Positions 1 to 35,579 of a stretch of 35,579 nt of DNA are shown here, one piece after another (within the stretch, counting starts at the first letter, position 1; every line of letters begins with the position of its first letter). The DNA comes from Marinifilaceae bacterium (GTDB lineage: Bacteria; Bacteroidota; Bacteroidia; Bacteroidales; Marinifilaceae), in assembly GCA_016936255.1 (NCBI GenBank), contig JAFGYE010000003.1, positions 1 through 35,579 on the forward strand, given 5' to 3'. Below the pieces are notes generated by a model that made no database searches, was not told the DNA's origin, and saw only the letters and a list, made by a program, of their open reading frames with translations. The translations under genes were made by a program, and so were the position numbers.

Positions 1-318
1 AAGGGCCTCTTTGTAGTCCAGCTCATAAACTGCACCGTCAACACTTACGCTGCCTTTTCCGCCAACATTCACAACACCCAATTCTCTTCTCTCCAAAAAA
101 TAGTCCGCTTTTAATGGATCGATTGCTTCCAATGTCAATGCTTCTTTTACCGGAACGGCTCCGCCTACAATAATCCTGTCGTACTGAGAGTAGGTCAGAT
201 GAATGCTTCCTTCTTCCATTAAATTCTGAACCAAATACTCATCCCGTAATCGGGTTGTATCGTAACTCTTTGCATCTGCAGGATGTGTTGCATATCTTTC
301 TTCGTATTTCAATCCCAT
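1..318 (-). CDS. kduI: 4-deoxy-L-threo-5-hexosulose-uronate ketol-isomerase, N-terminal part
   Basis: Translating the complement from the ATG at 318-316 gives 106 residues starting MGLKYEERYATHPADAK; the frame stays open to the window edge, so the C-terminal two thirds are missing. Segments such as YDRIIVGGAVPV, YFLERRELGVVNVGGKG and VDGAVYELDYK match the N-terminal cupin of KduI (E. coli has DRIIVGG and YFLERRELGVINIGG at the same places). KduI isomerises 5-keto-4-deoxyuronate to 3-deoxy-D-glycero-2,5-hexodiulosonate in the cytoplasm, in breakdown of pectin or other uronate polymers. The zinc-binding His/Glu residues lie in the missing part. Recognition is firm; pathway partners would be beyond the left edge. 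Confidence 0.93.
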   Translation of the reverse strand, partial: MGLKYEERYATHPADAKSYDTTRLRDEYLVQNLMEEGSIHLTYSQYDRIIVGGAVPVKEALTLEAIDPLKADYFLERRELGVVNVGGKGSVSVDGAVYELDYKEAL

Positions 319-394
319 GATATCTGTGTTTATAAATTTTATTTCTTCAGTTTTGACATTTATTCCCGGCACAATTTTACCTGTTTGCCTGCTG

Positions 395-425
395 CAAAGT
401 AATAAAATGTAATTGAATTGTGCAA
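395..425 (-). promoter_or_regulatory. candidate promoter of kduI
   Basis: On the minus strand TTACTTTG (402-395) differs by one base from the Bacteroidota -7 box TAnnTTTG, and a TTG (425-423) lies 20 bases upstream as a -33 box. It sits about 77 bases before the kduI ATG. Predicted from pattern only. Confidence 0.35.
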
Positions 426-551
426 TCGATTGTCTGTTTTTAATTTTTCCAAGAGGAAAATACATCAGATACTAAAGCATCAAAACATTAGTAAACACTG
501 ATTATCAACACGATTTTAATCAGTGCAAAAATAATAAATCAAATGAAAGGC

Positions 552-590
552 CGTGCAATAGACTTTTACCTGTTGCACTATTATTGCACG
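552..590. repeat. 9-bp inverted repeat with a further internal half-site
   Basis: CGTGCAATA at 552-560 is exactly complementary to TATTGCACG at 582-590, with a 21-base spacer that itself contains TTGCAC. More GTGCA words lie near 522 and 604. The arrangement looks like a cluster of operator half-sites upstream of kduI, but no regulator can be named. Confidence 0.4.
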
Positions 591-1031
591 AATGTAGAAA
601 TAATGTGCATACCTGCAGTGGATTAAAAGCGCAATAAGCCACAGGTAAAAAAAGTGAGTCATGCTGCAGGTACACCATATCGAAAGAGCGTTAAATATAT
701 CCGGTACTGCCGTATTCAGGGGGCTAAATCACAATTTCAAAATTAAGCGCAAAACAAAAAAGCTTGTTCGAGGCACGATTAAACAACCCGGCCAGCAAGC
801 CAATGCCACAGCATCCTGTTTGCACACCAGTTGCACCATGTGTTAGTCCTTCGCAAACAATCATTGAGCAATCGGCTTTGATGCCAGCACCAAAAACAAC
901 CGAATTGCTGCCCGACAGCATCACCAACAAAACCGGAAATCATCAGGAAAGCATCGTATTGCCGGTAAAACCGATCGGGAGAGAATCGGGCAAACGATTA
1001 AAAACAGTATTTATGCCACTGATTTAAAGCA

Positions 1032-1065
1032 TAAAAATACCGGAAACAATTGAATGCCTCCGGTA
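1032..1065 (-). terminator. Rho-independent terminator of the 247-aa gene
   Basis: TACCGGA (1038-1044) pairs with TCCGGTA (1059-1065). Read on the minus strand, a run of five T follows the stem. It lies about 50 bases past the stop of the gene at 1116-1859. Confidence 0.6.
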
Positions 1066-1115
1066 CTAACCCCAGATACCAAAACGGTATCGAACCCATA
1101 AAACAACAAGAAAAA

Positions 1116-1859
1116 TTATTCGCCTGTGCTGATTTCTTCCACAACATCCTTAGCAGACCGCCCTGCACGCTGCTGTAAAAGTGCATTGGTTTCTTCCGAT
1201 ACAATGTTTATTTCTTTCACCAATTTCGAATAAGCAGGATCTGTATTTAAATCACACATCACATCCAAATATTTAAAAAAGGTCTCAAACTCTTTTCTGA
1301 TTTCTTTACACATCTCGCTGCGAATCTCCTCGTTCCGATCCAGTTTCGCATTCCCTCTTGCCTCAACTGCTTCGGTAAATTCCTGTTCCGCTTTTTCAAG
1401 CTCTTCCAACCATGGCTCTCCAAGCATGTTTTGCAAACAGCCGCTTAAAAACGGACTGTTTTTTATTTTTGCAAACAAAGCAGTAAGAACAGCCGATTCC
1501 TCTAACATCGGGAGGCGGGTAATGCCACTGCCATAACTTTCTATTTCATTCAGAATTGCTTTGCCCGCTTCGCTAACAACAGGATTTAAACGTTTCGAAC
1601 ATGCCTCGGCAAAAGTTGCAAAGGCAATCATTGCCTGATCTCTCCTGCTGTCGCATTCGGTCACATTTATAGTTAACAACTGCGTGTTCACTTTCTTGCC
1701 CGATTCCTCAAGCCTGCCTTTCGAATTTTCGATTCTGCTTTTGAAAGGCTCAAAAGTAACACTATCTGTAACGGCATTCGTTATCAGACTGTAAACACGG
1801 GCCGTAAAGGTTAGATATTCGGCAATACGCATGCGGTAAAACAAAGGATACTTAATCAT
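1116..1859 (-). CDS. conserved hypothetical protein, 247 aa, DUF6261-like
   Basis: A 247-aa soluble, mostly helical, highly charged protein without signal peptide or membrane segment. The size, the N-terminal YLTFTARVYSLITNA region, the alternating helical/acidic composition, and the tail EETNALLQQRAGRSAK resemble the Bacteroidota family DUF6261, whose function is unknown; this assignment is from memory of the family's look. It has two cysteines near the middle of the first half (ECDSRR, EACSKR) and two in the second half, with no known metal motif. It is a single-gene unit ending in a hairpin at 1032-1065, with non-coding DNA on both sides, so context gives no hint of role. Confidence 0.6.
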   Translation of the reverse strand: MIKYPLFYRMRIAEYLTFTARVYSLITNAVTDSVTFEPFKSRIENSKGRLEESGKKVNTQLLTINVTECDSRRDQAMIAFATFAEACSKRLNPVVSEAGKAILNEIESYGSGITRLPMLEESAVLTALFAKIKNSPFLSGCLQNMLGEPWLEELEKAEQEFTEAVEARGNAKLDRNEEIRSEMCKEIRKEFETFFKYLDVMCDLNTDPAYSKLVKEINIVSEETNALLQQRAGRSAKDVVEEISTGE

Positions 1860-2738
1860 GAAGTATGTTTATTACGTTAATATTGAATCTATCTAAGGTA
1901 TCATTTTACTGATTAACAAAAAAGCAATGATTAAAATTATATTGTTCTACTCAGAAAAATACGCAAGCCAATGCTCCTGACGGCCAAAAGTAAAATCAGC
2001 GAAACATCAGTAAAACATAAGCACACACCACTTCGAATATTCTTATTTACATTCAAACTAAACAACGAAATCAGCCGTTTTCCTTTGCAGATATCCAAAC
2101 AAGCTAAAAATGAAACAGCCCTGCATAGCCTGAAGCCCTTCCCGCACCTTTGGTTTGCTGCCCTGCATTGGTACAGGCCCTCAATAAAATGGAGAAATTG
2201 CATCTCACGGCATTGCCAGCCTACTTGACAAGTTTGCTTTGCCCCCCGGCAAACCTGCAAACCTCCCCCGCACTTTTACGAAGTGCTCCTGCACCACTGC
2301 CAGCCTCAATGCCAACAGTGCGATGCAGGCTCACACTTGTGCGGGCACCACCAAAAAAATTGCCGGCAGGGCAAACAGCAGGTTGAGATGCCCACCAAAA
2401 CAGTACGAACCGGGCTTTTAGTACGTTAACCATACCACGACAATGTTACAGACAGGGCTTTTACTGAGTGAAGATGGTGCTCGTGAGTGTTTGGTGGGGG
2501 TATTGAATGGGTGTTGAATAGCATCGGAAACATTTCAACTTAGAATGTTTCTAGATAATATATTTACCATTAATATAAAATATTTTAAAACATGAACAAA
2601 ACCTAACAACTCACACAAAATTATATGTAAGTTATTATATAGAATCGATATAAAATACATAATCAACTCATATCTAGGGTTACCTTTCTTTTTTTTTAGG
2701 AATAAAGAGATGAATATTAACCATTTATTTAATTTATT
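1860..2738. other. non-coding stretch with a GC-rich island
   Basis: No credible gene. About 2130-2430 is clearly richer in G+C than the flanks, and short frames are open on both strands at once, which usually marks a non-coding repeat or relic. From about 2500 to 2738 the DNA turns very AT-rich and leads into the secreted-protein gene at 2739. I could not identify the island; it has the look of an interspersed intergenic repeat. Confidence 0.5.
2527..2551. repeat. 8-bp inverted repeat upstream of the T9SS type A protein
   Basis: GAAACATT (2527-2534) and AATGTTTC (2544-2551) are exact complements around a 9-base loop. No T run follows, so it is more likely a protein site or an RNA hairpin than a terminator. 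Confidence 0.35.
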
Positions 2739-4475
2739 ATGAAAAAACTTTACTTAGTACTAACACTTTTATTTTTCAATCTTATTGTTAATGCTACTTC
2801 AATTACTGGCAATACCGAAGCAATTTGCCCAAATGAACTATCCTCTTATTCGTTAACCGATGAAGCTGATATACTATCTTATTCTTGGTCTGTTCAAGGT
2901 GGCACACTCGAAACTCCTCATGACGCATCATATGCTAATATTAGGTGGAGTGATAAAAATGAAACCCATAAAGTAACAGTATCCTTAACTTACGCGGCAA
3001 ATTCAATTTCACGCTCATTAACAGTAAAAGTACTATCACTAAAAGATAAATTGCCAGAAGACTTTACCTCTGGAGATTTTAGTATTAATCCAGGAGATAA
3101 AACCCCTGTAACATACGAGATTCCTATTCAATATTATCCTCATAGTTATAACAACATTGACAAACCAATAAATAAGTATGAATGGGTAATTCCCTCTGGT
3201 TGGATATACAATGGAAATGTTAGCGATGGTACACCAATTCTAACAAACGATATAAGCATTACAGTTACCCCAGACGATTGTACGAGCGATTCAATCAAAG
3301 TTCGTTGTGTTTCAGACTGCAACGGTATGTTAAAATCAAAATATCGATCTAGACCAATTTCACGTAACGATAACGATATCAAAAGTTCAGCCTCTTCAAC
3401 TGTATGCGGTAAGCCACAAGAAATCATACTCCAGATTGAAAGTATTTCCGGTGCATCCTATCAATGGACTAAACCCTCAAGCTGGACTTGGACAAGTAGC
3501 ACAAACACAAATATTGTTAAAGTTATGCCCGATGGTCATTCTGCTGGAATAATCACAATTAGTCTAAATGGCTGTTTATCAACAGAAAACTATGAAATAT
3601 CACTTAAAGATTGGGATACAAGTGAACAACCTCCATCTATTAGCGGTGCAGAACAAATTTGCTCAAGCTATAAGTCCGTTTATTTAAACCAAGTATACTC
3701 CAACACAACCAATATAACGTGGACAGCCAGTCCTAGTTCTTTATTCTACACTACATCAGGAACTGGTGCCACCGCATCTTTAAAAGCTAAATCATCATCA
3801 GTAAGAGGACGTGGTACAATTACATTTACTCTTCATAACCAATGTGGTGGAACTTACCCTAAAACCTATGATGTTTGGGTTGGTTCTCCAAATTTCACCT
3901 TAATAGGTGACCCCAACTTACTTTATCCAAGACAAAGAAGTACAGTTACAGTTGATTATACAGAAGATGGATTTTTTCTACAAGGCGTTAATAACGTGAA
4001 TTGGACCTATAGCGGGTCGGTTGCAAGCCTTTCCGGGAATATTTTTAAAGCAGATTTTGTTACAGCAACCTTTGGAGAATATGGGGCAATATATGCACTA
4101 GCAACAAATGAGTGTGGCTCAAAAGAGAATAGATATTATTTTGAATTGGTAGGTGGTATAGATCCACATATGGAAGCTAAGAAGAACTCACTTAGTGCCA
4201 CTAAATTGAATTTTGAATCAACAAATGTTATTACGAGTATTGCAATTTACCCTAATCCCGTAGAAGATATAGTCAACATTCAAATTCCTGAAAACTTAAT
4301 AACGAACAATAACTACTCTATTGAAATTTACAATTTAACAGGAAAACTTCTAATCAAGAAAAAAGTAGAAAACAATACAAATTCCATTGATTTGAGCAAT
4401 TCACCATCTGGTACCTATATCGTTAAATTAATCACCGATCAAGAAATCATTACGAAGAAAATAATAAAGAAATAA
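2739..4475 (+). CDS. secreted PKD/Ig-like protein with T9SS type A sorting domain
   Basis: 578 aa. Residues 1-19 form a signal peptide (MKKLYLVLTLLFFNLIVNA). The body is a row of beta-sandwich segments of PKD/Ig type: NTEAICPNELSSYSL followed by YSWSVQGG, later ISGAEQICSSYKSVY with ITWTASP, and a third with VNWTYSG, each carrying cysteines as in PKD-like repeats of Bacteroidota. The last ~80 residues (IAIYPNPVEDIVNIQIP ... SGTYIVKLITDQE) are a classic type A C-terminal sorting domain. The protein should therefore cross the inner membrane by Sec, be exported by T9SS, and be anchored at or released from the surface. No enzyme domain is seen, so it is likely an adhesin or matrix protein. It is a single-gene unit with a strong terminator. 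Confidence 0.88.
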   Translation: MKKLYLVLTLLFFNLIVNATSITGNTEAICPNELSSYSLTDEADILSYSWSVQGGTLETPHDASYANIRWSDKNETHKVTVSLTYAANSISRSLTVKVLSLKDKLPEDFTSGDFSINPGDKTPVTYEIPIQYYPHSYNNIDKPINKYEWVIPSGWIYNGNVSDGTPILTNDISITVTPDDCTSDSIKVRCVSDCNGMLKSKYRSRPISRNDNDIKSSASSTVCGKPQEIILQIESISGASYQWTKPSSWTWTSSTNTNIVKVMPDGHSAGIITISLNGCLSTENYEISLKDWDTSEQPPSISGAEQICSSYKSVYLNQVYSNTTNITWTASPSSLFYTTSGTGATASLKAKSSSVRGRGTITFTLHNQCGGTYPKTYDVWVGSPNFTLIGDPNLLYPRQRSTVTVDYTEDGFFLQGVNNVNWTYSGSVASLSGNIFKADFVTATFGEYGAIYALATNECGSKENRYYFELVGGIDPHMEAKKNSLSATKLNFESTNVITSIAIYPNPVEDIVNIQIPENLITNNNYSIEIYNLTGKLLIKKKVENNTNSIDLSNSPSGTYIVKLITDQEIITKKIIKK

Positions 4476-4509
4476 TCCATTAAAGTCAGGATTGATAATA
4501 CTCAATACA

Positions 4510-4545
4510 ACAAAAGCCTAACAATCCAAATTGTTAGGCTTTTGT
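4510..4545. terminator. bidirectional terminator between the T9SS protein and the TPR gene
   Basis: A perfect 16-bp stem, ACAAAAGCCTAACAAT (4510-4525) with its complement at 4530-4545 and a 4-base loop. It lies between two convergent genes and can serve both; U-rich stem ends are present on either strand. Confidence 0.8.
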
Positions 4546-4568
4546 AAACTCCGTAGATCCTTGTCTGT

Positions 4569-4859
4569 TTAAGGATTGTACAAATCGGGATTGAAAAAAT
4601 CCATGATCGATTTAATCATCTCGATTTTTACATTTGCTTTTTTATGATCTGGCTGCAGATCGGCTACGCGGATGTAGGCACTCAGCGCTTTTGGCAATTC
4701 ACCCAACTGGTGGTGCATTTCTGCCAGCTTAAAAAGTGCCTCGATATTTTGCGGCTCAGCCAAAGCAAGCTCCTTGTATTTTTCCAAAGCAGAACGAAAG
4801 TCCCCTTCGCTTTCGAGCTTTATGGCGTCTAACTGTATATTTTCAATATCCTTGTTCAT
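4569..4859 (-). CDS. small TPR protein
   Basis: 96 aa, without signal peptide or membrane segment. Two tetratricopeptide-type repeats are visible: AIKLESEGDFRSALEKYKELALAEP and LAEMHHQLGELPKALSAYIRVADLQP, with the usual Gly/Ala/Tyr/Ala/Pro positions, then a capping helix. TPR units bind peptides or partner proteins; nothing shows which. It stands alone between the T9SS protein (convergent) and the flavin reductase gene (divergent). Confidence 0.75.
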   Translation of the reverse strand: MNKDIENIQLDAIKLESEGDFRSALEKYKELALAEPQNIEALFKLAEMHHQLGELPKALSAYIRVADLQPDHKKANVKIEMIKSIMDFFNPDLYNP

Positions 4860-4979
4860 GGTTTTTGTTGTTTCTGCAAAGCAATCGACCTGCCTGTGTT
4901 TGTGAGCAACAAATGTAAGGAAATTTGAATTTGTTTGGATTAATTGTGTGCATCTTATCGGTAAAGAAACAGTTATTTG

Positions 4980-4987
4980 TAATTTTG
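4980..4987 (+). promoter_or_regulatory. -7 box of the flavin reductase gene
   Basis: TAATTTTG matches the Bacteroidota -7 consensus TAnnTTTG exactly and lies 21 bases before the ATG at 5009, which would leave a short leader. No good -33 TTTG is seen at the expected distance. Confidence 0.45.
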
Positions 4988-5008
4988 CGTCACTAAAACG
5001 CTACAAGT

Positions 5009-5605
5009 ATGACAAAACAACACTGGAAACCCGGAACCATGGTTTATCCCCTGCCTGCCGTAATGGTAAGCTGTGGCAGCACACCCGAAAATTATAACAT
5101 CATCACCATTGCCTGGACAGGAACCATTTGCTCCGATCCGGCCATGTGCTACATATCTGTTCGCAAGAACCGTCACTCCTACAACATCATAAAAGAAAGC
5201 GGCGAGTTTGTAATTAACCTTACCACAAAAGATTTGGCCTATGCCACCGATTGGTGCGGCGTGAAATCAGGTAAGAATTTCGACAAATTCAAGGAAATGA
5301 AACTTACTCCCGGAAAATCGAAAGAAATAGCTGCTCCCATTATCGAGGAATCGCCACTGAGCATAGAGTGCAAGGTGACTAAAATAGTGGAATTGGGTTC
5401 GCACGATATGTTTATGGCCGAAGTGGTAAACGTTCAGGCCGACGAGCGATACATCAACGAAAAAGGGGAATTCTCATTGGCCCAATCGGGTCCTTTGGTT
5501 TACTCGCACGGCCACTACTTCGAATTGGGAGAACTAATCGGCCGTTTTGGCTACTCGGTAATGAAAAAGAAAACCAAGGAAAAAATTAAAAAGACGAAAG
5601 GTTAG
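5009..5605 (+). CDS. flavin reductase-like FMN-binding protein (flavoredoxin type)
   Basis: 198 aa. The start MTKQHWKPGTMVYPLPAVMVSCG, the ITIAWTGTICSDPAMCYISVRKNRHSYNII segment and GEFVINLTT are typical of the flavin reductase domain / flavoredoxin family, which binds FMN in a split barrel and passes electrons to partner oxidoreductases. AWTGTICSDPP-like and SVRKxRxSY are the FMN-contact regions. The last 14 residues are Lys-rich (MKKKTKEKIKKTKG) and their codons run into the GTC-type repeat tract, so the tail may have been extended or rewritten by the repeat. Usual family length is 190-200 aa. The electron partner is unknown. Confidence 0.85.
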   Translation: MTKQHWKPGTMVYPLPAVMVSCGSTPENYNIITIAWTGTICSDPAMCYISVRKNRHSYNIIKESGEFVINLTTKDLAYATDWCGVKSGKNFDKFKEMKLTPGKSKEIAAPIIEESPLSIECKVTKIVELGSHDMFMAEVVNVQADERYINEKGEFSLAQSGPLVYSHGHYFELGELIGRFGYSVMKKKTKEKIKKTKG

Positions 5606-6055
5606 GAAAAGTCTTGAAAGGGTCTGGAATAGTCTGGAAAAGTCGAAAAGTCCTATTAATCAGCAAAATTGAAGGGTCTGGAATAGTCTGGAAAGGTCTT
5701 GAAGGGTCTAAAAGTCGAAGGTCGAAAAGTATGACTATAGAAATCCATCAATCAGCGCACCAATTGGCATTCAGTTCGACGGTGGGCCCCATAGGTAAAA
5801 AAGGCGTTAAAAACAGAATTCCATGAGCGAGGTACGAAAGAATATTATTCTGTTTAGACTTTGAACCGTAATGGGTAACGAAGAACTGCAGCCTAGCCCT
5901 TTTGGTTCTTTTATGGTAATGATAAAAGAACAGCCCGTCTGGCTTGAAGACAAAGGTCAAAAATCGAAAGGTCAGGAAAGGTCTTGAAGGGTCTAAAAGT
6001 CGAAGGTCAAAAAGTCGAAAGGTCTTGAAAAGTCTGGAATAGTCCAAAGGTCGAA
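5606..6055. repeat. repeat island: two GTC-type arrays around a 240-bp core
   Basis: Two arrays (about 5590-5730 and 5950-6055) are built from degenerate 7-10 base units such as GTCTGGAATA, GTCTTGAAGG, GTCTAAAA and GTCGAAG, all purine-rich on the plus strand. A 34-base segment is identical in both arrays (5690-5723 and 5975-6008). Between them is a core of about 240 bp with a perfect hairpin (5905-5931) and short, unconvincing frames on both strands. The layout resembles a non-autonomous interspersed element of Bacteroidota with direct-repeat flanks. It is not a coding region. Confidence 0.7.
5905..5931. repeat. perfect 10-bp hairpin in the repeat core
   Basis: GTTCTTTTAT (5905-5914) pairs perfectly with ATAAAAGAAC (5922-5931) around a 7-base loop. 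It is the only strong fold in the core of the repeat island and could be its end or transcript structure. Confidence 0.55.
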
Positions 6056-6122
6056 GGAGATTATTACCTCACACTCATAACTTTTAACTCATAATTTATA
6101 ACTCTCAACTAATAACTAACAA

Positions 6123-6146
6123 AAAACCGGCTTTTGAGCCGGTTTT
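6123..6146. terminator. terminator of the DUF4293 gene
   Basis: AAAACCGGCT (6123-6132) pairs with AGCCGGTTTT (6137-6146), 4-base loop. It lies 22 bases past the stop codon of the minus-strand DUF4293 gene, and T runs follow on both strands. Confidence 0.8.
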
Positions 6147-6167
6147 GTTTGTTTATTTTTGGGTCGC

Positions 6168-6629
6168 TTACCGTATCCGATCCATAGAGCGGATTAACGC
6201 TTCATCTTTACCAATTTCGCGTATTGCCAAATAACTTAGCACCAATGCAATCAATGGGAATGCATTAATAAGACTATAACTTGTAATGGCATTTAGTTCT
6301 TTTGCCTGACTGCTTATACTGTAATAGATTAGTCCCATTGCACCAATCATGCAAATCATATTAAACACAGTTAAACGAATCTGAAGCATTCTTTTCTTGA
6401 ATAAGAAAATAGTAACGAAACTAATTAAGGCAATAATGCTTAACAAGATAGCAACCGGCATGGCATTAAAAACGGCAGGCTCCCCTTCCTGCAACGCAGG
6501 AATTCCCCGGTATAAAAATTGATATACTGCACCTGATGCATCAACCAATTCCGCCAAAGGAAAAAAGAACATGACTGCAATTAAAACAAAACTCCCTAAC
6601 AGGTATAAAGACTGAATTCTTTGTATCAT
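6168..6629 (-). CDS. DUF4293 family inner-membrane protein
   Basis: 153 aa from the ATG at 6629, whose product MIQRIQSLYLLGSFVLIAVMFFFPL has the usual start of DUF4293; an upstream in-frame start would add 17 unrelated residues and would overlap the promoter. Four hydrophobic helices are visible: about 8-26, 52-74, 85-106 and 114-134. A short periplasmic loop (LVDASGAVYQFLYRGIPALQEGEP) lies between the first and second. DUF4293 is a Bacteroidota-specific membrane family without known function. The gene has its own consensus promoter and a terminator, so it is a monocistronic unit. Confidence 0.85.
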   Translation of the reverse strand: MIQRIQSLYLLGSFVLIAVMFFFPLAELVDASGAVYQFLYRGIPALQEGEPAVFNAMPVAILLSIIALISFVTIFLFKKRMLQIRLTVFNMICMIGAMGLIYYSISSQAKELNAITSYSLINAFPLIALVLSYLAIREIGKDEALIRSMDRIR

Positions 6630-6650
6630 CGTATTTCTATTTTTTTTGTA

Positions 6651-6681
6651 CAAATTTAAACTTAAATACAAAAGCAGCAAA
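6651..6681 (-). promoter_or_regulatory. consensus Bacteroidota promoter of the DUF4293 gene
   Basis: On the minus strand TTTG (6681-6678), 19 bases, then TAAATTTG (6658-6651): an exact TTTG-N19-TAnnTTTG promoter. The start codon follows after 21 bases. The -33 box lies inside the hairpin at 6670-6699 that ends the upstream DUF5916 transcript. Confidence 0.7.
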
Positions 6682-6699
6682 CGAAAGTCTGCTGCTTTT
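6670..6699 (-). terminator. terminator of the DUF5916 gene
   Basis: AAAAGCAGCA (6670-6679) pairs with TGCTGCTTTT (6690-6699) around a 10-base loop; on the minus strand a T-rich stretch follows. It lies about 130 bases past the DUF5916 stop codon and overlaps the -33 box of the next gene. Confidence 0.65.
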
Positions 6700-6832
6700 T
6701 ACCATCATTACTTAATACTAACTAATCACACTAGTAAAAAATATACATGCCTTGCAGAATTACCCCTAATCACAAAGCAAATTTTCCATCAGCTTTTGCA
6801 GCAAGTTACATCTGCAAAATTTAAGCAGGCTA

Positions 6833-9262
6833 CTAACCTTTTCGTTTTAACGACATGTAGTCGATGTAATAGATCATTTTAACAGACAAGCTGTTAAACT
6901 GCGTTGCGTCGAATGTATTTTTTAAATTATTCACAAAACGATGGGCAACTTTATCGTCCTCATTAAATATCGAATTCTTCCAGACTATTGCTAATTCACT
7001 TCCAGGAGCGAATCTCCACGAGTAAACCATGTCAATGGTAAAGCTGTTAAAATTGATGTCGTTGTTCTCGTTGTAATCAGTGGCATTTAACCGGCCATCC
7101 GATTGCAAAGCATAAAAGCTGTTGTATTCAGCTTTTGCCCAGTAATGCCTAAGCTTCATTGTTAATGAGCTTTTATTGTTGAAAATCAAACTTCCTGTCA
7201 GCTTATTTTCCAAATAAGAATTGTTTCTGTCTCCGATATAAACTTTCGTTCTGCCATCAATTTCCTCATCATCAACATATCCCAAATCATTCAAACTCCT
7301 TCCCCATTCCAGCTGATAACTCATCACAAAGCGATCGCTGAAACGGTAACGGGGCTCGATCTCAAACTCGAACACCTGCAAATTATCGCCCCCCAATCTT
7401 TTCCCATATTCACCCCGAACATCAATGGCCAATGCCTTCCTGTAATCAGATGAAATCCACGCTCCGGCAAATGCTGATGATCCTTTTCTTAGCTTCCATC
7501 CGTCAACTCTGGGCTCGTCCCAATCGTACTGATGCAATGGTCGGAAATTACCATAAATACCCACATCGGTATAACTTTTAAATTTCATTTGCCCATTGTA
7601 ATATATCGTAAACCTGGAAAATCTTCTTGGTTTATATCTTGCCTCGTGACTCAATTGTATGTTCCAGTTTCTTACCAAAACAGAACCTTTTGGCTCAGAA
7701 TTGTTATAGTATAAGTTCAGATTATTCAGAATCACATTGTTTCGATTCAAATACCCCATATCGTTAGGATTGTATTTATCCGAAATCATTCTGTGGTAAA
7801 AATCCCAGTTAAATTTCCCCTTAATTCTACCAAACTCCAGCTCATGATAATGACCAATTTCATCGGATTCTCCTTTCCCGAATCGGGAAGAAACAATACC
7901 CTTTCCTTTTAAACCATACGATCGTTCTTTGTTCCTGAATTCAAACTCTGTTCCACTAACATTGGCAACATATTCCAGCTCAGGCATGTACACATTTGTA
8001 TTAAACAAACTGACATACGACTCGTTTTTTAAACTCTGATCGAACACCAACATATTGTAATTCGAAAATGGTTGAGTCTTTACCTTCCTGCTCTCTCCCG
8101 AAAGGGTATCAGTAAGTTCGGCATAAGTATTTTTAGTCATCGCATTAAAAACACCAATTCCTAAACCCTTGGTATTCCGGCCTGATATTTTTGTTGCATT
8201 GATAATTTTTGTCTCTATCGGATTTTCTGTGATGTCCTCATTCTCTTTTAGCTGATCTTCTAAGTCATCCATATGAAAAGGACGTCCCCCAATTCTTCGC
8301 GAATAGAAAATCTCTCCACGATTGAATAACTCTGTGGCCTCGGTAAAAAACTGTCTGTTCTCATCGAATTTTACCTCAAAGGGCGATAAATTAAGAATCT
8401 CATCATCAGACTGTACCTGTCCAAAATCAGGAACCAGCATCATATCCAAAGTATAACTTTCGTTGATTCCGTATTTTAAATCCATTCCTCCCCTGTAATT
8501 CACATCAACAGACGATTCATCGGAAGATTTATCGAAATATGTTGAGAAATAAGGCGTAAACGACAGGCGAACCGGAGGATTTACATTCTCAATTCCTTTG
8601 AGCACACCACTCTGACTCACCCAGCCAGATTCTTCCTTATCAATAAAATTCCATGTAACCTTTTCACGCACACTCTGAATGTTACGAACGATATTCATTC
8701 CCCATTCCTGAATTTCTTTGGCGGGAAAACGCAATGCTGAATAAGGAATTTCTATTTCGGCACTCCAGCCATTCTCATTAATCATGACGGCACTATTCCA
8801 AACAGCATCCCAACTTGAATCTTCATTGCCCTTTACAACTTTGGCGTCCCACTGCACTCCTGCCGGAGTAACAATAAACTCAAAAGCATCAAGACCATTG
8901 TTGAACGGATCGATAAGCAGAGATAAGAAATCAGTATTATTCAGTTCATCACGCTTACTCAATTCCTTAAGAATTCCATCAGAATTGTTATCATACATCA
9001 TCACACCAACAATAATGGAATGATCCGTATAAATAAATTTCGCTTCTGTTTTAAAATTGGATGGTTTGCCATTCGATGGCTCATACTGAATAAAATCTCC
9101 GGCAATCGGAACCCCTTTCCATACATCATCAGTAAGATGTCCGTCAATCTCGGGTTTATTTATAACCCGAACAGCAGTAAGTTCTTTTTTGAGAGTTAAA
9201 CTATATGCGGGCAAAACAAATAAGCTTGTAATCAGACAAGTCAGCAACAGCACTCTCTTCAT
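6833..9262 (-). CDS. DUF5916 outer-membrane protein with CBM9-like N-terminal domain
   Basis: 809 aa. Signal peptide at residues 1-21 (MKRVLLLTCLITSLFVLPAYS). About residues 30-210 form a CBM9-like beta-sandwich: KPEIDGHLTDDVWKGVPIAGDFIQYEP, then TEAKFIYTDHSIIVGVMMYD, DFLSLLIDPFNNGLDAFEF and NGWSAEIEIPYSALRF are typical of this family. The rest (about 230-809) is rich in alternating beta-strands with aromatic girdles and ends in MIYYIDYMSLKRKG, as expected for the DUF5916 outer-membrane barrel. The family is common in Bacteroidota and is suspected to bind or take up a carbohydrate or glycoprotein, but no substrate is established. The gene is monocistronic. Confidence 0.88.
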   Translation of the reverse strand: MKRVLLLTCLITSLFVLPAYSLTLKKELTAVRVINKPEIDGHLTDDVWKGVPIAGDFIQYEPSNGKPSNFKTEAKFIYTDHSIIVGVMMYDNNSDGILKELSKRDELNNTDFLSLLIDPFNNGLDAFEFIVTPAGVQWDAKVVKGNEDSSWDAVWNSAVMINENGWSAEIEIPYSALRFPAKEIQEWGMNIVRNIQSVREKVTWNFIDKEESGWVSQSGVLKGIENVNPPVRLSFTPYFSTYFDKSSDESSVDVNYRGGMDLKYGINESYTLDMMLVPDFGQVQSDDEILNLSPFEVKFDENRQFFTEATELFNRGEIFYSRRIGGRPFHMDDLEDQLKENEDITENPIETKIINATKISGRNTKGLGIGVFNAMTKNTYAELTDTLSGESRKVKTQPFSNYNMLVFDQSLKNESYVSLFNTNVYMPELEYVANVSGTEFEFRNKERSYGLKGKGIVSSRFGKGESDEIGHYHELEFGRIKGKFNWDFYHRMISDKYNPNDMGYLNRNNVILNNLNLYYNNSEPKGSVLVRNWNIQLSHEARYKPRRFSRFTIYYNGQMKFKSYTDVGIYGNFRPLHQYDWDEPRVDGWKLRKGSSAFAGAWISSDYRKALAIDVRGEYGKRLGGDNLQVFEFEIEPRYRFSDRFVMSYQLEWGRSLNDLGYVDDEEIDGRTKVYIGDRNNSYLENKLTGSLIFNNKSSLTMKLRHYWAKAEYNSFYALQSDGRLNATDYNENNDINFNSFTIDMVYSWRFAPGSELAIVWKNSIFNEDDKVAHRFVNNLKNTFDATQFNSLSVKMIYYIDYMSLKRKG

Positions 9263-9378
9263 GGTGGCAACAATCTTTTAGGGGTTTAGCAATAACTAAT
9301 GTGGTAACTCTCACACTACTATCATATTTTATGCCAACACAACACCAACACTTAATTTACAGACACTTACTTATTTTT

Positions 9379-9418
9379 CGTTCAAAATAAACTGAACGTT
9401 TACGGAACAATGCTGTTC
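9379..9418. promoter_or_regulatory. paired GTTC/GAAC inverted repeats upstream of the DUF5916 gene
   Basis: CGTTCA (9379-9384) with TGAACG (9393-9398), then GAACA (9405-9409) with TGTTC (9414-9418): two adjacent dyads sharing the GAAC core, 117-156 bases before the DUF5916 start. The words GTTTACGGA and GCCTACGGA also repeat here. A regulator-binding region is plausible; no regulator can be named. Confidence 0.35.
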
Positions 9419-9430
9419 GCCTACGGACAT

Positions 9431-9460
9431 AAAAAAAACCGCTTGATTGCTCAAGCGGTT
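9431..9460 (-). terminator. terminator of the prohibitin-like gene
   Basis: AACCGCTTGA (9437-9446) pairs with TCAAGCGGTT (9451-9460), 4-base loop; read on the minus strand it is followed by a run of eight T including the stem end. Confidence 0.88.
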
Positions 9461-9482
9461 ATGAAAATCTCATTTTAATACT

Positions 9483-10295
9483 TTAGTTGTTTCCAAGAAT
9501 CAATGGCATTCCATCTTTTCCACTTCCAATAACTACAACTTTAGAGTTTGGAGATTCAGAAAGCTTAATGGTAGCCTCAATTCCTCTCATTTTCAAAAGG
9601 GCCTCAGTTAAACTACTATTAATAATTTTATTCGCAACAGCTTCACCGTCGGCAGCAATTCTCTTTCTTTCTGCCTCACTTTTTTCTTTATCCAATCTAA
9701 ACTGATAGGCAAGAGCTTCTTGTTCCTGCTGCAATTTACTTTCAATAGCTGTTTTAATTTTCGCAGGAAGATTAATCGAACGAATTAACAAGGCCTTCAT
9801 TTGAATGTTATTCTTTTTCAGAATAATAGAAGTCTCTTGAATGATAGCATCTTCAACTTCTTTTCTTTTTGTAGAATAAATTTCTTCAGCATTATATCTA
9901 CCAGCTACCTGTCTCACCGATGATCTAACCTCAGGAATAACTAACTGATTAATATAATCTTTACCAAAAATCTCGTGCAAATATCCAATTTTATTATACT
10001 CCGGATTGAATCGAACAGACACATCAATATTTAGTGATAAACCACTTTTATCCAAAACATCCATGGTTTCTTCACTTTTCTGCTCACGAACTATATAAAC
10101 ATTCATCTTATTCCAAGGAGCAATAATATGAAATCCTGGTTGAGCAACATGCTCTTTGTCCAGTCCTCCGGAAAATTTACGGAAAATAACTCCACGTTCA
10201 CCTGGTTGTAAAGTAACGAACATACTCGATCCTGATAAGACCAAAATTACGGCCAAAATTCCCAGAACAATTAAAAAATAAGGTTGCTTCTTCAT
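9483..10295 (-). CDS. prohibitin-like SPFH/Band 7 membrane protein
   Basis: 270 aa from the ATG at 10295 (MKKQPYFLIVLGILAVILVLSGSSMFV); a start five codons earlier is possible. One N-terminal membrane helix (about 5-27) is followed by the SPFH domain (about 28-190): VTLQPGERGVIFRKFSG, then DVSVRFNP, VIPEVRSSVRQVAGRYNAEEIYSTKR and ALLIRSINLPAKIKTAIESKLQQEQEA. A charged coiled coil (EQEALAYQFRLDKEKSEAERKRI) and the short tail VVVIGSGKDGMPLILGN follow, as in bacterial prohibitins. Such proteins form large rings in the inner membrane and act as scaffolds, often holding AAA proteases such as FtsH. No partner gene is adjacent. A strong terminator follows. Confidence 0.9.
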   Translation of the reverse strand: MKKQPYFLIVLGILAVILVLSGSSMFVTLQPGERGVIFRKFSGGLDKEHVAQPGFHIIAPWNKMNVYIVREQKSEETMDVLDKSGLSLNIDVSVRFNPEYNKIGYLHEIFGKDYINQLVIPEVRSSVRQVAGRYNAEEIYSTKRKEVEDAIIQETSIILKKNNIQMKALLIRSINLPAKIKTAIESKLQQEQEALAYQFRLDKEKSEAERKRIAADGEAVANKIINSSLTEALLKMRGIEATIKLSESPNSKVVVIGSGKDGMPLILGNN

Positions 10296-10420
10296 GATTT
10301 TGTATTTCAATTATATTTCTAATTCTTGTTAAATATAGTACAATTATGTCAGATTTTGAAGAATCTTGCATGGGTAAATTTGAAAATCACGTCTCTTATC
10401 AAAAGAAACTATTTGGTTAG

Positions 10421-10451
10421 TTTGAAGATTGAGTTTTTTTACATATTTTCG
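10421..10451 (+). promoter_or_regulatory. promoter of the nucleoside phosphorylase gene
   Basis: TTTG (10421-10424), 19 bases, TATTTTCG (10444-10451): one mismatch to the Bacteroidota consensus. The ATG follows 30 bases later. Confidence 0.6.
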
Positions 10452-10480
10452 GCTCTTTACTCTTGTAAATTTTAAAAATC

Positions 10481-11356
10481 ATGGAAAAAATAAAATCATC
10501 AGAATTAATAATAAATCCTGACGGAAGTGTTTTTCACTTACACCTTAAACCGGAACATCTTGCTGACACAGTAATTCTCGTTGGAGATCCCGGACGTGTT
10601 GAGTTAGTTGCCAGTTATTTTGACAGTGTGGAATGTACGATATCAAACCGCGAGTTTGTAACAAAAACCGGAAGCTATAAAGGAAAACGATTTTCGGTTC
10701 TTTCAACAGGAATTGGCACCGACAATATAGACATTGTAGTGAACGAACTAGATGCTTTGGTGAATATCGATTTGGAAACACGAACACCTAAAAAAGAGCA
10801 CACCACTTTAAATTTGGTTAGAATTGGAACTTCCGGAGCTTTACAGGGAAATATTCCTGTTGATTCCTTTTTGCTATCCAACAAATCGATAGGATTTGAC
10901 GGAATGCTAAATTTTTATGCCGACAGAGATTCCGTATCCGAATTGGATTTTGAAGATGCATTTAAGAAGTATGTGAATTGGGATCATAAACTAGCTTCTC
11001 CCTATGTTGTTCCCGCATCAAAAAGCCTATTGGACATTTTAGATGGCGGCGACATGACCAGAGGTGTTACTATCTCGGCGAATGGATTTTACGGACCTCA
11101 GGGCAGAGTTCTTCGCCTTCAGACTTTGGATCCTGATTTGAATGATAAAATCGAAAAATTCGAATACAAAGGAGAGAAAATCACCAATTACGAAATGGAA
11201 AGTTCGGCAATATTTGGACTTTCAGCAATGTTAGGACATGAGTCGGTTGCTGTTTGTGCAATAATTGCGAATAGAATTACCAAAGATGCAAGCAAAGATT
11301 ATCATCCAACGATAAAAAAACTAATTCAAACCGTTTTAGATCGACTAAGTAAATAG
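10481..11356 (+). CDS. nucleoside phosphorylase (uridine phosphorylase-like)
   Basis: 291 aa of the PNP/UDP phosphorylase family. GDPGRVE (residues 35-41) is the phosphate-binding loop, STGIGTDNIDIVVNEL follows the second strand, and RIGTSGALQ is the canonical GTSG motif. NYEMESSA (E238-M239-E240) carries the Met-Glu pair that contacts the ribose. ITKDASKDY near the end replaces the usual helix-capping Asp region. The enzyme splits a nucleoside with phosphate into base and sugar-1-phosphate for salvage. The long insert RTPKKEHTTLNLVRIG fits the uridine-type subfamily of Bacteroidota, but base specificity cannot be fixed from sequence alone. Monocistronic, with its own promoter and terminator. 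Confidence 0.88.
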   Translation: MEKIKSSELIINPDGSVFHLHLKPEHLADTVILVGDPGRVELVASYFDSVECTISNREFVTKTGSYKGKRFSVLSTGIGTDNIDIVVNELDALVNIDLETRTPKKEHTTLNLVRIGTSGALQGNIPVDSFLLSNKSIGFDGMLNFYADRDSVSELDFEDAFKKYVNWDHKLASPYVVPASKSLLDILDGGDMTRGVTISANGFYGPQGRVLRLQTLDPDLNDKIEKFEYKGEKITNYEMESSAIFGLSAMLGHESVAVCAIIANRITKDASKDYHPTIKKLIQTVLDRLSK

Positions 11357-11381
11357 CTTTTGCCCTTACTATCAAATATTT

Positions 11382-11414
11382 AACCCGCAAGATTGCTTTT
11401 CCTTGCGGGTTTTA
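11382..11414 (+). terminator. terminator of the nucleoside phosphorylase gene
   Basis: AACCCGCAAG (11382-11391) pairs with CTTGCGGGTT (11402-11411), followed by T residues. The next gene begins 30 bases later. Confidence 0.8.
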
Positions 11415-11444
11415 CTATATTTATTGAGGACTAAAGCTATTATC

Positions 11445-12305
11445 ATGAATAAGAATAAGTTAGAAGCTCTATTATCCTTACTGGATGATCCTGATAAAGA
11501 AATTTATAGAAGTGTCGAAAAAGAACTAATAGAGCTAGCGGTTAGTGCAATACCACAACTGGAAGATTTCTGGCTGGAATCAAAGAGTCCCCTCTTTCAG
11601 GAAAGACTGGAAATGGTAATCAACAAAATTCAGTTTAAGACCGTTAAGAAAGAGCTTGTCGCGTGGAGTTCCGCTAAAAATCCGAACCTAATAGATGGCG
11701 CGATTCTGGTGAATAAAAGTTACAATCCAAATCTGTTGATAGATCCTATCCGAAAAAGCATTCAGAAAATAAAAGATGATGTAAGTTTAGAACTAAACGA
11801 TAATCTTACCGCATTAGAAAAAATTAAGATTCTAAATCATTTTTTCTACAACATATACAACTATCAAGCTCTCTCGCCCAATCAACCAACAAATTGGGAT
11901 GGTGACATCAGCACTGTTTTATCGCAAAAACATGGCAATTATATAATAATTGCAATTATTTATGCAGGTATCGCCCAAGAACTAAACATTCCCGTATACG
12001 GTATAAATCTTCCTGACAGTGTTATACTTTGTTATAAAGATGAATTAGCTGCCAAATCAAATATGGAAAACACCAAGTCTATTCTTTTTTACATCAATCC
12101 TATTGATAAAGGGACAGTATTCGGACAAAAGGATTTACAACAAATCATCAAAGCTAAAAATATCGCAAACAAAGCCCAGTTCTATAAATTAGCATCCAAC
12201 ACAAGTATGATAAAAAGATTGGTTCAACATGAAATTAATGTGTACAAAAAACTGAACCTAAATAGCTTCATACCCAATTTCAAAGAATTGTTTCGCTCCA
12301 TATAA
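11445..12305 (+). CDS. SirB1/transglutaminase-like domain protein
   Basis: 286 aa from the ATG at 11445; an open frame extends 14 codons upstream but overlaps the preceding terminator, so this start is preferred. Residues 1-90 are helical and acidic (LEALLSLLDDPDKEIYRSVEKELI), resembling a HEAT-like start. Residues about 110-215 match the SirB1 N-terminal transglutaminase-like domain: LTALEKIKILNHFFYNIYNYQ, then NYIIIAIIYAGIAQELNIPVYGINLPDSVILCYKDE, comparable to the RxGxxxSLxxxYLxxAxxLxLPxxGVxxPxHFIL pattern of the family. The catalytic Cys of true transglutaminases is absent, as is usual in SirB1 proteins. Function in Bacteroidota is unknown. The gene ends at a strong bidirectional terminator. 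Confidence 0.75.
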   Translation: MNKNKLEALLSLLDDPDKEIYRSVEKELIELAVSAIPQLEDFWLESKSPLFQERLEMVINKIQFKTVKKELVAWSSAKNPNLIDGAILVNKSYNPNLLIDPIRKSIQKIKDDVSLELNDNLTALEKIKILNHFFYNIYNYQALSPNQPTNWDGDISTVLSQKHGNYIIIAIIYAGIAQELNIPVYGINLPDSVILCYKDELAAKSNMENTKSILFYINPIDKGTVFGQKDLQQIIKAKNIANKAQFYKLASNTSMIKRLVQHEINVYKKLNLNSFIPNFKELFRSI

Positions 12306-12338
12306 AAAAAGCCCGTTTCATTAAGAAACGGGCTTTTT
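12306..12338. terminator. bidirectional terminator between the SirB1-like gene and rny
   Basis: A 14-bp perfect stem, AAAAAGCCCGTTTC (12306-12319) with its complement at 12325-12338, 5-base loop, between two convergent genes. Confidence 0.88.
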
Positions 12339-12356
12339 ACTAATTTATATATTTTA

Positions 12357-13889
12357 TTACTTCGCGTAATTAATCGCTCTTGTTTCTCTAATTACAGTAA
12401 TCTTAACCTGGCCAGGATAGGTCATTTCGTCCTGAATCTTTTGAGCAATATCTAAGGACAATGTTTCAGCTTCTTTATCAGAAACTTTATCGCTTCCAAC
12501 AATTACCCTCAATTCTCTACCTGCCTGAATAGCATATGTTTTAAGCACACCAGGATGCGATAATGCCAAATTCTCAAGATCCTTCAATCTCTTGATATAT
12601 GACTCTACAATTTCTCGTCTTGCTCCAGGACGTGCACCTGAAATAGCATCACAAGCCTGAATAATTGGAGAAATCATCGATGTCATTTCAATTTCGTCAT
12701 GGTGAGCACCAATAGCATTACAGATATCCGGCTTCTCTTTGTATTTTTCAGCCAATTTCATACCCAAAATTGCATGTGGTAATTCCGGCTCTTCATCCGG
12801 CACCTTTCCAATATCATGCAACAGACCAGCACGTTTCGCTCTTTTCGCATTCAATCCAAGCTCAGTTGCCATGATAGCACAAAGATTAGCTGTTTCCCGC
12901 GAGTGCTGCAATAAATTTTGTCCGTAAGATGAACGATACTTCATTTTACCAACCAAACGAATCAATTCAGGATGCAATCCATGAACACCCAAGTCAATTG
13001 CAGTGCGTTTTCCAGTCTCAATAATTTCTTCTTCGATCTGCTTACGAACCTTATTAACAACTTCTTCAATTCTTGCCGGGTGAATACGCCCATCAGTAAC
13101 CAATTGATGCAATGCCAATCTGGCAATCTCACGTCTAACAGGATCAAAACCAGAAAGAACAATAGCTTCAGGAGTGTCATCTACTATTATCTCAATACCG
13201 GTAGCAGCTTCCAAAGCACGAATGTTGCGACCTTCACGACCAATAATTCTACCTTTTATTTCATCCGATTCAATATGAAAAATCGTAACTGAATTTTCTA
13301 TCGCTGTTTCAGTAGCTACACGTTGGATCGTTTTCACAACTACTTTTTTAGCTTCCATATTAGCTGTCATCTTGGCCTCTTCCATGATTTCATTCACGTA
13401 AGACATGGCCTCGGTTTTCGCTACATCACGCATAGAATCGATCAATTGAGTTTTGGCCTCTTCTCCGGATAAACCGGAAATCTTTTCCAACTGCTCGATT
13501 TGCTGCTTTTTTGCCTTCTCCAACTCATCAGATTTTCTTTCCACCAAATCAATTTGAACGGTCAAATTCTCACGAACGATATCAACCTCTTTCTTTTTGC
13601 GCTGAAATTCATCTATTCGTTGATTTAAAGCATTTTCCCTTTGTTTGTATTTCGTCTCAGCTGCAAGTAATTTATTATTTCTTGAGTTGATTTGTTTCTC
13701 ATGCTCTGTTTTCAATTGGAAAAATTTCTCTTTTGCCTGAAGAATCTTATCTTTTTTGATCACTTCCGCTTCCGATTGGGCATCCCTAATTATTGAGCTG
13801 CTCCTGGCTTTAAGAGTCTTTTGCAAAACAAAGTAAGAAACAATGCCACCACCAACAAACGCAATGGACCCTATTATTATTTCAATCAT
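12357..13889 (-). CDS. rny: ribonuclease Y
   Basis: 510 aa from the ATG at 13889, giving the standard start [22 protein letters not shown]; the longer open frame adds 19 atypical residues. Order: membrane anchor (1-24), long coiled coil (about 30-190), KH domain with [15 protein letters not shown] (about 213-227), then the HD domain with LLHDIGK, whose His358-Asp359 pair binds the metal, and later IGAHHDE. The enzyme is a membrane-bound endoribonuclease that starts mRNA decay. It is third in a unit with the zapB-like gene and zapA, an arrangement common in Bacteroidota, and is followed by a strong terminator. The usual family length is 510-525 aa, so the protein is complete. Confidence 0.96.
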
Positions 13890-13928
13890 ATCATAGAATA
13901 TTAAGTCAGTATTATTATATATATAAAA

Positions 13929-14060
13929 TGCAACCCGTACTATCACTCAGGCTTACAAAAATAACGTTCAATAGACCACTCTTATCGCACCAAAAGATAC
14001 AAGAAAAATGACTACAAAACATTAAAATTGCGATCAGCTTAAGAAATAATGCGGGTTACA
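13929..14060 (-). ncRNA. possible structured RNA (6S-like) between zapA and rny
   Basis: On the minus strand UGUAACCCG (14060-14052) can pair with CGGGUUGCA (13937-13929) over nine pairs, one of them G-U, closing a 132-base domain. Inside it, AUCGCA can pair with UGCGAU to form an upper stem, leaving large unpaired strands between. A long rod with a wide open middle is the plan of 6S RNA, and in proteobacteria the 6S gene (ssrS) also follows zapA. Against it: no promoter is seen directly before it, and I could not compare with the Bacteroidota 6S model. It may instead be the rny leader. Confidence 0.3.
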
Positions 14061-14082
14061 ACTTTCCTACTAAGAATGTAAA

Positions 14083-14373
14083 CTACTCTTTATCTAAAAA
14101 TTCTCTTAACTCCTGCTCCATTGCCTTGACCTCTTCAAGAACCGGGGAAACATCAGTTTTATTTTCAGCTTCAATAACTTTAATTACGTACTGTAACGAA
14201 GCCATTGCTAAAAAATCCTGAGTATCTTTATCTTTATATCGTTGTTTGTATTGCAATACTTTTTCATTAATCATTTTTGCAGCTTTCCGGATAACCTCTT
14301 CCTGGTTACGATCTATCTTCAAAGGATAAAACCGATCCGCTACATTAACTCTTATTGAAAGTTTTTCGTCCAT
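14083..14373 (-). CDS. zapA: cell division protein ZapA
   Basis: 96 aa from the ATG at 14373 (MDEKLSIRVNVADRFYPLKIDRNQEE). A TTG two codons upstream is in frame but unlikely. The N-terminal beta-hairpin, then EEVIRKAAKMINEKVLQYKQRY and DTQDFLAMASLQYVIKVIEAE followed by a C-terminal coiled coil, match ZapA, which binds FtsZ in the cytoplasm and bundles its filaments at the division site. It lies 9 bases after the zapB-like gene. Confidence 0.9.
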   Translation of the reverse strand: MDEKLSIRVNVADRFYPLKIDRNQEEVIRKAAKMINEKVLQYKQRYKDKDTQDFLAMASLQYVIKVIEAENKTDVSPVLEEVKAMEQELREFLDKE

Positions 14374-14382
14374 AAACAAATT

Positions 14383-14679
14383 CTACCTGTTTAAAAGAGC
14401 AATACATTTATCAATCTCCCGCACAATTCGGTTAATTTTAACCTTAGCTTCCTGCGAATCGCCGCTATTCGCAGCAAATGTTTTGGCTAACTTTAATGTA
14501 TTGTATTGATGGTCGAGTTCTTCCCTTTCCCTTTTCAGGATTTCAACCTTTTCCATAAGCTCCAGTTTCTCATGAATTAAAGATTCTTTCTCCTGTTTAG
14601 ATTTCCGGTACAACAAAATAAGTTCCGAAATTTGTCCTTTTAAACTATTCAGTACTTCGTTTGGCTCTTGATCCATCAT
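14383..14679 (-). CDS. coiled-coil protein encoded before zapA (ZapB-like)
   Basis: 98 aa (97 if the second ATG is used). Almost entirely coiled coil: LILLYRKSKQEKESLIHEKL ... LKREREELDHQYNTLKLAKTF, ending with a conserved-looking VKINRIVREIDKCIALLNR. A protein of this kind is regularly found just upstream of zapA in Bacteroidota and is often labelled ZapB-like; whether it bridges ZapA to other division proteins as E. coli ZapB does is inference. It is the first gene of the zapA-rny unit, 10-13 bases behind the predicted transcription start. Confidence 0.75.
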   Translation of the reverse strand: MMDQEPNEVLNSLKGQISELILLYRKSKQEKESLIHEKLELMEKVEILKREREELDHQYNTLKLAKTFAANSGDSQEAKVKINRIVREIDKCIALLNR

Positions 14680-14695
14680 TAAAATTTTTCTTTTA

Positions 14696-14726
14696 CAAAA
14701 TTAACATTGCTGAGAAGATTATCAAA
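14696..14726 (-). promoter_or_regulatory. consensus promoter of the zapB-like/zapA/rny operon
   Basis: On the minus strand TTTG (14726-14723), 19 bases, TAATTTTG (14703-14696): an exact Bacteroidota promoter, with the first start codon only 17-20 bases after the -7 box. Confidence 0.75.
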
Positions 14727-14776
14727 TATATTAGTTTGTATTTTGTAAATCATTTCAGAAAAAATAGGTTTTTTTG

Positions 14777-14784
14777 TAGTTTTG
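14777..14784 (+). promoter_or_regulatory. -7 box of the M23 peptidase gene
   Basis: TAGTTTTG matches TAnnTTTG; the ATG follows 31 bases later. It points away from the zapB-like promoter, so the two units are divergent. No clear -33 box. Confidence 0.45.
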
Positions 14785-14815
14785 ATAATCCTTTCACAAA
14801 ACCAGCATTTATAAT

Positions 14816-16546
14816 ATGAAGATAACCAGAACATACACCATTCTCACACTATTATCACTACTATTTTTATTTTCTAAACAAATATACTCTCAGAGTATAA
14901 TATTCCCTCAAAATTATTTTCGCTCACCCGTTGATTTTGACATAACATTATCAGGTAACTTTGCAGAACTCCGTAACAATCACTTTCATTCCGGTATCGA
15001 TATCAGAACATTTACAACTGGTAAAAAAGTATATGCGGTTGCTGATGGTTTCGTGAGCAGAATCAAAATATCCTCAGGGGGTTATGGAAAAGCAATTTAT
15101 ATCGATCATCCAAATGGTTACACCTCTGTTTTCGCACATCTCGATCATTTCAACAAGGATATTGAGGAATTTGTCAAGTCATATCAATATCAAAACAACA
15201 GTTTCGAATTTGATTTAAATATAAACAAGGATGAAATGTTAATTAAAAAAGGCACTGTAATTGCATTTTCAGGAAATACAGGTTCATCTGCCGGTCCGCA
15301 TTTGCATTTCGAAATAAGAGATACGAAATCTGAACATCCGCTTAATCCGTTACTTTTTGGTTTCAAAATAAAAGATACTACCCCACCAAAAATATTCAAT
15401 TTATATGCCTACCCTCTCGATTCTGCAAGCAATGTAAATGGTTTTAACAGCAGACAAAACTTTCCAGTTACTTTCTATAACAATGCATTTCATTTAAAAG
15501 GTGATCCTAAACTGAAATTACTGGGAAATATTGGATTTGCTCTTGAAACAAATGACTATATGGATAATACATGGGGAAAGTGCGGCATTTTTGACATGAA
15601 AATGAAAATAAATGACACATTAATCTCAAGTTATTCTTTTGAAGAGTTTTCTTTTGACGAATCGACCTACATCAACAGTCACCTTGATTACGAATTAAAT
15701 GTATCGCAGAACAAACGTATTCATAAAACTTTTAAAGAGCCAAATAATCAACTTAGTATTTATTCGAAGATGAAAGACAATGGGATCTTTAAGTTTAAAA
15801 AGAGCACTGATTACAAAATTGATTTTCTTGTTTCTGATGCAAATCTGAATAAAAGCACTCTTAGAATTTACGCAGCAGGAAACGAAATTGAAAAGATTTT
15901 TCCGGAAGGTGATTTTGAAATATTAATGAACTATAAAAAAGAGAACATTTTCAAAAAAGAAAATCTAGAATTAAAATTTCCAAAGAATAGTTTCTATACA
16001 AACATTCCGTTTACCTATTCCGCGGAACAAGATTCAAACTATCTTTCGGATATTCACTCCATAAACAGTGAAAAAGTTCCAGTACACAACTATTATACAA
16101 TCTCAATAAAGCCCAAATCTATACCTAAGGGAAAATCCAATAAGCTCCTTATAGTCCGAATAGATGAAAAAGGAGAACCAACAAACGAAGGGGGAATTTA
16201 TTTCGATGATTCAGTAAAAACAAAGTCGAGGTATTTTGGAAAATTTGCCGTAAGCATGGATACAATTCCTCCTATGATTCAACCCATTACCAATTTTAAC
16301 CTTAAATCCCTAAACGGACAGAAATCAATCAGATTCACCATTAAAGATGAACTGTCAGGGATAAAATCATACGAAGGATCAATTGATGGTAAATGGGTGC
16401 TATTTGAATATGACGCTAAAAATGATCTTTTATTTTATGTTTTTGACAGCAAAAGATTAGCTCCGAATAAAAATCATCAGTTGCAAGTAAGGGTGACAGA
16501 TCAAGTTGACAACGAGGAAATATTCACAACTAATTTTATCTGGTAA
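14816..16546 (+). CDS. M23 family metallopeptidase (LytM type)
   Basis: 576 aa with a signal peptide (cut near residue 25, QIYS/QSII). The M23 domain occupies about residues 35-180: NNHFHSGIDIRT gives the first zinc ligands His58 and Asp62, VFAHLDH includes His109, and GPHLHFEIRD gives His162 and His164. All zinc/catalytic residues are present, so it should be an active endopeptidase that cuts peptidoglycan cross-bridges in the periplasm. The remaining ~390 residues are beta-rich, with a late Ig-like part (DTIPPMIQPITNFN ... ELSGIKSYEGSIDGKWVLFEYD), as in long Bacteroidota M23 proteins. An insert (about 118-140) separates the two halves of the peptidase fold. Confidence 0.9.
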   Translation: MKITRTYTILTLLSLLFLFSKQIYSQSIIFPQNYFRSPVDFDITLSGNFAELRNNHFHSGIDIRTFTTGKKVYAVADGFVSRIKISSGGYGKAIYIDHPNGYTSVFAHLDHFNKDIEEFVKSYQYQNNSFEFDLNINKDEMLIKKGTVIAFSGNTGSSAGPHLHFEIRDTKSEHPLNPLLFGFKIKDTTPPKIFNLYAYPLDSASNVNGFNSRQNFPVTFYNNAFHLKGDPKLKLLGNIGFALETNDYMDNTWGKCGIFDMKMKINDTLISSYSFEEFSFDESTYINSHLDYELNVSQNKRIHKTFKEPNNQLSIYSKMKDNGIFKFKKSTDYKIDFLVSDANLNKSTLRIYAAGNEIEKIFPEGDFEILMNYKKENIFKKENLELKFPKNSFYTNIPFTYSAEQDSNYLSDIHSINSEKVPVHNYYTISIKPKSIPKGKSNKLLIVRIDEKGEPTNEGGIYFDDSVKTKSRYFGKFAVSMDTIPPMIQPITNFNLKSLNGQKSIRFTIKDELSGIKSYEGSIDGKWVLFEYDAKNDLLFYVFDSKRLAPNKNHQLQVRVTDQVDNEEIFTTNFIW

Positions 16547-16653
16547 TTCAATATGTCTATACTAAAAACTTCAGATTTCCATAAATCCATTCAAACACTA
16601 TCTATAGTCTGATAAATCAAGACTTTTATCATTTTTATCTACTGATTTTTTTT

Positions 16654-16661
16654 TATTTTTG
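16654..16661 (+). promoter_or_regulatory. -7 box of the C69 dipeptidase gene
   Basis: TATTTTTG matches TAnnTTTG and lies 53 bases before the ATG; -33 region is T-rich without a clear TTTG. Confidence 0.45.
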
Positions 16662-16713
16662 TACCACCGAAAACGGTTTAATTCAGTATTGAATACATTT
16701 AAAATAGTTAAAC

Positions 16714-18426
16714 ATGAAAAAGATTTTTGTAGTTGCTGCTCTTCTAATGTTGGTGTCTGCTTTTTCAACTCCAAGTGCCAGAGCATGCACGAATTACCTA
16801 ATAACCCGTGGAGCTTCCACCGATGGTTCTAATATGATTACATATGCAGCAGATTCGCATGTATTATACGGAGAACTATATTTTCGTCCTGCTGCAGATT
16901 GGGCAGAAGGAACAATGATTAATGTTTACGAATGGGATACCGGAAAATTACTTGGTGAAATCCCTCAAATTTCTCACACATATTCTGTAGTTGGTAACAT
17001 GAATGAATTTCAGGTAGCCATTGGAGAAACTACTTATGGAGGCCGCTCAGAATTAGGATCTCAAGAGGGAGCTATAATTGATTACGGAAGTCTTATCTAC
17101 CTATCTTTACAGAGATCAAAAAACGCACGTGAAGCGATTAAAGTAATGACTGAGCTTGTTGAAACCTATGGCTATTACAGTTCTGGTGAGTCATTCTCAA
17201 TTTCTGATGCTAATGAAGTTTGGATTTTAGAGATGATTGGTAAAGGAAATGGTGAAAAAGGTGCAGTTTGGGTAGCTCGTATGATTCCCGACGGATATGT
17301 TAGCGGTCACGCAAATCAAGCCCGAATCACTACTTTTCCATTAGAAGGTAAAACCTCAATCTCTTCAGATAAAATGGATAAAATATTTAATCCTGAAGTT
17401 CAGAATATTTACGCAAAAGATGTTATCTCATTTGCAAAAGAAAAAGGATACTATCCTAAGGACGGAAAAAATAAAGATTTTAGTTTTTCTGACACATATG
17501 CTCCAGTTGATTTTGGCGGTGCCAGATTTTGTGAAATTAGAGTATGGTCTTTCTTTAATGATGTAAAAGAAGGAATGGATCAATATTTTGACTATTGCAA
17601 GGGAAAGATTGAACACGACGATAAAGGTTATGCTACCAACAGAATGCCTTTGTGGATTAAACCGGACCACAAAATCAATGTCCTTGAAGTAATGGATTTC
17701 ATGAGAAATCATTTAGAAGGTACAGATTTAGATATGTCAAAAGATATGGGTGCGGGCCCTTACGGAAATCCATACCGATGGAGACCTCTAACCTGGAAGG
17801 TAGATGGTGTTGCGTATTGTAATGAACGTGCTACTGCTACTCAACAAACAGGCTTCTCGTTTGTTGCTCAAAGTAGAAACTGGTTGCCTGATGCCGTTGG
17901 TGGTATTAACTGGTTTGGTGTTGATGATGCATCTTCATCAGTTTATTTCCCTGTATATTGTGGAATTACCAGAGTTCCAGCAACATTTGCCGTTGGAAAT
18001 GGAAAAATGATGGATTTCACAAGTAAATCTGCATTTTGGGTATTCAATCAGGTGAGTAATTTTGCCTATACCCGTTATAATGAAATACATCCCGAAATTG
18101 CAGCTAAACAAAAGGCTTTAGAGACTAAGTACCTTGCTTTCACCAATATTATTGATCTGGCTGCTGAAGGAATGTTTAAGAAAAACAAAGCCACAGCAAT
18201 TGAATTCTTAACAGATTTCTCTTGTAACCAAGGAAATAATCTTGTGGCAGAATGGAAAGATTTTTATGGCTACCTTTTTGCAAAATTTATGGATGGAAAC
18301 ATTAAAGAAAAAGATGGCAGCAATCAAAATCCAAAAGTTAAACAACCTGGATATAGCGAAGAATTTTACAAGACAATTGTAAAAACAACAGGAGACAAGC
18401 TAAAAGTTGTTGGCAATGCCCATTAA
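16714..18426 (+). CDS. C69 family dipeptidase
   Basis: 570 aa. Signal peptide 1-24 (MKKIFVVAALLMLVSAFSTPSARA) ends directly at Cys25, and the mature protein starts CTNYLITRGASTDGSNMITYAADSH. An N-terminal Cys exposed by cleavage is the nucleophile of the Ntn-hydrolase dipeptidases of family C69/U34. IGETTYGGRSEL, SISDANEVWILEMIG and GHANQARITTFP are also typical. It acts in the periplasm or outside on dipeptides and short peptides. Length is within the usual 500-570 aa. It stands alone, with a -7 box before and a terminator behind. Confidence 0.92.
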   Translation: MKKIFVVAALLMLVSAFSTPSARACTNYLITRGASTDGSNMITYAADSHVLYGELYFRPAADWAEGTMINVYEWDTGKLLGEIPQISHTYSVVGNMNEFQVAIGETTYGGRSELGSQEGAIIDYGSLIYLSLQRSKNAREAIKVMTELVETYGYYSSGESFSISDANEVWILEMIGKGNGEKGAVWVARMIPDGYVSGHANQARITTFPLEGKTSISSDKMDKIFNPEVQNIYAKDVISFAKEKGYYPKDGKNKDFSFSDTYAPVDFGGARFCEIRVWSFFNDVKEGMDQYFDYCKGKIEHDDKGYATNRMPLWIKPDHKINVLEVMDFMRNHLEGTDLDMSKDMGAGPYGNPYRWRPLTWKVDGVAYCNERATATQQTGFSFVAQSRNWLPDAVGGINWFGVDDASSSVYFPVYCGITRVPATFAVGNGKMMDFTSKSAFWVFNQVSNFAYTRYNEIHPEIAAKQKALETKYLAFTNIIDLAAEGMFKKNKATAIEFLTDFSCNQGNNLVAEWKDFYGYLFAKFMDGNIKEKDGSNQNPKVKQPGYSEEFYKTIVKTTGDKLKVVGNAH

Positions 18427-18441
18427 CAACTAACAAATACT

Positions 18442-18472
18442 AAAAAAGGAACCTTTTGAGTTCCTTTTTTTT
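18442..18472 (+). terminator. terminator of the C69 dipeptidase gene
   Basis: AAAAAAGGAAC (18442-18452) pairs with GTTCCTTTTTT (18460-18470), with T residues continuing. Confidence 0.85.
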
Positions 18473-18595
18473 GTTCCTTATTTATTTAAACCTTTTTATA
18501 ACTAAGCACATCCATCAGATATCCGATTATTTTTATGAATTAAGAATCATAAAGAAAAAATAACTTCATTAGGATGTATTTATAGATTTTTTTAT

Positions 18596-18603
18596 TAATT
18601 TCG
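18596..18603 (+). promoter_or_regulatory. -7 box of rplS
   Basis: TAATTTCG differs by one base from TAnnTTTG. Transcription would start close to 18610, right at the base of the leader fold at 18611-18667. No clear -33 box was seen. Confidence 0.4.
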
Positions 18604-18610
18604 CGTCGAA

Positions 18611-18667
18611 TTCGTGCGTAATCTCTGACATGGTAACAGATGAATATGTTTACATTGCGCTCGTGAA
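18611..18667 (+). promoter_or_regulatory. structured leader of rplS, possible L19 autoregulatory element
   Basis: TTCGTGCGTAA (18611-18621) can pair with TTGCGCTCGTGAA (18655-18667) to make about ten pairs with one mismatch and a two-base bulge. A weaker inner hairpin lies around 18621-18641. The fold begins at the predicted transcription start and ends 18 bases before the ATG, the place expected for a ribosomal-protein leader that L19 itself could bind. Function is inference; L19 leaders are described in other bacteria. Confidence 0.4.
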
Positions 18668-18685
18668 CTTTAACAAATTAAGACA

Positions 18686-19033
18686 ATGGATTTAATTAAA
18701 ATTGCAGAAGAAGCTTTCGCTACAGGTGTTCAAAATCCTGAATTCAAAGCTGGGGATACTATTAGTGTTTCTTACAAAATTAAAGAGGGAAACAAAGAAA
18801 GAATCCAGATTTTTAGAGGTGTTGTTATTCAGATTAAAGGTACTGGCACAACTAAAACTTTTACAATCAGAAAAATGTCTGGTAACGTAGGTGTTGAAAG
18901 AATCATTCCACTTTGTTCTCCATTCATTGATAAAATTGAAGTGAACAAAAGAGGTCGTGTTAGAAGAGCAAGAATTTTCTATCTACGTGCACTTACAGGT
19001 AAAAAAGCTAGAATCAAAGAAAGAAGATTCTAA
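18686..19033 (+). CDS. rplS: 50S ribosomal protein L19
   Basis: 115 aa, normal length. [33 protein letters not shown] and [55 protein letters not shown] are the conserved L19 body. The protein sits at the 30S-50S interface of the ribosome. It is monocistronic here, with a foldable leader and a strong terminator, rather than in the rpsP-rimM-trmD-rplS operon of many bacteria. Confidence 0.98.
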
Positions 19034-19054
19034 TTACCTCTTTCAAAAAAATAT

Positions 19055-19089
19055 AAAAGCTTTCCAATTTTGGAAAGCTTTTTTTTTTT
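19055..19089. terminator. terminator of rplS, shared with the lipoprotein gene
   Basis: AAAAGCTTTCCAA (19055-19067) and TTGGAAAGCTTTT (19070-19082) form a stem of about 11-13 bp followed by a long T run on the plus strand. It lies between convergent genes, and A residues upstream also give a U tract on the minus strand. Confidence 0.85.
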
Positions 19090-19117
19090 ATGTTGGTATC
19101 TTTTTAAAATTAAAACT

Positions 19118-20665
19118 CTATGGATTGTACAAATCAAGCATCTCTCCATTAGAGATAATCTTTTCCCGGTTACTTCCATCCGGATCCATGATCCAAATAC
19201 TCTTTGTTCCTTTATCAGTATTTAAAACATTCATAAATACAATTTTCCCTCCAGTATCCGTATATCTAGCCTGAAGATCATTTGTCCCCGCAGGTTTGTC
19301 ATCTCCTGATAAATCCACAAAATTAGTTCCATCAATATTTACAGAATAAATTTTGGCATTTAATTGCCTGCCATTATCATATTCATTCAATGAATCCAAA
19401 GAAAAAATTACTTTTGTGCCATCCGGCGAAAAGTGCGGACTCGAAATTGTTCCTTCCAAATTGTCTACCAATAAAAACAAATTAGATCCATTCGGATCCA
19501 TTAGATAAATTTCATTATCATACGGCATCTCTCCTTGCGTAAGAACCGCAATTTTCTCCTTTGTATGATGATCAAATTGATCTGTCCAGTCACAATCTGT
19601 AAAATGACGATTTACCGGAGCATTATCAATTTTAGTGCCTTCTCCCGTACCATTAAAATTAACAGTATACAAACCTCCTTTATTTCCATAAAGGATTTTC
19701 TCTCCATCAGGAGACCAGACAAAACCATTTCCTTTATTGTTATTTCCTTCAACAGGAAAATTATTGGTTACCTGAAAAACATTCTTGCCTTTAGTATCCA
19801 TGGTGTAAATATGATACTTTCCATCTTCCGAATTCGACGAATATGCAATCATCTTTAAATTGGGTGAAATCCTAGGATTAATCTCATCACCACCATCCTT
19901 AGTTAACCGAACCAAATGGTTTTCTGCTAAATCCCACGAGTAAATATCCCTACTTCCAAGAGTATCTTTAACAAACAAATACCCATTATTAGGATAATCT
20001 TCTATTGTAAATCGCCATTTCTTCCCTTCAACTTCATCCAATTGTTTATTTCTGGCCACAACTTTCCAAAGGTAAGTTGTTTCAAACTTTAAGTTTTTTA
20101 CCATGTAAGTTGTATCTAAAATATTCGACACAACTTTTGTTCCTTCCGCATCATCTGCACCTTCATATAAAATCACATCAAAACGTAAAGTATCACCCTT
20201 TTCCGTTTCCCCATTCCTCCAAACTAGATTTACTTTGTTTGGAAGTTTAGTTTCATCATCCTGTATATCCAATGGTGAAACATATGTTATATCATCAGGA
20301 ATTTTTGAATCAAGGGGAGCAATTCCCATAACTACCTGCATAACCAATTCTTTTCCTTCCTGAACCTTAACCGGTGTACTTACGGCAGTATAACCTTCTT
20401 TTTTAGCATTGACAGTTACATCTCCAACTTTAACTTCTTTCAGATTGAAATACCCATCTGAATTAGTTGTTACAGATGTAGTTCCTGGATTTGTTGTAAT
20501 ACTGACTCCTTCCATTGGCAAACTTCCTGCCTCCTCGGAAGTTTTAACAGTACCACTTATTGAACCGAATAATTCCGGATCAACAGTATTTTCATTACAG
20601 GAAAATATAATTGCAGACAGAAATAATAGGCTAAAAGATCTGAAGAGTAGGTAGAATTGTCTCAT
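19118..20665 (-). CDS. lipoprotein with regulatory-like, FN3-like and TolB-like propeller domains
   Basis: 515 aa from the ATG at 20665; the longer open frame would spoil the signal peptide. The lipobox at LSAIIFSC makes Cys23 the lipid-bearing residue. Residues about 30-115 are a carboxypeptidase-regulatory-like beta-sandwich (GSISGTVKTSEEAGSLPMEGV ... TNSDGYFNLKEVKVGDVTV). Residues 120-215 resemble an FN3 domain (KVNLVWRNGETEKGDTLRFDV ... TTYLWKVVARN). The rest is a beta-propeller with PD40/TolB repeats: ISPNLKMIAYSSN, WSPDGEKILYG, FSPDGTKVIFSLDS. It starts 28 bases after csgH and has no promoter of its own in view, so it is probably co-transcribed with that chaperone and may act in anchoring or assembly of the amyloid. 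That role is inference. Confidence 0.8.
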   Translation of the reverse strand: MRQFYLLFRSFSLLFLSAIIFSCNENTVDPELFGSISGTVKTSEEAGSLPMEGVSITTNPGTTSVTTNSDGYFNLKEVKVGDVTVNAKKEGYTAVSTPVKVQEGKELVMQVVMGIAPLDSKIPDDITYVSPLDIQDDETKLPNKVNLVWRNGETEKGDTLRFDVILYEGADDAEGTKVVSNILDTTYMVKNLKFETTYLWKVVARNKQLDEVEGKKWRFTIEDYPNNGYLFVKDTLGSRDIYSWDLAENHLVRLTKDGGDEINPRISPNLKMIAYSSNSEDGKYHIYTMDTKGKNVFQVTNNFPVEGNNNKGNGFVWSPDGEKILYGNKGGLYTVNFNGTGEGTKIDNAPVNRHFTDCDWTDQFDHHTKEKIAVLTQGEMPYDNEIYLMDPNGSNLFLLVDNLEGTISSPHFSPDGTKVIFSLDSLNEYDNGRQLNAKIYSVNIDGTNFVDLSGDDKPAGTNDLQARYTDTGGKIVFMNVLNTDKGTKSIWIMDPDGSNREKIISNGEMLDLYNP

Positions 20666-20693
20666 ATATATTGTCAATTTTATTTTTTTTAAA

Positions 20694-21074
20694 TTAATAA
20701 TTATCTCCGTGGAAAACAACCGAATCTTGAGCAACAATCATGTTATCCTGATAAATTAACAATTTAGCCATTAACTTATCACCTTTTCTAAGATTTATTC
20801 TTGATTCAGAAAGTGAAGAAATGTTCTTCTCCAAAACAGTAAAGGTTCCTTTCTGGGTAGTTTTGGAAGTTCCTGCAACCCCATTTTTTGTCACCACAAA
20901 AATATATCTTAATGTTAAAGCATTACTTCCAATATTTTTAACATTTGCCTTAAGTAAGTGATTTTGAACCTCACTTTCTATCACAATTGATGCTTCAACC
21001 GGCAACTGCCCCATCCCTCCTACGGCATTTAAAATAAAGCACATAACAACTAAAACAACAAGTTTTGCGTGCAT
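20694..21074 (-). CDS. csgH: CsgH-like curli chaperone
   Basis: 126 aa with a signal peptide ending near residue 22 (FILNAVGGMGQ). The mature part is a small beta-sandwich. The stretch VTKNGVAGTSKTTQKGTFTVLEKN ... INLRKGDKLMAKLLIYQDNMIVAQDSVVF follows the CsgH pattern (GxSxTxQxGxF, then GDxxxAxLxVxD). CsgC/CsgH proteins act in the periplasm to keep curlins from forming amyloid too early. It lies just downstream of the minor curlin gene, behind a terminator, with two hairpins in its leader. Family assignment is by pattern; the location beside the curlins supports it strongly. Confidence 0.75.
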   Translation of the reverse strand: MHAKLVVLVVMCFILNAVGGMGQLPVEASIVIESEVQNHLLKANVKNIGSNALTLRYIFVVTKNGVAGTSKTTQKGTFTVLEKNISSLSESRINLRKGDKLMAKLLIYQDNMIVAQDSVVFHGDNY

Positions 21075-21098
21075 TCCTAACTAACTTTGATATTGCAT

Positions 21099-21145
21099 TT
21101 CTAAATTTATTTAATATTTAGAAACGAACCAATATGCAGTTCGTT
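21099..21145. promoter_or_regulatory. two tandem perfect hairpins upstream of csgH
   Basis: TTCTAAAT (21099-21106) pairs with ATTTAGAA (21116-21123), and directly after it AACGAAC (21123-21129) pairs with GTTCGTT (21139-21145). Both have 9-base loops. They lie 25-71 bases before the csgH ATG, as operator sites or leader folds. Confidence 0.4.
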
Positions 21146-21195
21146 AAATTACTATAATAACTTCAAAAAAAAGTACCTATTCTCTAAATTATCTT

Positions 21196-21227
21196 AAAAA
21201 AAAGGGATGCCCGTAAAAGGACATCCC
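21196..21227 (-). terminator. terminator of the csgB-like gene
   Basis: GGGATG (21204-21209) pairs with CATCCC (21222-21227), with two more G-C pairs inside after one mismatch. On the minus strand eight T follow. It separates the minor curlin gene from csgH. Confidence 0.8.
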
Positions 21228-21250
21228 GTCAAATTAAACCTGCTCTGTAT

Positions 21251-21784
21251 TCACAAACCACTTTTTATTATTACATTCATACCAGTTCCAACCTGAGTTA
21301 CAATCATTCCGTTATTTGCCAATCCAGAATCAATCTCTAATTGGTTGTCATTACCAGCTTGAGTAATTTCAAAGCTCTTATTATTCCCAATAACTTCTTG
21401 TTGCAATGAATTGTTATCACCATATTGATGAACGCTAGTGGAAATGTTTTTCCCTTGAAGTAAGGATTCAATAAAGTTTCTATCACCTGATTGTAAAAGT
21501 TCCAAGAGATTAGAATCTCCTTTTTGTATTGCCTTAATCAAGTTCTCCATTCCTACTTGCTGAATAATGGCCAACTGTTCCTGACTAAATTGATGAAGTA
21601 TCAATTCGTTTTCATTTCCTGATTGGATAGCCAAAACTTTTGTTTCAGCATGAATGGCATCAACAGCACCGTAATTTAACTCATTTAGAATCTGATCTTC
21701 AACATTATAATTTTGTCCTACTAGATTACCGAAGCCAAATACGAACAGAGCAAACCATAAATATTTTCGAATAATTACTGACAT
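21251..21784 (-). CDS. csgB: CsgB-like minor curlin
   Basis: 177 aa with an N-terminal signal (MSVIIRKYLWFALFVFGFGNLVGQ). After a 30-residue linker come about ten short curlin steps of the Q-x-G-x-x-N kind: IQSGNEN, QQVGMEN, IQKGDSN, LQSGDRN, HQYGDNN, TQAGNDN, VTQVGTG. The steps are more degenerate and far fewer than in the two big curlins, and the length is close to E. coli CsgB (151 aa), so a nucleator or minor subunit is likely. It starts only 75 bases after the csgA-like gene, with that gene's terminator between and no visible promoter, so expression may come from read-through. Confidence 0.75.
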   Translation of the reverse strand: MSVIIRKYLWFALFVFGFGNLVGQNYNVEDQILNELNYGAVDAIHAETKVLAIQSGNENELILHQFSQEQLAIIQQVGMENLIKAIQKGDSNLLELLQSGDRNFIESLLQGKNISTSVHQYGDNNSLQQEVIGNNKSFEITQAGNDNQLEIDSGLANNGMIVTQVGTGMNVIIKSGL

Positions 21785-21811
21785 AGAAAGGTTTGTGAAA
21801 ACTTTTAGAGG

Positions 21812-21841
21812 AAAAAAATCCCGCCGAAGCGGGAATTTTTT
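21812..21841 (-). terminator. terminator between the first giant curlin and csgB
   Basis: TCCCGC (21819-21824) pairs with GCGGGA (21829-21834), extended by A-T pairs on both sides; T run on either strand. It stands 18 bases past the curlin stop codon. Confidence 0.85.
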
Positions 21842-21859
21842 CTTTTAAATATTTTGTAA

Positions 21860-23503
21860 TTATGGAGTTACAAAGATAGTTCCTGCATTTCCTTGCTGAG
21901 TTACAGCGAAGTTGTCGTTACCATCCTGAATAACCAAACCGAAATGATCGTTACCAACTTGCTCAAGGAATGAGTAGTTGTCGTCACCAAACTGGTAAGT
22001 TAAAGCTGTATTATCATCACCTGTTTGAATAATGAAAGCTTGGTTTCTAGCTCCATCAATTTGACCAATCACAGCAACGTTACCGTCACCATCCTGCAAG
22101 ATGTCAGCTAAACTTTCTTCTTGATCGAACTGGAATACCCAACCGCGGTTGTTATCACCTCTTTGCTCAACTGCAGCATCAGAATCTGATCCACCAAATT
22201 GGCCAACAAATGCGAAGTTATGCTCGCCTTTCTGAAATACATCGGCACTATTCTTCACTCCCCAAATTTGATCAACGATTGCTGTGTTACCATGATCTCT
22301 CTGAACAACTTTTGCTTTATTTCTGGTTCCATAAAGTTGTGATACATAAGCTGTTTGGAATGATCCTTTTTGGTTAACTCTTGCTCTATCACCTGTACCA
22401 AACTTTTGAGTTACATCCGCAAAGTTTCTATAACCATCCTGCATTACATTTACTTTACCTTTTGACTCACCAATTTGCTCAACAAATGCCCAGTTCCGGG
22501 AACCAATTTGAGTTGTTTTAGCATCATTATGATCTCCACCAATCTGAACAGTTCTTGCGCCATTAGCCCAACCGTTTTGATCTATAGAAGCATCATTATC
22601 CACTCCACCTCTTTGGAAAGTTGAAGCTCTGTTAAAATAACCATTTTGATGAATAGTTGCACTATTAGAATAACCACCAATTTGTGTAGTTGTGGCTCTA
22701 TTGAATGCTCTTAACTGAGTGATAGAAGCATTATTAAAACTTCCTCCTAACTGAGTTGTGCTTGCTAAATTACGATATCCCCACTGGTTAATGTATGCAT
22801 GGTTGTGATGTCCACCTCTTTGCATTGTACTTGCTCTATTTGCTCTACCTACTTGTAGAATTTCTGCAGTTGACATATAAGTGTACATTTGAGAAATAGA
22901 TGCAGAATTATACATGCCAAATTGACTTACCATAGCGCTACTGTGAGCACCCATTTGATATACATCACTGTTATTAAATGCACCCCACTGAAGCACACTT
23001 GCAGTATTTGCATGATTCCCTTGCAAAACAGAAGAATAGTTTGCTAATCCTAATTGAGTTACACCTGCCGAATTTAAAAATCCATACTGCAAAACATTAG
23101 ACATATTGAAAAGACCATACTGACTTACAGCAACAGAATTAAACATTCCCATCTGCATAATTCCTGACATGTTACCAAGTCCCATTTGATCAACAACAGC
23201 AGAATTAAAAAAGCCTACCTGATCAACGTAAGAACCATTAAAAGCACCATCCTGAGTTACATCAGCAGTGTTGCCAACAAGAAATTGATCGATGCTTGAG
23301 TAATTAGCAAAACCTGTTTGATCAACAGTTGCACCATTCCACATTCCAAGCTGATCAACATCACTGCTATTAAACCAGCCCACCTGAGTTACACCAGCAG
23401 TGTTCAGCCAACCTGTTTGGTTGACATTCGAATTGTTTACCTGTGCAAATGCAGAAGATACTGCAAAAACAACAGCTACAAATAAAAATAAAAATTTTTT
23501 CAT
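21860..23503 (-). CDS. giant curlin (CsgA-like), 547 aa
   Basis: Signal peptide 1-20 (MKKFLFLFVAVVFAVSSAFA), then about 46 consecutive steps of roughly 11 residues with the curlin signature Q-x-G-x-x-N-x-A-x-x-x-Q, for example TQVGWFN, DQLGMWN, MQRGGHHN, TQIGGYSN, IQTGDDN. This corresponds to about 23 two-strand repeats against five in E. coli CsgA, so one subunit would make a long beta-solenoid. Composition changes along the chain: residues 21-219 contain no Lys or Arg and many Met and aromatics; the middle is rich in Arg and His; the last ~100 are rich in Asp and Glu. It should be secreted by CsgG and form extracellular amyloid. It has its own leader and terminator. Confidence 0.88.
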   Translation of the reverse strand: MKKFLFLFVAVVFAVSSAFAQVNNSNVNQTGWLNTAGVTQVGWFNSSDVDQLGMWNGATVDQTGFANYSSIDQFLVGNTADVTQDGAFNGSYVDQVGFFNSAVVDQMGLGNMSGIMQMGMFNSVAVSQYGLFNMSNVLQYGFLNSAGVTQLGLANYSSVLQGNHANTASVLQWGAFNNSDVYQMGAHSSAMVSQFGMYNSASISQMYTYMSTAEILQVGRANRASTMQRGGHHNHAYINQWGYRNLASTTQLGGSFNNASITQLRAFNRATTTQIGGYSNSATIHQNGYFNRASTFQRGGVDNDASIDQNGWANGARTVQIGGDHNDAKTTQIGSRNWAFVEQIGESKGKVNVMQDGYRNFADVTQKFGTGDRARVNQKGSFQTAYVSQLYGTRNKAKVVQRDHGNTAIVDQIWGVKNSADVFQKGEHNFAFVGQFGGSDSDAAVEQRGDNNRGWVFQFDQEESLADILQDGDGNVAVIGQIDGARNQAFIIQTGDDNTALTYQFGDDNYSFLEQVGNDHFGLVIQDGNDNFAVTQQGNAGTIFVTP

Positions 23504-23517
23504 GGTTGAATTTTTTA

Positions 23518-23533
23518 AAGGTTTAAAGTGAAT
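23518..23533 (-). promoter_or_regulatory. conserved leader box of the giant curlin genes (copy 1)
   Basis: The 16 bases AAGGTTTAAAGTGAAT (plus-strand reading) next to a T6 run lie 15 bases before the curlin ATG and recur unchanged before the other giant curlin at 25501-25516. It is in the 5' untranslated part, so it may be a shared ribosome-loading or stability element. Confidence 0.5.
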
Positions 23534-23662
23534 TAATTTTAAAAATCAATTTTAAAGGTTTAAGAGCTCTGACTGATCTAATAATGCACTTATAGCATCC
23601 TTCGATCTTTTTATCTAAATTAAGCAAAAGCCTTTCCAACCACTCATGTTTTTACACAAACG

Positions 23663-23677
23663 TCACTGATTCAGTGA
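23663..23677. promoter_or_regulatory. palindrome upstream of the first giant curlin
   Basis: TCACTGATTCAGTGA is a perfect 7+1+7 palindrome about 160 bases before the curlin start, in the non-coding region between the two curlin genes. Operator candidate. Confidence 0.4.
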
Positions 23678-23733
23678 TTAAACCAAGTCTCTTTTATGCT
23701 AATATTTATTCATTCTAAAAAAGAATAAGAAAA

Positions 23734-23751
23734 CTTAAACAAAAGTTTAAG
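23734..23751. repeat. hairpin CTTAAAC-aaaa-GTTTAAG
   Basis: A perfect 7-bp stem with a 4-base loop in the curlin intergenic region (349 bases in all, otherwise featureless apart from the palindrome, leader box and terminator). It could be a protein site or processing hairpin. Confidence 0.35.
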
Positions 23752-23772
23752 GTGTCTTAAATACAGGAAATT

Positions 23773-23813
23773 AAAAAACCGTCAAAATCGAATAAAAATC
23801 CAAATTTGACGGT
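23773..23813 (-). terminator. terminator of the second giant curlin
   Basis: ACCGTCAAA (23778-23786) pairs with TTTGACGGT (23805-23813); on the minus strand a run of six T follows. The loop is long (18 bases). Confidence 0.75.
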
Positions 23814-23852
23814 CTTAAATATTATAATTCAATCAGATATTCTGATTACTAA

Positions 23853-25484
23853 TTAGAACCCATTGTACTGACTAACAGTGGCTGAATTTCCATTTCCATA
23901 TTGAGAAACAAACGAAGAGTGACCATAACCATTTTGGTAAACACTTACGAAATTGTTACTTCCTACTTGTTGTGTATAAGATACATTTTCAGCACCAACC
24001 TGAGTTGTAAATGCTACATTATTTTCTCCAAACGCCTGAATAGAAACAGCTGCGTTGTCATCACCATATTGCTGAATTAAAGCGAAACTATTATCCACTT
24101 CATATTGACCAATTCCTGCTGCATTACCATTACCAACCTGAATGATACCTGCAAAAGTATTACCTGTTGCAAATTGTTCAATATATGCATAGTTTTCGTC
24201 GCCTATTTGTGCAACACCTGCATAACTGCCAAAATTTTCTACCTGAAGAATTTCAGCCTCATTAAATTTACCATCTTGTCCAATATATGCATTGTTAAAC
24301 GCCCCGTCAACCTGAGTTATTTTGGCATCATTTCCTTTGCCATACTGCTCAACATCAGCTGCATTAGACCAACCACGTAATTGGTATACAGAAGCTTCAT
24401 TCATCTTGCCTCTTTGTGTTACAACAGCGTTATTAAAGATTCCACCATCCTGAAGTATTTCAGCAGTATTTCTTCTTCCTTGTTGAGAAATCAGACTACG
24501 ATTAAAAGCTCCATCAAGCTGTGCAACAGAAGCTTCATTTCCACGTCCTCTTTGATTAATGGCTGCAAAGTTGGCAAAACCACCATCTTGCTCAGTTACT
24601 GCAACATTATTTTTCCCCTTTTGCATAACTGCAGATTTATTAAAAAATCCTCCATTCTGAAAAGCATATGCCTCATTGAATTTGCCTTCCTGATCCACAT
24701 CAATTTTATTAAAAATACCACCTACTTGTTTTGTCCATACAAGGTTATTTTTACCTTTTTGCATAACAACTGAACTATTCCCTGCTCCAAAAAACTGATC
24801 AACAAATGCGTAATTCATAGATCCATTCTGAGAAACTTCAGCATTATTACGATGTCCCATAAATTGATTAACCAGACCATAGTTAGCAAATCCTCGTTGG
24901 GATACAAGTGCTGAATTTCTAGTTGTTAGTGTTTGATAAATGTTTGCATTATTTAAAACACCCCATTGACTTATGGTTGCCTCATCATACCGACCACCTG
25001 TTTGCATTACATTAGCCGAATTTAAAAATCCAAACTGGAACACATCTGCAGTTTCATGATAACTTAAAAATTGACTGATAACAGACATATTAAGAAATCC
25101 AAATTGATCTACGTCTGCCTTATTGTAACTTCCCCAAAATTGAGAAATATAAGATGCATTAAATCCTAACTGATCAACCTCTGCAAGATTATAACTTCCA
25201 ACTTGTAAAGCTCTTGAAAAATTAGTCACAGACTGAGTTGCATAATACTCATTCCCTACACCATACTGATCTAGAAATGACATGTTTAGAAATCCGTATT
25301 GCTTAACGTCAGCGATATTATCGGTCCCATTTTGATAAATGTCATTGATATTCAGAACACCTACTTGTTCTACTGCAGACAAATTGTCATTACCAACTTG
25401 GTTAACGCTGGATTGGTTGATTTGGGCAAACGAAACTACCCCAGTACATAGTACTGCTAAAAAGATGAATAAAATCTTTTTCAT
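23853..25484 (-). CDS. giant curlin (CsgA-like), 543 aa
   Basis: Signal peptide 1-20 (MKKILFIFLAVLCTGVVSFA), then again about 46 curlin steps: NQVGNDN, EQVGVLN, DQFGFLN, MQKGKNN, NQRGRGN, TQRGKMN, QQYGDDN, SQYGNGN. In the middle third two step types alternate strictly. One is a seven-residue basic kind (QKGKNN, QEGKFN, QRGRGN, QQGRRN, QRGKMN, QYGKGN). The other is an eight-residue kind with Gly and an aromatic (QVGGIFN, QNGGFFN, QDGGFAN, QLDGAFN, QDGGIFN). In a solenoid this puts Lys/Arg on one edge and Phe on the other. The last 129 residues have no Lys or Arg. Likely a second major subunit or partner of the 547-aa curlin, transcribed from its own leader. Confidence 0.88.
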   Translation of the reverse strand: MKKILFIFLAVLCTGVVSFAQINQSSVNQVGNDNLSAVEQVGVLNINDIYQNGTDNIADVKQYGFLNMSFLDQYGVGNEYYATQSVTNFSRALQVGSYNLAEVDQLGFNASYISQFWGSYNKADVDQFGFLNMSVISQFLSYHETADVFQFGFLNSANVMQTGGRYDEATISQWGVLNNANIYQTLTTRNSALVSQRGFANYGLVNQFMGHRNNAEVSQNGSMNYAFVDQFFGAGNSSVVMQKGKNNLVWTKQVGGIFNKIDVDQEGKFNEAYAFQNGGFFNKSAVMQKGKNNVAVTEQDGGFANFAAINQRGRGNEASVAQLDGAFNRSLISQQGRRNTAEILQDGGIFNNAVVTQRGKMNEASVYQLRGWSNAADVEQYGKGNDAKITQVDGAFNNAYIGQDGKFNEAEILQVENFGSYAGVAQIGDENYAYIEQFATGNTFAGIIQVGNGNAAGIGQYEVDNSFALIQQYGDDNAAVSIQAFGENNVAFTTQVGAENVSYTQQVGSNNFVSVYQNGYGHSSFVSQYGNGNSATVSQYNGF

Positions 25485-25500
25485 GGTTTGTAAATTTTTT

Positions 25501-25534
25501 AAGGTTTAAAGTGAATAGATCAGGTCACCCTGAT
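25501..25534 (-). promoter_or_regulatory. conserved leader box (copy 2) and adjoining hairpin
   Basis: AAGGTTTAAAGTGAAT at 25501-25516 repeats the leader box of the other giant curlin. Directly beyond it ATCAGG (25519-25524) pairs with CCTGAT (25529-25534) around a 4-base loop. This is the 5' leader of the 543-aa curlin transcript. Confidence 0.45.
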
Positions 25535-25807
25535 TTAAAAGTTTTACTAATTTGGTTGTTGATTGATTTTTACTTGATAATTTATGTTTTATGTTTTTAA
25601 ATTCTAATTAAAAGTAAATAGATCTATTGAATTTATAATATTAGATTACATCAAACATCAAAATAATATGATGAATATAACCAAGAAATTGATGAATATG
25701 AATCAAAGTTTTAAATTCAACATAAAAGGTTAATGAAAATTAAACTTAATGATGTAAATTGTTGATTGCAATATATTTACATGCAATTGGACGAGAATAA
25801 CTCAAAC
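25535..25807. other. AT-rich upstream region of the second giant curlin
   Basis: No frame of interest. It must hold the promoter of the 543-aa curlin gene, because csgG upstream ends in a strong terminator. No good TAnnTTTG box was found on the minus strand, so control may depend on an activator or another sigma factor. Confidence 0.4.
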
Positions 25808-25836
25808 AAAAAAAGGGCTGGATAAATATCCGGCCC
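25808..25836 (-). terminator. terminator of the csgEFG operon
   Basis: GGGCTGGATA (25815-25824) pairs with TATCCGGCCC (25827-25836), one G-U pair, terminal bases forming the loop; seven T follow on the minus strand. Confidence 0.85.
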
Positions 25837-25857
25837 CGTTAACAACTTGTTACTATT

Positions 25858-27321
25858 TTATTCAGTAGATGTAGACTGACTTTCTACTTTTTTTTGTATT
25901 TTTTCTTTTCTGTTTTTTTTCTTCTTATTTCTATCCCAAATCTTATCAAAATAGAAATTCAAGCCGATTTTCCCTTCCCAAAAATAATCATTAAAATTTC
26001 CTTGTTTCAATCCATCTATATTGTCATTGAATATATAATGATTCAATACAGACAAATTCAAGCCAATACGATCATTAAATAAAAATTCCACCCCAACTCC
26101 ATATAATGCCTGAGTATATATGGAATTTGAAAGATCTATAGTATAGATAGATTTTTCATGTTCCGAAAAAACACCCAAGCCACCTTCAATATACGGAGTC
26201 CAATCTTTATAAGGTAATAAACGATATTTAGCCGTTATATCCAGAGAATTATAAGTTCTTTGAAAATAATTTGTTGTTGCAAGATCTCCCCGGCTAAAAT
26301 TAAGTCCAAACTGCAATGCTGTTTGAGTATCGTACAATAAAGACACACCAGCCATTGCTTCCATCTCTGTGTGCTTATAATCTCCCATATACAACCATGA
26401 TCCGCCATTAAAACCTAAACCAAATTTACGGCGACGTGGGGTAACTAACTGATCAAAGAAATCAGCTCCCTGATTATCCTCTTTCCCTTCAACATATTTT
26501 GTTATTACATCTGAATTAACATCTTCCGGATTCTTCAAATCCCAAAGACCTTCAATTACTCCTTCAATAATTAATGACTCTACAGCTTTCTCTATTGCTT
26601 CTTTCACAGCCATTTCAGATGGTTCATTATAGGTGAAACCAACCTCAGCCTCAAGCAGACGTTTGAACTTAACATATCGAAAAATACTAGCATCCAATTT
26701 TTGAGAAAGAATCATTTTTGAAGTATACACAGTCTTTAGAATTCGACCATTACTTGTAGAAATAGCCCGAAGATAAACTGTTACCCTATCTTGCCGATAT
26801 TGACCAGAAGCACCAGCACCAAAATACTTTAATCCAGCACCACCAGTCAGAACATTGGCATCGTAACTAATAACACCACCTTCCAATACCAACCCGGCAA
26901 ACAAAAGAGGTGGCAATAATTGAGAACTTTCATTCTGACCGGCATAATTTGCACGGCTTGATCGTATAATTTTCCTTTCATTCAATAAATTAGATAAACC
27001 TTCTCTTTCAATAGGAATAAACCAACCCGATTCTTCAATTGCTTTTAAGAGTATTGATGTGGTTCCCTGAGTAACCGCAGTCGACCAATTGGCTCCATTA
27101 TCTGAAGGTTTGTATTGCCCGGTCTGATCGCGAAATTTATACACTGCAGCAACCATCTTTTCTTTTGGCTCAGGTAAGCCAACCAAACTTTTCCTTGCTG
27201 GCGTTTCGGCTCCAATTTCTGCTCTTTGTTCACTTAAAGGCTGATTAAAATATGGAACACATCCATTGATGAGAGGCAGTAAAATTAAAATACTATAGTA
27301 GTGGCGTATACATTTAAACAT
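25858..27321 (-). CDS. csgG: CsgG curli secretion channel with C-terminal beta-barrel domain
   Basis: 487 aa; E. coli CsgG has 277. Lipobox LINGC makes Cys21 the lipidated residue. Residues about 30-265 are CsgG: LPEPKEKMVAAVYKFRDQTGQYKPS, WSTAVTQGTTSILLKAIEESGWFIPIEREGLSNLLNERKIIR, VLEGGVISYDANVLTGGAGLKYFG and RQDRVTVYLRAISTSNGRILKTVYTSK. CsgG forms a nine-fold pore in the outer membrane through which curlins leave. About residues 280-460 are an added outer-membrane barrel of OmpA/PorT type (KFGLGFNGGSWLYMGDY ... YRLLPYKDWTPYIEGGLGVF ... GKIGLNFYF), followed by a Lys-rich tail. It is the last gene of the unit, 28 bases after csgF. Confidence 0.95.
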   Translation of the reverse strand: MFKCIRHYYSILILLPLINGCVPYFNQPLSEQRAEIGAETPARKSLVGLPEPKEKMVAAVYKFRDQTGQYKPSDNGANWSTAVTQGTTSILLKAIEESGWFIPIEREGLSNLLNERKIIRSSRANYAGQNESSQLLPPLLFAGLVLEGGVISYDANVLTGGAGLKYFGAGASGQYRQDRVTVYLRAISTSNGRILKTVYTSKMILSQKLDASIFRYVKFKRLLEAEVGFTYNEPSEMAVKEAIEKAVESLIIEGVIEGLWDLKNPEDVNSDVITKYVEGKEDNQGADFFDQLVTPRRRKFGLGFNGGSWLYMGDYKHTEMEAMAGVSLLYDTQTALQFGLNFSRGDLATTNYFQRTYNSLDITAKYRLLPYKDWTPYIEGGLGVFSEHEKSIYTIDLSNSIYTQALYGVGVEFLFNDRIGLNLSVLNHYIFNDNIDGLKQGNFNDYFWEGKIGLNFYFDKIWDRNKKKKNRKEKIQKKVESQSTSTE

Positions 27322-27349
27322 ATATAGGGAATTAGCGGGTAATTATTTA

Positions 27350-27772
27350 TTAATAACTGGGAATAACAATATTTGTAAAATTTCCGTTTGTGATATCACT
27401 TACATTCACAGTAACACCACTGGCATCTTCGGAAATATCCACCTTGTAATTTCCAAGATTATACGAACCGGTTTCAAGTTGATTGTTATCGCCAAAAATA
27501 GAGTTAACCAATTTACTTGATAATTGATTCAAAATTTGTCGGTTCAGATTATCCTGAAAATCATCCAACGGATCATTATTTAATGCACTATCCGCATTTG
27601 GATCTTCAATTCTATTTTGCTGGGTAGCAGAATTCAATAACCAATTGTAATTGTACTGATCACCCCCAAAAGATGAATTTATTGGTTTATACACAAAATC
27701 CTGAGCCATAGATTCTGTTGAGAATAACAAACTCAGAAAAGACAAAACAAATACTATTTTTATAATATTCAT
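27350..27772 (-). CDS. csgF: CsgF curli assembly protein
   Basis: 140 aa, normal size. Signal peptide to about residue 23 (SMAQ). The mature start DFVYKPINSSFGGDQYNYNWLLNSATQQN is the CsgF hallmark; in E. coli this segment inserts into the CsgG pore and forms a second constriction, while the rest holds the nucleator at the surface. LETGSYNLGNYKVDI near the end also fits the family. It lies 17 bases after csgE. Confidence 0.93.
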   Translation of the reverse strand: MNIIKIVFVLSFLSLLFSTESMAQDFVYKPINSSFGGDQYNYNWLLNSATQQNRIEDPNADSALNNDPLDDFQDNLNRQILNQLSSKLVNSIFGDNNQLETGSYNLGNYKVDISEDASGVTVNVSDITNGNFTNIVIPSY

Positions 27773-27789
27773 GGTTCACAGTTTAAAGT

Positions 27790-28302
27790 TCAAAACATTC
27801 CCGTTCCCTGTTGATCTTCATCCTCAAGTTGGGCATTCATTTTTTCGTAATTATTTAAAAATTGCATCGCCATTTGATTGGCATATTGGGACATTTGTTC
27901 CAACACTTCATAGCGTGGCTGAACTCTTTGTTTAAATACTTCATTATCATTTACCAAAACAATAATCTGAGTTGCCAGGCCTGGTAAAACCATTTCTTTA
28001 ATCGTGATGGTGAAATTTTTCGCTTTTTGAGGCGCGATCCAAACGGAAAAAAACATATCATAGAAATCACGCCCTACTTTGGTAATTGTTTCATCCATAA
28101 CCAAACCATCAACTTCCATTTCAGAACCTACATTTTCATAGACCGTATTTTTTTCGACAATATCATCAAGTGTTTGTTGAAGTATTTTTAATGTTTTTAT
28201 TGAGTCACTCACATCTTCTGTTTCCTGCCCCTTCGTTTCCGTGAGAGGAACAAAAAACATAAAAAGAAAAATTAATAGTAAAACCCTATAAAAATATCTC
28301 AT
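27790..28302 (-). CDS. csgE: CsgE curli secretion specificity factor
   Basis: 170 aa from the ATG at 28302, which puts the signal peptide (RYFYRVLLLIFLFMFFVPLTETKG) at the N-terminus; an ATG nine codons upstream is less likely. The core GLVMDETITKVGRDFYDMFFSVW ... FTITIKEMVLPGLATQIIVLVNDNEVFKQRVQPR matches CsgE (E. coli [36 protein letters not shown]). CsgE caps the CsgG channel on the periplasmic side and selects curlins. It has a longer C-terminal helix and acidic tail than E. coli CsgE (129 aa). Confidence 0.92.
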   Translation of the reverse strand: MRYFYRVLLLIFLFMFFVPLTETKGQETEDVSDSIKTLKILQQTLDDIVEKNTVYENVGSEMEVDGLVMDETITKVGRDFYDMFFSVWIAPQKAKNFTITIKEMVLPGLATQIIVLVNDNEVFKQRVQPRYEVLEQMSQYANQMAMQFLNNYEKMNAQLEDEDQQGTGMF

Positions 28303-28401
28303 TTGAATTTCAATAAAATCAATGATCATTACAACATAAATATATCATTTCTAAATTTAATATCATAACAATACCAAATTCAATAGACTACTCTTAAGGA
28401 A

Positions 28402-28427
28402 TCTTAACTTTTGTTAACCAGTTAAGA
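28402..28427. promoter_or_regulatory. 8-bp inverted repeat between porP/sprF and csgE
   Basis: TCTTAACT (28402-28409) and AGTTAAGA (28420-28427), 10-base loop, in the 175-base gap between the two genes. No T run, so a weak processing or operator site is more likely than a terminator. Confidence 0.35.
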
Positions 28428-28477
28428 ATAATTAAACTCCAACAACCTGACTGTTAACAATATTCCATTCATTCATC

Positions 28478-29497
28478 TTAAAATTTAGGACATCGAATAG
28501 CACGTATTCTTCTTTTCTTTCTTAAAAAATGAGTTCCCGAACAAGAAGATTTTGCCTTTCCCAATAAATAGCTAAGTGATATCTCGTGAGCTCCTGAATT
28601 TGTTTTCACCAAATTAGACACCACATAATCATAGGAATAACCAATTCTAATTTTATCAGTTTGGTAACCAATCAAAAAAATGAATGCATCAAAATCGAAG
28701 GAAAGATTATGACGAAACCAAGCACCAACAACCCAGTTATTTCTGGATAAATACATCCCGTAATTTATTTGCTCAAAATTCAATTGCCGTTGATACAATA
28801 TATTTGGCGAAATTGTATAATTGCTCTTCATTAAACCACGAGAATATCCCATCGAAATATTTGCTCCTGCATGTACTGTATATTTACGAGGTAAAACCGC
28901 TGCATTTTGTTCTGAATTAAAAGCTTCATTAGGTTCTGATAGATGATCAATTACACCTCCAAAATAAATACTTTTGTAATTCACGATGATGCCCATGGAA
29001 AAATCCCAGTACGATTTGCTCAAATTGCTTGGCTGAACTTCTCTGGAAGGATAAATCACTCCATACAATGGATCTATCATATCTGAAAACACAAATGAAC
29101 TCCAATCCAATTTCCGTTGAATATAACCAGCCTTGAATCCAACATTCATTGATAGATTTCGATTAATATCCAAGGAGTATGAATACATTCCGGAAGCTGT
29201 GATTGTTTTAATTGCTCCTTGTCCCTGATTATCCTGAAGAATTAATATTCCCAGTCCTCCATTCATCAAATCAACAAATTGATCATAGGAAGCACTATAA
29301 GTAACAAAAGGGCGATTATTCTGAGGCCATTGATTCCGATATGACATTCCTAAAGTTGGAACATACTCTGATCCTGCAAAGGCAGGATTAAGATAAAGCC
29401 GGTTTGCGTAAAACTGAGAGAACTCAACGTCCTGAGCCTTGACCAATGAAGTCAAAAACAAACAACAAACGATATAAATAAACCTCCATTTTACCAT
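28478..29497 (-). CDS. PorP/SprF family T9SS-associated outer-membrane protein
   Basis: 339 aa. Signal peptide to residue 21 (TSLVKA/QD). The mature start DVEFSQFYANRLYLNPAFAGSE is the signature of PorP/SprF, and the body is a beta-barrel with repeated short strands. The C-terminus (SGTHFLRKKRRIRAIRCPKF) has the basic stretch and Cys often found in these proteins. PorP/SprF proteins hold type B-sorted T9SS substrates (such as SprB) at the cell surface. The gene starts one base after the stop of the giant T9SS type B protein, so the two are almost certainly translated together and act as a pair. Confidence 0.9.
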   Translation of the reverse strand: MVKWRFIYIVCCLFLTSLVKAQDVEFSQFYANRLYLNPAFAGSEYVPTLGMSYRNQWPQNNRPFVTYSASYDQFVDLMNGGLGILILQDNQGQGAIKTITASGMYSYSLDINRNLSMNVGFKAGYIQRKLDWSSFVFSDMIDPLYGVIYPSREVQPSNLSKSYWDFSMGIIVNYKSIYFGGVIDHLSEPNEAFNSEQNAAVLPRKYTVHAGANISMGYSRGLMKSNYTISPNILYQRQLNFEQINYGMYLSRNNWVVGAWFRHNLSFDFDAFIFLIGYQTDKIRIGYSYDYVVSNLVKTNSGAHEISLSYLLGKAKSSCSGTHFLRKKRRIRAIRCPKF

Positions 29498-29498
29498 T

Positions 29499-32400
29499 TT
29501 ATCTAATTAAAGAAACATTTCCATCCTGACGAACTTTCCCATTAACAATCAAGATCCAAACATATACTCCTGTATTTGCTTTCTTCCCTTTATAGGTACC
29601 ATCCCAACCCTGCCCCAAATCAGTAAATGTATAAATCAGCTCCCCCCAACGATTGTATATAAACATCTCAATATCTTCACCAGCAATATCACCTGTAATT
29701 AACGGACCAAAAGTATCATTGACACCATTTCCGTCAGGTGTGAAAGCATTAGGAACAAATATTCGATACCGATCAACATAAACCATGATGGAATCCATCC
29801 CTCTGCAGCCATGCATGTCTGTATATTCCAGAAAGTACTTTCCTTCTTCAGTTACCGTATAAGTTGAGGCCGTAGTGCCATCCTGCCATAAATAATTGCC
29901 TGGTAAGAACCTCACATCTATTGAGGGTGATAATATTTTTGATTCGGTGTAAAATATTGTTGTATCCATTCCTAAATCAAAAAATGGCTTATCATGAACA
30001 GTAAAATCAATCACCGAGGAATTAGCGCATCCATTTTCTATTTTAGCAAAATAACTTTCATTGGAACGAATTGTTAGTTTAAGTGGATTTAAAACAGGAA
30101 GAAGTAAATCAACATCTTCATACCAACTTACCGTAACAGATATATTTGATGTTACCTGATTATTAAGCGCAGTCAGATCATAATTCACAACCTCTCCTGT
30201 TCCCAAAACATCCTCACACAATTCTATACTTAGATCATTTGCTTCCGGCAATGGGTTAACTATGAAATTTAATCTTCCAGTATTATCGCATGAACTCGCA
30301 TTAGTGGCAAGGGCATAATATGAACTTTGATTAAAGATCGTTACATCCGCAGGATTTACTACAGGAATATTCAATTGGTCATCTTCGAACCATTGCACAT
30401 TTGCAGCAGGATCGTTACTTACCTGCAAATTGTAATTGGTAAGGTTTATTCCAGACAATGAGGAAGATCCAAAACTCTCTTCACAAACTACCTCGTTAAC
30501 ATTTGTGGTTTGAGGCAAGGCTAAAATAGCAAATGATAGTTCTGCAAAATTCTCGCAGACACCATTCCAAACTCTTGCGTAATATACATCTCCGTCTGAG
30601 ATCAGAACATTTTGAGTATTTAAAACAGGATTGGAATAAGTTGCTTCAGAATACCAAATAATTGTACTGGTTGCTGATGTTGTAATATCAGAATAGTAAT
30701 CATTCAAATTTTCTCCTCTCACTTGCCTGGAATTGAAAACATCTTCACATAAGGAGACTTGATGGTTTTGAGCTTCAGGCAAGGCATTGATTGCAAAATC
30801 AATTCTTCCAACATTACTCTCCACACCAAAACTTACACGAACAAAAAAACTGTCTCCATTGGAAATGGCTGTGTTCATAGGATTTGGAACTGGCAAACTC
30901 AAGGCTAAATCAAAAAACCATTCTTTAACTGTTCCCGGATCATTGTTTACTGCAGGCTCTAATTGAGACAGATCATAGGATGTCAGTAAACCACTTCCCG
31001 CAACATCTTCACATAACTCAACCTGCAAATTATTTGCTTCAGGTAAATTTCGAACAGTAAATGTTATAATTGCAGAGTTTTGGCAAGTACCGTCATCCAC
31101 TAAGGCATAATAATTGTCTCCTGTTGTTACACTTACATTATCGGGAGTTAACACAGGAATTGAATGCAAAACATCTTCATACCACGATATTGAATTGCTT
31201 GAAACCAGTGAATTATAAGCTAACAAATTTATTCCTGTCGCCAAACCTGTTCCAAAAGTGTCTTCCCAAACCTCAACAGTTTGATTGACAGCACCGGGTA
31301 ATGAATTAACGGTATAAGTAACGGTGGCAACATTCGTATTAAAGGCATCGCTTATTGATGCAAAAAAACGATCGTCATTTGCAGCAATTACATTTGCAGG
31401 GTCAGGAATTACATTCGTGGGTAATCCATTGGGTTCTGTTGGCCAATCACTATACCATGCAAATGAATCACCATTTCCTTCATTAATTTGATTCTCAAGT
31501 AAATTTAAATCAACCAAAGCAGTACCGGTTCCAACAACATCTTCACATACAACGGGAAATACATTTCTGGCAATTGGTGTGTTAACCACTGAAAAATCAA
31601 CAGTTGCAACATTTGAACATGTTCCATTCGAAACCAAAACATAAAAAACATCACCATCTGCAACATCTTGATTTGTTGGATCAGGAACCAAATTTGTAAG
31701 ACCAAGATCTAAGTACCAATCAATTGAGTTTGATTGCCCGCCAAGTATCATATTATTGTGAAAACTTAAATCTACGCCAAGAGAAATCATAGATCCGGGC
31801 ACATCTTCAAATTCAACAATACTTTGGTTATTCGCAATTGGTAAAGCAAGAACCGTGTAGGCAACTGTGGCCGTATTCGACTCGCCGGCACTTTGAACAA
31901 GAACATAAAACACCTGCCCGCTTGTGACACTTACATTTGAAGGGTTTGCTACAGGAGTTAATAATGTGGCATCTGTAAACCAATTTACGCTACTAGCTGT
32001 TCCTCCATTTACAGCACTATTAAGCAACAACAAATCAATATTAGATGCAATCCCACTTCCAAACACATCCTCGCACACATCTATATCTAAATTATTTGCA
32101 ATTGGCGATGATCGTATTGTGAACTTGATACTTCCGCGATTTAAACATGATCCATTGTCAATATATGCGTAAAAAACTTCCTGATCATTCACAACAAGGT
32201 TAGTTGTATTTACAATTGGATTTGTTAATGCTGCATCAAAATACCATACGATATTATTTGATCCCGCAACCTGTATATTATAGGATGTTAAATCAACACC
32301 CGAAGCTGTTCCTGAACCAAAACTATCTTCCCAAATTTGAATAGAAACATCATTCCCCTCGGGAAGTGTCTCAATAGTGTAAGTAACAGTGGCAATACTT

Positions 32401-34262
32401 GTCTCAGTACCTGTTGATACCTGAGCATAAAAAACTTCACCATTGGAAACTATCCTATTATTAGAATTTATTACTGGCTGTGTCAAAGCAAGATCATGGA
32501 ACCATGTTACAGTGAAACCATTATTATTTGTGATTGCTGCTTCGAGAAATGTTAGGTCAATATTGGAAACAATACCCGTATTGTAATTATCTTCGCAAAG
32601 AGTAATATTTTGGTCCAAAGCTTTTGGTAAAGAATTCACCGTATAAGTTACAACAGCAATACTGCTGCAAAAACCATCATTCACCTCAACCCAAAATTGT
32701 TGTCCGTTATTAACCATAACGGCAGTGGCATCAGGGACAAGAGTTGTTAGGCTGGCATCAGAATACCATGTGAAAGTTGCTCCAGCCAGACTACTAACAG
32801 CGCCTTCCAAAAAAGTCAAATCTATACCTGTTGCAATTCCTGTACCTTGAAGATCTTCCCAAACAGACTGTGATTGATCATTAACTATTGGCAAAGAACG
32901 TATTGCCACAGCTTGAGTAACATTATCTGTTCCACCTGAAATCAAACTAACCTCTAAATTAACATTGTAGATGTTTGCTGTTCCGTAAATATGATTTACT
33001 GTGAAAGGACTGGTATTAGAAGTTAATACAGTTCCATCACCAAAATTCCAGCTTGCGCTTGAAATATTTGCCAAATCGGAACTGATTGTAAACTCAGTAT
33101 TGTCTCCCAGACAGTCATGCTGATAGGCAAACTCAAGGGTGAAAATACTGGTCACAAAATTTGGCAAACCTAACCGACATCTTCTTCCAGATAAATTTTT
33201 CGAATCAGCTACAAAATTTGCCCCAGCTCCGGCAATATCCGGATTATTAATTACATCCAAATTTAGACTTCCGGTTGTTCCGTCAGTATTTGTTTTGGCC
33301 ATGTAAATTCTATTATCCGGAGCCAATTGAATTGCACCATACAACCACGGTCCACTTCCAATAACTTGAGCAGATCCATTAATCGTTGCCTGATTATTCG
33401 ATGAAATATTAAACTGATACAAATCTCCACTGGTGAATAAACTGACATATAAATATTCACCCGAGGGAGAAAATTCAATTCCGTATGGTGTTGCGTAGTT
33501 ATTTAATTGAATTGGATTGGAAACATTACCTGTTGCTGTATTAAAATCGAATAATTCAACTCTATCCTGAGTATAAATTGCGACAGCCAGTTTCGATCCG
33601 TTAGGTGACATTTTCATATAACCAATTGCAGATCTCCTATCTCCATCGTGTCGTACTCCAATGGTACTAATTACCGGTGTCGAAATACCTGCTGCAGTAA
33701 ATTCGTAGGCATAAAAATCACGCGTATCCCATGGATGCATAAGAACCCAAAAATCAGTACCATTAGCATGTTTAACCGCGGTTACTTTTTCGCAAACCTC
33801 ACTTCCATACAAAACCGTATTTTTAACTGTCACAGCACCAAGTCCACCATTTTGTGATAAATCAACAATCGAGTAATTTAAACCATTCCGAAGAGCATTT
33901 TGATGAGCATCAACAGTAAATATATAATAGAGTGTCGCACTTCCCGGCTGCTGTACAATTATTGAAGATTGGGTTGCTGAAGAGTTGCCATCCAAACCTG
34001 TTCCATTAGCCATTACTGCATGGGTCTTATTATACACTGTAACTCCATCTGTATAAAATAACAGGTCTCCTTGCAACGTACAAACAGTTGAACAACCTTC
34101 CTCTGTATTTAAACTACCATCGGTTAAAGCAACAGAAGGGCTTACATTAAAATCCAAGCCTGCATTTTCTCCAAAATACCATATCCCAGCCTGTCCCTGA
34201 CCAAATGCTAAATTTGAAGACAAAAAGAGGTGAAAAAGTACTATTCGAAATACAGATTTCAT
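29499..34262 (-). CDS. giant surface protein with propeller, PKD, eleven Ig-like repeats and T9SS type B domain
   Basis: 1587 aa. Signal peptide 1-21. Residues about 22-370 look like a seven-blade-type beta-propeller (GIWYFGENAGLDFN ... MSPNGSKLAVAIY ... FSPSGEYLYVSLF). About 375-455 is a PKD domain (SASWNFGDGTVLTSN). Then come eleven Ig-like repeats of 85-93 residues (about 455-1425), each starting W/C/F-E-D-x-x-G-x-G and carrying a VxWFxD and FYAxVxNG core. After a linker domain, the last ~85 residues (RIFVPNAFTPDGNGVNDTF ... NRWGELIYTFTDLGQGWDGTYKGK) are the type B sorting domain (CHU_C, gliding-associated). The protein should be exported by T9SS and held by the PorP/SprF protein encoded next. 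Role: adhesin or scaffold, here first in the curli secretion operon. Confidence 0.93.
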   Translation of the reverse strand: MKSVFRIVLFHLFLSSNLAFGQGQAGIWYFGENAGLDFNVSPSVALTDGSLNTEEGCSTVCTLQGDLLFYTDGVTVYNKTHAVMANGTGLDGNSSATQSSIIVQQPGSATLYYIFTVDAHQNALRNGLNYSIVDLSQNGGLGAVTVKNTVLYGSEVCEKVTAVKHANGTDFWVLMHPWDTRDFYAYEFTAAGISTPVISTIGVRHDGDRRSAIGYMKMSPNGSKLAVAIYTQDRVELFDFNTATGNVSNPIQLNNYATPYGIEFSPSGEYLYVSLFTSGDLYQFNISSNNQATINGSAQVIGSGPWLYGAIQLAPDNRIYMAKTNTDGTTGSLNLDVINNPDIAGAGANFVADSKNLSGRRCRLGLPNFVTSIFTLEFAYQHDCLGDNTEFTISSDLANISSASWNFGDGTVLTSNTSPFTVNHIYGTANIYNVNLEVSLISGGTDNVTQAVAIRSLPIVNDQSQSVWEDLQGTGIATGIDLTFLEGAVSSLAGATFTWYSDASLTTLVPDATAVMVNNGQQFWVEVNDGFCSSIAVVTYTVNSLPKALDQNITLCEDNYNTGIVSNIDLTFLEAAITNNNGFTVTWFHDLALTQPVINSNNRIVSNGEVFYAQVSTGTETSIATVTYTIETLPEGNDVSIQIWEDSFGSGTASGVDLTSYNIQVAGSNNIVWYFDAALTNPIVNTTNLVVNDQEVFYAYIDNGSCLNRGSIKFTIRSSPIANNLDIDVCEDVFGSGIASNIDLLLLNSAVNGGTASSVNWFTDATLLTPVANPSNVSVTSGQVFYVLVQSAGESNTATVAYTVLALPIANNQSIVEFEDVPGSMISLGVDLSFHNNMILGGQSNSIDWYLDLGLTNLVPDPTNQDVADGDVFYVLVSNGTCSNVATVDFSVVNTPIARNVFPVVCEDVVGTGTALVDLNLLENQINEGNGDSFAWYSDWPTEPNGLPTNVIPDPANVIAANDDRFFASISDAFNTNVATVTYTVNSLPGAVNQTVEVWEDTFGTGLATGINLLAYNSLVSSNSISWYEDVLHSIPVLTPDNVSVTTGDNYYALVDDGTCQNSAIITFTVRNLPEANNLQVELCEDVAGSGLLTSYDLSQLEPAVNNDPGTVKEWFFDLALSLPVPNPMNTAISNGDSFFVRVSFGVESNVGRIDFAINALPEAQNHQVSLCEDVFNSRQVRGENLNDYYSDITTSATSTIIWYSEATYSNPVLNTQNVLISDGDVYYARVWNGVCENFAELSFAILALPQTTNVNEVVCEESFGSSSLSGINLTNYNLQVSNDPAANVQWFEDDQLNIPVVNPADVTIFNQSSYYALATNASSCDNTGRLNFIVNPLPEANDLSIELCEDVLGTGEVVNYDLTALNNQVTSNISVTVSWYEDVDLLLPVLNPLKLTIRSNESYFAKIENGCANSSVIDFTVHDKPFFDLGMDTTIFYTESKILSPSIDVRFLPGNYLWQDGTTASTYTVTEEGKYFLEYTDMHGCRGMDSIMVYVDRYRIFVPNAFTPDGNGVNDTFGPLITGDIAGEDIEMFIYNRWGELIYTFTDLGQGWDGTYKGKKANTGVYVWILIVNGKVRQDGNVSLIR

Positions 34263-34304
34263 ACTTGGCAGATATTAAAAAAAAGAAAAACAAACAAGTT
34301 GTTT
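34263..34304 (-). promoter_or_regulatory. leader of the giant-protein operon with short palindrome
   Basis: AAACAAGTTGTTT (34292-34304) is a 6+1+6 palindrome 30 bases before the start of the 1587-aa protein. The region to 34396 is AT-rich; an ATATTTTG (one mismatch to the -7 box) lies near 34350 without a -33 box. Promoter position remains uncertain. Confidence 0.3.
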
Positions 34305-34396
34305 AATATAGCTTAAACATTGATTACCTATTACTTACACACAATTTACAAAATATATCCAATCAATTAATCAGATGCTGTTTGTAATTAAATAAA

Positions 34397-34438
34397 AATC
34401 AGGCAATCCTTCCATGAGTCATGAATAATTACCTGATT
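34397..34438 (-). terminator. terminator of the small HTH gene
   Basis: AATCAGG (34397-34403) pairs with CCTGATT (34432-34438), extended by AAT/ATT after one mismatch. T-rich sequence follows on the minus strand. Confidence 0.6.
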
Positions 34439-34473
34439 ATTAATATTAGTTAAACGGCATTGGTCAAAAAAAA

Positions 34474-34662
34474 TTAACTAAGGCCTAAGTAATCAAAGAG
34501 TTTTGACTTAACAGTTGTGGTCAATGGTCGTTTTCCATTAAGAATATAAGACAAATACACATCTGTAACACCAATAATCTTGGCAACTTTCTTCTTCTTA
34601 TCATCAAGAATTCTGAGTCTGTCTTTAATTCTAACTAAATCATCCTGAACTTCCTGCTTCAT
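34474..34662 (-). CDS. small helix-turn-helix protein
   Basis: 62 aa from the ATG at 34662 (MKQEVQDDLVRIKDRLRILDDKKK); an upstream TTG would add eight residues. The C-terminal half KKVAKIIGVTDVYLSYILNGKRPLTTTVKSKLFDYLGL has the XRE-type helix-turn-helix form (VAKxxGVTxxYLSxxLNGKR...). It is shorter than usual for XRE regulators and has no ligand domain. It is encoded just before the curli operon on the same strand, with its own terminator, so it is a candidate local regulator. Confidence 0.7.
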   Translation of the reverse strand: MKQEVQDDLVRIKDRLRILDDKKKKVAKIIGVTDVYLSYILNGKRPLTTTVKSKLFDYLGLS

Positions 34663-34712
34663 AACTTCAGTTTTATAATTTAACAATTGAGATTAAGGTT
34701 TCTTTTAAAAAC

Positions 34713-34757
34713 TTGAACCGGAAACAAATGATCGTTTCATTTGCTTCCTTGGTTCAA
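34713..34757. terminator. long imperfect hairpin ending the pseudo-receiver transcript
   Basis: TTGAACC (34713-34719) pairs with GGTTCAA (34751-34757), and inner blocks GGAA/TTCC and CAAATGA/TCATTTG continue the stem. T-rich sequence follows on both strands. Confidence 0.7.
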
Positions 34758-34822
34758 ATTCATTTTTTGTAAATTTTTTAATCAATCTACATGGTTGGTT
34801 GAAAAGTGAATAGAGCAAAATA

Positions 34823-35248
34823 TTAGTTCGGACTATAATCAAGTCCGGAACCAATAGCTTTTTTTAAATCGAATAAACGAAGTTGCTTCTGAAGCAATTC
34901 GTAATTCATATAGAGTGCTTTTCGGTTTTCCAACTTCGAAGATTTTTCATCGCGGTCCACCGTAATAACAACTTTGGTTTCTTTAAAATTATCATTAATG
35001 AATTTTAGCACATCCATATCAGATAAAGCCTTTAAGGGTATAATTACCAAATCAATGGTTGTCTGATTTAAAATAATTTCCATTTCGGCAGTATCATCAG
35101 CAAAATATGCTTTGGCATCCAAACTCTGAATGTATTCTTTCAGCTCATCAATAAGAGATCTATTTTCTTTAACAAATAAGATATTCATAGGTTCATCTGA
35201 TGAAGGAAGAATTTTCAATGAGTTACCTTCCAGTATTAACACATCCAT
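34823..35248 (-). CDS. degenerate response-regulator receiver domain protein
   Basis: 141 aa from the ATG at 35248; an in-frame ATG at 35188 would start exactly at the receiver fold (MNILFVKENRSLIDELKEYIQSLD) and give 121 aa. The fold order fits a CheY-like receiver: strand 1 ILFVKEN, then AYFADDTAEMEIIL, DLVIIPLKALSDMDVLKFI, KVVITVD. The acidic pair after strand 1 is reduced to Lys-Glu, and the phosphorylated Asp at the end of strand 3 is Pro (DLVIIP), so it cannot be phosphorylated in the usual way. No output domain. Its place before the HTH gene and curli operon suggests a regulatory partner, but this is inference. Confidence 0.6.
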   Translation of the reverse strand: MDVLILEGNSLKILPSSDEPMNILFVKENRSLIDELKEYIQSLDAKAYFADDTAEMEIILNQTTIDLVIIPLKALSDMDVLKFINDNFKETKVVITVDRDEKSSKLENRKALYMNYELLQKQLRLFDLKKAIGSGLDYSPN

Positions 35249-35363
35249 ACACTAATAATTGTTTACAACACATTTCCTTTATCAATCGGCATACCGTAAA
35301 ACACATAACATTGAAAATCAAATAATTACATCAATACAAACTGCAAATTTTTATTAGGAACAT

Positions 35364-35485
35364 TATCCGTTTACGGATATGAATATTTAAGAAAACTAAA
35401 ACCAATACCTTAACTGCCTGATCTGCTTGCAAGCAAGTCATTTCTCAATACTTTATCCACTATCGGATACAATAAAAATCGGATA
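35364..35485. promoter_or_regulatory. three CGGATA motifs and a palindrome upstream of the pseudo-receiver
   Basis: TATCCGT-tt-ACGGATA (35364-35379) is a perfect dyad. TATCC (35454-35458) with GGATA (35465-35469) is a second dyad, and a third CGGATA lies at 35480-35485. Between them TGCTTGCAAGCA (35424-35435) is a 12-bp palindrome. Repeated spacing-independent sites upstream of a regulatory gene suggest an operator region, but part of this stretch may be coding on the minus strand. Confidence 0.35.
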
Positions 35486-35579
35486 TAAGAGAAAATTTCG
35501 GCGATCCTGATTCTATGCTCTTTAGGTGAAAAAGGAGGTAATCGTGAGTATAATCCTCCAATATTGGAGAAAAAAAAAT
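35410..35579 (-). CDS. possible C-terminal end of a gene running off the right edge
   Basis: On the minus strand a frame is open for 56 codons from the window edge to a TAA at 35410-35412. It contains LYSRLPPFSPKEHRIR and AEIFSYIRFLLYPIVD, a composition that looks protein-like. No start, no family match; a T run and the 14-bp palindrome CTCCAATATTGGAG at 35556-35569 lie within it. It may be chance in AT-rich DNA. Confidence 0.25.
   Translation of the reverse strand, partial: FFFSNIGGLYSRLPPFSPKEHRIRIAEIFSYIRFLLYPIVDKVLRNDLLASRSGS

Follow-up and report, generated by a model that had tools for sequence, protein, structure and literature searches.

A probable common regulon for curli and a giant T9SS type B protein in the Labilibaculum-Marinifilum clade

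According to excerpts of two papers (PMC9143113, PMC12618676), type B substrates pair with PorP/SprF proteins, and the excerpt of the second adds that in Flavobacterium johnsoniae a PorE neighbour accompanies static anchoring. As far as the excerpted text of Dueholm et al. (PMC3521004) goes, the curli systems of Bacteroidetes have no csgD, Spirosoma excepted, and a distinction between CsgA and CsgB is feasible in Gammaproteobacteria only. At the level of titles and abstracts, none of the papers found in searches of an open-licence library joins curli genes with PorP/SprF or with type B T9SS cargo. The two sets of words co-occur in a few papers, for example in a T9SS review (PMC5445135) and in OMPdb (PMC9581022).

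The window considered here, i.e. the whole analysed stretch of 35,579 nucleotides from a Marinifilaceae bacterium (contig JAFGYE010000003.1), contains both kinds of genes. Judging from sequence, we think it rather likely that, in the clade of Labilibaculum and Marinifilum, a T9SS type B adhesin belongs with the curli genes to a single surface-matrix regulon. The ORF list gives, on the minus strand and in 5' to 3' order, a giant T9SS type B protein, a PorP/SprF carrier, csgE, csgF and csgG, separated by 1, 175, 17 and 28 bases respectively (Table 1); this order and these gaps had been given in a preliminary description and are confirmed by the ORFs and by family assignments. The value of 175 follows from the csgE start at the ATG at 28302, which was judged by eye to be likelier than the alternative one. 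Downstream of csgG follow csgA1, csgA2, a short curlin-repeat ORF, a CsgH-like ORF and a PD40-like gene.

Table 1. Genes, terminators and operator-like sites in the window, listed along the minus strand (a dot stands for features given without strand).
Feature	Position	Strand	Basis or occurrence
Receiver-like ORF (degenerate response regulator), 141 aa, upstream of giant	34823..35248	-	Response_reg E 0.0053, below cut-off
Small HTH_3 (Cro/C1-type) protein, 62 aa from ATG	34474..34662	-	coordinates by eye
Operator-like site GTTTAACTAATATTA, upstream of giant	34441..34455	-	loose pattern only
Intrinsic terminator, 3' of HTH gene, 5' of giant	34396..34439	-	17/17 genomes below -8 kcal/mol
Operator-like palindrome GTTTAAG-CTAT-ATTAAAC, upstream of giant	34301..34318	.	
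Giant surface protein (T9SS, type B), 1587 aa	29499..34262	-	Pfam, NCBIfam, structural matches
PorP/SprF carrier, 339 aa, starts 1 base past the stop of giant	28478..29497	-	Pfam, NCBIfam
Operator-like site GTTTAATTATTCTTA, porP-csgE gap	28423..28437	-	
Second palindrome TTAAGN4CTTAA, porP-csgE gap	28394..28407	.	window and 17/17 family loci
csgE	27790..28302 (27790-28329 with other start)	-	ORF, Pfam
csgF	27350..27772	-	ORF, Pfam
csgG; C-terminal domain (residues 299-458, approximately) an 8-stranded outer-membrane barrel	25858..27321	-	Pfam, model
Intrinsic terminator after csgG, hairpin and T run	25813..25838	-	15/15 genomes
Operator-like site GTTTAATTTTCATTA, upstream of csgA1	25731..25745	-	
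csgA1, 543-aa curlin	23853..25484	-	Curlin_rpt 7.4e-70
Intrinsic terminator after csgA1	23775..23818	-	13/15 genomes; coordinates counted by hand
Two operator-like sites upstream of csgA2	23726..23759 (23726-23740, 23745-23759)	-, +	
csgA2, 547-aa curlin	21860..23503	-	Curlin_rpt 1.2e-66
Short curlin-repeat ORF, 177 aa, at csgB position	21251..21784	-	Curlin_rpt 1.1e-8
CsgH-like chaperone	20694..21074	-	NF041112 38.8 bits, cut-off 35

CsgE, CsgF and CsgG all pass the Pfam cut-offs (2.1e-21, 2.8e-38 and 2.5e-64, respectively) and fall below the NCBIfam equivalog cut-offs. In the predicted model of CsgG only the C-terminal barrel is usable (mean pLDDT 41.1). Two of the curlin-repeat ORFs near csgG have E-values below 1e-65. 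The third and shortest is below the NCBIfam cut-offs for CsgA and CsgB, and the csgB label that we give it is our own, by position; given its presence, the earlier suggestion of a T9SS scaffold in place of CsgB nucleation is not supported. Neither CsgD nor CsgC was seen among the scanned proteins of the window. It should be added that the csgE profile was retrained on possible CsgE-CsgH fusion ORFs, so that single CsgE or CsgH labels outside the family are unreliable.

Profile searches of the giant protein found a TIGR04131 type B sorting domain, CHU_C (E 8.8e-15), Ig_7 and PKD, and the sorting domain at its C-terminus is well above threshold (TIGR04131 48.8 bits, cut-off 35; CHU_C 55 bits, cut-off 27). 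The overall layout consists of an N-terminal domain matching beta-propeller structures, PKD, Ig_7-like repeats numbering about 11 by eye, and the CHU_C/type B sorting region. All 20 cysteines are kept in 17/17 giants, and the length is 1587-1598 residues in 16 of the 17 (1767 in L046). Residues 1-640 have their best Foldseek matches in 9flp (E 4.8e-14) and 1l0q (E 5.2e-12); with TM values of 0.24 and 0.23 by query and a mean pLDDT of 61.3, we take a propeller-like fold of this part as a lead. A sequence search for solved relatives of the giant and of PorP gave none, and the N-terminal domain has no relatives in the viral collection. The carrier is a clear member of its family (PorP_SprF 2.4e-57; TIGR03519 233.4 bits, cut-off 90.55), and its gene follows that of the giant after 1-2 bases in 17/17 other family loci.

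The first strong terminator of this gene series was said to come only after csgG, and this holds: a conserved hairpin lies there, and none was found in the tested internal gaps, i.e. porP-csgE (0/17 genomes), csgE-csgF (0/17) and csgF-csgG (0/16), where gaps too short for the search, including the 1-base gap between giant and porP, were scored as zero. Shuffled controls gave 1 terminator before the giant, 0 after csgG and 0 in the porP-csgE gap. A simple terminator scan of the window returned 6 matches against a shuffle mean of 6.6, and the hairpin 3' of csgG is not among them. Judged by sequence, the stretch from the giant through porP to csgEFG shows no terminator in the internal gaps long enough for the search and has terminators at both ends, as expected of one operon.

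The upstream regions of the giant, csgE, csgA1 and csgA2 have in common the palindrome GTTTAA-N6-TTA. Its strict form occurs 6 times in the window, where 0.17 matches would be expected, and in 7/17 giant upstream regions only. The loose form is present upstream of the giant in 16/17 loci, of csgE in 14/17, of csgA1 in 15/15 and of csgA2 in 15/15, the last count inflated by leader sequence near the start, GTTTAAAGTGAATTA. No loose match was found in the upstream regions of the csgB-like gene (0/12), csgH (0/9), the receiver gene (0/16) and PD40 (0/2). The intergenic DNA of the flanks has 10 loose matches in 28.6 kb, and 12 orthologous flank intergenic regions, each present in five or more genomes, have no palindrome. 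Since the palindrome was originally spotted by eye in these very regions, the giant is only a partly independent test. A profile built from the Marinifilum-side csgE, csgA1 and csgA2 regions gives about 0.05 equally good matches expected in the giant region of the window and at most 0.33 in the others, with a background that included loci picked for the motif; the score of the own giant region was reached by 2/300 shuffles of that region. Genome-wide there is no enrichment, either of the strict palindrome (24 versus 33 for the reversed control) or of GTTAAGN4CTTAA (4 versus 15). A sigma-70 scan was uninformative (39 promoter-like matches against a shuffle mean of 55.9).

The palindrome is also found upstream of a second type B giant of 4.1 kaa that is unlinked to the csg locus: it is present in 15/17 csg-bearing genomes that have this gene and in 1/6 csg-lacking ones, there at a different place. 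A PorP gene adjoining the unlinked giant was seen in the own genome only. The 45 csg loci outside the family contain six loose intergenic matches; two of these are upstream of a csg gene and represent one type of site, shared by a pair of similar loci (L094 and L095), so the element looks clade-specific. The porP-csgE gap holds a strongly conserved block that includes a palindrome, so csgEFG probably has a start of its own as well. As to what might read these sites, we point to the small HTH_3 protein, a candidate regulator by its position only; the copy of the same species in L040, 70 aa long from an upstream start, matches HTH_3 with E 2.4e-5. The receiver-like ORF is conserved in the family loci, and the same-species locus has an NtrC-type regulator and a kinase upstream, on account of which a sigma-54 promoter is conceivable.

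The order giant-porP-csgE-csgF is found in 18/18 csgF-bearing genomes of the family, the own one included, and csgG is part of it in 17 of them, the remaining contig stopping before csgG. Recurrence in 17 other genomes makes the gene order more than chance. The named ones are Labilibaculum and Marinifilum; all are from one clade, and the counts are thus not independent events. The neighbourhood was found in this clade only: none of the 45 Bacteroidota csg loci read outside the family has a match to PorP or to the N-terminal part of the giant. A full-strength homologue of the giant occurs in the 18 csgF-bearing genomes and in 0/38 csgF-lacking ones; a single genome of the latter group carries a weaker homologue. 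It is conceivable that giant and porP landed beside csg once in an ancestor and were kept there by a rarely rearranging chromosome, with unrelated functions. This would agree with the result outside the family, with a surrounding region of about 40 kb whose flanks are collinear on both sides in 7/7 compared genomes save for single missing genes, with the 9 PorP/SprF matches of the own genome and the five examined loci where PorP stands beside another type B protein, and with a csg-lacking family member that carries an orphan giant homologue of the same length (27.6% identity) without PorP and without csg. The collinearity makes adjacency alone weak evidence of function and weakens neighbourhood conservation as a proof of it. 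We nevertheless regard such neutral neighbourhood as fairly unlikely, since the palindrome is common to four unit starts and the unlinked giant, and the porP-csgE gap is free of terminators while terminators flank the block at both ends. An empty-site comparison with csg-lacking relatives was set aside: in the 13 loci read from the C69 gene outward, that place is taken by different genes, which is uninformative as to a joint gain or loss of giant and csg.

The preliminary description went further and saw the two export routes as built together. Joint control is indicated by the lack of a porP-csgE terminator and by the common palindrome that is rare in the flanks, but co-transcription from a single promoter is not the whole story. 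That a giant anchored at the surface serves to receive, nucleate or align curli fibres, so that the products of T9SS and CsgG would be one organelle, seems improbable to us: a terminator-free unit could place giant, carrier and curli exporter on one message, and the constant cysteines and near-constant length of the giant are as for a rigid rod, yet Pfam finds no curlin repeat in the giant, the short gene at the csgB place means that a nucleator need not be missing, and no such giant stands beside csgEFG in the 45 other Bacteroidota loci. Somewhat less doubtful, but still unlikely, is a moving adhesin, in which the PorP C-tail would be disulfide-bonded to a GldK track and the giant carried along the cell like SprB, with curli as the matrix for moving or settling cells. 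The tail of the carrier has Cys at -20 and -3 in 18/18 sequences, and only two of the other 8 PorP matches in the own genome have a tail Cys (at -3 and at -7); GldJ (484.8 bits, cut-off 458.2) and GldK (610.7 bits, cut-off 350) of the own genome are above cut-off, a general family scan of the neighbours gave no PorE-like match, and an excerpt of PMC12635249 describes a bond of the SprF twin Cys to Cys343 of GldK. The resemblance of the invariant pair to track-bonded SprF is, by analogy, a lead. Against it, the SprF motif is Cys-X-Cys and is absent from the carrier, where the pair is 17 positions apart, the PorP of the unlinked giant has, by eye, Ser at the position of the last Cys, and the gliding literature found concerns other organisms and none of these species. 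Least probable of all, we would speculate, is that T9SS and curli are co-assembled, a track-linked, PorP-carried giant organising the CsgG-exported fibres under one regulator that also serves the unlinked giant; if true, this would amount to a motor-driven or surface-patterned amyloid coat.

A joint regulon remains the reading that we prefer, probably with a second start before csgE, and the common control sites suggest that two surface structures are turned on together. Transcription from before the giant would run through porP, csgE, csgF and csgG without a terminator and stop after csgG, and a probable second start in the conserved block would serve csgEFG. One DNA-binding regulator may read GTTTAAK-N4-MTTAAAC before the giant, csgE, csgA1 and csgA2, and the same putative regulator may act before the unlinked giant with its PorP gene. 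The giant would be exported by T9SS and held by the downstream PorP, by analogy with known type B pairs, and the curlins would exit via CsgG with CsgE and CsgF; both outputs could then be made simultaneously as parallel matrix components, with no need for direct contact. A specific cis element is hereby predicted for a Bacteroidota curli regulon, and two adhesins of the T9SS type B kind bear it as well; with such an element the coupling of two export systems becomes directly testable.

It is useful to compare these features with the known systems. SprB-SprF of F. johnsoniae and other pairs of type B CTD and PorP/SprF proteins likewise consist of a long type B surface protein with its cognate PorP/SprF encoded directly downstream; here, by contrast, csgEFG comes next, the palindrome is common with curlin genes, and the tail Cys differ from Cys-X-Cys. 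For the N-terminal part of the giant, the best Foldseek matches are the Aureispira grappling hook protein GhpA and an archaeal YVTN propeller-PKD surface protein (1l0q). The curli operons that Dueholm et al. (2012) describe for Bacteroidetes also have several curlin genes in an arrangement that differs between genera, and the excerpted text makes no mention of PorP or T9SS genes. With Escherichia coli curli (type VIII, csgBAC/csgDEFG) the locus has in common CsgE, CsgF, CsgG and subunits with curlin repeats. It differs in the C-terminal 8-stranded barrel of CsgG, in curlins of 543-547 aa, in the CsgH-like gene and in having csgEFG in what appears to be one unit with a T9SS substrate.

The five genes that the preliminary description had placed here were recovered by ORF calling at the same positions on the minus strand, and all five products pass their Pfam cut-offs: CHU_C for the giant surface protein, PorP_SprF, CsgE, CsgF and CsgG. 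The NCBIfam cut-offs are passed by the giant (type B sorting domain) and by PorP (PorP family); the scores of CsgE, CsgF and CsgG lie below those of their models.

Features of the unit, its neighbours and related loci
Feature	Position	Strand	Remark
giant	29499-34262	minus	T9SS type B
csgG	25858-27321	minus	
csgA1, csgA2			curlins, 543-547 aa, 3' of csgG
leaders of csgA2 and csgA1	23504-23540, 25485-25520		
short curlin ORF	21251-21784		curlin repeats, 177 aa, downstream of unit
hairpins with T runs	21785-21859, 21075-21250		
CsgH-like ORF			downstream of unit
PD40-like gene			downstream of unit; labelled by reading of sequence
small HTH protein			upstream of unit
receiver-like ORF	34823-35248		upstream of unit
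NtrC-type regulator and PAS histidine kinase			upstream of unit in same-species locus
unlinked type B giant	L253:4987-18537		own genome, contig C43; 4102 aa
second CsgG-family gene	L252:5732-6935		own genome, contig C73; 308 aa
orphan giant homologue	L320:7910-12685		csg-lacking family member; 1591 aa

Terminators (a hairpin and T run on the csg strand, threshold -8 kcal/mol, the same-species copy being left out of the counts) were found 5' of the giant in 17 out of 17 genomes and 3' of csgG in 15 out of 15. None reached the threshold in the porP-csgE (0/17), csgE-csgF (0/17) and csgF-csgG (0/16) gaps; very short gaps, giant-porP among them, cannot hold a terminator and were scored zero. The earlier observation that no strong terminator occurs until after csgG is thus borne out, and since terminators are present at both ends and absent from the testable gaps, the predictions support one terminator-bounded unit from the giant to csgG. 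Further strong terminators follow csgA1 (13/15), csgA2 (8/12) and the short curlin ORF (5/9). The strong hairpins listed in the table lie on either side of the short curlin ORF, towards csgA2 and towards csgH, and we speculate that they are possible dosage attenuators among the curli subunits. A conserved leader (TTCACTTTAAACCTT...AACCATG) is common to csgA1 and csgA2, directly 5' of the start codon.

CsgF occurs in 18 out of 56 genomes of the Marinifilaceae, spread over 5 of 17 genera. The preliminary description had proposed to look for the same neighbourhood in other Bacteroidota; it recurs within the family and was found in none of the 45 loci inspected beyond it. The order giant, porP, csgE, csgF is identical in all 17 other family loci, as are csgG and the curlins where the contig reaches (that of L035 stops short of csgG, that of L036 beyond it). 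When the giant N-terminus was used as a profile, it matched the 18 csgF-bearing genomes at E < 1e-229 and one csgF-lacking genome at 8e-85. The homologue in this last genome is the orphan of the table; it is 27.6% identical and has neither PorP nor csg genes beside it. When named genomes were scanned and the best 80 of 214 matches kept (79 loci, to which L223 was added), csg genes were found at 15 loci, all from Labilibaculum or Marinifilum (72-92% identity), and were absent at 65, in two of which PorP adjoins the matched protein. In wider samples CsgF was detected in 6 out of 295 order-level and 50 out of 395 phylum-level genomes, own genome included. We inspected 45 of these outside loci (5/5 order-level and 40/49 phylum-level others; the nine omitted were the four weakest above the cut-off and five below it). 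No ORF in them matched the PorP or giant N-terminal profiles, which very distant relatives could escape, and the one type B ORF follows the csg genes on the opposite strand. The PorP profile, built from 27 sequences, recovered PorP in 7/7 control loci, including two that had contributed no sequence to it.

It could be argued that the giant-porP pair and the csg genes are merely neutral neighbours. The downstream flank (among others rplS, the C69 and M23 peptidases and RNase Y) and the upstream flank are both collinear in 7/7 compared genomes (the same-species one left out) save single missing genes, so that conserved adjacency within the clade matches the background and is by itself no proof of function. 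Bearing on the same question is a predicted operator, GTTTAAK-N4-MTTA, seen when the four unit starts were read side by side. Its strict form has 6 matches in the window where shuffled sequence leads one to expect 0.17; every one is intergenic and lies 5' of the giant, csgE, csgA1 or csgA2. The palindrome is not generally enriched genome-wide, since with one more base fixed there are 24 matches versus 33 for the reversed control; six of the 24 fall in this 35.6-kb contig. In the family loci the loose form lies upstream of the giant in 16/17, csgE in 14/17, csgA1 in 15/15 and csgA2 in 15/15 cases (strict form 7, 12, 13 and 14), and upstream of the short curlin ORF (0/12), csgH (0/9), PD40 (0/2) and the receiver gene (0/16) in none. 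Flank intergenic DNA holds 10 loose matches in 28.6 kb, and the site is found in 0/12 orthologous flank regions, each present in at least 5 genomes. The porP-csgE gap is strongly conserved (16 aligned sequences) and carries TTAAGN4CTTAA in the window and 17/17 loci, with no occurrence in 222 kb of flanks. The palindrome is near-absent from csg loci outside the family. A stricter profile test gave no more than moderate support, its background being contaminated by motif-selected loci.

A more independent test is offered by a genome-wide match 5' of the unlinked 4102-aa giant, because this site came from the scan and not from reading. PorP lies 246 bases after that giant in the own genome, and the gene is present in 17 out of 18 csg-bearing genomes, with identities down to 49%. 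The site is kept in 15/17 of these (13/15 without the own and same-species genomes); in csg-lacking genomes it occurs in 1/6, at a different position. Joint control of giant-porP and the curli genes is the best-supported reading of these patterns; we consider neutral adjacency less likely, and a physical composite of giant and curli possible but improbable. The locus is a new arrangement of known parts: curli export genes share one terminator-bounded unit with a T9SS type B pair, and a putative regulon also includes the second, unlinked giant.

According to published accounts, known type B substrates need their own PorP/SprF for secretion and then remain bound to it (PMC9143113, PMC12618676, PMC12635249). 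The giant-porP pair matches this pattern, and the giant is therefore likely to be exported by T9SS and retained by the downstream PorP. The PorP tail has two Cys in 18/18 sequences, within SSC/TSC and RCPKF/KCPKF. SprF is described in PMC12635249 as bonding Cys343 of GldK through a Cys-X-Cys pair; GldK and GldJ are present in the own genome, and its GldK ORF carries a Cys within NDQGCFLAN, which may or may not correspond to Cys343. All 20 Cys of the giant are kept in 17/17 sequences, and six pairs are spaced exactly 24 residues apart, by eye spanning Ig junctions, a pattern pointing to possible disulfide staples that link adjacent domains. Residues 1-640 gave Foldseek matches to propeller-PKD and Ig chains with low TM scores.

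Among the 45 outside loci, 13 contain an ORF of at least 230 aa matching both the CsgE and CsgH profiles (L094, L095, L097, L101 and nine in L103-L125); these are possibly CsgH-CsgE fusions, and the two profiles may be contaminated. The second CsgG-family gene of the own genome is too short for a barrel; an operator-like match lies less than about 20 bases 5' of it, between this gene and a divergent 991-aa ORF. The C-terminal part of the window's CsgG is an 8-stranded outer-membrane barrel, for which Foldseek gives OmpA/NspA-like matches; there is also a weak similarity to PorG. The 45 other Bacteroidota loci yielded 44 CsgG ORFs, of which 42 match the barrel profile. All 44 are 450-531 aa long, as opposed to the 277-aa chain of E. 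coli CsgG, and extra barrels forming a ring about the CsgG pore would be unusual.
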